The translations under genes were made by a program, and so were the position numbers. DNA of 64,000 nt from NCBI RefSeq assembly GCF_016097555.1, contig NC_054707.1, positions 42,691,843-42,755,842 on the forward strand. Direction: 5' to 3'. The stretch comes from Gigantopelta aegis (taxonomy: Eukaryota > Mollusca > Gastropoda > Neomphalida > Peltospiridae). The notes beneath the pieces are model-generated. The model had not been told where the DNA came from and did no database searches. It worked only from the letters and a program-made list of their open reading frames with translations. This document shows positions 1 to 64,000 of this stretch, in pieces (within the stretch, counting starts at the first letter, position 1; each line of letters starts with the position of its first letter).

Positions 1-218
1 ATCATTGTGATAAAATTAAAACAGTATCATTGTGATAAAATTAAAACAGTATCATTGTGATAAAATTAAAACAGTAACATTGTGATAAAATTAAAACAGT
101 AACATTGTGATAAAATTAAAACAGTAACATTGTGATAAAATTAAAACAGTATCATTGTGATAAAATTAAAACAGTAACATTGTGATAAAATTAAAACAGT
201 ATCATTGTGATAAAATTA
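1..218. repeat. 25-bp tandem repeat (minisatellite)
   Basis: About nine head-to-tail copies of a 25-base unit of the form ATCATTGTGATAAAATTAAA plus ACAGT. The main variation is at the second base of the unit (atc/aac). The array starts before the window and lies in a GBE1 intron. No spacer diversity is seen, so it is a minisatellite. Confidence 0.95.
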
Positions 219-274
219 ACAACAAAGGAGAAGACTGATAAAAATTATTTTTGGTAAAATCTATTTACAATGTA

Positions 275-959
275 CAGTCAAACCTGTCCTAGTGACCACC
301 TGTATTCAGCGGTCAACTGCTTTAAGAGGCCACATTTTCCCTTCCCAAACGATTTATAATGTAAATACACCTGTAATAAGAGGTCAACTGTCTAACATGG
401 CCAGCGGCCACCCAAATCGGATCCCAAATTGCTAAAATACATGTACCTGTATTAAGCGGCCACAGTAAATGTTTACTATTGTATAAAAGGGATATTTAAC
501 AACAGCGATAAGGTGCAGCAAATAACCGATCTTCACACCTTCAGGAATACTAGTGCCCATTCAGTCCCGACATCTCTACTGTGTATCAATTAAGAAAGTA
601 TGACTATGGAGTGCATCTAATTGCCTCTGGACAGGCTACGCTTGATATTTATAGGTTCACTTACTATGATAATACACAACAGGAAGTAGAAATTAAATAA
701 TTAAATGGAGGAAAGAGAAAACAAACTTGCTGACAACGGTTAATTTAATACATTCCAGTTGCAGTTTTTTCCTGAAGGAGGCGACAAGTCAAAAGTTTAT
801 TTATAGTAAAAATCCGTTAATTAGCAGTACAGACGCTAACACAAGAAACAACAACAAATGTTTTAAAGACTATGTTGCAACCTGTAACCAGTGGCCACCT
901 GTCTTAAGCGGCCACTTTTATCTACTCCCTTGTCTGACCGCTTAAAACAGGTTTGACTG
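275..959. mobile_element. TA-flanked mariner/pogo-type MITE (CAGTCAAACCTGT ends)
   Basis: The left end TACAGTCAAACCTGT and right end ACAGGTTTGACTGTA are inverted copies flanked by TA (273-274 and 960-961), the usual duplication of Tc1/mariner/pogo elements. Inside are several degenerate AGCGGCCAC-type motifs in both orientations near the ends. No transposase is present, so it is non-autonomous. It lies in the GBE1 intron below exon 6. Confidence 0.85.
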
Positions 960-1010
960 TATTTTAAATATGGACATACAATATCAAATAAAGGCCAAGT
1001 CTATCGTTAC

Positions 1011-1101
1011 CTAGATGCTGCAAAGTAACTGGTAATCTGGTAACCAAAACTGGCGTAATACGCATGTTCCATGACAGCCATCATCTGAATAGCATTGTAA
1101 C
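1011..1101 (-). CDS. GBE1: GBE1 exon 6 (glycogen branching enzyme)
   Basis: This 91-base exon encodes a stretch containing [20 protein letters not shown], nearly identical to the animal branching-enzyme segment at the start of the catalytic (beta/alpha)8 amylase-like barrel. The acceptor is tttcag before GTTACAAT and the donor is AG|gtaacg. It enters with 2 bases completing a Gly codon begun by exon 5, carries 29 codons, and leaves 2 bases of an Arg codon, so the phases match exon 5 exactly. The enzyme cuts alpha-1,4 chains of cytosolic glycogen and rejoins them as alpha-1,6 branches. It is the most 3' exon in the window; the catalytic Asp and Glu residues lie in exons before base 1. Confidence 0.95.
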
Positions 1102-1281
1102 CTGAAAAGATATTTTTCGCAATGTATTGTTTGGCATTAAAATAAATGAATGCTGCAAATAAATTCTCCACTTCCATGTTGCAGCACAAACTACTGATTT
1201 TCCTTGTACAAACAGAAAGATGGGACAATCTTTTTAGCATTCTGTTCGGAGATAATGCACTGCTTAAATGAAAGTTAAAGC

Positions 1282-1571
1282 CAGGCCCGTACGCAGAAAT
1301 TTATATGGGGGGGGGGGGGGAGTGCATAATCGAGTTGCTAGGTCTGGGGGCATGCCCCCCCCCCCCCCCCCCCCCCCAATTTTTAAAAAAAATCTAGAAT
1401 GCAGGAGATGCATTTTCCTGCATTCTGGGAAGTAAATTTGAAATGTTTCTTTGCCTCAAAATATGTCAAATGACAATTGTTTTCTTTTTCTTTACACATC
1501 CACAGACGGACCTCGGCAGACTATGGGGGATGCGTATACACCCCTCACACACCCCCCTGCGTACAGGCCTG
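1282..1571. mobile_element. hAT-like MITE (CAGGCCYGTACGCAG ends)
   Basis: The left end CAGGCCCGTACGCAG and right end CTGCGTACAGGCCTG are near-perfect inverted repeats. The flanks share AAAGC, suggesting a short duplication. The interior has long poly-G and poly-C tracts (about 1308-1321 and 1356-1377), which may be unreliable in the assembly. Confidence 0.75.
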
Positions 1572-1576
1572 AAAGC

Positions 1577-1735
1577 TAAATTATTTAGTTTTTAATTACA
1601 CCACTAGAGCACACTGATTTATTATTCATGACTATCGGATGTCAAACATAATTTTTTTTACATATAGTCTTTTCCATTGGTAGTAAGGAATCTTTTATAT
1701 GCACCATCCCACAAGACAGGATAGCATAAGTCATA
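1577..1735 (-). mobile_element. SINE fragment (CACTAGAGCACA tail subfamily)
   Basis: Matches the tail and core of the window's common SINE: ACCACTAGAGCACACTGAT, then the GGATGTCAAAC motif, then TTTTATATGCACCATCCCAC. The tRNA-like head is missing. Confidence 0.75.
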
Positions 1736-1964
1736 ATGTCTGTCTGTTTATTTTCTGGGATCTACATACAATTATTTTCTCAGATATTTTCTCTTAAATT
1801 AATGTATATAAACTTTTACCATGTCACTACAGAAGGTTTCTATGATTTGCAAATTTGACTAATTAGCACAATTAATGCTGGTGAAAGCTTCTTTTATAAG
1901 TTAACAATTCTTGGTATAACATTCTGAATAAACTCCTATGTTGTTACTTTGCCTTCCCATGATA

Positions 1965-3511
1965 TACTACTCAAAAGAATTTAAGGGTCAGACGATATTT
2001 TCGACATTATTTTCTGAATGTCAATTATATTAGCTAGACCATAATGTCACGCATGGTATTGTTCCACTATCATTGACACTGTCGACTAGTTCTAATGGTG
2101 AAAACATGCTTACATTTGCACGTAAATTAGGGCAAAAGCGAAAGGTCTGCTAAGTGCCCATAACTTGCTTTTTCACAAAGCGCTTCATTTGCACGCTTTG
2201 CACGTGTATTCCATGTTCCCAATGCTGAATTTCCGTATAATTGGAGCTTGCATTCGTGTACGGTGCACACTCCAAATTCAACTTCAACTGACTATCGAAG
2301 ATCGAGGAAGGGCTATTGCTTGGCTTCAGGATGGCAATACGCAAAGAAATGTTGCTCTGAGACTTGGTGTCAGTCAGAGTGTCGTTGGCCGACTGTGGCA
2401 ACGGTACCAAGCAACGAATTCTGTTCGAAATCGTCCACGTTCGGGAAGACCCCGAAGCACTACAAATAGAGAGGACCGCTACATCACCAATATGGCTCTA
2501 CGTCAACGCACAACCACTGCACGCCGATTACGTGACAATCTGCGGACTGCGACTGGAACTCGAGTGTCTGATCAAACCATACGCAATCGTCTGAGAGCCA
2601 ATAATCTATGCTGCCGTCGCCAGGCTGTTCGACCACCACTCCTACCACGTCACAGAACGGCCAGACGTCACTGGTGCACGCTTCATCTGCGGTGGCAACG
2701 TGTTCAGTGGGGTCGAGTGATGTTCACTGATGAGTCCAGGTTTAGTCTCCAGTTCAACGACGGTCGGGTTCGTGTCTACAGACGTCCTGGGGAGCGCTTC
2801 ACTGACGTTAACGTTAGACAACGTCACCGGTTCGGTGGTGGCAGCGTCATGGTGTGGGGCGGCATCTCTATCCACCACAGGACCCCCCTCTATGTGGTGG
2901 ATGGCAGTCTGAATGGAATCCGCTATCTGAATGAGATTATCCGGCCGTTGGTTCTCCCAGGCCTTCAGCAGATTGACGGCGGGGCAGTTCTGCTGGATGA
3001 CAATGCCAGACCCCACCGCGCCAGGGTGGTAACGGACTTTCTCAGACAACAAGGTATCGCCAGGATGGATTGGCCAGCATATTCTCCTGACTTGGCCCCA
3101 ATAGAGAACGCCTGGGACGAATTAGGCAGGAGAGTTCGGGATAACCATGCCCCTCCGGCCAACCTTCATGATCTGGGTCAACTTCTTATGGCAGAGTGGC
3201 AGGCCATTCCCCAAGAGTTCTTCAGACGTCTGATCAAAAGCATGAGGCAACGATGTGTCGAGTGTATTCGCGCCAGGGGTGGATTCACACACTATTAAAC
3301 GAATGTTCTTATGTGTAAAATCCATGTTTGACAACCTTCAACTTTGACAGCATGTCATGTGACTTTCTTGTATACAGTGACGTTTATTTGTGGGGTTTTG
3401 TAAATATGGAACAATAAATTAAATTTTTGGTGTAGTTTACATCATCAATCTAATACACTCTGAAACTTATTTGGTTATAAATTTTTGACCCTTACATTCT
3501 TTTGAGTAGTA
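1965..3511 (+). mobile_element. Complete Tc1-like DNA transposon with TA duplications
   Basis: Terminal repeats TACTACTCAAAAGAAT at the left and ATTCTTTTGAGTAGTA at the right match; the match extends through AAGGGTCA with one mismatch. TA lies outside each end (1963-1964, 3512-3513). The 1547-base element holds one uninterrupted transposase frame and has almost identical ends, so it is young. It landed in the duplicated, already non-essential copy of GBE1 exon 5. Confidence 0.95.
2165..3298 (+). CDS. Tc1-like DD34E transposase, uninterrupted
   Basis: Open frame of 377 residues; family members are usually about 340, so translation may start at an internal Met around residue 18-21 rather than at 2165. 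An N-terminal helix-turn-helix runs from about residue 40 (LTIEDRGRAIAWLQDG, then GVSQSVVGRLWQRY), followed by the GRPRST linker and a second HTH. Catalytic motifs are FTDES, LDDNARPH and SPDLAPIENAWDELGR. There are 34 residues between the second Asp and the Glu (DD34E), the Tc1 spacing. The frame fills the interior of the TA-flanked element. It cuts and pastes the element in the nucleus. No break is visible, so it may still be active. Confidence 0.95.
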   Translation: MLFHKALHLHALHVYSMFPMLNFRIIGACIRVRCTLQIQLQLTIEDRGRAIAWLQDGNTQRNVALRLGVSQSVVGRLWQRYQATNSVRNRPRSGRPRSTTNREDRYITNMALRQRTTTARRLRDNLRTATGTRVSDQTIRNRLRANNLCCRRQAVRPPLLPRHRTARRHWCTLHLRWQRVQWGRVMFTDESRFSLQFNDGRVRVYRRPGERFTDVNVRQRHRFGGGSVMVWGGISIHHRTPLYVVDGSLNGIRYLNEIIRPLVLPGLQQIDGGAVLLDDNARPHRARVVTDFLRQQGIARMDWPAYSPDLAPIENAWDELGRRVRDNHAPPANLHDLGQLLMAEWQAIPQEFFRRLIKSMRQRCVECIRARGGFTHY

Positions 3512-3630
3512 TACAATGCAAACACATTTCACAGCTGCATAATAACTATGTGAACTTTTACCATGTCAGTGATCAAGGTCTCTATGTCTTGCACCGTATG
3601 TAGTAGTTAATGCCAGCAAAAGCTTCTTAC

Positions 3631-3775
3631 CTAAGTCTGCAATTCTTGGTATAACATTCTGAGTAAACTCTTTATATGTCGCTACCTTGCCTTCCCATGA
3701 TGCAATGCCAACATGCGACTCGTAGATGCGTAACCTGTCAGCTCTTGGTGGGTGAGGATGTTTGGCATGATAAAT
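3631..3775 (-). CDS. GBE1: GBE1 exon 5
   Basis: This 145-base exon has acceptor attttag, donor TTAG|gtaagaag and 48 whole codons plus one base. It encodes [20 protein letters not shown] followed by [13 protein letters not shown], the conserved junction of the CBM48 module and the catalytic barrel in branching enzymes. It enters in phase 0 from exon 4 and leaves one base completed by exon 6. A decayed tandem copy of this exon and part of its intron lies just downstream at 1803-3547. Confidence 0.95.
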
Positions 3776-4176
3776 CTAAAATAAATTATAAATATTTGAT
3801 ACAGTTCATTAAAAAAAGGTATAGTTTTTACAGTTTATGATCCAATTCAATAATGAGCCAATCTACTTTATGATGGTTAAACAGTGCACTGCTGTTTCAA
3901 GGTGTGACCAAATGCATGTGTACATGTATGTGTTGCATACATTTAAAAAAACTAATATCCCTCCTCCCAAAATCCCCCCCCCCCCCCCCCCCCCCCCCAA
4001 ATAATAATAACCCCAACCCACTCATTAATTTACTTGGGTCAAAAAACAATTCTTCATTTAAAGTTTTACTACATATTTATTCAACATTATTAAACAAGTT
4101 TTAGATCTACTTAAACATAAAAGGTAACGATACAACGAAGAGACTGACCACATTATAACTGTAATCTTAACAAGCC

Positions 4177-4302
4177 AGGGCTAGCTCTGCCATTTGCCAA
4201 ATTTGCCAATTGCAAATTTTAAACACAACTAGCAAATTTTATTTTAATTTGGAAAAATAATTTAATAATATGTTATGTACACCCAGACCTAGCCCTAAAA
4301 AT
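4177..4302. mobile_element. Small MITE with AGGGCTAG ends
   Basis: AGGGCTAGCTCTG at the left and CAGACCTAGCCCT at the right are imperfect inverted repeats around an AT-rich core with repeated GCCAAATTTG-like words. No clear target duplication is seen. Confidence 0.45.
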
Positions 4303-4696
4303 TCTAATCAGTCTTTCATTTTTTGAGAATGTAACTAAACACAAGGACTAAGAACATCCATTGTTTGTATTAAAAGGGAACCAATGAATTGGCATGTAAG
4401 TCAATAATGTATAATGTTAAAACTCATATAAAAACATATGAAGTTTGTTTCCAAAATGTGAGATATCCATTTACGTTATTTTGAGAAATTGTGGTTTTGC
4501 TGCAATGTACTACAGCAAATATCACATGAAGCACAGTTTTAATATCCTGTTCATTGGGCATAGATTGTGTTCTGATGTAAATTTCATTGTTATATTGTTG
4601 AAATTGACTAACACTGGAATACCTTCACTATGAACTCAAAAATGAGGAAACTGGCATACATAGTATTTTGGAAATTAACTCTTCATATAATTAAGC

Positions 4697-4780
4697 TTTA
4701 ATGAATGAATGAATGAATGAATGAATAATGACACCCCAACACAAAAATATACATCAGCTATTGGGTGTCATAAAAGGTAC
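4697..4780 (-). repeat. (AATG)n plus GACACCCC tail element
   Basis: An AATG microsatellite runs into ACACCCCAACACAAAAATAT and GCTATTGGGTGTCA. Similar pieces occur at 11235, 23627, 24270, 24478 and 26968. They share the GCTATTGG.TGTCA core with the SINE tails in this window and are probably the 3' end of a related retroposon. Confidence 0.7.
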
Positions 4781-4977
4781 AAATTAAAGGGCATAACATT
4801 TTTTCCACAAACTCTTGGTGTATCAAATTGCTAATGTTTTGATACAAGGATGAAGGCAACTGACAGAACAGCTAAGGTTTGGCTTTAGTTTCTGTGTACT
4901 GCAGTATCGATTACAATTTATTTGAGAATTTAAAATTTTGTCTTCACCGCTGTATTAAAAATGGGAGTTAATCTATA

Positions 4978-5143
4978 CCCTGTCTGTGTGATGATGCATA
5001 TAAATTATCCCTTGCTACTGATGGAAAAATGTAGCGGGTTTTCTCTCTATGACTGTGTCAAAATTATCATATGTTTGACATCCAATAGCTGATGATTAAT
5101 AAATCAATGTGCTCTAGTGGTGTCATTAAACAAAACAAACTTT
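4978..5143 (+). mobile_element. SINE fragment, plus orientation
   Basis: Reads CTGTCTGTGTGATGATGCAT, then ATCCCTTGCTACTGATGG, and ends in the tail CTCTAGTGGTGTCATTAAAC. The head is missing. Confidence 0.8.
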
Positions 5144-5249
5144 TTAACTATACAATTTGATTATAATTTGTTTTAAAAAATATAGTTTTATTTACATAAA
5201 AATTTTGTTTGGCAAAAATGTTTATGATAGTTTATGGTATTCTTTTTAC

Positions 5250-5372
5250 CTGATCTTTGGGAGGATCCCAAAATAACTGTTCATATATTGCAACATCTTT
5301 TGGTCTGTTGACGTGTGTGGCCCATGGACATATTCGATCTTCTATTTGCCCCGATCTTGTTTTCATTCCAAG
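5250..5372 (-). CDS. GBE1: GBE1 exon 4
   Basis: This 123-base exon (41 codons, phase 0 on both sides) has acceptor tttctag and donor CAG|gtaaaa. It encodes RICPWATHVNRPKD and later EQLFWDPPKDQ, matching the branching-enzyme stretch with SPWA and the WDP motif between the CBM48 module and the catalytic domain. Confidence 0.93.
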
Positions 5373-5858
5373 CTAGAAACAAGCCAAAATGTGTATATAA
5401 GATCAAAGAAAATTCTAATTAAAAACAAAAGGCAATTTGTTTTTGAAAAACCGAAGTATGTGAGTATTGTATAAACATACAAAAAAGATCTCCAACTAGT
5501 AGAGTCAGATTAACAAAAGAACAATGAAGACTGGTACGAGAATTATGAGCTACATACACACTTTTTTTTTTTTTTTTTTAAACAGGGTTTTAACGCCCAT
5601 GTTTCTAGACTCCGAAAATTGGCATCATTCCCCACCATTCACAAATGGTTATGTAATTTAAAATCTAACTTGGTTTAATAAGATGAAAATTCCCTCTTTT
5701 GTTTTGTAAAATGACAAAACTTCCTAAAGTCAAAGCCATGGGCGACAAGTCAAATTTTAGAAATAAAACCCTAATTAAAAAACAAACCTGTAATGACCAA
5801 TAACTTCTTAGGTAAAATAACAAAAAAAAGCGCAATATTACTAAAACTAAAATTCAAC

Positions 5859-5977
5859 CTTCAGCTTGCTGCAGTGCTTGATGGGACAGGAGCCGTCTGC
5901 TTCTGGTGGTATTTTTAGTTCCCATTTCCCGAAGTCTAGCTTCTTGAATGCATACTTGTCTTCAAACTTCCAGTCAT
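5859..5977 (-). CDS. GBE1: GBE1 exon 3
   Basis: This 119-base exon has acceptor atcttag. It completes an Asn codon split with exon 2 and runs 39 codons: [20 protein letters not shown] and later [10 protein letters not shown]. It corresponds to the second half of the CBM48 glycogen-binding module (human [20 protein letters not shown]). The donor AAG|gttgaa is weaker than in the other exons, but the phase into exon 4 fits. Confidence 0.93.
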
Positions 5978-5989
5978 CTAAGATCACAA

Positions 5990-7080
5990 TACAAAATGTG
6001 ATATTAGTCAAAATTATATATAATATAAATGTGTATAGTTTAGATTACAGGACAACTGGACAAGAAATATAACCTCGGCCCATATTAAAATAACTATATG
6101 TAGCTTGCAAACTTAATTTATAAAAGAGATTAGATTACCCGGAAACACGATAAAAGAAATAAATTTAGAAATTATAATTTGTGGATATAATTTTAAAATT
6201 TGTAAAAGTTTGTAAATACCACAGATTGCAAATGAAGTATGAAATGTCCAGGTACGAATCATATCGGGTACGAAACATCCGTAATCACATTATTATTAAT
6301 CAGTTGGAATCATGACTGCCGGTAGTAGGTGTGCATAGTAGGTGGTTACAAGTGCCTCTTAACAATGCCAGAAGTAACTTCTGAACACTCCCAGAAGCAC
6401 TTGGTCAGACTAAGCCCACAGCTAAAAGCTGATGGGGAATGGCAGGTGTATGACAAGTACCTGTCATAGTTGGAGAGACAAGGACTCGGATGTGGAGGTG
6501 GACAGCAAAAGAAGTTGAAAAATAGGAGGAATTGCCAGATCGGGAAGAAATGAGATGGATTCAAAGGAGAGAAAGGAAAGGGGGCAGTGGGATAAAAAAC
6601 AAAAAAAAACCCCAAATCAGTTGGAATCAACAGATCAACTTTAGATTAGAATGATACAAACTGGAGGAACTATTACAGCTAATATTTCTCCACACAATCA
6701 ATTAGGGATTTTTATAATCGATCATCATAATGGACCCCAACTGTATACCCCTGTCACTACAAAGTAATGACCAAGGCATGCATAACAATGAAAATATCAA
6801 CCTAAATATACCAAACATGGATAAAATAAGGTGGCATTTTATAAATATTGTATTACACTTTATTTTAACTTTTTTGTCCGGTGTTATATCTTTTAATTAA
6901 TCGACTCGTAATGTTAGAATAATATTAATATTAATAAAACTAAAGACAAATAAAAATATTGAATATATTCGGCTCTTTGAGCAATAACATCTAAAACTAC
7001 CCAAATGTAAACAGAATTGTTGTAACCGATAAAAGCTGTGATATTTCTATGCCAGACCTGTCAACCCTCCCGGATTCCAC
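5990..7080. other. GBE1 intron 2 sequence, no gene seen
   Basis: AT-rich intronic sequence between exons 3 and 2. The 6340-6620 part is more GC-rich and may be an old repeat, but I see no motif that names it. Confidence 0.6.
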
Positions 7081-7105
7081 AGGAGACTCCCAGTATTTAT
7101 CAAGT

Positions 7106-7552
7106 CTGGGGCAGATCTAGAGGGGGTCCAAGGTGTCCGGACCCCCCCTCAAATTTGAGAAGTGCCCCTTTTATTTAGGATTTTTAGGTTTTCATTTTCT
7201 GTTTACGTTTATCCAAGTTGCAGACAAACACTCTACAGGCCATTTTCAAACGATTAGAGGGCTCCCGCTGCCTGCACAAAAATACTAGATTTGCGCAAGT
7301 GCAGTATAACTCACGTGACATTTGAACGATCATAACCATTTTGATTTGTTCAAATACCACGGTAATTTAATATTATAAAATATTGGCATTTTCTGTCAAT
7401 GTATAGAACACTATAGAATACGTCTGCCAGCGTCCCTGTTGTAGCAGTATTATATTATGGTCCATGTGAACCGTGTGTAATTTTTCAATAGTGCCTTTTC
7501 ATAATGTTATGGTGCCCTTTTTGTCTTGTCAGAAAAGCTGGATCCGCCCCAG
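7106..7552. mobile_element. hAT-like MITE with CAAGT duplications
   Basis: CTGGGGCAGATCTAG at the left and CTGGATCCGCCCCAG at the right are inverted repeats. CAAGT occurs directly at both flanks (7101-7105, 7553-7557). The element interrupts another repeat rich in CTCCCGG/CCCGGG words (about 7065-7105 and 7558-7612). Confidence 0.8.
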
Positions 7553-8332
7553 CAAGTGTCCCGAAAACCTGCCCGGGAAAACGATTCTCCCGGGAAATCC
7601 TTATTTTTCAACCTACCATGGCTGTGTATTGACATTCAATGTTGCCATATATAAAATTATCCAATTTCATCCTAATAACGCCTCTGGCTTGTAACACGTC
7701 TCCCCACTAGATTACGTAATGCAACAAGTGCCAGAATTGACTGACCGAATCAGGCGCATGCATCAATACACACGATGTCAAAATCACATGTCAAAGCAAC
7801 ACAACGGAAGAACCAATTAGCTATTTAAACAATACTTTTATCAGTTAGTTTGGTATGTTTGTGCAGTAAAATGCTGGTAACAGTAAACTTCAAGGGATTA
7901 TTTTTGTATAATTATTAAATGTGTCTGACATAAAGTTACTCATGGAAATAGGTATAATTCTGCTATATTTCACACGATATCAATAATGAGGTTTGGTTTT
8001 ATTTATAATTAGTGAAAATACAACGTTTGTTGCATCGTTATAACAATTTTAAATAAGTACTACACCACTGTTCCTCATTATAGTAAAAACTGAATATTAA
8101 TTTATAAGATTTATTTAAATTTGTCTTACATACTTTTCACAAACCACAAATAACGATGATCTAATGTAATCTGTAAGTGTAATACCATAAATGTACTAAT
8201 TAATGTTTTAATTTCTTCTTGTGTTATTTAAAAATTTTGGATAAATATATATGTATTTTCTTTTTTCTATTTATTTTATTAAATGCCAAGATCTAAGGTT
8301 GACAAGTATACATGTTTACATGACATTATTAA

Positions 8333-9120
8333 CAGGGTGTGCAATTTACGGTCGCCCGATCGCCCATGGCGAGTCAAAATAGCGTCGAGCAAGTCAAAAC
8401 TGTATCATGTGTCGCCCGCCTGGCGACCGAAAATTTCCACATATTGTATTATGTATCAAAATGCGAATAACTAATGTTTGTAAGAGATCGGAAAGTTATT
8501 TTTTTTATTTATTGTTTTTAACTGGTTTCCTATTAATATCTGCGCAACCAAACCCATATAGGACATACATGTAATAGCGATCACTTCCCCAGTATATCGA
8601 ACAGACTAAAACCATTTGGAATGCCTCAGCCGGGTTTGATTATGCATTCGGAAAACCTCGGCCAAGTAAATGTATTCGTAGCTTCAATCGGAACAACTCA
8701 GTTATGTCCATCTTTACTTTCCATTTATGTTTATTTCTCTAGTGGATGTGATTATTGTTTATATACATTGTATATTGCGTTAATTTCTCGTCATACGGTC
8801 ATAAAAGCACCGTATTCATTCCAAGACCGAACTTTGGTAAAACATTCCAGATGTTTGACTGTGTGGATCCCGTGACAACATAATAATTAGAATTTAATTA
8901 CAACAGTTTGTAATAAAACTAAAACAAGTTCTGTTTCCTTCTTTTGGGTTGTTATTATTGTTTGTATGATATGATAACATGTTTTTAAAGTGCAATTTAA
9001 GTAAGTTCTTTTTTAAAACGAAATTCGGTTGCGGGCCATTCAAAAGTTGTACGGGCGAGTCAGTATTGTTGTGAGTGGCCCGATTGGCCAGTCAAAAAAA
9101 AATCCCAAGTGCATACCCTG
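8333..9120. mobile_element. hAT-like MITE (CAGGGTRTGCA ends)
   Basis: It begins CAGGGTGTGCA and ends TGCATACCCTG. Both subterminal regions carry GCCCGAT and GGCGAGTCA-type words in mirrored order. Flanks are similar (cattatta and cattatgt), consistent with a decayed 8-bp hAT duplication. No transposase is seen. Confidence 0.75.
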
Positions 9121-9389
9121 CATTATGTAGTGTTCATATAACTTATTGTAATAATTTTTAAAAACTTGCGATTTTGAGTTAAATTATGTGCATTTAAAAA
9201 ATCTTCTTTTTGACAAAATCTCCTTCTTTTTCAACACCCCCCTCCTGCTTTCTCTTGAATAGAGGTTCACAGGTCTGTTCTATGCATTCAGCGCCGAGAT
9301 TACCGGGCCAAAAATACAAGGGTGAGTCTAGAAATTATCGATGTCCGAAGTTACCGTAATTCAATACAAAAGTATATTTAAGCAAGTTT

Positions 9390-9480
9390 TCCATTAGTAG
9401 CAAGGGACCGTTAATATGCACTTTCCAACACACAGGATAGCACATACCATGGCTTTTGCTATACTAGTTATGTGGTTGGG
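9390..9480 (-). mobile_element. SINE core fragment
   Basis: Contains CCATTAGTAGCAAGGGA and AGGATAGCACATACCATGGC from the shared SINE core; head and tail are missing. Confidence 0.65.
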
Positions 9481-9515
9481 ACAAAAAAAGAAGAACCAAA
9501 ACCGTTATAACTTAC

Positions 9516-9685
9516 TGAAGTCTCCTCGAAGAAAAATTCCCTCGGCCCCAGGAGCCCATTCTGTTACACAGATTCCGTTGTCTTTTGTACGGTGAACTCC
9601 AAAAGTGTCATAGCCTGTGCTGAAGTTGGCGATACCACCTTCTATTTCATTTATATTCTGTAAGATCTTTTGGAAGCAACCATAT
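9516..9685 (-). CDS. GBE1: GBE1 exon 2
   Basis: This 170-base exon has acceptor ggcacag and donor TTCA|gtaagt. It completes an Arg codon from exon 1 (AG|A), carries 56 codons and leaves one base of Asn. The protein includes [12 protein letters not shown] and [16 protein letters not shown], the first half of the CBM48 module that holds the glucan chain; human GBE1 has [16 protein letters not shown] here. Confidence 0.95.
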
Positions 9686-10026
9686 CTGTGCCAAAAAAAT
9701 AAATAATAATAACAAGAATTATTTGGAAATAAATGTCTAGTTTACCATAAATATTTTCGGTGTGTGGAGCCTCCTTTTTTCATATATGTCAATTATAACA
9801 AGCATTCTCAGAATACTGCTAAAGCAATACACGTCCCTAACAAATTTTCATATCTCCTAAATTCAAGGGCCGTAACTCTGTAAAAATGGGTAAATTGCCA
9901 CGAAAGTCAAACTTGATCTGTAACAGTATATGATAAAGCTGTACACCAAATCTCAGCTCAATATCTCAAGGTATTGTGACAAAAACATCCAGAAAACTAT
10001 TTATGGGACAGACGGGTGGACAGACA

Positions 10027-10432
10027 GTAAAGTAAAGTTTGTTTTATTTAACGATGCCACTAGAGCACATTGATTTTTTATCTTATCATCGGCTATTGGA
10101 CGTCAAACATATAGTCATTCTGACACTGTTTTTTAGAGGAAACCCGCTGTCGCCCCACAGGCTATGCTTTTACGACAGACTACAAGGGATCTTTTATGTG
10201 CACTTCCCACAGGCAGGATAGCACAGACCATGGCCTTTGTTGAACCAGTTATGGACCACTGGTCGGTGCAAGTGGTTTACACCTACCCATTGCACCTTGC
10301 GGAGCACTCACTCAGGGTTTGGAGTCGGTATCTGGATTAAAAATCCCATGCCTCGACTGGGATCCAAACCCAGTACCTACCAGCCTGTAGACCGATGGCC
10401 TAACCACGAAGCCACCGAGGACAGACAGATGA
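10027..10432 (-). mobile_element. Full-length SINE with GCCTCGGTGGC-type tRNA-like head
   Basis: Read on the minus strand it starts near 10432 with a CCTCGGTGGCTTCGTGG head (A-box-like) and a GGATCCCAGTCGAGGC B-box region. The common SINE core follows (AAAAGATCCCTTG, TATCCTGCCTGTGGGAAG), then the GTGGCATCGTTAAATAAAAC tail. The same head is seen at 57924-58318 and 29842-30177. It is an RNA polymerase III-type retroposon in the GBE1 intron. Confidence 0.88.
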
Positions 10433-10550
10433 AACCTATAGTGCCCTCCGGTTGGACCAGTAGGGGACTAACCATTTTTTTAATATTTTTTTTTAAACAA
10501 TATGATATACCAGAATTCAGAGTGCCCACTGGACATGCAATGTAACATTG

Positions 10551-10835
10551 AAGTTTGTTTTATCACAAGAGCACATTGAATTATTAATCATTGTCTATTA
10601 GATGTCAAACATTTGGTAATTTTGACAAAAGGTCTTACAGAGGAAAGCAGGATTATTATATGCACCATCCCAAACAGGATACCACATACCACGGCCTTTG
10701 ACATACCAGCTGTTGTGCATTGGCTGGAATGAGAAATGGCCCAATAGGCCCACCGACAGGGATCAATCCCAGACTGACCACACATCAAATGGGCACTTTA
10801 CCACTGAGGTATGTCCCGCTCCTGGACATGCAATG
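10551..10835 (-). mobile_element. SINE with GGGACATACC-type head
   Basis: Near full length: tail at 10551 (GAAGTTTGTTTTATC), core with ATATGCACCATCCCA, and a head with the pattern GCACTTTACCACTGAGG at 10792-10808. Head sequence differs from the neighbouring copy at 10027-10432 although core and tail are shared. Confidence 0.82.
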
Positions 10836-11234
10836 AGTCGCAGACTGATCCAGATTCATGTACAAGAAATTATTGAGGTGTGGGGGGTGGGTGTGTGTCT
10901 AGACTTCAACGAGTGAAGTTTCAAGTGAGTTTGAGTCATATGCTCCCCTGGAAAATATACCAAACAAAACGAAAATGTCTTTTGAGCAGCCTGGGCATTT
11001 CGATCCACAAAATCAACCCTGTACCCACACCTGGGATTGCCCTCATCCCAACCAGTGTTCCAAGACTGGTCGCTGTTGTATAATGTGCTTGATCATTTTA
11101 TTACTATTCCGTGTATAAAACTACTACTGTGTCATAATTATTAGTGAAACAAACTTTTTAATCCTTACTTGGACCAACAAACAAAATCCTGAGAATTAAT
11201 ACAATCAAAAGTACATATGTTTATAACTAGCTCA

Positions 11235-11335
11235 CTGAATGAATGAATGAATGAATGAATGAATGAATGAATGAATGTTTAACAACACCCCAGCACAACA
11301 AATACACATCAGCTATTGGGTGTCAGAAAAGGTAA
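11235..11335 (-). repeat. (GAAT)n plus GACACCCC tail element
   Basis: A tetranucleotide tract followed by GTTTAACAACACCCCAGCAC and GCTATTGGGTGTCAG; same class as 4697-4780. Confidence 0.75.
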
Positions 11336-11837
11336 GTATATGGAAATACTCACTGAAGGAAGAAAGAAGGATAACTATAATTGATACATGTTACCAGTAT
11401 TTATAATTTTCATGTATGGAAAGACAAGGGATGACACTTTGTCATGTGCTTACGGTTTGGTTGCCATAAATTAATAAAACTTTTAATCCTGTCTTAACAG
11501 TGTTTTAAGTGATTTTTTTTCCCATTTAGGTTTATGTGAAGAAAAATTAAATTTGAAAATAAAACTTAACAAAAATGTTAATGTATTCTGACAGTTGAAG
11601 TTTGACCAAATCTGCTACATTTTTTCAGTAAAGTTCTGCATTAAAGTTTCGTGTTTAGGTCAGTTTCTCACCATGGGTCTGTATGCCTGTGTGATACAAT
11701 GAATGAATAAATGAATGTTTTATTTCACTATGCCCTCAATATATTAAAATGTTTGACATACAAGGACATTTTTCTAAAAACATTTGATGATCAAATGTCT
11801 GCACTTTTGAGACTTGTAACAAACAGTACCGGGTACG

Positions 11838-12105
11838 AAGGAAATATTTTATTTAACGACGCACTCAACACGTTTTATTTATGGTTATATAGCACCAGAC
11901 ATATCGTTAAGGACGACATAAATATTGAGAGAGGAAACCCGCTGTCACCACTTCATGGGCTACTCTTTTCGATTAGCAGCAAGGGTTCTTTTATATGCAC
12001 CATCCCACAGACAGGGTAATACATACCACAGCCTTTGATATACCACTTGTTGTGCACTGGCTGGAACGAGAAACAGCCCAATGGGCCCACGTACGGGGTA
12101 GGTGA
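11838..12105 (-). mobile_element. SINE, head truncated
   Basis: Tail TTTATTTAACGACGCACTCA, core AGAGAGGAAACCCGCTGTCA and GGGCTACTCTTTTCGATTAG, then AGCCCAATGGGCCCAC; it stops before the tRNA-like head. Confidence 0.85.
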
Positions 12106-12371
12106 CATAGTATGGTATTGGTTTTTTAAAAAGTGTAAAAATGCCATATTATACTCCTATTCGATAAGACCATGCATGATGCATCAGAGTGTGAGAGTTA
12201 TACACCATCCTATCTGTGAGAAAGTGCTGTTTTACCAGTAGGAATAGACAGTACTGTGACAGCAAGTTAGCTCCTTCTCTCAATTGATCAAATGTCAATG
12301 CAACCATAAGATTATAAATGGTGGTAGCCTGTAGTTTACAAATTAATCTGGAGCGACATAGTAAGTGTTAA

Positions 12372-12732
12372 AGGGACATTCCCGAGTTTGCTGCAATTTT
12401 TAAGATGTTATCGATTAACAGAGACTTTTTAACGATTTTAATTACATATTCAATATGTTTCTGCATAAAATATTAGTGGATGTATATTAAATGTGTTTCT
12501 GATAGTTGTAATATTTGTACTAGGTTAAATTTCATCTTATTTCCTAAAATATTGTTTTTTGGTATGTACGAAATTATTTGAAGACAAAATCCAGTTTGGG
12601 CTTCTTACACACATTGAATATACAGACACTGATATTCTAAATAAGAATATATATTTAATATGCAACTTTAATCATAGAACTATTTTATTAGTCGGAAAAA
12701 TGTTACAATGCAGCAAATTCAGGAATGTCCCT
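12372..12732. mobile_element. TTAA-flanked MITE (AGGGACATTCC ends)
   Basis: The left end AGGGACATTCCCGAGTTTGC and right end GCAAATTCAGGAATGTCCCT are long, near-perfect inverted repeats. TTAA lies directly outside both (12368-12371, 12733-12736). TTAA duplications are typical of piggyBac and Kolobok elements. It lies in GBE1 intron 1. Confidence 0.92.
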
Positions 12733-13062
12733 TTAAGAAAAGTATTGACTCAACGTGTCCCGTGCACTATTTACAAATGTGTTGAGGTGTCAAACACGTA
12801 AGTTAGCCTATTACTTTTCTTTCATTTAGAAAAGGTATTTTAAAAATCCATTATTTACTCCTTTTTTAAAGCTATAATATTTATACATGTATATATATTT
12901 ACTTTATTTAGTTATTAACGTTTATATTTTTATAACAATTGGTCTATCTGAAACTATTAGAAAATACAAGGTCAAGGTCAAACGCATCAACGTCAGTGCA
13001 TCATCTTGAAAAGAAAATAGTTAATAGAGGCTAACATTTAGCTAAACTTCTCGGTAGTGTAC

Positions 13063-13163
13063 CTTCTTCGAATTTCACGTTCGTGCGGTTTTAAATAGCT
13101 ATCTAGGCGAAACAATGTTTCTATCTCAGGAACTTCTACATCGCCATCTCCACTTCCCTCCAT
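13063..13163 (-). CDS. GBE1: GBE1 exon 1 (start codon)
   Basis: The ATG is at 13163-13161, preceded by gaaggtc. 33 codons plus two bases run to donor AG|gtacac. The protein begins MEGSGDGDVEVP and continues IETLFRLDSYLKPHEREIRR. This matches the N-terminus of animal branching enzymes (human LEIDPYLKPYAVDFQRR), and the split Arg codon joins exon 2 exactly. I chose this Met because it is the first ATG and homology starts about 17 residues later. No TATA box is evident upstream. Confidence 0.92.
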
Positions 13164-13404
13164 GACCTTCACTCAGTGTAGACACCGGTCGTGAGTCGTG
13201 ACACCGCATTCGGAAACTATCGGATAAATTCGTTAAAAGACAATCGGATCCGAAGATTACCGAATGACGAGAAATGGAAACATTTGAGTTCGGGTGTAAG
13301 TTCGAGTTAAATGTCAAAGTTGTACCAAATTAATTTTCATTGCCGGTAATGTTAACATTTTTTAATAAAACTGATATTTATAAGTAGTGTATCAAGTTAA
13401 AATT

Positions 13405-13721
13405 AGTTTTTGTTTAACGACACAAGTTACAAGTAGAGCACACTGATTTATTAATCATCGGCTATTGGATATATCGGATATATCAAGCATTTGGTAATTC
13501 TGATATAGTCTAAGAGTCAAGAGAGGGGAAACCTGCTACATTGTTCCATTAATAGCAAGAGATATTTTATAAGCACCATCCCACAAACAGGATAACACAT
13601 GCCATGGCGCCAGTCGTGGTGCTCTGGCTCAGTGGCTGGAACGAGAAATATCCCAATGGGACCGCCGACGAGGATCAATCGTTGACCGACCGCTTTACCA
13701 CTGGACGTCACGTCCCGTCCC
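13405..13721 (-). mobile_element. SINE, near full length, upstream of GBE1
   Basis: Tail GTTTAACGACACAAG, core with ATCATCGGCTATTGGATAT and AAGCACCATCCCACA, and head CCGCTTTACCACTGGACGTC. It lies about 240 bases upstream of the GBE1 start codon. Confidence 0.83.
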
Positions 13722-13902
13722 TACGTAGTGTATCAACACACACAGGCAGAACATGTATAAAAAGTGTGACACCTTACATTTGATCTACCTGCAAGAGAAT
13801 GGGGTTTAAGAGATTTAAAAAATATATTTTTGCAACCCCCCCAAAACACCCCCCCCCTTTAAAAAAAACAACCCCATCACAACCCCCTCTTTGTTATACC
13901 TC

Positions 13903-14318
13903 ATTTTTATTTACGGTTATATGGCGTCGGACCACACAGATATTGAGAGGAAACCCGCTGTTGCCACTTCATGGGCTACTCTTTTCGATTAGCAGCAAGG
14001 AATCTTTTACATGTACCATCCCACAGACAGGATAACACATACCACGGCCTTTGATATACCAGTCGTGGTGAACTGGCTGTGGTGAAAAATAGCCTCTCAA
14101 TATAACGCGCCACTGAGCAAAATTCTGTGTGATCAAGGGCAGATGCAGGATTTTTCTAAGGATAGGTGCAACATTTAAACAGGATGCAGGGTCTATAGTA
14201 TTCAAGACACTTAATTTTCAGGGGAACTTCGAAATAATATATAGCCTATATGGGAATCGATCTTCGACCGGCCGTGCATCAAGCGAACGCTTTACCACTG
14301 AGCTACGCCCCGCCCTTT
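13903..14318 (-). mobile_element. SINE with internal insertion
   Basis: Core from TTATTTACGGTTATATGGCG through GAACTGGCTGTGGTG, then about 150 bases of unrelated sequence (about 14100-14250), then the head GAACGCTTTACCACTGAGCT and CTACGCCCCGCCC. Confidence 0.8.
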
Positions 14319-14329
14319 GCGCTGGGGGA

Positions 14330-14637
14330 TACAATGAATGTTTTATTTCACGGTCACTCTATGCATTACTTGTAATTACGATTATAGACTATGGCGTCAG
14401 ACAGTTGGTTAAGGACCACACAGACAATGAGAGAGTTAAATCCGCTTCCGCCACGCATTGAGTTACTCTTGATTAATTAGCAGCAAGGGGTCTTTTATAT
14501 GCAACATCCCACAGACTAAATATACATACCAAGCCTTTTGTCACACCAGTTGTGGAGCACTTGCTGGAACAAGAAATAACCCAATGGATCCATCGACGGG
14601 GATCGACCCTGTAGACTAACCGCGCACCGGGCAGTTT
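14330..14637 (-). mobile_element. Degenerate SINE
   Basis: Same family, directly beyond the previous copy: GAATGTTTTATTTCACGG tail, CATTGAGTTACTCTTGATTA core, ATCCATCGACGGGGATCG head region. Confidence 0.75.
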
Positions 14638-14674
14638 ATACTACTTTACTTTAACTTTGTGCTGCCGTTTTCAT

Positions 14675-14767
14675 TTAAATTTTGTTTATATACTTTTTGA
14701 AGCCATCCATGGGCTTGTCAGCTGTAAGGTATACTGAGTATTCATGACGAGTGCCATCGGGATCTAC
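14675..14767 (-). CDS. Possible terminal coding exon, unrecognised
   Basis: On the minus strand a consensus acceptor (gttag) opens a 30-codon frame to TAA: VDPDGTRHEYSVYLTADK then PMDGFKKYINKI. The composition looks protein-like and the frame has no repeat signature, but I cannot name it and no partner exon is secure. If real, it belongs to a gene upstream of GBE1 on the same strand. Confidence 0.25.
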   Translation of the reverse strand, partial: VDPDGTRHEYSVYLTADKPMDGFKKYINKI

Positions 14768-14901
14768 CTAACTTTTGCAAACACAAAAAGTATTATCACC
14801 ATTTTGATAGTGATTCATTAGAGGATATATATATATCTACCTAGTTGTATTCTGAAGAAATACCTTTTTTTGTGTAAAGATATGTCAAACCAGTCTTGAA
14901 A

Positions 14902-15042
14902 ATGGCAACTCGTTTTGCAACAGACGATCGAAGTAGGACGTGTCATAATATTAGATTTTGGCTACAAATCCTGTATGAAGCACCTGACAGTTATTCAATT
15001 CATGGGGACGACCTTATCAAATCATCCCACAAGTTGTCTTTT
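14902..15042 (+). CDS. Possible first coding exon, unrecognised
   Basis: ATG in good context (gaaaATGG) opens 47 codons in phase 0 to a perfect donor TTT|gtaagt. The protein starts MATRFATDDRSRTCHNIRFW and continues with ILYEAPDSYSIHGDDLIK. I do not recognise it and see no convincing second exon before 17 kb. It could also be part of an old transposon. Confidence 0.3.
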
Positions 15043-15336
15043 GTAAGTTAATTGAATCCACACGCTTTAAAGATTTTGTCGTTCTGATTTACAACACAAA
15101 CAGTATTATCAACTGAAGAATTAGTCATCAGGCATCATTCAGAGAGCATATCGTCTGATACTCGTCGCAGATTAAAGAAAATATAAAATATAAATCTATA
15201 TAAATCCTAGTCCTAGTAAAGAAGACGTGCACAAAGTCTGCCAGATACAGTGAATCCTCACATTGTTTTTTGCACAAATTATTGGCGCAGCCCATGACTC
15301 CAAACATGAATGAAAACATGTGACGCATTGTCCTTT

Positions 15337-15600
15337 TTGGGTAGATCGATTCCCGTCGATGGGCCTATTGGGCTACTTCTCGTTTCACCCAGTGCACCAC
15401 GACTGGTATATCAAATACCGTATGTGGTATGTGCTATCCTGTCTGTGGACTGGTGCATATAAAATATCCCTTACTACTAATGGACAAATGAAGTGGGTTT
15501 CCTTTCTAGGACTATTTTTATGTCAAAATTACCAAATGTCTGACACCCAATAGCCGATGATTACTAAAGCAATGTGCCGTAAGCTATAAAAGAACCCTTG
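15337..15600 (+). mobile_element. SINE, plus orientation, head truncated
   Basis: Reads GATCGATTCCCGTCGATGGG, CCAGTGCACCACGACTGGTA, TATCCTGTCTGTGGACTGGT and the tail GACACCCAATAGCCGATGAT. Confidence 0.82.
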
Positions 15601-15879
15601 CTGTTAAAATGAAGTACCTTCTATGGTGAGGTTCTTCTCTAATGCTAGAAATGAATCAAAAGGAAAATCATTTTTATCACATTAACGGATATGCTGTTGT
15701 AATCAGACACATCACAGGCGCGTGTTCGGGAATTATAGTGGGGGGTCTAGACTGTGGCGACTCGAGTTTATAATGGGGTTGAGTCATGCTAGCTAGGAAA
15801 ATATATCGAGAATAAAGAAAATTTCCTTGAGCAGGGAGGGGTTTGACTGCATGATAAACTACGGCTAAATTGTGTCCGA

Positions 15880-16160
15880 CATATTTATTTCGACATTTGG
15901 TCGACAGAGAATCCTGCTGCCGCCACAGACTAACTACCAGTGGTGGATCCAGAAAATAACATTTGGCCGAGATTCCTAAAGTGATTTCTCGGATTCTCCA
16001 AATGTAACCGTTGTAAAATTTAGGGGGAGGGACGCCTCTTAGATCCGCCACTGGCTACTCCTATCGAAATGACCTTCCCAAGACAAGACAGTGTATACCA
16101 CGGCCTATGATTTACCAGTCGTATAGCAGTTGGGGCGGGAGATCACAGAGGGTGATAGAT
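15880..16160 (-). mobile_element. Degenerate SINE interrupted by a small MITE
   Basis: SINE pieces lie on both sides (AATCCTGCTGCCGCCAC at the left, ATACCACGGCCTATGATTTA at the right). Between them, 15938-16053 begins CAGTGGTGGATCCAG and ends AGATCCGCCACTG, inverted ends of the common hAT-MITE type. Confidence 0.65.
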
Positions 16161-16199
16161 CCTGCGACTTCTCGCATCTCAGGCGAGTGCTCTATCATT

Positions 16200-17750
16200 T
16201 TTAAATTTAATTTTTTTTCGTCTACAGGCCTGCAAATGCCTAAAAAAAAATATTTGTCATAACATGAAAGGTGGTGGCGGCGGTCTTGTATCTCCCAGAA
16301 CATGAAGACCATAACCTTTATATTTTGCAATTTAAAAAATTATATCCATTAATTTCCAATATTTTAAGGTACGTAATTTTACGGTTTTACCCTCCGTACT
16401 CTCTGGCTGAAAGCTTGATTGCCCACCCCTACTTAATATGCAATTTTGTATTTTTAATGTACGCCCCACCCCCTCCACTTCATGTATCGTTATTACGGAC
16501 TTGTCTTATCAGATATGCGATAAGGACGACACAATCACAGAACTCTTAATTTGTTTATTTATGCACAAAATATTTATTATCCTCAAAATATAATAGTAAC
16601 AATAGTATATAAAATGTAAAACAGCAAACAAGCAAAAATCAATTAACTTTAAACATGTTTGTCTTGAAGGCAGGTAACCCAATAAATGGCTAAACAAAAT
16701 ATTGCCTCAAACTGTATTCATTTAATTTGTCGCGCTACATTGTCATCATATTTCACTCGTTATCAATATTTCGTATAGAACTGAATTACGTTTATGTAAC
16801 CACAAATTAAAAATATTGGGCCAAACTTACAAAGACTTTTAGTCTTACACATGTGTATATACATGTATATGCAATTGCAATTCTTAAAATGTTTAAGATA
16901 AAAAAAGCCTTCGTGAATTCGGCCCAATAATTTCCAACAATTAGCCAATGCTAGCTGCTGACAATGTTTACAAACTGGTGTATGGTAGTAAAGTGTTAGC
17001 TAAAGAATAACAAACACTATGTTCATTTTAAGTCGGGTAATCGGTGCGACCCAGCCTTGTAGTATTAGTAACACATCAGATATACAGTAAAAAATATTTT
17101 GATTTGTATTCAAGTAATATGACCCACTAGAAAGTTATATGCAAGTTTATTCTTCCACATCACACAGTGTGATGGTCTTATGAACTTCAACACATACATT
17201 GGCAGTCTCAAAGAGGATGATTAAACTTTCATATCAAGCTTATATCCCACCACCTAAACTTATTTCAATACTTGCTAAAGCCTGTAATATGAAAATTATT
17301 TCACTCAGAATGTCCACTTGATATGAAAGAATTGTGTTTAAATTAATATCCTATAAGTTTGAACTTAATGGTTATAATCTATTTGCATCAAAATGGAACT
17401 GATAAACTGGTATGAAACTGGTATGTACTGAATAATGTGAACATTTATCTTAAAAAATATTAGTGGACTAAACCAGATTCAAATGAAATGCCCTTATATA
17501 CACAGTGTGGGCTCTGTGTGTACGTGTTGGCTCAGTTTACATAAAAATCTAGATAACAGAGATACCAGTTTGGACACAGTCAGAGTCCATTACTATAAAA
17601 GTATTGCATGATTTAGCTGCTGTATGTGTGAAAATACAGAATTCATAACTGGTTAATGACATAGGTTGCCAACGTAATCCTGTGACAGTAAGAATGGGGA
17701 ACGGAGTGAGACTTGCCCAGCAGAAATTCCCACTCATCCTGAAAAGGATA
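16200..17750. other. AT-rich intergenic sequence, nothing identified
   Basis: No supported gene. One minus-strand open stretch near 17645-17745 (DEWEFLLGKSHSVPH) has no splice or homology support. Confidence 0.5.
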
Positions 17751-17758
17751 AAATGGAA

Positions 17759-18063
17759 ATGGTTTATTTAACGATGCACTCAACACATTTTATTTACGGT
17801 TATATGGCATCGAACATATAGTTAAGGACCACACAGATATTGCGAGGAAACCTGCTGTTGCCACTTCATGGGCTACTCTTTTCGATTAGCAGCAGGGGAT
17901 CTTTTATATGCACCATCTCATAGACAGCATAAGACATACATGTACCATGGCCTTTGATGTACCAGTCATGGTGCTGGAGCGAGAAATAGCCCAATGACGG
18001 GGATTGATCCCAAACCGACTGAGCATCAAGTGAGCGCTTTACCACTGGGCTACGTCTCGCCCC
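17759..18063 (-). mobile_element. Full-length SINE with 13-bp target duplication
   Basis: Tail TTTATTTAACGATGCACTCA to head GCGCTTTACCACTGGGCTAC and GTCTCGCCCC. TGAAAAGGATAAA occurs directly on both sides (17743-17755 and 18065-18077), a clean LINE-type target-site duplication. Confidence 0.93.
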
Positions 18064-19035
18064 TTGAAAAGGATAAAGCTGGAAACCTATGTAATTATCC
18101 TGAAATTGTGTTTATCCTGCAACTCAACAAGATGAGTGTGGAAATAATATTTGTTCCTGACTTTTGATGTCCTTAAGCTAAACAAAGCAAGCTTTTTTCT
18201 TTCATTTTTGTAAGACGTTATTATTTGTAATGTTAAAGATAGTTTTTAAAGTTATAGGGCCAAATTTACAGAGCCTGTTTTTGACTTACACATGTGTAAC
18301 TACATGCATTTTCAATGTTTAAATGCCTGCGTTTAAGAAAAAAAGGCTTCATAAATACAGCCTATAATTTGTACTAAAAAAATCAAATTTTCGTTATAGT
18401 TACAACACAAAACTTTATTTCAGTACTGTATTGGAATTAACGATGCAAAGAATATGCAATTGAAAATATATTTAAAAACCCCCAATTGAGGTCTGACTGG
18501 TCATGTGATAGGCAATAATTGATAGTGAATCACTTTACTTTATACAGTCTTGGTTAGTACAAACCATAGTGGCAAGATAAAAAATACCCATTATTCTAAT
18601 TCAACACATTTGTAAGAACGAATCTGATTGGATCTCTGCTAAAAATTTCAGGTGGTAAAATCACCGATATACCGGTCGCAAATTTTCTGGCAGAAATACG
18701 TCATAGGTTAAGCGAAGAACAGGGTTGTTTTGTAATGACGTCATAAAGACAATTTCTGTAGCGTTCATATTACATACATAAGTCGTTAAATACTGAGACG
18801 TTTTTATGTCAGAAATGAACATATTATTCTTTATTAGTCAGTATCTAATCATGAGAGCAGGTTAAATATGTCAAATTACACATCTATGTTCGAGCCACTA
18901 ACTGTCCGACCACCCATCGTCTGTTAATGGGCTGCCTAATGACATTACCAGCTGGTGACATTTATAGGCTTATTCTTACTACAAATGTGACAATTTCCTA
19001 TTTAAAATCAACCAGCAAACAGTTTAATTAGAATA
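18064..19035. other. Non-coding stretch, nothing identified
   Basis: AT-rich with no supported feature; contains two GACGTCAT-type words near 18737. Confidence 0.5.
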
Positions 19036-19168
19036 GGGATAACCCTACCGTTTTCCGATTTGCGGACGTATATCGGTGGTTTTATAGTAGCAAATTTACC
19101 GTTTTATTGGCGACAGTAAAACCACTGATATACGTCCGCAAATCGGAAAACACAGTACGGTTATCCCC
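19036..19168. mobile_element. TA-flanked foldback MITE, 133 bp
   Basis: Arms of about 50 bases are nearly perfect inverses: GGGATAACCCTACCGTTTTC at the left and its counterpart ending ACGGTTATCCCC at the right, both with TTTGCGGACGTATATC or its complement. A loop of about 25 bases lies between. TA is found outside both ends. It would form a strong hairpin. Confidence 0.85.
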
Positions 19169-19169
19169 T

Positions 19170-20210
19170 ACATTTGTCAATGATGTATAAATATACTAAT
19201 ACTATGCAATTTTCACTAGGAATATACCAAATATATGTCCATGATAAACAATTTGTGCACATCTTCAATTTGTGCAACATGTGATCAATGAGATTATACA
19301 GTTTGGATGTTCCATACATCTCCATAGTAATGTATGACTCCAATTAGATGTCATCCAATGGACACAGTAAATACAGTCCTTTACTTGACATTTGTTTTCC
19401 AAATATCCCTAGTGAAAGTTGAATAGTATACTAAACAGTAACATAAACATAGGCACTGTGACAACTATAGTTACATGTCCAATAGTTTTTTTCCAATAAC
19501 CTCAATACTTCAACAAATGTTCCCTTTAGAAAAACAACAAACAAAACCACACCAAAACCATCCAAGTTGGTGTAATGCCTTTTAACAAGCAGAATTTGAT
19601 TTTTAGTTTTACAATACTAAGTCACAAAGACTTAGTGACATCCCAGTTTCACAATAAAGCATCCCAGGCTTTTCTATGTAAAAATCCAGAAACATCTTGT
19701 TTTGATGATTAATCAAACTGCAAAGAGACAAAACAAAAATACAAATGCAGTTATACGACTTTCCAGCTGGACCTATATATACATAAATTATGGAAGGAAA
19801 CATGCGTCCCCCATATAGGATACAACTAATGAAAATACATCAAGGAATCTTTAATGACCCATCACACCTGAGCTTAATGCACATTTTACCCCTTTTCACA
19901 AAATTGAAAACCTAATTCACAATATCATGCAACAAGATATTGTACATTCTATTTAATCTTATCAATTCCCCATTGCTAACTATGCTAACACTTCTTATCC
20001 CCTTGTGACAAACTGTCGAAAGACAGAATGCAAAAAACCAGAACAATCCCAACCTCATGCACACCGATACATACATATATATATATATCTATATCTATAA
20101 ACATACATATATGCATGCATAGTGTGCACGCGCACACACACATGCACACACTTACTTTAGAACTTCCCAGCCTGGTGGTATAACATACTGCTATATCAAA
20201 TGAAAGGAAT
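19170..20210. other. Non-coding stretch with microsatellites
   Basis: AT-rich; (TA)n and (CA)n near 20070-20150. No gene seen. Confidence 0.5.
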
Positions 20211-20216
20211 GGTTGT

Positions 20217-20886
20217 TTATCGAAACACCAGCATATTATTTAATCTCTGAGCACTTAGAATAAATCCTTCTTTTGGTCCCACATTGCCATCTTTGGTGTA
20301 AATGACAGGCAGCAAGAACCTATAAATAGAAATATACCTGAATAAATAAGCACATTCAAATACTCTGCAAAATATATTTAGTGGATTGAGTCAATGGATG
20401 TAAACAGAATGATACAAGTAGCAACTCAAAAAGGTTCAGAATACTTTCCATCTACACCAGGCACAGACTTCTATAGGTAGCTGGAAAAGTGAAATAGGTG
20501 AATATATATATATAAAAAAAGAAGTTTGTTTTGTTTAACAACACCACTAGAGCACATTGATTTATTAATCATCGGGTACACAAACTTTAATATAATTTTG
20601 TTTGACAAATTCTAGAAATGAATGCAAATCAATGTTTCATGTTGTTTGATATTTAATGTCTTTGATGTGCATAATCCCTGCATCATTTTGATAACCTGTA
20701 ACCTGAGCATGTAGTTACATACATGTAGGAATGGTACACTCAGTTTAAAACATGTGTATGTGTGCATATGTACATGTGTATGGACGTGTGTGCATGAGTA
20801 TCTCCTAGTACGGTAAACGACAAGGTATATATATATGTAAGTACTTACAATGGAAATAACTGTACTCTGCTATTGGCTTTCACCAT
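20217..20886 (-). CDS. Possible two-exon small ORF, unrecognised
   Basis: ATG at 20886 starts MVKANSRVQLFP, spliced with donor CCATT|gtaagt (20849) to an acceptor ttatag (20320). It continues FLLPVIYTKDGNVGPKEGF and ends at TAA (20217). The product would be 46 residues with one hydrophobic stretch. The acceptor upstream of the first piece (tttacag near 20941) suggests a non-coding 5' exon. Splice sites are good but the protein is unknown; it may be chance. Confidence 0.25.
20519..20577 (-). mobile_element. SINE tail fragment
   Basis: GAAGTTTGTTTTGTTTAACA then CACCACTAGAGCACATTGAT; only the tail remains. Confidence 0.7.
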
Positions 20887-21074
20887 GTCCGTATATCAAG
20901 TCTGGAATATATATTTTCATAAAGCCTTGAATTGTGGGTCTGTAAATAAAAATAAAATCATTTTTAAATAATATGTACATGTAATTTCATTATTTATTTA
21001 TAACAGAACAGTTCTCTTCAAAGGCAAGATTGTAAATGCATTATTGTCACAAAATGGTCTGACATTTTTCTTCA

Positions 21075-21340
21075 AGAGTTTATTTTGTGTAATGACATCA
21101 GTAGTGTACATTAATTAAACATTGACTATTGGATGATCATCACATGTCAAACAGTTGGTAATTTCTGTGGTTTTGACACTCAGTCTTAAAGAACACCCGA
21201 TACATTTTCCCATTAGTAGCAAAGGATCTCTTATATGTACTTTTCCAGACAGGACATGGCCTTTGGTACACCAGTTTGACAGGAAAAAAACCAATCAAAG
21301 AATGGGTCCACCGAGGTGGTTCAATTAGGTGAACACTTAA
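21075..21340 (-). mobile_element. Degenerate SINE
   Basis: Aligns to the family from AGTTTATTTTGTGTAATGAC through CATTAGTAGCAAAGGATCTC to GGGTCCACCGAGGTGG, with many changes. Confidence 0.65.
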
Positions 21341-21344
21341 ATGT

Positions 21345-22580
21345 TAGTAGCAACTTGGGTCTGGTTTGACATACTACATCAAAAGACCCAATTCTCAACG
21401 ACATTCAACTTTAAAATGTACACTATAACACTACTAGTACTACTAAGCCGTAGTAAAACTGTATTAGAATTGTGTTATGGTGCAAGTACATTTATTTATG
21501 TAATTCGAAATTTAAATCAAATTCACATTACACACATTCAACACAACTAACAGTTGAGAATAAAAGATGACAAGTGAGCTGCATCCATGTATGCTTCTCT
21601 ATTTTTTCTTGCAAAAAATAGTGTACTGAAAAAATAACTAGTTTACTTACATGTACCAAATTAAGGCCGACCAACCACTGAATGTTAAGTTCTATGGGCA
21701 ACAGTAGTTCCTTCACTATACACAGAATTCTGAGGTCTTCTTTGTAGTGTGAAGAAGATGTCAAATCTAGTGATCCGGATATTTTTCTGTTGATTGAACA
21801 ACCGTACTGATGTACACACTTGAACATACATTATGTCGAATCATCCACACATCTTAGCATGTAGATCTAGGTTTACATCATGTTGACATGTAAAGTTCAC
21901 ATGATTATGGTAGATCATGTCATACTGGGGTATACTCTGTACCAAGATGGTAGATTAAGTCATATAACTGATAATGCACCGCAGTAGCAACTTGTATGAA
22001 AGCTGTACATTAGATCTTGTACAGTTAAACATGGATTTCATCCATCACAATTTCAAAAACACATGGTATGTCTATTAGTTACAATAAACACATGATGTTG
22101 TACAATTCACAATGTTCTTCGATTCTTGATTCATTGCAAGATTATGAACAATTTCAAATTGAATGACACTCATAACTTGAATTAACACTTCAAACTCTTT
22201 TTTAGTTTTGGTTTGTTATATAGTAATCCACCATAACATGAATTACCACAACAAACACTTCCTTGGTTTTGGTTTGCCATACAGAAATCCACCATACTAT
22301 GAATCCTGGAAATCCTTGGTTCTCTTTTAAAATACTAGTATAAAGAAACCCACCATAACATTAACACTGTAAATTGTTTCTTGAATTTGGTTTGGTATGT
22401 AGACATCCATATAATATATATATAATTTGTTTCATACTTTAAAGATGAGTATTTCTATGGAACTTTGAATATTACACTGTGAAAAGAAGGTTAGATTATC
22501 AGTGTCATTGTGCATGATGAAATTAATGTATGTGTATGTGCAACATGTACATGTTAAAGTTTTTATTTATTACACAACAC
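21345..22580. other. Non-coding; one open minus-strand stretch at 21528-21827
   Basis: A 99-codon minus-strand frame includes HYKEDLRILCIVKELLLP and has a possible acceptor and donor near 21806 and 21660, but I cannot match it to a family. Confidence 0.35.
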
Positions 22581-22844
22581 ATAAGCACTTGTTTAATGAC
22601 ACCCCAGATGAAAATTTCATTGGCTATTGGGTGTCAAGCAATGATAAATACGTGAAATACTCAAATCACTATAAAAAAATTAAGTTCAGTTGAAACAGTG
22701 TTAAGAGCAGTACAAAATATAATTAACACAGATAGATAAATATAAGAATTATTACATTAATTGTATTCCACAAAAAGTTATTACATGTACATACCATGCC
22801 TGTACACTTTTTACAAGTCTGACTTTGTGGGAATAAACATAAAT

Positions 22845-23068
22845 CAGGGTTTAAGCTGTTGCTTGCCAAATCACCTAATTGCAAATTAAGTAATTGGCGA
22901 ATGTATTTTATTACTAATTCAACAAAAGCTAATAAAAAAATGGTCTGTTTATAGATCTACGTACTGCCAGTTTTGCTGTTTGGCTGAATGAAACTTGAAT
23001 TTGGCTACAGATTTTGTAAGCGAATTCGCCAAATAGCTAATACTTTATGAGCTTCCGTCTAAACCCTG
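22845..23068. mobile_element. hAT-like MITE (CAGGGTTTA ends) with ATAAAT duplications
   Basis: CAGGGTTTAAGC at the left and GTCTAAACCCTG at the right are inverted repeats; ATAAAT is duplicated directly at both flanks (22839-22844 and 23069-23074). 224 bases with no coding content. Confidence 0.88.
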
Positions 23069-23626
23069 ATAAATGTAAATGCACATGTGGCATCAACTAA
23101 ATGTCAAATAAAAAATCCCCCAAAACAAATTTTTTTAACATTCTAGTTTCATCTGTTTTTTAAATTTGATTTTTAAAAAATGTATAAACAAACATATACA
23201 ACTCGGGTAACCCCAAAATATAAAATGAAATCAATTTTCAAATGGGGATGCAGATTTAATACTTTCATATAACATTACATATGTAAAACTAACTCAAATA
23301 CAGTGTAAATGTAAACAGAAATATTATTATTATTTATGCCTTTAACAGTGACATGCAAAATGCTAACATAACACATTATACATATTATTAACTATTGTTA
23401 ATTCACATTTTATGCACCTTACACCAGTTTGCTTCAGTAGGGCTTATGTTTACTTCACATATCAGGAATGTTAACTTATAATATAAATAAGTGTGATACC
23501 CATTTAAAAATGGATGACTGAAATTACGTCAGACACAAATGTGTTAAAATGCTGTGGTCTGATAAATAATCACAACCTTATATACAAAACCAAGTATATA
23601 AATTGGTAAATAACATATCGCTTATA

Positions 23627-23712
23627 AATGAATGATTGTTTAACGACACACAAGCATGAAATACACATCGGCCATTGTATATTGGGTGTCAAACAAAGGT
23701 AAATATATAAAC
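23627..23712 (-). repeat. GACACCC-type tail element
   Basis: GAATGATTGTTTAACGACAC, then ATACACATCGGCCATTG and TTGGGTGTCAAAC. Confidence 0.7.
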
Positions 23713-23733
23713 ATCTTATGAATGAAGGAAGGA

Positions 23734-24048
23734 AATATTTCATTTAACGACACACTCAACACATTTTTATGTAAGGTTTTATGGCGTCAGACATGGTTGA
23801 GGACCACACATATATTGAGAGAGGAAACCCGCTGTCACCACTTCATGGGTTACTCTTTTTGATTAGCAGCAAGGATCTTTTATATGCACCATCCCATAGA
23901 CAGGATAGCACATACCACAGCCTTTGATATACCAGTTGTGGTGTACTGGCTGGAATGAGAAATAGCCCAGTGAGCTCACCGACGAGGATCGATGCCAAAC
24001 CGACTGTGCATTGAGCGGGTGCTTTACCACTGAGCTACATCCCGCCCC
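23734..24048 (-). mobile_element. Full-length SINE with 12-bp target duplication
   Basis: Complete from tail (ATTTCATTTAACGACACACT) to head (GGTGCTTTACCACTGAGCTA then CATCCCGCCCC). CTTATGAATGAA flanks it directly on both sides. Confidence 0.93.
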
Positions 24049-24269
24049 TTCTTATGAATGAATGACATCAATATAAAAATTCTACATTTACAATATAACA
24101 CAATGTAAAGAGCTGTGCAAAATTACTAATATCACAAGAAAAGGTTTAAATAAAATATTCAAAAAGGTTCCACCACATCTCATCTATCAATACCGGTATA
24201 TTTTTTCTAATTTATTTGATAATATAATAGAACAGAATCACACCCAGTACATAAAAATAAATCGATTAA

Positions 24270-24548
24270 TGGGAATGAATGAATGAATGAATGTTTATCG
24301 ACACCCCAGCCCCAAAAAATACATCAGCTATTGGGTGTCAAACTATGGTAAATGCAAAAATTAAGTGATGAACAACATGAATATAAAAATTCAAGTAGTA
24401 AATTAAAGCACAGAGTAAAGAACTGTGCAAAAATCAGTGCCAAACAAAACTACATGCATTTACGTAAACTTATGAATAAATGAGTGAATGAATGAATGTT
24501 TAACGACACCTCAGCATGAAATCCACACCCAAACATTGGGTGCTGGAT
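24270..24548 (-). repeat. Two tandem GACACCCC tail elements
   Basis: Two copies (about 24270-24350 and 24478-24548), each an AATG-type tract followed by CGACACCCCAG or ACGACACCTCAG and then TTGGGTG. Each is followed by a similar AAAATTCAA and GAGCTGTGCAAAA stretch that also occurs near 24080-24120 and 24600, so the larger unit (about 220-240 bp) is tandemly amplified. Confidence 0.7.
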
Positions 24549-24979
24549 GTGTACATTTATGAATACATGACTGAACACAAGTATAAAAATTCAAAATTTA
24601 AATTAACACAGAATAAAGAGCTGTGCAAAAATACAAATACCAAAAGTAAAATAACATTTAGAACTATAAAAGTCTGTATAATATCTTTAAAAATTACAGA
24701 ACAAGCTCTGGGTGGAATCAAACCATTCCAATCATCTTGCTGAGTTGAAAAGATATTTAAAATTATTTTAAGAGTTATCAAGGGGAAAATTTCTAAGCAG
24801 CCTTGGCTGCAAAGTTGTTTTAAAAAACAAATTGCTTCTAGGCATGTGCTTATGAAACTTTACAGTCTGGACTCAAATAAATCTCTAATAACATCACATG
24901 CATACAATTTGTATGGTATTGCCTTGAGTCTAGACTAAGAGCCGAAGTTACATAGATTGTTTTTCTTAAATACAGGTGT

Positions 24980-25440
24980 TTAAACCTTGTAAATGTTACA
25001 GCAATGCAAGTCATAAACAGGCTTTGTAAATTTGGCCCATTAGTTTTATAAGCACGAGGCCTGATGCCAACATGGCTGAACACACAATAAACATCAAGGT
25101 CTTTATTGGCAATGGATAAAGACATCACTATCACTAGTTCACATAATGTAGACCTTGGTCATGAAAGCAAGTCTGAAAATAATATATCTGGATGCAAGAA
25201 AATTCAAATTGTTTTCCAAAGCTTTAATAATTGCCAACAATTCAGCATTAAACATGGATATCTGAATTGGGAAACCTCTTGTACATTGTATATTATTGTG
25301 CCAACTGAAAAAAAAACCCCTCATTGCTTGATCCATCAGTATAAACAGGAATATGTAATCATAAAATGTATTTTGAATTTCTTCAGATGCTCAATATTTG
25401 GTAGTTTAATACACCAACAGAACAAAATATAAAAGGTGTT
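24980..25440 (-). mobile_element. LINE fragment: RNase H-like domain, decayed
   Basis: On the minus strand pieces of a LINE RNase H domain are seen: YTDGSSNEG (first catalytic Asp strand), FNAELLAIIKALEN (Glu helix) and DVYCVFSHVGIR (W.PSHVGI-like). They are spread over more than one frame, so the domain is inactive. Probably the C-terminal end of a Jockey/CR1/I-type LINE. Confidence 0.7.
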
Positions 25441-26170
25441 TCTAAAATGTTAGTTACAAGAACATAACATTCGATGACATCAACAACACAACAGACAAAC
25501 CTGGCACAAGATTAAATCCACATGAACCAGGAGAATATTTATCAAGTTGGAATACTAATGAAACCAGCAGAACCAATATAAAATAAGTTTATAGTTTCAT
25601 GTGTCATTCTTTGACCCAAACTTTAGTGGCGGATATGACCACGGTATCATGTAGTTATCACCATTAGCAAACTTTAAGACCCACATTGTCTTCTTTTCCA
25701 AACCTCAAAAGAGCAAAATGTTAAAGGGGCATAGCTAATTCAGGTAGGAACTGGAGAAGCTGTGTATCATTACTGTAACATACTTATTTGTCTCTAACTT
25801 TGTACATATAAAACATCACTAAATTGTTATCTGAAAATGGGCAAGTGTAAATGTATTTTGTTCTTTAGAAACTAGAATTTTTGTTTTAAAAAATCACATT
25901 TTAAACCATTCAAAGATCCAACATTTGACAAATCTCCAGATTTCAAAGTCTACATATGCTTCATAATTCATGCACGCATCTCCAGAAATAATGAAGTGTG
26001 GAATGCTCAGGCGAGTGGGAAGTAATCCTTGTACATGTAGTAGAAAAAAAGAAAAAAAAAAAAAAAGAAAAAATAATCATGGCAAACCATCAGAATTTAA
26101 TACAATTTTATATTTTGCTTGTATAGTATACACGCATGTATGTACTTACAAACATGTATATCCAGGCAGC
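25441..26170. other. Non-coding stretch
   Basis: Nothing identified apart from a TTAAAGGGGC start near 25722 that could be the left end of a TTAA-type element without a visible partner. Confidence 0.4.
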
Positions 26171-26177
26171 CAGGAAA

Positions 26178-26308
26178 AAGAAAGAAATGTTTTATTTAAT
26201 GATGCACTCAACACATTTTATTTACGGTTATATGGCGTCAGACATATGGTTAAGGACCACACAGATTTTGAGAGGAAACCCGCTGTCGCCACTACATGGG
26301 CTACTCTT
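26178..26308 (-). mobile_element. 5'-truncated SINE with 13-bp duplication
   Basis: Only tail and part of the core are present (TTTTATTTAATGATGCACTC to CACTACATGGGCTACTCTT), yet AGGCAGCCAGGAA flanks it directly on both sides (26164-26176 and 26309-26321). The truncation therefore happened during insertion. Confidence 0.92.
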
Positions 26309-26967
26309 AGGCAGCCAGGAATACATTACTGTATAATTAGTGGGATTTTTTTCCTTGCATAGTTTACCATAAAACAATGTTAATATGCAGTAGCCAAGAC
26401 ATGTTTTACACCCAGCCCTCTAAATTCAGAATTTACAATGGCTATTTAGTACAATTAACAACAGAGTACATGTACATACCTGATAATGAGAAAACTGTCA
26501 GCTACATGTATTTGAAGTGACACTGCAAATTGTCATTGCAAGTTTTGAGAGTTGAACACCAGAATGTCAAGAAAATGTAGACTTTATATATTGATAAAAT
26601 CATCAATTATAATAAATCTGAAGGACAAAACTGTTAACGTAATACAAAGAATTAGATTTACATAAAAATATCAACATGAAAAATCAATGTTCACTAGACT
26701 ATGATTTCTATGCATTAATGCAACAAGGTTAGAATATTATATTATATTAAAGGAGTATTTTGGAAATATTTTTCTAATTATTATTATTCATACTCGTCAA
26801 TGTAGGAAAACTAGTTATGTCCTCTTGTGACTGCAGTAGCCGCTAGGTCAGTTACACGTACAACTAACCTTCTCGAGCATTACCTGCACCATCTTGAATG
26901 GATGTGTTGGTATGCTCTAGCTAAAGAGAGTTGTTTTTTTGTACTTTTAATTGTTTTGGTAACAAAT

Positions 26968-27045
26968 GGAATAGATGCTTAACAACACCCCAGCATGAAA
27001 AATACATCGGCTATTGGGTGTCAAACTATGGTAAATGCAAAAATA
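26968..27045 (-). repeat. GACACCCC-type tail element
   Basis: GATGCTTAACAACACCCCAG, then GGCTATTGGGTGTCAAACTA. Confidence 0.7.
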
Positions 27046-28560
27046 ATGTGTTTTGGTAACAGGAGAGAGGTAAATAAGGCTACCTGTGTGGAGTTAGGTT
27101 TACCTCTGGCTCAAGACACCCATGACACATTAAAGGATGTGAATAATGCCAAGCGGTCTGTAGTGGAGGAGTATGTGATGAGGTTACCAATGATAACTGC
27201 TGCCTGTAAGCGAATTATGGCTCATTTGTATCATCAGTGGCAGCCAGGTTTCTTTTCTCTTATTATAGACAATATTTGGGTGAAAGATGTTTGCCATCCA
27301 GCAACCGTTAACATCTTTTTTTTAGAAATCTTGTAACCTCGGAAAGACTGGATGTGCAAGTTTTCAAGGTGTCCAGCCATTTAAGAACATTCATTTAATG
27401 TTTCGACGAAGCACAGGATGCTTGGTCACCCATGGTCATGGACTGTTTTGTGGTCAATAATATGTAAGTTTTAAAAGCTGCAATTTTTTTTCAAGGATTT
27501 CCAGGAGTCACGAGAAGTCTGGTGTAGTACAGACTGCTGAGAACATCAACAATGTTGTGGGAAACTCCAATGAGGCAATAATGAATGGTATTACAACTTG
27601 GATCTGACAAAAAGTGTGTATGATCGTAGACTTGAAACGACACAATGCTACCTTATCATTTGCTCAATGGCCATTGCAACGGACAGAAAAAAGACTACCG
27701 TAAGAAAAATTCAAAAGGCTGGTTTCTGCCTGCTGTGGCCAATTGAAGACAGATGACCTGATAATGGAACATTACAAATAATCTCAGATGTTATTTTATA
27801 TAACACTTCCCATAAATGTAATGAGACTGTCACTAGAAAACTCACAAAAGTGCATGTGTAGACAACCCATTGGGAATTTAGCAAAGATGAAAGACATGGC
27901 CACCAAACAACTGCAAAAAAGAAAGAGGTCCAGGATGCATCTAATGAAACAAAATAAAAGATATACTGTACCTATACAAGGCCACAGATTCTATTTCACA
28001 AGAACTCACCAGTACCAGCGCCATGTTTGTTAAGGAGGTTATCCATTCATGAGATACCTCTACAGATAACAAGACAAGTAAAAAGGGCTGGTACTGAAAT
28101 GAGAATAGACATTCATCCAAGATAGCCATTTTTTAATATTTTTTTTATGAACAGTTCACCTGTGCAATCCGAAAGACAATGTTATCCAAGATATGTCCAT
28201 CTGTAATGGATATTCTGTTTGGAGTATTCTAGATTATGTTTATTACTAGATAATAGTAACCATGTTGGTATTAATTATAAGTTTTGTTTAATATGTTCAG
28301 ACCTAGTGAACAAATGGTTTTCACATGATAGAGCCAGACATCCCACTGTCTGGACCCATCTTAGCAGAGAATCTTGCAAAGATGTCGAGGGTGATTGTCG
28401 ACGTGGAAGAAAAGAAGCAATACTCAGATTGGAGAGTGGTAGCAATAGTGATGAAAAAAGATGTCTTAATCTGCAAATATTCATAAAGACACATGAGCAA
28501 CAGCTACTGACTACCAAACCTGGGGCCATATTGTGAATGAAGAATCAGTGGATCAAACAG
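27046..28560 (+). pseudogene. Decayed coding-like patches of unknown origin
   Basis: Protein-like stretches on the plus strand are scattered through stops and frame changes: ATCVELGLPLAQDTHDTLKD with MITAACKRIMAHLYHQW (27085-27245), and MIEPDIPLSGPILAENLAKM with VVDVEEKKQYSDW-like continuation (28328-28450). They may be remains of a retrocopy or of the N-terminal part of the transposon whose transposase lies at 30.2-30.8 kb. I cannot name them. Confidence 0.4.
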
Positions 28561-29423
28561 ATGCCATTTGTGACAAAAACTATGAATCTATAGATCAACA
28601 AAGCGATGAACTCATCCTTTTTTTTGGAGACAGAGATGTCAACTACCAATAGTGTGGCACAAGAGGTACTAGGACCCTACAGTCCCAAGTTTGATGATAA
28701 AATTGAAGTGTTTTTATTATTATTGATGTAGTTTTGTATAGAGGTCTGATCAGTTCGGCATTGTCTAGCCATGTTGCTAATCAGAATTGTGGTGTGCATT
28801 TCCAGTTTGTTTTGACAGCCCCCAATACTGATCTATTGAAAGGAAGCATCAGACAGTGAACTACTGCAGGCTGTCCAATCAGAACTCATTGTAACAATAT
28901 TTGTATTTGATAGAAGCTGTCTTGATGCATGTTTGATAATTGATGTTACAAGCTTTGTTTGGTCTTGGTGATCCACCATGTTAAATACATGCAAATCAGT
29001 CGAACTCAAACGATCGAATGTTGTAGTTGTTTGATAATACAAAGCAACAGGAAACACTGCTTTAATTCTGGAGAATACAAAATGCTCCAAACTATTTATG
29101 ATTTTTTTGTTACCGGTACGTTTTCTTACTCTGTCATACGAGGTCTGTTTGGGGGTGTTAACACGGGTAGATGTCTAACACGGCTTCCTCAGGCTCCAAC
29201 CACTTGGTTATGTGTGCCGAGGGTGGGTGTCTTAAATGACTGCCCCAGTTTGACAAACATTTGCTGTGTTGGGCCTGCCGTTCTTGTTCTTTCGAATGAC
29301 AGTGTCACTTGGTCCCCCTCCACATGGGGGAAAGTTAAGAGACGCAGAGCCGAAGAGGATGGTTCGACGAGAAAAAGACGGGCGTAGCGCAGAGGCAAAA
29401 AAAGAAGTTTGGTACAGAACGAA

Positions 29424-29640
29424 AATCCATGAAAGATTAATTTACAGGTTGTGTAAAAGCCATATAAGCCATCCTGAATTGTTTGACAAAATTGATATAC
29501 AATCATGATTTCAGGAAAATGTGGTGGTTTTGGAAGAACACCATGTTTTGCACCTAATTTCAGCTAATAATAATTTGTGTTTTCTGGCAGTACTGAAATA
29601 AACTTGGTTGAGATTTAAGCAACGCAAAACTGGTCACTGC
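29424..29640 (+). repeat. Direct repeat, copy 1 (partner 30825-31045)
   Basis: AATTTACAGGTTGTGTAAAA, ACACCATGTTTTGCA and TTTTCTGGCAGTACTGAAAT recur in the same order at 30825-31045. The two copies bracket a SINE and the Kolobok-like transposase remnant. Confidence 0.8.
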
Positions 29641-29841
29641 AATTGGCTCAACATTGGACAAGCATTATTGTATAGTCTGGTGCCAAAGTAAACAGACCGA
29701 CGTGTTGTGCAATCTATGGCACTCAACAAGCTGGGGTCTTGACGTATGTTGTGTGACAGACTTCTCACTACTGCTAATAACTGCAATTTGGGGAGACTTT
29801 TGGCGGAAAAAAAAAACCCCATCCATTTCGCCAGCTGGTAG

Positions 29842-30177
29842 GTACTGGGTTCGGATCCCAGTCGAGGCATGGGATTTTTAATCCAGATACAGACTCCAAA
29901 CCCTGAGTGAGTGCTCCGCACGGCCCAATGGGTAGGTGTAAACTACTTGCACCGACCAGTGATCCATAACTGGTTCAACAAAGGCCATGGTTTGTGCTAT
30001 CCTGCCTGTGGGAAGCGCAAATAAAAGATCCCTTGCTGCTAATCGGAAAGAGTAGCACATGTAGTGGCGAAAGCAGGTTTCCTCTCAAAATCTGTGTGGT
30101 CCTTAACCATATGTCTGACGCCATATAACTGTAAATAAAATGTGTTGAGTGCGTCGTTAAATAACACATTTCTTTTT
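29842..30177 (+). mobile_element. SINE with GCCTCGGTGGC-type head, 5' shortened
   Basis: Starts within the B-box region (GGGTTCGGATCCCAGTCGAG), then the core (ATCCTGCCTGTGGGAAGCG, GATCCCTTGCTGCTAATCGG) and tail (GTGCGTCGTTAAATAACACA). This copy reads on the plus strand, opposite to 10027-10432 and 57924-58318. Confidence 0.88.
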
Positions 30178-30212
30178 CCTTTTTACAGGATAAACCTTCG
30201 GCCAAATAAGTA

Positions 30213-30760
30213 ACTTCGCCAAGACATTACAACTGAAATGTTTTTCAAAGAAAATTTACTGCAGCATTCAGGACAAGCAGCTCTTCCCTGTGGTAAACTA
30301 TGCTTGGCAGATGGAATAAGCTTCAGTTGTTTCCCAGCTGCAAGGTCAGAAAGTGTGGCTATGTGGAGATAGCGATGCAACACTCCTGGTTTGTGCCAAA
30401 TATTGTAACTATGCTATGATGGACATACATTCTGGTATGGTGGTGGCATACAAAACTGTTCAGGTGACCGAGATTGGCAGTTAAACCAACATAGAGAAAT
30501 TGGGCTTCTCCTGGTGTTTGGATGAGGTGAAGGGTTGGTTAGAAATAAAAGTTTTAGCTACTGACCAACACATGCAGATTGCAAAAGTTATCAAGGTCAA
30601 GATAACCATCCAACGCCAGTACGACATGTGGCACTTTGCAAAGTCATTTGGTAAAAAGCTAGGCCAGGTAACCAAGAGGAAGGAATGCAATGCACTGGAA
30701 TAATATAAGGATGAGATCTATCACAAACCTTGTGTGGTGGTCTACGAGAACCTAATGATA
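30213..30760 (+). pseudogene. Kolobok-like transposase remnant
   Basis: Conserved blocks appear in order: VWLCGDSDATLLVCAKYCNY with AMMDIHSGMVVAYKTVQVTE (about 30355-30475), then GFSWCLDEVKGW, IKVLATDQHMQIAKVI and QYDMWHFAKSFGKKLGQVTK (30500-30703). These are the GDG/D..H..I/FDxWH..K.. blocks of the TTAA-specific, often THAP-bearing Kolobok-type transposases. The N-terminal THAP part and the C-terminus are missing and the frame is broken (for example TAA at 30481), so it is dead. Family call is from memory of the blocks. Confidence 0.7.
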
Positions 30761-30824
30761 TTCATTATCATTTAACAGTCAACCATCATATGACTGAAAA
30801 AGCATCTTTCTGATACAGAGAGAA

Positions 30825-31045
30825 AATCAATGAAGTATTAATTTACAGGTTGTGCAAAAGCCATATAAATGCCATCATGAACTGTGACAAAACTGATATA
30901 CATGGTTGCAGGAAACTTTTTTTTTTTTTTTGTAAACACCATGTTTTGCAACTAAGTACTTGAAAGTAATAATAAATTTAACTTGTATTTTCTGGCATTA
31001 CTGAAATAAATCTATTTACAACTAAACTGTTGTGAAAAACTGGCT
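30825..31045 (+). repeat. Direct repeat, copy 2
   Basis: Same order of words as copy 1, with a poly-T insertion near 30919. It ends where a LINE fragment begins. Confidence 0.8.
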
Positions 31046-31050
31046 TACTG

Positions 31051-31185
31051 CAAATGATGTTTGCAGAAGATACAACAATACATGATCCAAGCACATCAAT
31101 TTTTTTTTTGCAAAATATTGTAAAAGATAAATTAAATAAAGATATGAAAAGCATTGAAGCTTGGTGTAAAAACATCTGGCGACAG
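31051..31185 (+). mobile_element. LINE reverse transcriptase fragment
   Basis: One open stretch reads MFAEDTTIHDPSTS then LNKDMKSIEAWCKNIW, matching the [YF]ADDT motif and the following W.N block of Jockey/CR1-type reverse transcriptases. The ADD motif is AED here. About 45 codons remain. Confidence 0.7.
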
Positions 31186-31294
31186 CTTCAAAGCACATCA
31201 TTTGTTTCATTGGATTTGGTTGGGTTCTTTCTTTCTTTTATTGTTCCTTTTCTTTCTCTGTCTAATATGTATATTTTTTTCTGTCTATTTTCAG

Positions 31295-31710
31295 TCAGCC
31301 ACCCCGTGGAGAACATGATTTGGACGAAACCCTGGCAACCTTGTCATCTCTCAATCGGACGTCACAGAAACCCGCCGACTTTGACGATGAGTTTACGTCA
31401 CTTGTCACCTGGATGAAGCGGCTTTGCCAGGAAGTCACATCCCATGACAGCCGCTATGGCGGGGTCAGCGCCTAGCCACTGCTGCATGTTCTGCCAACGT
31501 AATGGGGAGACGTGGGAGTTTTTCTCCACGCATTCATTAAAGGACAACTGGGGCAAAGTGATCTGTTCAGTGCTCAGAAGCTACATCTGCCCCAACTGTC
31601 ACGCGACCGGTGACGTGGCTCACACCATCCGCCACTGTCGCGTATCCAAGGAAGGTAATGTGGCAGCGATTTATAAGACACAGAGAACGAGTTGCAAGAT
31701 GCGGAAGTAG
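31295..31710 (+). CDS. nanos: Nanos zinc-finger exon (3' terminal), with apparent frameshift
   Basis: From 31467 the frame encodes the Nanos RNA-binding zinc finger: CCMFCQRNGETWEFFSTH, LKDNWGKVIC, SYICPNCHATGDVAHTIRHC. All eight ligands are in the family spacing C-x2-C-x12-H-x10-C-x7-C-x2-C-x7-H-x4-C. A strong acceptor (pyrimidine tract, ttttcag at 31294) opens the exon. The frame after it (QPPRGEHDLDETLATLSSLN, ending DSRYGGVSA then TAG) is offset by one base from the finger. Removing one G from the GGGG run at about 31456-31460 would give ...YGGSAPSHCC, so this is either an assembly error or a recent loss. Nanos acts in cytoplasm with Pumilio and CCR4-NOT to repress mRNAs in germline cells. 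The upstream exon with the NOT1-binding motif was not found. Confidence 0.85.
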
Positions 31711-31739
31711 GTAGACCCATCATGAATTGTATTCTGTGG

Positions 31740-31749
31740 AATAAATAAA
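31740..31749 (+). terminator. Poly(A) signals of the Nanos transcript
   Basis: Two overlapping AATAAA hexamers (31740 and 31744) lie 30 bases after the stop codon, implying a very short 3' UTR for this transcript. Confidence 0.65.
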
Positions 31750-31829
31750 CATTGAAATTAAATATTAGTCATTTTGTTTCTTTTGTTTTATAAGAAAAGT
31801 GTTATAGTGTACATTATTTTACAATGAGA

Positions 31830-32020
31830 ACTGTTTGTTTTGTTTTGTTTAACAACACCAATGGAGCACATTGATTAATTAATCATCGGTTATTGGATGT
31901 CAAACATTTGGTAATTCTGACTCATTGTCATCAGAGGAAACCTGCTACATTTTTTTCTAATGCAGCAAGGGATCTTTTATATGCACTTTCCCACAGACAG
32001 AAAAACCCATACCACGGTTT
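31830..32020 (-). mobile_element. SINE fragment (tail and core)
   Basis: GTTTTGTTTAACAACACCAA tail, ATTGGATGTCAAACATTTGG, and ATGCACTTTCCCACAGACAG; no head. Confidence 0.78.
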
Positions 32021-33055
32021 TGTCCAGGTGCAATGAGAGCTGATGAAAGGAGCGACATTTTTTTTTCCATGCGTGATGGTCTATTTTTAGATTTATGACG
32101 CATTATCCGTCTAAAAATTATCACACTGTATGCGACAAGCCGGACAATATTTACCTGTGCTGTACAGTACAATACTACTGCACGTTCACACTAGGAGTTG
32201 AGTGTTTGTGTAACAGGGGCATTTTAATCTGTACATAATGTTTGTTTATTTATTGCTGTTTGTGGTATAGGCCCACGAAATGCACAAAACACACCACTCA
32301 TCCACCCCTTGCAGCAGCAGCAATGGTACAGCCCAGGCATGTCAGTTTTACTGGGCAAGAGACTCACAAAAACACCTTCATGTCGTTTATAAGACAAAAA
32401 TTAGAAATATGACACATTTAGCATAATCTACAATCAATTCCAAAGTCATAAGAGCCCATAAAATCCAGAAATTGATACATTTATTTACAAACTTTGATAT
32501 TTTCACATTCGCAAACACCACCAGACAAGAACACACACAATGAGTGCGCTTGCGCTGAGAGTAAGACGGAAAAAAAAAAAAATCAATAATTTTTTTTTTT
32601 TTTACACTGATGGCTCCCGGGGCAGATTATGGGGGATTTCCCAGTTGCAAGGAAACCTACTCTCCAGCTGAAAAACCCCAACCCCACCGCATATATATAA
32701 ATTATGTCCACGTAAAATTTATAATTTCAAATTATAAACATTTACATATATTGTTTCAGAAGTCAAAGATTTCCACTCTAATACCACAACAATCCTGTTT
32801 GACGTCAAATACATTTACATTGACCATTTTCTAGTTCCTTGATTAAAAAATAGTTCAGATATTAATCACTAATACACACACTACAGAAAGAAACCCGACA
32901 GCACCCACATTTAGCTAAGTTTCGGCAAATTCCGGACAGCAGAATTCGCCGACATATATCATGACATTGCGTCACATGATCGCCCACTCAGCCATTCCGT
33001 CTTCCAAGGGCCATCTCATACAATAATACGACAAGGGCCCGACAATCACCAAACA
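32021..33055. other. Non-coding stretch
   Basis: No gene seen; poly-A/T tracts at 32570-32610. Confidence 0.45.
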
Positions 33056-33258
33056 AAAGTTTGTTTTGTGTAACGACACCACTAGAGCACATTGATTCAT
33101 TAATCAATGGCTACTGGATGTAAAATATTTGGTAATTTTAACAGTGTAAGAGAGGAAACCCGCTACATTTTATCATTAGTAGCAAGTGATCTTTTATAGG
33201 CCTATGCACCATCCCACAGACAGAATAGCACATACCATGGCCTTTGATATGCCAGAGT
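33056..33258 (-). mobile_element. SINE fragment, minus
   Basis: AAGTTTGTTTTGTGTAACGA tail through ATACCATGGCCTTTGATATG; ends abruptly before the head. Confidence 0.8.
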
Positions 33259-33353
33259 GGTACACATGCCAAGCAGGCATACGACTTAAGAAAACCTGAA
33301 TGTAATATTGTTTCTGTGTGTGTGTGTACCACTGTCGCTTTGGTGACTGTCCA

Positions 33354-33524
33354 CAGCCCAGTGGTAAAGCGCTCAGTTGATGCGTGGTCGCTCTGGAATC
33401 GATCCTCGTCAGTGGGTCCATTGTGCTATTTCTCGCTTCACCCAGTGCACCACGACCGGTATATCAAAGGCCGTGGTATGTGCTATCCTGTCTGTGGGAT
33501 GGTGCATATAAAAGATCACTTGCC
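33354..33524 (+). mobile_element. SINE fragment, plus, with tRNA-like head
   Basis: CCCAGTGGTAAAGCGCTCAG (A box), CTGGAATCGATCCTCG (B box), then CACGACCGGTATATCAAAGG and TGGTGCATATAAAAGATC. It is tail-truncated and lies head to head with the minus copy at 33056-33258, 95 bases away. Confidence 0.82.
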
Positions 33525-34120
33525 AAAAAACTACATAGCTTGGTATCTGACTGTACGCTCATTCTTAGATAAGTGAACAATCTCCCATACGAGTTGAGTA
33601 TAAAATGAACCTTCACTCCAATAGTCTCCTATTTTCATAAACGCGGTGACGTGTTTTGTCCATATGTGTATTGATATCTTAATACCGCCATCAAAAGGGA
33701 ACACATTTGATGTTTTACACGCGTTACATGTTTAACGTTAAAGTATCTGATGGAAATTAAACGTACCCTTAGCTACGAGTATCGTAACCTTAGAAATAAC
33801 CTTAGATCTTACTTTAAATATTGACACTGCACACTGCCATGACGGAGACATCCAACACATGGTCTATATATGCACCAGTTGTAATATATATATGTTTTAT
33901 GTACGCTGTTTTTCAGACAGTGTGTAGAGCTGATAACATTATTTAACGTATCTGATGGTAGGTTTGGGGACAGATGAATTTTGGAGAAAAAAACAACAAA
34001 ACCCTGCAAACAGTAAGTCAATGAAGTTGAAAAAAGAAACTTTGTCTAAAACACTGTTAGACAGACAGGTAAATGAAGATATATTCATAGTGAAGTAAAC
34101 TGTGTGCTTTCAAATAGTTG
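33525..34120. other. Non-coding stretch
   Basis: Nothing identified. Confidence 0.45.
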
Positions 34121-34971
34121 TGTGAGAATCCGGGATTACGATATTGCCAGTAAATTATTTTCTATAAATTATTAAGCTATAATTCAAGTTCGTTTTGTTT
34201 TAGCGCCAACGTGCATCGTAGTCTATATTTGTTTACATTGAACAGCGCAATTCTATGCGCCGGGTCAATAAAACAAGGCTTTGTTTATCGTATAACATTT
34301 ATACACTTAATCATTAGTGTTTATATTATCAGTAGTCACAGATAACTCACCTTGTCAAGTGTTATTAAGTTGGTAAACTGGCATTTTTATACAGCCGCAA
34401 AAGTAAAAAGATCGAAGCCATGCTTTTGTACGAGCCTCGTTCTGGATTTTTGAGTTACTTCCGGGTTTTTGTCATTGCTATTTTTGACGTCTGTTATAGG
34501 AGAAGCCATGTGTTTAGGGAAGTGACGTCACGTATCAGCATGCGCGCGCATCTGGTAGGCAGAAGTCTATCATAATGGCCATTAGTAACAAAGCGAACTA
34601 GCGTAGCGTGAATAGCAAAGAATGGCCAACACGTGCTTAAATTACCGCTTGTAGCACGGGAACGCTATTCTACATAGCTACATGTACTCTTTCCACCCAT
34701 ACAATTTGACGATTGACCGAGTTCAAAACTATAGCAAACTTCCTTTTTTTTCTTTTTTCTTTTCACCTGAATAAATATTTTTAGTCCATGTATTTTTAAA
34801 GCGTCTGGTCCATATTTCAAGTAAAGCATTACAAACGAGCGCGCGCACACACAAATAAAAATAATAAAATAAAACGAGTAGGCCTATATTTTTTATTTAA
34901 AACTGTTTAAAAGAAATAATTGGCCTACACTTTGTTAAAGGAAATTATTTCTTTTAACAATTTTAAATAAC

Positions 34972-34974
<3 letters not shown>

Positions 34975-35042
<68 letters not shown>

Positions 35043-35145
35043 TATATGTATATATATATATATATATATGCATATATGTATATATACATATACATATATA
35101 TGTACATATAGATACACATACATACATATATATATATATATATGA
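34975..35145. repeat. (TA)n / (CATA)n microsatellite
   Basis: Long TA tract degrading into ATATGCATATATG and TACATATAC words. Confidence 0.95.
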
Positions 35146-35649
35146 ACATTTGTTACAAATGAACAACCAGTAGACAATATATAGACAGTAGTTATATATA
35201 TATATAACACATCAGACTTGTCTACTGGTTCATTTGTAAGGCTTTTTCATCAACAATAAATTTAAGCAAGTATCTTATTAGAAAACTTTACAAAAAACTT
35301 TAAAACTATTAATTTTATCAAGTCCTTTTTTATTCCTTAAACTTGCTGATATCGGATACATATTAACACATTGTATTAAAATGGAGGAACCTAAATTTAG
35401 TTTCCATACATGTTCCATGACCACACATACATTGCTCCCCTCTAGCTACAGCATCCCTTTTTAAATATTAGTACAGAACTTAGCCTTTTAAAACCGGATA
35501 CATCTCAAAGTTACTTGGTCCCTCACCTTTGTGGTTCCATCTTCAGAACATTTTGTAGCATTATTTTTTTTATATATATATACATAAAAATTGCCATTAA
35601 TATTTTAATCACCTAATCCCATGCAGGCCAGGACATAGTTTAATATGCA

Positions 35650-35935
35650 GTCGATCTAGGATTGATTCCTGTTGGTGGTCCTATAGGGCTATTTCTCATT
35701 CCAGCCAGTGCTCTACAACTGGTGTAACAAAATGCTACACTATTTATTATCCTGTCTGTGGGGCTGATGCATATAAAAGATCCCTTATTGTTAATCGGAA
35801 AGAGTAATCCATTATGTGACAGCAGCAGGTTTCCTCCCTAATATTATCTGTGTGATCCCTAAACATGTCCGACTCTATATATCCGTAATTAAAATGACTT
35901 GAGTGCATTGTTAAATAAAAGATTCCTTCCTTTCA
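35650..35935 (+). mobile_element. SINE, plus orientation
   Basis: TAGGATTGATTCCTGTTGGT head region, TATCCTGTCTGTGGGGCTGA, AAAAGATCCCTTATTGTTAA, and tail GTGCATTGTTAAATAAAAGA. Confidence 0.82.
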
Positions 35936-36236
35936 AATCTAAAACAGTGTCAGTTACCTTTGACAAGAGGCCACAGTTTCAAAGGCTATCACTTTCAACC
36001 TGATTAATAAACCAGTTAAAACAACAAATTACTGTAAATGGTAACAATACAATGTTTTAATGTAAGACACACATTAACACAATGCAAATATCATTTGATC
36101 ATTGGTTTATAATGATAATAGAAAAAGAAAATAATAAATATGTGTTGTCTACTGTTTCTCGATATAATTTTATTGATTTTGTAAAGTCTGTTTTTATTAG
36201 AAAATCGAGATCCTGGTAAAAAAAGATTAAATCCAA

Positions 36237-36449
36237 GTGTTATCAATGTCATCATCACATACTGAATAGCCCCAATCATATTGCATATGGTAGTTTGGAA
36301 AGTCAGTGTGTTATCAATGTCATCATCACATACTGAATAGCCCCAATAATATTGCATATGGTAGTTTGGAAAGTCAGTGTGTTATCAATGTCATCATCAC
36401 ATACTGAATAGCCCCAATAATATTGCACATGGTAGTTTGGAAAGTCAGT
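36237..36449. repeat. 71-bp tandem repeat, three copies
   Basis: Three head-to-tail units starting GTGTTATCAATGTCATCATC at 36237, 36308 and 36379, with only one or two differences, so the amplification is recent. Confidence 0.95.
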
Positions 36450-37935
36450 GAAAAAGTTCTGGTATCCCTCTTATGCACAGAAACATGAGATACTGTAGAA
36501 AAGAATCGCTGAATCTGATACCAGTGTTCTCCTTAGCATCCCTTAATTCACCCTAAAACTTAAACGCCCTTAATTCATCGTGAAAGGCCCATTTTTCATC
36601 CAAGAGTTGCCGGTTCTCTTTTTGTCCATAAACAGGGATCACTGATACCTAGGAAAAAAATAAGAAAATTGGTAAATTTCTATGATATATAAGTATGAAA
36701 GTTTTATATTGTGTATATTGAATATTATTGAAATATTTGAATACACATAAATGTATTTGTGAAGACATATTGACATCTGTCACTGATGACAATAATACTT
36801 ATAAATACAATCAGCTCCCCTTTTCTTTCTTTATTTCCTGCAAACAAATTCAGATAACTTATATAATAAATGCATGTAACATAATTTATGTTTTTAATAA
36901 AATATAATGGCTATCACCAACTTGTGGATCAATATCCAGTTTTATTATTAGTATTTATTTATTTTTAATCCCAAACAAATGATTTCATACACCTGATATC
37001 CCACCCTGAAATGTTTATACCTTTTATTTTATTATTAAAAAATCAACTTACACATTACAAATACACCTGTGGATCACTTCTTCAATAAAAAAAGTAAAAC
37101 ATTATAATTAACATATAATATAATTAATAAATGGAAATATTTCACAACCATTTTCATATGAAACAATATATATATGCTTGATTGCACACACACACACACA
37201 CACACGTACACACACACAGCTCCCTGTTATTTAATTAAAAATATAAATACTCCAGCCACCTACATATTTTATGGCATAATACAATATAAAATATATTCAG
37301 ATTTTTGTTTTACCCACTATAATGGGTATAACAAAAAGTTACATAAAACGTTGTTTGTCGATTGACTGGGTAGGCCTACTGTTCACAGGGTAACTTTGTT
37401 TCCATGTCAGTTTGGTGGGGGCTTTTATTATTATTATTTTTTATTTTATTATCTTTTCAATTTTCATTTCAATAAATACTGACGTGTATTAGTATTACGA
37501 ATGAATAACATACAACAAACCTTGTATAAAATGACGATCTCCGTTGTGGGATGGGCAAAGTTGATTGTTGTCAGCTTTAACTGTTCAACGTTTCGCTTCC
37601 ACTGTATTTGATGAAACTAATTTCATAATCCTTACTACAGTGACTTGTGCATCTAACAACAACGTATGAAATTACCATGACAAAATACCATTCATCAAAA
37701 CTAGTCTACACTGATTTAATTGACGGAAAAACATTCGATTGTTCATTACTACTAATGCCAGTATTGTCAACTGGTTTCTTGCCTACCAGCGCTCACGCGG
37801 TACCACGTGATCAAAACATGTGACGTCACCGTGGCTTCTCCTATACTGTGTAAATATTAGTAATTTACGTTACGTATGGTTTGATAGTGAATTTAGTCAA
37901 TTTCAGTCGATACTTTACAACAGTTAACGGCCAAG

Positions 37936-38145
37936 ATGCCTAAAACATGTTGTGCGGTTGGCTGCATAAACCATAACTTGATGTTAAAAAAAATATCGTT
38001 TTACAAATTTCGAAAAGAGACCAGACGCCGCTTCTGGGTAGAGGTACTAAAACGTGACAAACCTGATGCAACGCCATGGCTTCCCACACAGAATGCGTCT
38101 ACGTTGTGTTTAATGTTGTTGCTTGTCGACAATAACCGACGTTAA
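37936..38145 (+). pseudogene. THAP-domain start exon, incomplete
   Basis: Begins MPKTCCAVGCINHN, then KKISFYKFRKETRRRFWVEV. This matches the N-terminal half of the C2CH THAP DNA-binding finger (Met-Pro, C-x4-C, SFYxFP-like block, W). The terminal C-x2-H and AVPTIF parts are absent and the frame ends at 38145, so no finger can fold. It is the first exon of a THAP gene or of a Kolobok/P-type transposase. Confidence 0.75.
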
Positions 38146-38229
38146 TAGCAACCAAAATGGTTAAAGCATGTGCATTGATAACATTTCCACATTATACTGT
38201 AAATAAAATGCACAATTCCATCTACTTTC

Positions 38230-38760
38230 ATGACCCCCCCCCCCAAAAAAAAAAAAAAAAAAAAAAACGCGGATGCATCCAGTTCTTGAATAATTGATAC
38301 TCTTTTTATCATCAATTTGTGTGGTCTTCATTTAATCTAATTTTAGAGTTCAATCAAGACATTCTCTATACTTGTATTTATTTTGCCATCTTCGCCTACT
38401 ACATTTATTTATTTATATTTATTTTTAAAATAAAAGTATATGTAGTTAAATTACACACACACACAATAATAATTTGTTATAAATTCTTTTTAAAACTTTA
38501 TTTATTTTTAATTGTTTTGGTGTGTGTGTGTGCAAATGTGTCTGTAGCAGGCCTGCAGTACGAAAATATAGCTTTTCTACTACTATATATATAAATATGG
38601 CTTCTCCCCCTACCAAGATTGTCCCTACTAAAGATTTTGCCCCTACCCCACTTCAGATATTGTACCTGTGGACATGTAATATCCCAAATGTATTATGTAT
38701 TAAACAATAAAGGTATACTTGTATCTCGGATACACACATACATACATACGCATACATGTG

Positions 38761-38791
<31 letters not shown>

Positions 38792-38973
38792 CGTATATAT
38801 GTTTCTGGGTGGTTTTTTTAATTTACTTTGTTATGAATCAATGTAATTTGGTGTTATGAATCAATGTAATTTGGTGGTTGTGGCACATTTGTAGATTTTG
38901 CTTCTGTTCTAGTTAAAGGACTTACCTTTTTGCATCTACATGTCGTTTTATGGTATTCTGCAGTTCTTCGGAT

Positions 38974-39013
<40 letters not shown>

Positions 39014-39369
39014 CGTGCGCACAATCTGCTTCAGCAATTATCTGCAATAAAATGAATGGTCATCGCCATATTTGATATTTGTTTTCCTTTCTAAAAAGTT
39101 TCACATGGAGAATAATATGGCATTTAACCATCTCATTCATACATTTTCCTTGAATATGCTACATAAGTGCATCTATACAAGAGGTAATTTAACCCTGGTT
39201 AAAAGCAACTTGGGTTAAATATGTGTAGTCTAGCAGAAGGCATATTGATACAGATCAGTTTACTAACAGTCATGATAATTGCCCCATCTCCTTTCTCCAC
39301 CTGTATCTTATGAAAAATTAGTTTTGTACATATTACTTAAATTTTTTAATTGCAATAAAAAAAAACAAT
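38230..39369. other. Low-complexity, microsatellite-rich stretch
   Basis: C and A homopolymers at 38236-38267, (CA)n at 38450 and 38777, (GT)n at 38976-39010; no gene seen. Confidence 0.7.
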
Positions 39370-39569
39370 NNNNNNNNNNNNNNNNNNNNNNNNNNNNNNN
39401 NNNNNNNNNNNNNNNNNNNNNNNNNNNNNNNNNNNNNNNNNNNNNNNNNNNNNNNNNNNNNNNNNNNNNNNNNNNNNNNNNNNNNNNNNNNNNNNNNNNN
39501 NNNNNNNNNNNNNNNNNNNNNNNNNNNNNNNNNNNNNNNNNNNNNNNNNNNNNNNNNNNNNNNNNNNNN
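39370..39569. other. Assembly gap of 200 N
   Basis: Exactly 200 undetermined bases, a conventional scaffold-gap size, so its true length is unknown. Open frames across it are meaningless. Confidence 0.98.
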
Positions 39570-39823
39570 CCACAAATATAGACTGAATTTTGATGCAAGT
39601 TGTGATATTCTAAATGAAGTGCACAGTTGGCTCTTTTAATGATAGTTGAATTATTTCAAGTTATGTGCGTTTGCGAGGACGCTTAAACGTTTAAGCAGAG
39701 GGTAATGTGAGAATCCGGGATTACGATATTGCCAGTAAATTATTTTCTATAAATTATTAAGCTATAATTCAAGTTCGTTTTGGCGCCAACGTGCATCGTA
39801 GTCTATATTTGTTTACATTGAAC

Positions 39824-40597
39824 GGTAAACGGACAAAACCCCACCCGGAAAAAAAACCCACTGGATAAAACCCCACTGGAAAAAACCCCACTCGGACATA
39901 ACCCCACAGAGAAAAAAACCCACTCGGACATAACCCCACTCATATATCTCAATATATAACAATCTATCTACCTACACACATACAAGTTAGTTATGATAAC
40001 ATAATTACCTCCAGGTCTGAAGTCACACCGCCTTTACAAGTAAATGCAGCTCTGCTGGAACACTCCCATCGAATATTCTTCCTGGCATACCTCTTAGTAT
40101 ACAAGTAGCCTTCGTGAATTAGCTTGAGACCACCCTTGTTGTTCTTGATAACTTCCATAGTTGTATTTACAGTTCTCAGGAAATGAATACTGATGCAGAA
40201 TTTATGACATACCCAATCAACAATGGGAAGCCCTAAATCCATGATTTCCTTGATCTCTTAGAAGAAAACCTGGCCTCCTTAATCTCTTGATCACAAAGTT
40301 CAGATAATCCTTTGTCATGGAGATCAATGCAATCAGTGCAACACTTGACTGATCAAAATACAAATGTAAACTTTATTCTTTATCATAATCTATTTTGTGA
40401 ATTTTATTTATAATTTTATTCTTCCAAAACAGAAATTTCAACTTTATTTCATATTTTTCAGTTTTATGTGTAAAATGGTCACAGTGGGGTTTTGTCCATT
40501 TTTCTCATTTATTGATGGGGTTATGTCCGAGTGGGTTTTTTTCCAGTGGGGTTATGTCTGGGTGGGTTTTTTTCCAGTGGGGTTTTATCCTGGATTC
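39824..40597 (-). mobile_element. Short Mutator-like element (MULE) with 9-bp duplication
   Basis: ACATTGAAC is directly repeated at 39815-39823 and 40598-40606; repeat copy 1 shows the single, empty site. Both ends are built of a short word repeated several times in inverted orientation (AAACCCCACTGG and CGGACATAACCCCAC on the left, complements on the right). A FLYWCH-like frame lies inside. 774 bases, so it is non-autonomous. Confidence 0.88.
39991..40242 (-). CDS. FLYWCH-type zinc-finger fragment of a MULE
   Basis: Minus-strand frame of 83 codons. Residues 33-80 read NNKGGLKLIHEGYLYTKRYA then RKNIRWECSSRAAFTCKGGV, the F/L-hydrophobic, Y, W-x-C, C pattern of FLYWCH fingers that precede MULE transposase domains. 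The final H-x-H is not seen (SDLEVIMLS follows), and no transposase follows. The natural start is probably an internal Met near residue 29. Confidence 0.65.
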   Translation of the reverse strand: MDLGLPIVDWVCHKFCISIHFLRTVNTTMEVIKNNKGGLKLIHEGYLYTKRYARKNIRWECSSRAAFTCKGGVTSDLEVIMLS

Positions 40598-40907
40598 ACA
40601 TTGAACAGCGCAATTCTATGCGCCGGGTCAATAAAACAAGGCTTTGTTTATCGTATAACATTTATACACTTAATCATTAGTGTTTATATTATCAGTAGTC
40701 ACAGATAACTCACCTTGTCAAGTGTTATTAAGTTGGTAAACTGGCATTTTTATACAGCCGCAAATGTAAAAAGATCGAAGCCATGCTTTTGTACGAGCCT
40801 CGTTCTGGATTTTTGAGAGTTACTTCCGGGTTTTTGTCATTGCTATTTTTGACGTCTGTTATACTGTGTAAATATTAGTAATTTCAGATATTACTAATGT
40901 AACTTAT

Positions 40908-41969
40908 ATCTAATTCAGAACGGATATGGAACTTATATTTATTTGTGTATATATGCTTAATTGTATTTATTTCGTTCCCATTATAGCATAGTAATTAAGG
41001 TCAAAAGGCCTGTAGGGCCTAATGAAGTTAGCCAATAGTAAATGACGTCATTGGTTTTCTAACCCGCACTGCACGATTTACAAATTCTGCAATGCAGGAT
41101 TGTACCCCGCACTGCTGGATTTTACCCCGTTTTGCAGAATGCATACTCGCTCCGCGGAATGCATAATTCTGCAGTGCTGGATATTAACCAGTATTGCTGG
41201 ATTTTGGCGGGGATATAAATACGAATCCCGCAATGATTTGTCAGTTTTGGTCAATCGTTCGCCCCGATAGGTGGGTTGGGATTATTAACAGAATATTAAA
41301 TTTATACGGGTTTTACATATGTGTATGTTATTGGGATAACTTGTAGAGACCAAACTCACAACCTTAATGATTAGATAATTAATAAAGATTAAAGGGTATT
41401 ATTTTCGGTATTTATTATTCATAGAATTTAGGGAGATAGACAGCACCCATTACACAGAAAAGGTGTATGCCCCGGGTGTTGTGGTTTTTATGTGGCAAAG
41501 TTTACTGCATATTATATAGAGAGGGATTGAGTTAGAGAGATGCCTATGTAGTGGAAGTAGGTCTGTGTACCCAGACAAAGTATTTAAAGTGTATATTCTT
41601 GCTGATATTGATGTTCTTGGTCCAAAATTAAGTTTGTGTATATCATAACGTTGGAGACTTAGCATATTAGGAATAATTATTATTGAGCAACTTACCTGTC
41701 TCAGGTGAATAAGACTCAGTCTTTTAAAGTAATTTAAGAATTGTGGTATATTTCACAGCCTGAAAGTAACTTAGTCATATTTATTCAATTATTTATGTGC
41801 ATTTTATTACTAAATGAATCAGTGAACATACAGTTCAACTGCGAATGTAATTTGAGGTTATTGTTAAATAAATATTGTTGAATTTTAATCTTGTTGGTGA
41901 TCTTTTGCCTTCATAGTTAGTGGTTATGGCCATTTACAAGGACACCCTCTAATCCAGGGTCGTCACAGT
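40908..41969 (+). mobile_element. LTR-like sequence, possible solo LTR (fossil)
   Basis: Starts TGTAAC and ends GTCACA, with a GGATATAAATAC TATA box near 41211, an AATAAA about 170 bases later, and upstream repeated GCTGGAT and GCAGAATGCAT words. These are the parts expected of a long terminal repeat. No internal genes or second LTR are seen in the window, and no clear target duplication, so the call is tentative. Confidence 0.35.
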
Positions 41970-42256
41970 TGTGCACCTTAAAGATGGACATAACACTTGA
42001 GCGGTCTTCACACATCTTAAGCCCATAGAGAGTCAACATAACCTAGCCAGAACCACCCAGATGCTTTCTCTTCAGTTCGGACATAGTACCACTAAACAAA
42101 AAAAAACCCAGATTTTAAATAATATGCCCAAACATGGTCCACGGGACTAGATTATTTGCAAATGTTCATTTATCTGAGAATGAGCGTGTAATGAGAGGAT
42201 ATTTATGTCCAAATGTCCGTCTAGCTCTCTTACAGACAAGAGTACTCAGGCAATCT

Positions 42257-43660
42257 TCGAACGGTGAATACAGATTTCGTTATGTACAGCCGGAACATGA
42301 AAAAAGCAATTTTTTCTAAAAAAATATTTTTCCTACAATTATTTTTGTAACATATATAAATACTGAGAGGTATATTTGTGCCAAATATAAACAATGTACA
42401 CCTCGGCATTAAAGGAGAGGACAATTAAGGCATTTGGCCTGGTATGCATATTCAACGATATACAATGCACATTATTGCTTAATATCAACACGTATAATCG
42501 TATAGTTAATTAATAAAATGGTTAAATATGACGGCTATTATATATAACGGGCGCAGCCATTTTGTACCATCTCAGTTAGTACGCCCTCTGGCGAGCTGGT
42601 GGTTACGTAATACTTAACGCGTAACGTCAGGAATGAGCCTTAGAACTAGAGAAACAATCTACCTGGTTTTTGCGGGATGATAAATAGTCATACATTGCAA
42701 TGTTCTGTAATAATACACATCCCAGTAAGCCAGCAATAAGTATATCCAGCACTATATATACTCTTTTTCAATACAAAATAAAATACCATTGTCAAAGTGG
42801 CTACACAAGTCGAAACAATTAACAATGTTTTGCCCATGCATTAACCTACATACTGAAATGATACACGGAGTGTTTTCTTAGTTAATTGGTTCACGATTCC
42901 TGTGATTCCTGATTGGCAGGTGTGTATTTGATTGGTAACCAGACGAGCCAATTAATTGGTCCATGATTCCTATGATTCCTGATTGGCAGGTGTGTATTTG
43001 ATTGGTAACCAGACGAGCCAATTGTAATGGACATGGTTTATTACTGTAAATAGTTCTGTAAAACTATTGATTAAAACCACAGAACTGACCAATTACGTAG
43101 TCCCAAAGAAAAGAAAATTATCACTTGGGTATCGTGGGTTATCGTTTTTGCTCCAACGTAGCATATCAATAGGCCTAATAATGTACATTTTTCCTTTGGA
43201 TTATTTAACAGAGAAAAATACTATAACCCCATTTTGTTCCGTTAATGCAACTTGAAATATATTTAGTTAAATAGTTTATTATATTATTACATCATTTATG
43301 CTATTTTACAAGTCAGGTTGATCAAAGAGAAGCGCCTTGTCGAAAATTACTGCTTTTGTTTACACTGTACATACAGGAGATGGTCAGGAGTTGACGTCAC
43401 TTCGCCCCAAGCTATCCCACCGGACGTCACAAATTTTGTGACAAAAACAAAACGGCTGCCCCCAGTTAGCAGGAATAATCATGTTTTTTTATTAACTCTA
43501 AAATTACGCGTTTTTCATTTGCTAAAGTATCAGTATGTGTTGGTGGTCCGGGTATGCATCTTTCCAACACATAAGGCTCTTGTTTGAGCTGACCCTACCT
43601 TTATTGCTTTAACATTCGGGCTCCGTTTTTGTCTTCACCGAAGACTTCGGACAAGGAAAT
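42257..43660 (+). repeat. Repeat Y, split by a TTAA-type element
   Basis: 42257-42412 (GGTGAATACAGATTTCGTTA to ACACCTCGGCATTAA) matches 54990-55150 in the same direction and 53955-54150 in the opposite direction. After the inserted element it appears to resume as CATTCGGGCTCCGTTTTTGT. Confidence 0.65.
42413..43600. mobile_element. TTAA-type non-autonomous element C
   Basis: Left TTAA then AGGAGAGGACAATTAAGG; right end CTGACCCTACCT followed by TTAT, a near-TTAA. Inside are two tandem copies of a 73-base unit with TGATTCCTGATTGGCAGGTG (42889-43022), and 43020-43370 matches 54590-54990 in element B. Two GACGTCAC words lie near the right end. No coding content. Confidence 0.6.
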
Positions 43661-43969
43661 AGGCTGACCCGAACTTACTGTTAGGATCTCCCTATTTAAA
43701 GTATTTTAATAAGTAAGTGGTCGCCATTTTTAATTTCGTCACAATTATTTACGGGCAGAAAAGTTAAGATTGAGGTGAGAGTGACTTGTCCAAAAAGGTG
43801 AAAAACTGCGGCGAGTTGATAACTTTTTTGCAGCGAATTGACCAGCATTCGTTCAATCTTGTGCAACGTGCTCACCACCAATATGAAAGTTGCACCACCA
43901 TTATTGTCATATGTTTTTTTATAGTTATACTCTATCTTCCCTATACCATACCGGTATATATATATATAA

Positions 43970-45301
43970 CCTGCAGACAAGACTAGAAACTTCTACAAGT
44001 TAGAAGTGGACACTTATGACAAAATGCTAACAGAAAACATTACAACGAAGTACAAACATGCAGACGACCAAACAATCGAAGATATCAACACAGAGTTCGA
44101 GTACGTCAGCAATGCCCTAGGAATACGTGACAGAATAGACAAGATGGCAGAGACCCGAGCATTCATACCTTGAAAGATCATAAGGACAATTTTGCCACTA
44201 ATCCAAGTTGCAGACTCATCAATCCAGCAAAAAGCGAAATCGGTAGGATCAGCCAAAATTATGTTAGACCGAATAAACAGTGAAACACGACTCAAGACGC
44301 AAATGAACCAATGGAGAAACACTTCCGCTGTACTTGAATGGTTCTCAGCTCTGCATGATAAAAAAAGAACTATTTCCCTCGTATTCACATTGTGGACTTC
44401 TACCCTTCCATAACACCTGAACTACTCGACAAGGCATTGAAATGGGCGAAGAAATATACAGTCATCCCAGATATAGAATACGCATTGCATGCAAGAAAAT
44501 CACTACTTTTTGACAACAAAGAACAGCCATGGGTGAAAAATTACACTCCCAATGCCGACGTCACCATGGGCGGATATGATGGAGCGGAAGTGTGCGAACT
44601 AGTAGGACTCCTCATCCTACACACAATTCAAACAAATACCTCCAACATGAACGTCGGACTGTACAGAGATGACGGTCTAGCAGTTCTACGCAGAAGTTCA
44701 GGAAGCCAAGCAGACAGAATGAGGAAAATGCTCATCAAAATATTCAAAGATCTTGGCCTAAAGATCACCATCCAGACCAACCTGAAAATAGTCAACTATC
44801 TGGACACCACCCTGAACCTTGAAACTGACTCCCACAAACCCTACAGGAAACCCAACAACGAACCCGTTTACATCAACGTCAGCTCAAACCACCCACCCGC
44901 AATCACGAAGCAAATACCAAAATCAATCGGCAAACGAATTTCCCTTCTGTCTTCCATTAAGACTACTTCGCGGAAGCTGCACTAGGGTACAACAAAGCGC
45001 CAAGTGGCTACACAGTAAACATCCAATACGACCCGCCTAAACATAGAGAACAACCAGACACAAAGAAAAGGAAAAGACCCAGAAAAATCACATGGTTCAA
45101 ACCCCCCATTCAGCAAGAATGTGAAGACAAACGTCGGTAGCGTGTTCATCAAATTGATATCCAAGCATTTCCCAGTAATCACAAGTACCACACATTGTTC
45201 AACAGAAACAACCTGAAAATCAGCTACAGCTGCATGAAAAACTTCGGAGCAATAATCAAAAGCCACAACACGAAAATCACCCAGAGCTCAACCGATCCCG
45301 C

Positions 45302-45337
<36 letters not shown>

Positions 45338-45935
45338 TGTAACTGCAGACAGAAGAACGAATGCCCCCTGAACGGCAACTGCCAAACTAGCTCCCTCGTA
45401 TACAAACGTGGCATCTGGTAAGACTGTCAGATTTTCCTGGAGGTACATGGAGAGGTTTAACAACCACACTAAATCTTTCAAATATGAACGCTATGAAAAA
45501 GAGACAGAACTGTCAAAATACATCTGGGAACTCAAACGAAAAAAACCCGCCTATCACATCAATTGGGAAATGTCAGGAAATCGGACCACGGAAACGCAGC
45601 TCGGGACAATGCAACCTGTGCATCGAGGAGAAGCTCTCAATACTATTTGAAAAAGGAGACAAGCTACTCAACAAAAGGACAGAACTCATATCAAAATGCT
45701 GCCACAGCAACAAGCCGAGAGTCTCACGACTGACGTGCCATGACGTCAGGAGCGCACCGCCGCGTACACACAGCGTGACGTCACCTTAACTGTCACAATT
45801 ATAAACACTCATCTGATGAAGGCGAGGAGCCTGAAACTCCGAGTAATGAGTTATTAGTGAATACTAAAAATTTAGTGTACCTGCTCCACTAACATTGTGT
45901 TGAGCACTTTATGTCCAATAGTGATAACAAATATA
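43970..45935 (+). mobile_element. Penelope-like retroelement, broken, between (TA)n tracts
   Basis: Reverse transcriptase blocks occur in order: AFIP..KDHK with CRLINPAKSE-like sequence, then DFYPSITPELLDKALKWAKK, GGYDGAEVCELVGLLILHTI, the catalytic GLYRDDGLAVLRR block, and KPNNEPVYINVSSNHPP. Downstream, [28 protein letters not shown] and LLNKRTELISKC look like the C-terminal GIY-YIG-type endonuclease region, after a Cys-rich stretch. RT plus such an endonuclease is the Penelope-like layout. The copy is 5'-truncated and broken in several places. It ends CATCTGATGAAGGCGAGGAG-like sequence and lies between (TA)n tracts (43956-43969 and 45936-45979). Confidence 0.75.
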
Positions 45936-45936
45936 T

Positions 45937-45979
<43 letters not shown>
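45936..45979. repeat. (TA)n microsatellite
   Basis: Uninterrupted TA tract at the 3' edge of the Penelope-like element. Confidence 0.95.
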
Positions 45980-45980
<1 letters not shown>

Positions 45981-46199
45981 CGACCGTGGCTTACTAATAA
46001 ACATTGCAGCCTGCTGAAAATTTCGACGCAACCATCTCGAGCACTCCACCGCCCATTGTCTCTCTTTTGCGGACTAGACCTCCGCTACGGACATTTACCG
46101 TATACTACCCTACCTTTCGACCGACCGTTCAAAATTGCGCCAAATTCCCTCAATCAAAATTGCGCACCCTTTTCTCTTTGGCATTTAACTGCTCCATTA

Positions 46200-46430
46200 A
46201 AAGTCCATAGCACCACCACCACCCCCACCCGCCTGCTACCGATTTGATCGGGCTGCTGGTGCTCCCTTGCACCTGCCAGTGCAGGCGGTCCCTCCTCTCC
46301 TCTCCCCAACTTTTCCTGTCATGGACAGAGGAGCCGGCCAAGGCCCGCTCTTGTGCCCACGACAGGCGTGCGCTACAACAGCTTGTTCTGAATGTGCACG
46401 TAAAACCCTATGACATGACATGACATACTA
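46200..46430 (+). mobile_element. Non-LTR retrotransposon 3' end with (ACATG)n tail
   Basis: GC-rich sequence ending GTGCACGTAAAACCCTATGA then CATGACATGACAT. A short terminal tandem repeat after a conserved 3' UTR is typical of CR1/RTE-type LINEs. Family not certain. Confidence 0.55.
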
Positions 46431-47223
46431 CCCAATACTTACCCAATACCACTACTAACTATTATATCATCACGCAAGAACTAAACCTGGATATTAATTA
46501 CACGTGTTGTTTGCGGCACCGCAGACTCCAGTACGTTGACTTACCTCCCTTCGTTCACCCTTCTATAATACGAATAATATATAGGTCTACCCAGTACAAT
46601 ATATAATAGGTTTCTCTTTGTAAAACTATGTAAGAAATGAAACAACAAATCTACAAACATATCACATGTGTAATGATCATAATGATATTAACAACAACAA
46701 TCATATTCATATTTGAATATTCACATATTATTTATCGAATGTTTGCTTAAAACGCTTTAATTTCACAAACGCCAAGTCTTTGATGCCATTGACCGCTGTA
46801 TACAAAGATTGGATTGGGATCTGAACCACATTTGTCATGGCGATAATGGTATACACACAGGAATACCCACCGCTTCCAACAGCGGCAGCGTTTAGACAGG
46901 CTTCATTATATAGTCAGGAGGCTGTGACTCAACCTGTTCTTATGATCTAAAAAAAAAATGTTTTATTGACAATCATATTGGGTAGTATTGGGTAAATCGT
47001 CGCACCCCGATGTGGTAAATAGGTAATGCAAGACTCCGCGTCGGAAGACTTTATTACCCACCCACCCCCATGCATCCCCGCAAGAGAAGGTTTAGGAGGA
47101 CATACATAGGCCATCCATATATTAGGCTATTAAAAATAAGTAGGGGATATTCAAATATAGCATTAAATAATGTTTATTATATATTTTAATAGGAATTATT
47201 GCAAAATCACAAGGCGTTATTAA
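46431..47223. other. Non-coding stretch with a weak inverted repeat
   Basis: TACTACCCAATACTTACCC at 46427 and GGGTAGTATTGGGTAAATCG at 46980 are partly inverted and may be the ends of a MITE. Confidence 0.35.
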
Positions 47224-47526
47224 AGGGGTACTGGAGCGTACAGGGCTTCATATAAAATGGATTAATAGCCTTACAAAGTATAAGGGAAAATTATATATAA
47301 ATTAAAAAAATATATATTTATATTTAAAAACGAGCTCAACCGTGTACGAAAGTAAAAAACGGAACTCTTCTTTTTGTAACACTACAACAGTCATGCGTGA
47401 CGTCACAGGTGAAACAGCCATGTGGAAAAAACACGTAATGGCCGCATAATGGAAGCTCTTATCATCGATTAAGTTAATTGTTATTACATCTTTGTTCGCG
47501 AGAAATCGCGTTTCTATGAATGGAAA

Positions 47527-47745
47527 ATGGTCCTTTGTGCAGCTGTCAACTGTAGTAATGACTCAAGAAGGGTCAAAGGCATTGGGTATTACTCGATACA
47601 GGCGAGAGAGAAAACGTACCAAAGTATATGGGTACATAATCTTCGGCGAAAGAACTATGTTGTCACAAAACACTCTGTTCTGTTCAATAAAAACAAAACA
47701 ATAAATGAATGTTGTCTTGTTCATATATTTATTATACCAAATTGA
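47527..47745 (+). pseudogene. THAP-domain start exon, truncated
   Basis: MVLCAAVNCSND then RVKGIGYYSIQ matches the start of a THAP finger (C-x4-C, then a GxxYYxI block in place of SFYxFP). The similarity fades after about 30 codons and the C-x2-H is absent. In the frame one base away sequence like RERKRTKVYGYII continues. It cannot make a working finger. Confidence 0.65.
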
Positions 47746-47824
47746 ACATCAAAGTGTGCACTTATGACAAATAGTTGCGTAGTAACGTGTGACAACTTCA
47801 CCAACATAAAAATGCTACACTGAG

Positions 47825-48490
47825 AAAATCCTGGCGATCTCGCCACAGCCTGAAAAAGTGAAATAATAAGAAATGTAAACTTAAAAAATGTTACATTACA
47901 TGATGAAACAAACCATAAATGTGTACTTTACGTGTATTTATTATAATAAACTGTAAACTGTAAACAAGAAAAAACTAAATCGACACGGGGCGAGATCGCC
48001 AGGCTCCGTTGGAAAATCCTGGCGATCTCGCCCCGGCTTGCAAGTGAAATCGTCAGAAATGTAAACTACCAATGTATTACATTTTACAACAAGAAAATCA
48101 AAACATGACTACTGCACATGTATTTACTTAATGAAGTAAACATAAAACAGCTTGTAACTTGAATATTGTTGAGTTATAATGTACTGGCGACTTCGCTAAA
48201 CAGACATGCAACACGGAAGTAAATATGGCGATCTCGCCACAGCGTGTCCCAACACAAAACTAGTAGTATAAGTGGTATAACCCTGTAGTTTTGGCACAAA
48301 AACATGCTGATAATGACAGTAGATATATACTATAATATATGTTGTAATATATGTCTTCTTGCAAGTCTAATATGTATGATAACTTCGCCTAACGATGAAA
48401 ATAAGTCCTGGCGAAGTCGCCCCGGGCGAGTTCGCCAGGGCGAGATCGACACGGGGCGAGATCGCCAGGCTCTGGTGTTACAAGGTCAAT
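47825..48490. repeat. About 190-bp imperfect tandem array with GGCGATCTCGCC palindromes
   Basis: CTGGCGATCTCGCC or close forms occur at 47831, 48019, 48226 and 48408 (spacing 188, 207, 182), several followed by AGAAATGTAAAC. Inverted forms GGCGAGATCGCCAGG occur at about 47987 and 48456. At least four degenerate units. Confidence 0.75.
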
Positions 48491-48827
48491 ATAGATGTTT
48501 CACAATAAATTAGTATATAAAAATGTATGTAAAGCACATATTTAGTCTTTAAGTAATAAAAGATTACATAAATCGACCACATTTTAATAATTTTCAAGGA
48601 AATGTACCAAAATTTGAATTTAAAACAAAAATGGGGCTAATTCAGTAATTGCTGTTTGGTTTGACCTAAGAAGAAAGGTAAAAGCGTTTTAGAAATAATT
48701 TTTTTTTTTTTACTATTTTTGTGTGCAAATTTACAAACCAATCGGTTCAGAAATAAATAACTTGTAGTAAATTGTATAGTATGAAAAAGGGCGTTCCCTG
48801 TGGTACGGACCATAGTAAGCTACATAC

Positions 48828-49186
48828 CTATTTGGTACTGCTTCTGTGTAGTCATCGCGTCGTATGTCGGCTCTGGCTACGAGGGCTGTCCTGAGCACTT
48901 CTGGATACAAACATATAATCCGGAAATCATAATGTTCTAGAATGCACTGCAAGTTGGTGGTTTGCATTTTGTCGCCGATTTGGTCTACTTCTAAACAACA
49001 GATACTTTCTTTTACCGTGTCCATTGGTCTGCAGTTGCCACACAAACACCAATCTCGGTTTCCCAATCGCGCAATATTTTCGACATTTTCTTCCAATTCA
49101 TCGCCTGAAGATAATCCTATGTCGAAGTCCGACTCACTATCATGTTCGGAACGTTCGGGCTCAAACATAAACGGTTGGTAAGCCAT
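48828..49186 (-). CDS. P2X7-C-terminal-like domain start exon
   Basis: ATG at 49186; the frame stays open to 48731 but a perfect donor (ATAG|gtatgt) at 48828/48827 probably ends the exon. Residues 1-35 are acidic (SEHDSESDFDIG, DELEENVE). Residues 45-95 read DWCLCGNCRPMDTVKESICC, later LQCILEHYDFRIICLYPEVL: the W-C-x-C-x2-C...CC cysteine cluster and CI..H..F..[VI]CL block of the zinc-binding intracellular ballast domain of vertebrate P2X7, also found as stand-alone proteins in invertebrates. The following exon (AYRQF..W block) was not found between here and 47.7 kb. No channel domain is present. The protein's role is unknown. Confidence 0.75.
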
Positions 49187-49456
49187 TGATCAAAGCGCTA
49201 ATGTAAACAAATCTATCAAAAAGCACATGGTTTCACATATTGTTTACTGGCTGGCTGTTCACGTGCTACGTCACAGCCAATGCACGCGGCTTTTCGCGTA
49301 GTTATTTTATCCATGCGCGTAAAATAGAAACCGTGTTAATATTGTCAATTAATCCTAAACCCGTTAACATATTAAACATTTTATTGCATCATTCTTCATT
49401 TTAGGCTCCATATTTGTTTAATTTGGCATTAGAGCCAGCCTACACCTTTCCTTTAA

Positions 49457-50226
49457 ATAATGCATTAGCGTAAAGTGTTCATGTCTGGGTAGTTTTACAT
49501 GGTCAGACAAAACACACATTGTTGCCAAGGGTACAGTGGGTGAATTTGACATTTTTGAATGAATTAATGTTTAGCGACACGGTCCAGCAGACAAAACACA
49601 TCGGCTATTGTGTGTCAATGTAAAATTCTAAAATTACTGACACAAATAGTATAGACATAATCAATGAAATTTACATTTCTGAAAGACAACAAATTAAATA
49701 CTGAAAAGAAAACCCCCACCCAAAAATAGTCAAGAAAGTAACGAGAAAGACAAAAATAAACGCTATGGTCGCCCCAATATTACTAAGAAATTATATTAAG
49801 ATGAGTCTAGCTGGGACAAAATATTGGACTCGAGAATTCAATGTTCAAACTCGACCCGGACCCGAGCCTTACACTAGATGATAATGAGACTAAGGGATCA
49901 AGCCAAATAGCATTCAGGGCCGTAGCAAGCATTTGCCCCCCCCCCCCCCCCCGAAAAAAATCGGAAAGCATTATAGAAAATTAAAGAAAAGGAGTTTTAG
50001 ACTATTAACTACTCAGTTGCCCCCCCCCCCCCCCCCAACAAAAATTCCTAGCTTATACGGCCCTGGCATTATGTACCTTAATACCACCGCTAAACATGGA
50101 TGCCTAATCATGCCGTTGTATTGCATTCCACACATTCGAATTTTGTTTTCCATCCATGTCTTATAGCCCTCTCCCACTGGCGGCAAGCATATGGCACCCG
50201 AACTCTTGCTAGACTCGGCCCGTGCC
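49457..50226. other. Non-coding stretch with a decayed SINE tail
   Basis: Decayed tail element at 49556-49622 (ATGTTTAGCGACACGG, ATCGGCTATTGTGTGTCAAT). Poly-C tracts at 49938-49953 and 50021-50036. Confidence 0.5.
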
Positions 50227-50489
50227 CGAGTAGGGGAGACCGGGTCTGGTTGTCACACTTTTTATGTCGTTACATTTCTACAATTTATAAAATCTTATTA
50301 TCAACTGATTTTCTTGTAAAGTTTAAGTCGTTTATATCAGCCATATAGTGTAAAGGTAAATTTCGCCCAGCTTCATTTAAATATAGGATTCTGGCAATTG
50401 AAAATATTAAAATTATTGAGACAACCTGCCCCGTTACGGTGTTGGTTGTCACAGGTCCTGAGGTTGGTTGTCACTATATGTTTAATGTA

Positions 50490-51285
50490 CTGTAGATCCT
50501 GAAATTAATGCGATCATAATATCAATGCAAAAACTGCGAGCTCGTGTTATTCGCATTAATAATATGACGCATTTATTTCTTTGTTTTGTCTATGTGTCCC
50601 ACGTTATTAAAACAAAACAAACAAAGATTAAAATTCTAACATATAAGACAACTGGAAATAAATTAATTGTAGACAAGTCTGACTAGTTGTTGACTAGTCC
50701 AGCAAGCTATGTGTCACACTCTTTTAAAACAAAGATTAAAATGCTAATACATTTATAAAACAACTGCAGCACAATTCATTGTAGACGAGACATACTAATC
50801 GTACAATAATCTAACGAGATGCCAGCCACGCTTGATGATTGCAGGGTCTTTGGCTATCCTATCAAAAGCCGACACGATACATCGCGTGTGAATGGGTTTT
50901 AGTACGTTAATCCTGAGGTCGACCGTTTCTGTGATTTAACTGTTCAAATTCACTGCAACTTAGTTGGCTGAATTGTTCTTTTGTTATGACTTTGAAATAT
51001 GTCTACATCAATACCCGTTACGTAAATGAACGCTGCAAAATATGGAGTTGATCTCACCAAAACACTAAGGACTAAACAGGTTAACTGATGTGTACACAGA
51101 TATGTTAGTAAGTTGATCTCATTGAAGACAACTGTAACTTGGATTGAACAAAAAACTACACGGACGTGTGTTGCTAGTAAAGTAATATTTCAAATGAAGG
51201 CCACTCGCATTAATTTCATGTCGCTTTTAGTCTGCCCACCGTCACTCGCATTAATTTAGGGACGCGTTCATTTCAAGATCTACAG
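50490..51285. mobile_element. Nested TA-flanked MITE (CTGTAGATC ends)
   Basis: CTGTAGATCCTGAAATTAAT at the left and TTTCAAGATCTACAG at the right are inverted, with TA outside both ends. Subterminal TTAATGCGA / CGCATTAA words mirror each other. Confidence 0.8.
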
Positions 51286-51724
51286 TATTAAAATACAGTA
51301 AAACACAATAAGTTGAAGTTCTTGTGATTGGATATCACAACTCAATGTTGTCAAATGTAAGACTTTTATTAATTAAAAAAAATAAAAAATATTTTCAACA
51401 ATTTTTTTATTTAATATGCCATACTTTAAACAATAACGATATACTTGAATTTTCAAAAGTATATGTATGTATGTATTTATAAATGTATGAATATCTATAT
51501 ATTGTATACATTTGACGAGCACATGGGATAAAAATCTGTTTTGGACTCAGATTGTCTCTCATGCCGTTGCCTGGACTCGAACATATGGCACCTAATCGCT
51601 CACATTTCCTGACCACCACGATTACCGGTTGGTCACCGAGACGTTATAAATAGAATATTAACCGAGGATATACAAGAAGCCTACAGACGTGTATATAAAA
51701 TTATTTTTGGCCTCATATGTATTG

Positions 51725-51787
51725 ATGTATGTATGTATGTATGTATGTATGTATGTATGTATGTATGTATGTATGTATGTATGTATA
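51725..51787. repeat. (GTAT)n microsatellite
   Basis: About fifteen GTAT repeats; a second shorter GTAT/GCAT tract lies at 51999-52075. Confidence 0.95.
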
Positions 51788-51799
51788 TACACTTTTAAA

Positions 51800-51998
51800 C
51801 TTTGATTTGTTTAGCGACACCACTAGAGCACATTGATTTATCAATAATCGGCTATTGGATGTCAAACATTTGGTAATTCTGACTTAGTCTTAGAGAGGAA
51901 ACCCGCTACATGTATCCATTAGTAGCAAGGGATCTTTCATATGCACCATCCCATAGACAGGATAGTACATACCACAGCAATTGATATACCATCCTTGG
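51800..51998 (-). mobile_element. SINE fragment inside the 50.2-52.5 kb element
   Basis: TTTGTTTAGCGACACCACTA tail, TTGGATGTCAAACATTTGGT, AGTAGCAAGGGATCTTTCAT; no head. It sits between two GTAT microsatellites. Confidence 0.82.
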
Positions 51999-52100
51999 TA
52001 TGTATGTATGTATGTATGACTGTATGCATGTACGCATGCATGTACGTATGTATTATATGCATGCAGGTATGTACATTGCAATTCACCATGCTTTTGCGTT

Positions 52101-52152
52101 ACCGGTGTTGGTTGTCACGTGTTATTGTATGTGACAACCAACCCCCGACACC
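52101..52152. repeat. Hairpin of GGTTGTCAC motifs
   Basis: GGTGTTGGTTGTCAC, a 12-base loop, then GTGACAACCAAC and GACACC: an inverted repeat of about 20 bases per arm with a small bulge. Confidence 0.8.
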
Positions 52153-52564
52153 GTGTGACAACCTGCCCCCTCACGACCCATTCACAATAATTACTGTCCG
52201 TCAGACCAATGTACTAGTCTATTGCTTATAAGTTCACTTCATAAGAAGCAGACTTTCATATCTGTTTAACACTGTACTAATCTGAAACAAAATGTACAAA
52301 TGGTAAAAACTAGAATATAATATTAATATTAAAAAAATACATACAGAGGGAATTTATTTTTTCAAGTTTTGAAATCTCAAAAAAATGCCGTGAATTCTTT
52401 GTAATTTAAATATGACGGAATACAAACATTTCAAGCCACATACCTGTGTTAGTCCAGTACGCTTACGCCGTTTAATGGAAGAGATATGGCCACTGTGACT
52501 ACCAACCCGTGTGACAACCAACCCCGGTCTCCCCTACTCGTGGAGATCCTAGTTCTGGCAATCA

Positions 52565-52690
52565 TAACTGGGGTACCAGACGTTTCGCCCCGAAGCCAGT
52601 TCACCCCCAAATCGAATGTCAGTTCGCCCCCGCGTGCTTAACCAGTTCGCCCCCACAAAGGTACCAGTTCGCCCCCATAAAGATAATCCC
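52565..52690. repeat. CAGTTCGCCCCC tandem motifs
   Basis: CAGTTCGCCCCC or a close form occurs at about 52601, 52620, 52645 and 52669, spaced 19-25 bases. The style resembles the sub-repeated ends of the MULE at 39824, so this may be one end of another MULE; its partner end was not found. Confidence 0.6.
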
Positions 52691-52982
52691 TCAATTAGAA
52701 TAATGCTCACCAGAAGAGGCTATATCGAATTGGCATTGCGGTTCAAAGCCCTCTTATGTGTTAGCCGAAGATGCGTAATCAACATCGAAGTTATGTAGCT
52801 GATTAACCATTGTTTTAAAATCAAATAAGGTGGAGGTTTATTTCGTTTTATTTGTGATAGTCTGTAGATGCTGATAATTCTTTTTACTCAAATTATTATT
52901 TTATTCCTAAAACAGATCCTATCTCTGGCAGGAATGGATGTTTTAATAAATGTTGATGATGTGGTTTATGTGTGTAAAAGTG

Positions 52983-52987
<5 letters not shown>

Positions 52988-53056
<69 letters not shown>
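52988..53056. repeat. (AT)n microsatellite
   Basis: Uninterrupted AT tract. Confidence 0.97.
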
Positions 53057-53059
<3 letters not shown>

Positions 53060-53487
53060 GCCTCACGCGAGGTCAAATTCATAGAGCGAAGTCACTTCTC
53101 TCTCAAACTTTAGAGAGGGCGAAGTTTCTAACAACAGGGCGACTTGAATTTTTAATCCCAAAAATATGTTATCTTAATACAGGTGCAACTTTTACAATCT
53201 GTACTTTATTTTATTTTATTTTATTTTATTTTCCGTCTATACTTCTAATTGATGGATATGTGCTCTATTACCTTTCCACATGTCGCCTTCTTTAGAAATA
53301 ATGAAATGTAATTGAAAAGCACTAATTTAACCGTTTAGAATTCATTCTCTTACAAGTTTGTCTTCGTCTTCTCATTTCATTTAATACCTACTCCATGCAG
53401 AGTACTGTCCTAGTAGATTAATCTACCACGGTCCAGCTTAGATTACTCAGAGGCAATTAAATGCGTTCCACGGTCACATCCACTTAA
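53057..53487. other. Non-coding stretch with possible hAT remnant
   Basis: CAGGCCTCACGCGAGGTC at 53057 and GGGCGACTTG at 53128 resemble words of the hAT-like MITE at 8333-9120. Confidence 0.4.
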
Positions 53488-53754
53488 AGGAAACATGACA
53501 CGAGACCATATTATAGCTCATTTTAAAAGAAAAATGATATAAAAATAATATACAAATAACTTTATAACAATAAAATACGTGTAGTTAACTTAAAATGAAG
53601 AAATTACGCTCATCAGTATCAAAGTACGATTTATGCATATTTCTTCGTGAGCGTTCGGAAAAAAAGGGAAGTGACGTCAGAGCCGCTGTACTCTTCCATT
53701 GTTGTTAACTGTTTATATATGGAGTAAGGGGCTTACGATCTTTTCGGTCCAACA

Positions 53755-54114
53755 GTGCCGTACTGCGCGGCCTTTGGGTGTAAAAATAAACAGTTTAAAC
53801 GATCGGGATTGTCTTTTTATGGTTTTCCAAAGGATTGTATCCGAAGAAAGACGCGTGTATTTTATCGCAAAAGAAAAGATTGGACACCAACACCGCATAG
53901 TACTTTGGTGTCGGCCTATTTACAGCCCGGAGCCCGAACGTTACCCGGAGACAAAAACAGTACTCGGTTGCGAATGCCGAGGTGTACATTGTACATATTT
54001 GGCACAAAGATACACCTCAGCATGATGTATTTATATATGTTAAAACAAAAATGTAGAATTTTTTATTTATTTATTTTTTTGGAAAAAAACAGATTTTTCA
54101 TGTTAGGACTGTAG
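53755..54114 (+). pseudogene. THAP-domain start exon, degraded
   Basis: The frame reads MPYCAAFGCKNKQFKRSGLS then FYGFPKD, the C-x4-C and SFYxFP block of THAP fingers, and later KRKDWTPTPHS, the conserved W-x-P turn. The expected RICSxHF is LVSAYL here, so the third Cys and the His are lost. The rest of the frame is non-coding repeat Y. Confidence 0.78.
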
Positions 54115-55178
54115 GCCTACATAACAAAATCTGTATTCACCGTCCGAAGAAGGAAACGTCAATAAGTAATTAAATATGGCATATACAAACATGGGATTTG
54201 GCATGAGGATACATCTCAGTACGATGTATTTAAATATGTTTTTAAAAAACGTGTAGAAAACAATAATAATTTTAAATAATGTTTTTAATCTTCGGGCGGA
54301 ATACGTCACAAAAACGTTCCTCATCGCCCGAAGCCCCAAAGCAACACGAAGTTCATACAAAATAAACCACTACTGTCGGTGTCGAAATAACTATTATGTT
54401 TCATCCACGGGCTGACTTGAGAATCGGAGTTTTGTTTTAGTTAATTGGTCCTTTCTTTCCGTGGCCTGCACATATGATTCCTGATTGGCAGGTGTATATT
54501 GCAGGGTATCGACCAGGTAAGTGATTATCACGGTCTAGACATGCGTACAAAATACGTGCCAGTTTTTTTTAAGATCACAGGGTATTGTGGCGTAACCTGT
54601 CGCGACTATAGTACAATGTTAATGGACATTATCAGCCGCCCTGCTTCATTACTGTAAATAATGCTGTAAAACCCTTGATTAAGTAGACTTTCCCCATCTA
54701 AAATGACAAAACTGACCAATTACGTAGTACCAAAGAAAAGAAAATGATCACTTGGGTATCGTGAGTGGTCGTTTTTACTCTAACGCACCCTACCAATAGG
54801 CCTAATAATATGCTACTTTTTTTATGAGAGAAAAATACTATAACCCCATTTCGTTCTATTGATGCAAATAGAAATATATTTAGTTTAAAAGTTGATTATA
54901 CTCTCAAGTCATTTATGTTGTTTTACAAGCCAGGTTAATGAAAGTGAAGCGCCTTGTCGTAAATTAGAGCGTTTGTTTACACTGTGCATACAGATTTTAT
55001 TATGTACAGCCCGAACATAAAAAATGCGATATTTTCTAAAAAAAAAACCCAAAAAATGTTTGTCCTACATTTATATTTTTTACATATTTAAATACATCAT
55101 ATCGAGGTGTATCTTTATGCTAAATATGAACAGTATACACCTCGGCATTAGCATCAGAGTTTTGGTTTTGTCTCCGGG

Positions 55179-55361
55179 TTACTTTCGGGCTCCGGGCTGT
55201 AAATTGGTCGACCGGTCTGGTCTGGCACCATCAGTTTCTCCACCCTCCGACTCGCTATCCGTTTTGTCTTCAGTATCACTGTTGTAAGTAAATGTGTGTC
55301 TTTCTTCATTTACTAACAGCTCATATTGATACGGCAAAACGTTTTGCGAACGAACACTCAT
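55179..55361 (-). pseudogene. P2X7-like protein N-terminus, truncated
   Basis: Minus-strand frame MSVRSQNVLPYQYELLVNEE, then an acidic stretch TEDKTDSESEGGETD. In layout it resembles the N-terminus of the P2X7-like exon of element A (YQPFMFEPE, then SESDFDIG), but it runs into repeat Y before any cysteine cluster. The assignment rests on position and composition. Confidence 0.4.
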
Positions 55362-55646
55362 TGTTTTGGTAAGCTGTGCAAGTCTTAGATTCTTTACGAG
55401 TGGTACGGACTAATGCTTTTAAGTGTAAGGCTTCAGATCAAGCGACGCGTCTCTGACGTCACGGACCTCGTGATTGCCCTGCTCATTAAAGATCGGCAAT
55501 TTCCGCTAAGAGCTCGTATCGGGGGTTCTTTTATGGAGATATTTTAAGTAATTTATTTTTTATAATTTTTTTTTTAGGTGATTCAATTTATAATTAATTG
55601 TACATGGTTGGTGCCAAATATGGTTTACGTGACATGTTTCCTTTAA

Positions 55647-56580
55647 TTAATACACTGTGGAGTTGTCAGACTGAATGGGTCCTAGTATCCGTGAAGGTGT
55701 GAAAATTGCTTATCTGCTGCACCTTGTCACTGTTGTTTACAATAATAATAAAACATGTATATATATATATTAATTAATTAATTAACTAATTCATTCATTA
55801 AACTGGTGATTATGTCAAATGTGCCTGAACTGACTCATGATCCGTCCAAATCGTGGAAAGACGACAATCCCTCCCCTCTAAGAAAAGAAACACACACACA
55901 CATACACACACACACACGGTTTAACATGCCTCTAAAGAAACAATACAATAATTGTTTAAAAGTAACAAATAATTGGGAGCTGGGGGCGAACATGCCGTGG
56001 ATATCGCCGCGGAGTTTTTCGTTCTCTGCAGCATCCCCCCCCCCCCCCCCCCGCTAACCCTTACCAGCATTATGCGAGTATCAACTAGGTCACTGCCACA
56101 GTACGTGCAGCATACGCAAACACTAAGTTTTAAAGTTGAGTTGCAAACCAATCACGTGCCGCATGTGCTCACGTGATTTTCATTTAGCCTATATGAACGG
56201 CTAGCTGCGTTTGGGAGGTGCGTTGAGCAGAAACGTTGTCGTGGATAATGCACCTGATTTTATAGCTTGTTTCCTTCAAAAATTATTCACAATTGATTTT
56301 GTATATCCTCTTTTCAATCTGATTGAAATCAGCTCTTCAGATAATAGTTATTAACCAGTGAAGCCAATTTTAATTAGATTGGATAGCCAGTTTTAACCCA
56401 AAACGAGAGTGTAGGGGCTGTTTATGGCGGAATATGGACACTTTGGAATAACACGTTGTGACGGTGAAGGCCTGAATATAACGTTAACTGACCCCTCCCC
56501 CCCCACAAAGCCCCCCCCCCAAAACAAAAAACCCAAAAAAAACCCACACCAAAAATCCACACACACAAAAGGAAGGAACT
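55647..56580. other. Non-coding stretch
   Basis: Poly-C tract at 56035-56052 and AC-rich words; no gene seen. Confidence 0.5.
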
Positions 56581-56670
56581 GTTTTATTTAACGACGTACT
56601 CAACACATTTTATTTTACGGTTATATGGCGTTGGACTTATGGTTAAGGATCACACAGATAGTGACAGTGC
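56581..56670 (-). mobile_element. SINE tail fragment
   Basis: TTTATTTAACGACGTACTCA, then TTACGGTTATATGGCGTTGG. Confidence 0.78.
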
Positions 56671-57923
56671 CAAAGAAAAGTCCTTCCAAAAAAAAAAAAA
56701 CCCAACAAAAAGCCAACAAAAAACAAAGAAGAAAAAAAGAGACTGCTCGGCCGAAAATTTATATATTTAAATTGGAAAATTTTGGACATACATTCGCATC
56801 TAGCTGCATCGGGACGCCAGTAGAACTGGGACTTTACGTGATTTGCACAGGCGCTGAGCTTCTCATGTGATTTTGAACAAATTTAACTGCCTTGATTGAG
56901 GGGTCGTCTCATATCTCCAAAAGATATTTATATCCATAGAGGTATGGTACAACATCTTTCCAGGGGTCGGTGGGGGATTTGCCTTGAAATTTTAACAGTG
57001 GCCATCGGTTGGTATACGCGTTACAAGTAAGGGGGTATCAATAATTATGTAACGCTCTAGGGGGAGAGGAAAAGGTCGGTCTATTCGATTATCGTATCAT
57101 TTATCAAGACTATATTTTATTTCTATGCGGGATTATTTCCCCAGACACGACAAGGTCCGGACCTGGTCCAATGTTGTCCTTGGAAGAAGAAAAAAAACTG
57201 GCAGAACATTTGAAGTTAATGGCGTCTGTTGGCTATGGCTACACAAGAGCGCAGGTTTTAAATCTTGGAACCGACTATGCCACCCACTTAAACAAACGGC
57301 CACACGATTGCAACTCTCTTTCTCTACAGCGGTTTTATGGGTTCATGGGAAGATGGCCAGAATTAAAGTTGAGACGACCCAAATCCTTGTCAGAGCTTCG
57401 AGCCTACGCTACTTCAGAGGAAAGCATAACGAAATATTTCGATGAACTGGAGACAATTGACCCCTCCGTATGACGAGTTAACCACGCCCCCCGTGACACG
57501 TGATGCAAGGTTAGACAAACATTCAATAATGGCTGCCAATTCGCATAGGTCGATAGCAAAATCAACCGATCTACCGATTACGTTTTTGCCTTAATTTATT
57601 TACAAATATCGTTGTTTAAATAAAAAGCCGACAAGAGGAGACATTGAAGTATTTCACTACAGGGTACATTTACGATGACAACGTGATTTAAATCGACGAA
57701 ACCATTTTTACTTCAGTAAATTTTATCGAAGCACAAGAACCCGGAAGTGAACGTCGAACCAAAAGAACATTTAAAACATCCTATGCTCGTTTTTCTTGTC
57801 AGAACTGATAAATTAAAATGTCTTGTTTGTTTCTTTTTTCTTCTTCTTTTTCTATCTTAATTTTTGTTGTTGTTGTTGTTCGAATTGTGGGATTGCGATA
57901 TTTATGGGGGTGTATTCTTACAT

Positions 57924-58318
57924 AGTAAAGTTTGTTTTATTTAACGACGCCACTAGAGCACATTGAATTTTTTATCTTATCATCGGCTATTGGACGTCAA
58001 ACATATGGTCATTCTGACACTGTTTTTAGAGGAAACCCGCTGTCGCCACATATGCTACTCTTTTTACGACAGGCAGCAAGGGATCTTTTATTTGCGCTTC
58101 CCACAGGCAGAATAGCACAAACCATGGCCTTTGTTAAACCAGTTATGGATCACTGGTCGGTGCAAGTGGTTACACCTACCCACTGAGCCTTGCGGAGCAC
58201 TCACTCAGGGTTTGGAGTCGGTATCTGGATTAAAAATCCCATGCCTCGACTGGGATCCGAACCCAGTACCTACCAACCTGTAGACCGATGGCCTGCCACG
58301 ACGCCACCGAGGCCGGTA
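57924..58318 (-). mobile_element. Full-length SINE with GCCTCGGTGGC head
   Basis: Tail GTAAAGTTTGTTTTATTTAA at 57924, core GGCAGCAAGGGATCTTTTAT, head on the minus strand CCTCGGTGGCGTCGTGGCAG and B box GGGTTCGGATCCCAG. Best-preserved copy of this subfamily in the window. Confidence 0.9.
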
Positions 58319-58393
58319 TTCTTACATAGCTGCACTGCTTGAATCAACCGATATACGGCACTTGCCCTATTTATGAAACCAAAGCCATACACG

Positions 58394-58425
<32 letters not shown>

Positions 58426-58572
58426 CACAACTGGCGTAGCCAGAGGGTGGGTTGGTGGGGACCACATCTTTGGCCCTCCAGTTATGTATACTGACATATT
58501 GGCCCGTCTCCGTTCTGACAAGATATATTAGGGCTGTTTACGTTTGGGTGCCCCATCCCTTCTTTATAAAAT

Positions 58573-59219
58573 CAGGCTGTCCAGCACACCCTTTTGAAAA
58601 AGTTGGACAATATTAGGAATGAAAATATAGAAAATGTACGACAAAAGTAGAACAAAAGTAGGACTGAAACCGTACTTAGCGACATTATTCATGCTCGAAA
58701 CACCGTTTTATGTAGTGCTTAGTTTGTACATGTATTTTGTGTTCTATCAAAAATAATGTGTATCTTATGTAACGGTCATGTTATAGTTATTTTAAATTAC
58801 TGTACACTATATTAATCAATATACATATTTACATGCATAGGAATGCTGATGCACAGTAAAACAGAGTTAACATGATTAATTTAAGTTTTCCATAATGTAT
58901 TATAGATTCTGAAGTCATACATACACATTGTACATTATAATCATATTAATCATTGGAAAATATGTTGGCTTTGAGGGTGTAATTTTAATATGTTGAGATT
59001 ATATGGTGCCACAAATTGGGAGATGTATCTTGCTGCCAAGAACAATTAAAATAATTCCCGTAACTGATGACTTTTATAATATTACAAGGAATATGCACAC
59101 TTTAACAGCAATTCGTGGCATTTTCAAACAAAAAAGTACGAAAAACTAAGTATTCTGAAGAAAAAGTAGGAAAAATAGGACAAAAACCAAAAAGTACTAA
59201 AAAGTAGCTGGACAGTCTG
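58573..59219. mobile_element. hAT-like MITE (CAGRCTGTCCAGC ends)
   Basis: CAGGCTGTCCAGCACA at the left and AGCTGGACAGTCTG at the right are inverted. Both subterminal regions repeat AAAAGTAGGA-type words. No coding content. Confidence 0.75.
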
Positions 59220-59555
59220 TAACATATTTGCCAATTAAGCCAGTACAACAGTGCTTAAATAAATTATAAACTCATGTGTTGTGGCAACAACTGTTGGGAA
59301 TCAAACTTGAAGCTTCTGCACACACCCACCCCCCCCCCCCCCATCTCACACAACCCGCCCATTAGTTATCCTACTGTCACACAAAATGTACTCAAAAAGC
59401 TTTATCTGTTCTAGAGGCATAGGCAGATAAAAAATAGTAATAAATATTATAAGACAACCCATGCCTACAGAACAATAATAATAATACAAAATAAAAATTT
59501 AATTAAAAACATTTATATATATATATATATTAAAAAAGAGGCAAAATTATATTTT

Positions 59556-59556
<1 letters not shown>

Positions 59557-59614
<58 letters not shown>
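59557..59614. repeat. (GA)n microsatellite
   Basis: Uninterrupted AG tract directly abutting the MITE that follows. Confidence 0.97.
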
Positions 59615-59615
<1 letters not shown>

Positions 59616-59849
59616 AGGGTTTCTGCCAGAGGGTAAAATGGGTATGGCGCCATACCCAAATTTTTAATTTTTTTAATTTAACATTCTGACAAAATTAATG
59701 ACTCTTATCATTATTGTATGATTTTCTTAAGCCTAACCCTAAATGTAACCCATTTTATTTATGGAGGAGACCCCCCATAGCCCGTTGACTGTGGTTGCAT
59801 TCAATAACATAGCGCCATACACAAAAAAAATATTCTGGCAGAAACACTG
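59615..59849. mobile_element. MITE with CAGNGTTTCTGCCAGA ends
   Basis: CAGGGTTTCTGCCAGA at the left and TCTGGCAGAAACACTG at the right; subterminal GGCGCCATAC words are inverted too. The element sits between (GA)n and a (TA)n tract. Confidence 0.82.
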
Positions 59850-61400
59850 TATATATATAACATAAAACTAAACCACAGATTGCAGTTCGCACAATTTGTT
59901 TAATATTTATTATGAGAATACTTCCTAACATTTTCTTTTTTCTCAAAGAGAGGGTCTTTACGTATTAATCCCCATGCAATCTGTTACAGGTAAATATATC
60001 TATTCAAAAATGTATCTTTCTGTGGCATCCATCTCCAAATCATTATCCTCGAAACTGAGCAATTAAGGATTACCATTTGATGGGTGGTGTCAAACTGAAT
60101 CCCAAGTCTTGGAAGTCTGAATTACTCCTTAGCAGCAATATGTCAAACACTTTTTTTTTTTTTTAAATGTTGTATTAAAAGAAATTGTTAAAAGTGTTTC
60201 ATTTTCAGCAGCAATTTCAACCCCTGCCCCAGTTTTTCTTTCACATATCAGTTGAAACTGTTCTATTATTTCTATCATTCTGTTCTCAATATCAAGATGC
60301 AATGTAATTTGTTTAATAGTTTGTCTTCAGAATCTCATTTTCGACATCTAAGCAATGACTCCACATCCATTAGTCCAGTTGCTGAAATATATAAAAACAA
60401 ACATGTTAAGTATTTCACATCCATTTGAAGAAGTACATTAGTCTGTAACTTAATTACATATCATTGTATTAATTTAAAGTTTAATTTAATTTTAGGAAAA
60501 CATTTTTTTTAACAGGAAAAACAAAATCAATGTGACTAAACAAAGTATAAAATTAAAAAGTATAGCAGTAAATTAAGAAAAGTAGTGAACAATGTATTTA
60601 ACGTTGATGATGTTATTTGATTTCTATTAGAAAGTTGCACAAAGCTACATATAAGATGGCATGTGGAAGAAGGAAAATGCCTATGTTTTGCTAAAATTTG
60701 GGGTATAAAATAATGATGAAAAACAAAACTACTGTCTCCAAAAGAAAATCATATTTAGGGTAGGTAATAAAAACAAAACAGATGTAAGTGCCTCATCTAG
60801 GTGGTTATGGGTTTGAAATGTTTTGAAATTAGGGTTAGGACATATTTCAAGCACATGACCATTTATAAACAGCAGTTCTTTTACTATCATATATATCTAT
60901 TAATTTCCAAGATGTTTTTATTATTATTATTTTTTTTTTTGGCTTCAAAACATTTCAGGGTGACCCCCGGTCCCTACATAAAATTTGCCTAATTTATAAC
61001 TTTCCAGACAATACTTCCTTATCCCCCTAAAGCTCACAACCATATAGGTTACTCCCTCACCCCCCCCCCCCCCCCCCCACACAAAAGCACATACACACAT
61101 GCAAACAAAAAGAAAAGGAAAAAATGCTAAGACTTTCAAACGTTCCAGCATGCTTGTTAATCCTATCACTAACCCTAAACCTAACTTACTCCTAAATTAA
61201 CTGAATGCTGGAACGATCGGAAGTCTTGCCAAAACGTTTATTTTGGCCATTCGTCTGACTGTGTATTGTTTAACGACGGATTCTTAACGACAATATATAC
61301 ATCGAAGACTAATTAAATGAGTTAGTAAATTCCATTACATTGGAGGGAAAGTGATTCTTAAACTCTTACCTTCGTAGAATTTATATATCAGTTGAATTTT
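59850..61400. other. Interior of the 4.27-kb element, no gene recognised
   Basis: Minus-strand stretches such as NRMIEIIEQFQLICERKTGA (about 60190-60290) look protein-like but have no family match; poly-C at 61061-61079. Confidence 0.4.
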
Positions 61401-62973
61401 GATGGATTTCGGCAAAACTTCACTTTCAATACCATGTGACGGTTTCGCAGGAAAACACTGATTTTACGTCAATCGTAGGCTCTGCATAGTTGTCATCGCT
61501 ATTACCACTTGTCAGCAGAAGTATATGTTTACTATGATTATAATTCACTTGGAGGAGACAATTATTTTAACTAATTTTAATGCTAACTATACAAAAACGT
61601 TACACATCGAAAAAAATTATGTTGTCTAACCTAATGGCGTCCAAGCAAATTTGGGCCCGCGGTTTTTGAACCGTAAAACATGATTGGTCCAGAGCAGTTG
61701 TCAATCACGCCGTACGGAGGGGTCAATTCTTGAAAAGTATGACCTCAAATCATCTCCTGAAAACATATATAACGGAAATGAGAAGGGAATTAGTATGACT
61801 CACGCACCTCCAGATGTTGTAGGAGCCACAGAGGAGGTTCCAATTGAAATATCGCCAGAAAGATCATCTACAGTCACTATGATAGGGTGTGGCAATGCAC
61901 TGGGTCAACAAATCCCACCATATTTCATTTTTCCTGGGGCTCGAATGCGCCAAGAACTATTAGAAGGAGCCACCATTGGTACGAAGGCGCTGTTAGTAAG
62001 TCAGGATGGTCCAATTCAGACATATTTCAAACATGGCTTGTAGATCATTTTGCGAAGTACGCAAAGGTTGGTGAAGATCCCATATTTCACCTTATTTGGT
62101 TGACTTTGCAGTGCGGAATGGAATCATCCTTTTTGTTCTACCACCTCATACAAGCCATATCCTTCAGCCGATGGATGTGGGGTGTTTTGGACCGTTTTCT
62201 AAAGTTTTCAGTGATGAATCTCGAAAATGGTAACGTTCTCATTATGGAACTCTCACCCGCTACAATGTCTGCTCAATTGCATGTCGAGCTTACGACATCT
62301 CGCTGACTCCCAGGAATCTTCAGAGTGCTTTCAGGAAGAGTGGGATTTATCCATCTAACCCAACAGCAATTGATTCATCTCTGTTGAAACCTGCCCAGTA
62401 TGCCAAAAAGAGAAGAGCTGAACAATCTACAGAAACTACCGATATTTCTCAACCACAAGACGGAAACACTGTTGACAATTTCTTTTCAAGACACCTGCCA
62501 GTTGTACACCACGATAAACCCATCAGTCTAAACCCAGGCGTTCAGTTCACAAGGTTGTTGGTGGAAAACCAATTACAGAGCCAGATGTATCATCCCAACT
62601 GTATGAATATGTCTCTTCCTCTAAAAAAAAACCCAAAGTTGTTTCTTCAAGAAAAACAAAAACTGTAGTACCAAGCAAAAAGTCAAATTCACCGCAGCCA
62701 GGGCCCTCAGGAGTTGATAACGCGCTGATATCAAGTGACAATTTCTCAGAATCGGAAACTGACGATGACGAAAAGTGTTGTGTTTGTGGGCTTTTTCAAC
62801 CAGTTGAATTAAAAAGAGGCACTTCACTGGTGTTTACTCTGTGGGGACAGTGCATGTTCCAAAATTGTAATCACTGGGTTCATTTAAAGTACTGCTGTGA
62901 TGTACGATGTCTACAACGACATGACGTATTTTTCTGCCCGTGTCATGGCTTGCCATGCAAGCAGGAAGAATAA

Positions 62974-64000
62974 ACATACATGTATCTTCGAGCAGTTGTG
63001 AACAAACCAGCCCTGTAAATATGTTACATTTACGTTGGACGTGTGTGTGTTTGGATACATGTTAAATATAAGTTATATTATAACAATGACTAACATATTT
63101 TGTGCTTTCATTCTTTACGGAAATTCCAACTTTACGTTCGCGACAATAGAAACTGGTTGCCATCACTGGCCTGCCATAGATCGACTGAATGACGTATACC
63201 ACTGTAGGGGAACGGATGTGTATATAAAATTTGTTTGCATCGGATGTGGAATAACTGTCAAGCGAGACATCGGGTTGTTCGTTTAGAACACGTCAAAGGT
63301 AGGTGGTGAAAATACGATAACTTTGCTTTACACACCAAATTATTCTTGATTTTTTTTCAAATTTTACAAAAAATAAGAAGTTAATGGATACATAGAACAC
63401 AACCGAGAGTTAATATGTATTCGTAAATGAGAATAACGACCACTGTGTATACATAACGTTACTGGCCATTGCTTATAAGAACATTTTGTATGTCGCGTCG
63501 AACACGTTTTGTATAGGTTGTGTGAAAAAAAACCCCGTAAACTGTATAGATTGTTCTGATTTACTGTATAGGTTGTTATGGAACGAACATCTGTCATTTC
63601 ATACAAAATTAAAGTAAAGTTAACTGAAACTAGACTTGTCTACTACACTGTATTATATTATTCCATGGAATGTATCAAAACCAGCCATTTACACCTGAAA
63701 ATTAATTAAACACCACCTGTGTAGCAGCGAAAAAAGGCGCCTGGAAATAGCTGTCTGTGCCGACGGGATTTATGCAAATATTGAGTCTTAACATATGCTG
63801 TATATACTTAGTATTTATCGATATGGCATGAATAAAACGATTTATGACAAACACATCAGTGTAATTACAGCTCCATAGTTTGTTATAATATAGTTTATGC
63901 ATATTTATGGTTTCTGTCTTTTTTCTTAGAATATAAATATTTATTTTCACTGTTACATTCTGTCCATCTTTTTTCAATATCTTCTGTACGTATAGAACAT
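62974..64000. other. Sequence downstream of the pogo-type transposase
   Basis: No gene recognised; the right terminal repeat of the pogo-type element was not found. A plus-strand frame (63035-63286) containing TGCHHWPAIDRLNDVYHCRG has some Cys and His but no match. Confidence 0.4.

Follow-up and report, generated by a model that had tools for sequence, protein, structure and literature searches.

In this study, a window of 64,000 nucleotides of the Gigantopelta aegis genome (the whole stretch of DNA that was analysed; NC_054707.1, positions 42,691,843 to 42,755,842) was examined for two short elements, designated A and B, and for other Kolobok-like sequences. The features are as follows, in window positions:

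30179..30746, + strand: fragment of the transposase core of a related Kolobok, interrupted by stops
37936..38109, + strand: third half-THAP start exon (PF05485, 26.0 bits, above the cut-off)
47220..49456, + strand: element A, very probably a non-autonomous Kolobok and a Kol0-type derivative, 2.2 kb counting both flanking TTAA
47398..47405: CRE-like TGACGTCA of A, 129 bp upstream of the THAP ATG
47527..47682, + strand: half-THAP of A, the first half of the domain and the transposase start exon (PF05485, 19.6 bits)
47645..48472: middle of A, not present in a 7.9-kb relative, with GGCGATCTCGCC repeats
48827..49186, - strand: KolX (P2X7 ballast-like) exon 1 of A (PF20478, 29.6 bits), with a GTATGT donor next to it
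49266..49273, - strand: half-CRE TGACGTAG of A, about 80 bp upstream of the KolX ATG
53484..55646, + strand: element B, a high-copy non-autonomous Kolobok-like element, 2.16 kb counting both TTAA
53672..53679: left CRE-like TGACGTCA of B
53755..53907, + strand: half-THAP of B, the first half of the domain, with GTG replacing ATG (PF05485, 21.9 bits)
53910..55212: inverted-repeat middle of B, with arms at 53910-54143 and 54981-55212
55203..55361, - strand: right-hand ORF of B, facing inward, a candidate KolX N-terminus by position only
55454..55461: right CRE-like TGACGTCA of B

A preliminary description of this DNA had proposed two TTAA-bounded elements, and both were confirmed, with AGG...CCT ends. 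Element A is bounded as TTAA-AGG...CCT-TTAA, the ends next to the TTAA being AGGGG and AGGAA; in B, AGGAAAC follows the flanking TTAA at both ends, and the terminal inverted repeat is identical in 27 of 30 aligned columns. Both elements have the 5'-RR...YY-3' termini that are expected of Koloboks. The genome search showed TTAA on both sides, within differing flanks, in all nine other near-complete copies of A that were inspected, and the same 4-bp target duplication was found in two long relatives of A (L033 and L034); for B, the window copy and all four other copies that were checked have TTAA at each end. The left end of A gave 41 matches in the genome, 23 of which (counting the window copy) had 98-100% identity across nearly the whole query, and the left end of B gave 675 candidates, with all 40 of those scored being about 100% identical. 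P elements likewise carry THAP, which favours an assignment of A and B to piggyBac or P-element derivatives instead of Kolobok, but this is highly improbable. The target duplication of P elements is 8 bp, whereas a 4-bp TTAA target was found here, and THAP occurs together with a DxxH core in the long relative. Moreover, the 5'-AGG (RR) ends are what distinguishes such elements from piggyBac according to PMC9587614.

The THAP start exon that had been proposed at the left of each element was recovered as a half-domain in both, although the exon in B lacks an ATG. The ORF in A covers only positions 1-46 of the 87 of the PF05485 profile, and its score, like those of the B ORF and of the second THAP half in L033, lies under the Pfam cut-off (23.9 bits). 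The three THAP pieces (A, B and position 37936) resemble one another, each of the three pairings having outscored 1000 of 1000 shuffles. The proposed P2X7-like exon at the right was upheld for A, in which KolX exon 1 matches PF20478 (P2RX7_C) over profile positions 66-135, above the cut-off of 23.5 bits, and terminates at the GTATGT donor, but not for B, as is discussed below. CRE-like sites had been noted at all four ends; they are present at both ends of B and at the left of A, while on the right side of A the motif is reduced to TGACGTAG. In the window, TGACGTCA occurs 11 times against 0.52 expected, once in A and twice in B, and it may have promoter activity.

As had been noted, both elements lack a transposase core, and A additionally lacks KolX exon 2. 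Screening with Pfam of open pieces 38 aa or longer, between 33.9 and 56.0 kb of the window, revealed no transposase core, the only telling matches being THAP and FLYWCH. This screen took 76 of 91 pieces at 33.9-41.4 kb, 113 of 186 at 41.4-56.0 kb and 28 of 40 at 52.7-56.0 kb, omitting pieces that were of low complexity or lay outside the elements, as well as most of those at 44.0-46.6 kb, from which six were scanned separately. The core fragment at 30179..30746, outside the screened span, was found by tblastn using the protein of the 7.9-kb relative, to whose transposase it shows 85% DNA identity and, over residues 187-360, 77.6% protein identity. A KolX-like piece at 42119-42316, picked out by eye, was rejected, as it had no Pfam match and its score against the exon of A was reached by 459 of 1000 shuffles. 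A search of viral_contigs using the KolX exon of A as the query gave five pattern matches, none of which was confirmed.

The comparison of copies bears on whether the retained exons still function. KP elements in Drosophila encode truncated peptides that regulate transposition, and a similar effect of shortened THAP and KolX peptides might explain why the derivatives described here have been maintained. In favour of this, the start exons are kept at both ends in both families, and KolX exon 1 is open in all ten copies of A that were read. However, the THAP exon of A is in frame in only two of the ten copies, being wholly frameshifted in seven and shifted and then restored in one, and the B exon begins with GTG in all seven sequences read (the window and six other copies). 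Furthermore, only half of the THAP domain is present, and the differences among the ten A copies, small in number, comprise zero synonymous and six amino-acid changing ones in the KolX exon and one synonymous and zero amino-acid changing ones in the THAP exon. Regulation by such peptides is thus very unlikely, and because of the frameshifted THAP exons of A and the missing ATG of B, the retained THAP and KolX exons look like passengers and not working genes.

The genome search with the end of A, which had been suggested as a check, revealed a 7.9-kb relative that is flanked by TTAA and carries THAP, a transposase-like ORF and a convergent KolX. This copy (L033, C14:34.70 Mb; L033:333-8187, 7855 bp) has the ends in common with A, matching A 1-425 at 97.6% and A 1254-2237 at 96.1% identity. 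Its THAP first half is 97% identical to residues 1-39 of A, with no Pfam match on its own, and its second half matches PF05485 profile positions 57-87 at 18.0 bits, so that first halves of the domain are known from A, B and position 37936 and a second half from L033. The same strand as the THAP halves carries a stop-free ORF of 590 codons, in which D250, D316, DMWH336, YHRCAH and E463 were assigned by eye, giving a DDD/E core with C/DxxH between the second D and the E and a zinc finger before the E. No Pfam model matches this ORF, and its Kolobok identity therefore rests on the by-eye signature residues, THAP, TTAA and KolX. The opposite strand holds KolX exons 1 and 2, convergent to the transposase, with a single in-frame stop, located in exon 2; joined with an X at the stop they match P2RX7_C at 73.4 bits (E 3e-20), and exon 1 alone reaches 20.5 bits, under the cut-off. 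The L033 copy is itself damaged, having the stop in KolX exon 2 and a THAP first half and KolX exon 1 that are both sub-threshold. The second relative, L034 (9.0 kb, TTAA, ends 80-86% identical to A), shows the same layout, with pieces of THAP, one piece of the transposase and the KolX exons. The second gene of Kol0 Koloboks, KolX with its ballast similarity, is thus found in A and its relatives.

The convergent arrangement was observed throughout the genome. A transposase match lay within 10 kb of nine of the 22 P2RX7_C places, and all nine pairs were convergent; tblastn added two convergent pairs (L010 and L023). Conversely, 28 of the 37 transposase places had no P2RX7_C match listed within 10 kb; re-examination of five of them yielded a KolX match in three, all convergent, and none in L057 and L059. 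In total, convergent transposase-KolX pairs were found at 14 places (nine plus five from closer looks). Query matches on or near a low-complexity ERERER run in L028 were dropped from all counts, and a weak second KolX-like match in L036 (9001-8825, E 2e-4) was also kept out of them.

THAP genes and P2X7-ballast genes also occur as host genes, and the alternative had been raised that the exons come from the host, a transposon having picked up the first exon of a THAP gene and that of a P2X7-like gene. Host P2X7-ballast genes are indeed described in PMC7016195, and A retains nothing but first exons. However, both genes occur in the same-ended 7.9-kb and 9.0-kb relatives, beside all or part of a transposase-like ORF, and in convergent pairs at 14 places. 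The long relatives refute the capture of host exons for A, and we regard it as extremely improbable overall. The proposal that the elements arose by internal deletion of a two-gene convergent transposon is supported for A by the same relative and pairs, from which it follows that a two-gene Kolobok gave rise to A as its non-autonomous derivative. Deletion alone would not, however, turn the long relative into A, since A 426-1253 (828 bp of its middle) is unmatched there.

Element B, too, is most likely a non-autonomous derivative, but of another Kolobok family. Its right-hand ORF may be a KolX exon: it lies on the same side as that of A, is read in the same direction, sits at a like distance of about 285 bp from the end and has a CRE site upstream, and its PYQYEL stretch resembles, by eye only, other KolX N-termini (A and L023). 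On the other hand, the ORF had no match in the Pfam scan, and its similarity to the KolX exon of A was not above that of shuffled sequences (876 of 1000 as high). Three fetched copies of B have a longer right frame; in L071 and L072 it just continues into the B middle, and in L070 it continues into other sequence and lacks ballast cysteines. B could accordingly be a THAP-carrying TTAA element unrelated to the KolX-bearing Koloboks, its right ORF being another gene or due to chance, which is a less probable but serious alternative. Searches with the left end, the THAP peptide and the right peptide returned lists full of B copies and no long relative. We also considered that the B middle might be a nested insertion that entered this one copy later and created a target duplication of its own, but this was rejected. 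Comparison with five further copies of B showed the two inverted-repeat arms in every one, with about 230 bp of the sequence between the arms missing from one copy. The middle therefore either belongs to the unit that was amplified or was inserted into the progenitor of that unit.

Taken together, A very probably derives, as a non-autonomous element, from a Kolobok of the Kol0 lineage, and B most likely from a Kolobok of a different family. The long relatives have two inward-facing genes, one at each end: the first is for a transposase that joins a THAP DNA-binding domain to a DDE-type core bearing the DxxH signature, and the other for KolX, with its P2X7 ballast-like zinc domain. A retains both ends, with their promoter regions and first exons, and was presumably multiplied in trans, by cut-and-paste into TTAA using transposase from elsewhere. 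Since inward CRE-bearing promoter regions persist at both ends of high-copy derivatives, A and B insertions might also yield overlapping sense and antisense RNA, and thereby dsRNA silencing the parent transposase and KolX, although we consider this unlikely. In B, the putative sense-antisense overlap would span the long inverted repeat.

These observations align well with Kojima and Bao (2022; PMC9587614), who described Kol0 Koloboks encoding a transposase and KolX, the latter with the P2X7 ballast fold; the preliminary description, in which no account of such a gene pair was known, is thus superseded on this point. Like the relatives of A, the Kol0 lineage (Kolobok-1_XT type) has a DDD/E transposase and a KolX similar to the P2X7 cytoplasmic ballast, and it shares with the elements found here the TTAA target, the 5'-RR/YY-3' ends and, in the long relative, DxxH between the second D and the E. 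In contrast to those Koloboks, A and B are derivatives that are short and non-autonomous, and the convergent layout is added here, the orientation of KolX not being stated in the accessible part of that paper. In Xenopus, XKol combines THAP, H2CH and a DDE transposase with TTAA duplications and AG- or AGG-type ends, as here, and the amplified T2-MITEs are regarded as non-autonomous Koloboks, like A and B (PMC6004289). The available text of that paper does not contain the term KolX and does not report first exons retained in T2-MITEs, whereas A and B retain start exons. The zinc-cysteine domain of invertebrate ZCD/ballast-domain proteins and of the P2X7 C-terminus is the same as that of KolX; PMC7016195 treats these proteins as genes, and the string "transpos" is absent from its available text. 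A and B are previously undescribed members of an already known transposon type, and the convergent layout, the CRE-like sites and the copy bursts are additions to the published pair.

The near-identical derivatives suggest recent transposition in Gigantopelta aegis. The long copies now supply material for testing the putative role of KolX. The pairing at 14 places supports the published view of the P2X7 ballast domain as a transposon gene that works beside the Kolobok transposase, and convergence adds that the transposase and KolX genes face one another. Moreover, it fits the published idea that the P2X7 tail may have been donated by such an element.

We are highly confident that element A derives from a two-gene Kolobok of the Kol0 lineage and that element B is most likely a derivative of the same kind from another family; our confidence was lowered slightly because single exons of L033, a damaged long relative of A, fell below the Pfam cut-offs by themselves. 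These cut-offs were 23.9 bits for PF05485 (THAP) and 23.5 bits for PF20478 (P2RX7_C), and the features of both elements were as follows:

47220-49456, element A, starting with TTAA-AGG and ending with CCT-TTAA
from ATG 47527, first half of a THAP domain in A (PF05485, 19.6 bits, profile positions 1-46 of 87)
from ATG 49186, minus strand, P2X7 intracellular (ballast)-like exon in A, opposite the half-THAP (PF20478, 29.6 bits)
53484-55646, element B, starting with TTAA-AGG and ending with CCT-TTAA
53755, half-THAP in B (PF05485, 21.9 bits)
from 55361, inward-facing ORF in B, without a Pfam match

The TTAA boundaries proposed in the preliminary description held for both elements. The P2X7-like exon that it had placed in both was recovered in A, where it is closed by a GTATGT splice donor; among solved structures P2X7 chains were its top matches, yet with an E value of only 0.18. 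In B, the inward-facing ORF resembled the exon of A no more than expected by chance.

The 1.15-Gb genome in which the window lies contains the predicted long copy, a 7855-bp element with TTAA on either side (L033:333-8187), which holds both genes convergently and whose ends are those of A (97.6% identity over A 1-425 and 96.1% over A 1254-2237). Its THAP first half, 97% identical to residues 1-39 of A, had no Pfam match by itself, while the second half, on the same strand, matched PF05485 positions 57-87 at 18.0 bits, below the cut-off. Downstream of it, behind a TTTCAG acceptor, lies a 590-codon stop-free stretch, for which no Pfam model matched and in which we assigned by eye D250, D316, DMWH at 336, a histidine-cysteine cluster at about 408 and E463. 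These residues fit the Kolobok transposase pattern given in PMC9587614, DMWH being its C/DxxH signature. On the opposite strand, exon 1 of KolX, the P2X7 ballast-fold accessory gene of Kol0 elements, is followed by a donor and scored 20.5 bits alone, below the cut-off; exon 2, 2.4 kb further on behind a pyrimidine-rich acceptor, scored 46.4 bits and contains one TGA. When joined, with X at the stop, both exons matched P2RX7_C at 73.4 bits (E 3e-20, profile 68-192), and the joined KolX exons of another locus, L012, matched the C-terminal ballast part of solved P2X7 chains (E 6.5e-7). A 9.0-kb copy, L034, is more diverged than L033 and has an identical layout; both are damaged and are described as they stand. 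The 828-bp middle of A, with its GGCGATCTCGCC repeats, has no counterpart in L033 and only its first part is present in L034, and A would therefore have lost internal sequence and gained filler, or else descend from a sister parent.

The convergent arrangement recurs elsewhere in the genome. Among the best candidates scored, 24 matches to PF20478 fell at 22 places, and 69 matches to the 590-codon product of L033 fell at 37; a transposase match lay within 10 kb at nine of the 22 KolX places, convergent in all nine, against a chance expectation of about 0.014 pairs computed from the same counts. Using tblastn, two more KolX places with convergent transposase pieces were added (L010, L023). At 28 transposase places no KolX partner had been listed, and five of these, picked by DNA accessibility, were re-examined; KolX exon matches, all convergent, were present at three (L035, L036, L058), and KolX was not found at L057 and L059. 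Several of the remaining 23 were only about 25% identical and may belong to other Kolobok lineages, and single-gene relatives may also exist. In total, 14 pairs were convergent and none was arranged otherwise. The proposed two-gene transposon is real. The preliminary description knew of no account of such a gene pair, but one was published by Kojima and Bao in 2022 (PMC9587614). A is a Kolobok derivative and very likely a Kol0 one.

In the case of B, the outer 350 bp could not be convincingly aligned with those of A except for TTAAAGG, which indicates that the two come from different families. Its middle is a long inverted repeat, common to the B copies compared and partly related to 42254-43376, with which it has pieces in common in changed order; no family match was found for a 66-codon protein-like stretch at 42119-42316. 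At L070 (C4:22441800-22442700), the right end of B is fused to other sequence, and the 162-aa open frame there lacks the ballast cysteines. B is a Kolobok-like derivative whose KolX partner is putative.

The CRE-like site TGACGTCA occurred 11 times in the window (mean 0.52, maximum 3 in 100 first-order Markov simulations). Of the sites expected at every end, those at both ends of B and at the left end of A were confirmed, and the right end of A carries TGACGTAG instead; the left site of L034 is TGATGTCA. In A and B, about 80-130 bp separate these sites from the start codons downstream, a spacing such as core promoters would have. Copies of the motif at 34523 and 37821 belong to another transposon-like insertion, so that in this window it is not a mark of Kolobok alone. 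Three further sites (41043, 43392, 45741) are spaced by exactly 2349 bp, probably by coincidence; self-BLAST gave no match connecting them. Other features of the window were:

34499-37841, 3.3-kb insertion between two TATA copies (ends, GGAGAAGCCA; TGACGTCA a short way inside each end)
37936-38109, plus strand, third half-THAP start exon (PF05485, 26.0 bits, above the cut-off)
39824-40597, FLYWCH-domain match (Pfam E 7e-8; ORF read as 39994-40257, minus strand)
44362-44982, plus strand, 207-codon ORF, reverse transcriptase-like by eye (YRDD), without a Pfam match

A near-identical duplicate at about 40595-40884 represents the empty site of the 3.3-kb insertion. The FLYWCH match lies between inverted ends that are rich in repeats and have the 9-bp repeat ACATTGAAC on their outer sides, and a duplicate without the insert lies at 34232; judging by the duplication size, we take this insertion to be MULE-like. 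After the 207-codon ORF, TGACGTCA occurs at 45741 and 45776. A decayed Kolobok transposase core fragment at 30179-30746 (plus strand) is 85% identical in DNA to that of L033.

Previous research in Xenopus described Kolobok transposases with THAP, H2CH and DDE, TTAA duplications and amplified MITEs (PMC6004289, available text). The P2X7 ballast domain was reported across animals, including oyster and limpet, in a work whose available text does not contain the word transposon (PMC7016195). In the literature searched, KolX was named in one paper, PMC9587614, P2X7 was mentioned alongside Kolobok in that paper and in one review, and no work treated Kolobok, THAP and molluscs together. In the available parts of PMC9587614, PMC6004289 and PMC7016195 we found neither the convergent gene layout nor the bursts of elements that carry first exons. 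The first 541 bp of A matched 41 places, with 98-100% identity along practically the whole query at 23 of them, window counted. All nine other near-complete copies (L043-L045, L047-L052) had TTAA at both ends and differing flanks; a tenth that was fetched, L046, was excluded as its match ends at A position 2023. For B, the left end gave 675 candidates (all of the best 40 scored were about 100% identical), the THAP peptide, as an altered query, 900 and the right peptide 692 (150 of 150 scored matching in each case), which places its copy number at at least 150. Both families look like recent bursts. Among ten copies of A, window counted, the THAP exon was in frame in two, wholly frameshifted in seven and shifted then restored in one; KolX exon 1 was open in all ten, with no synonymous and six amino-acid-changing differences (one common to two copies). 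The THAP start codon of B read GTG in all seven sequences. Because of these frameshifts, non-synonymous changes and the GTG start, the exons retained in A and B are best seen as sequence kept along with the ends rather than as working genes.
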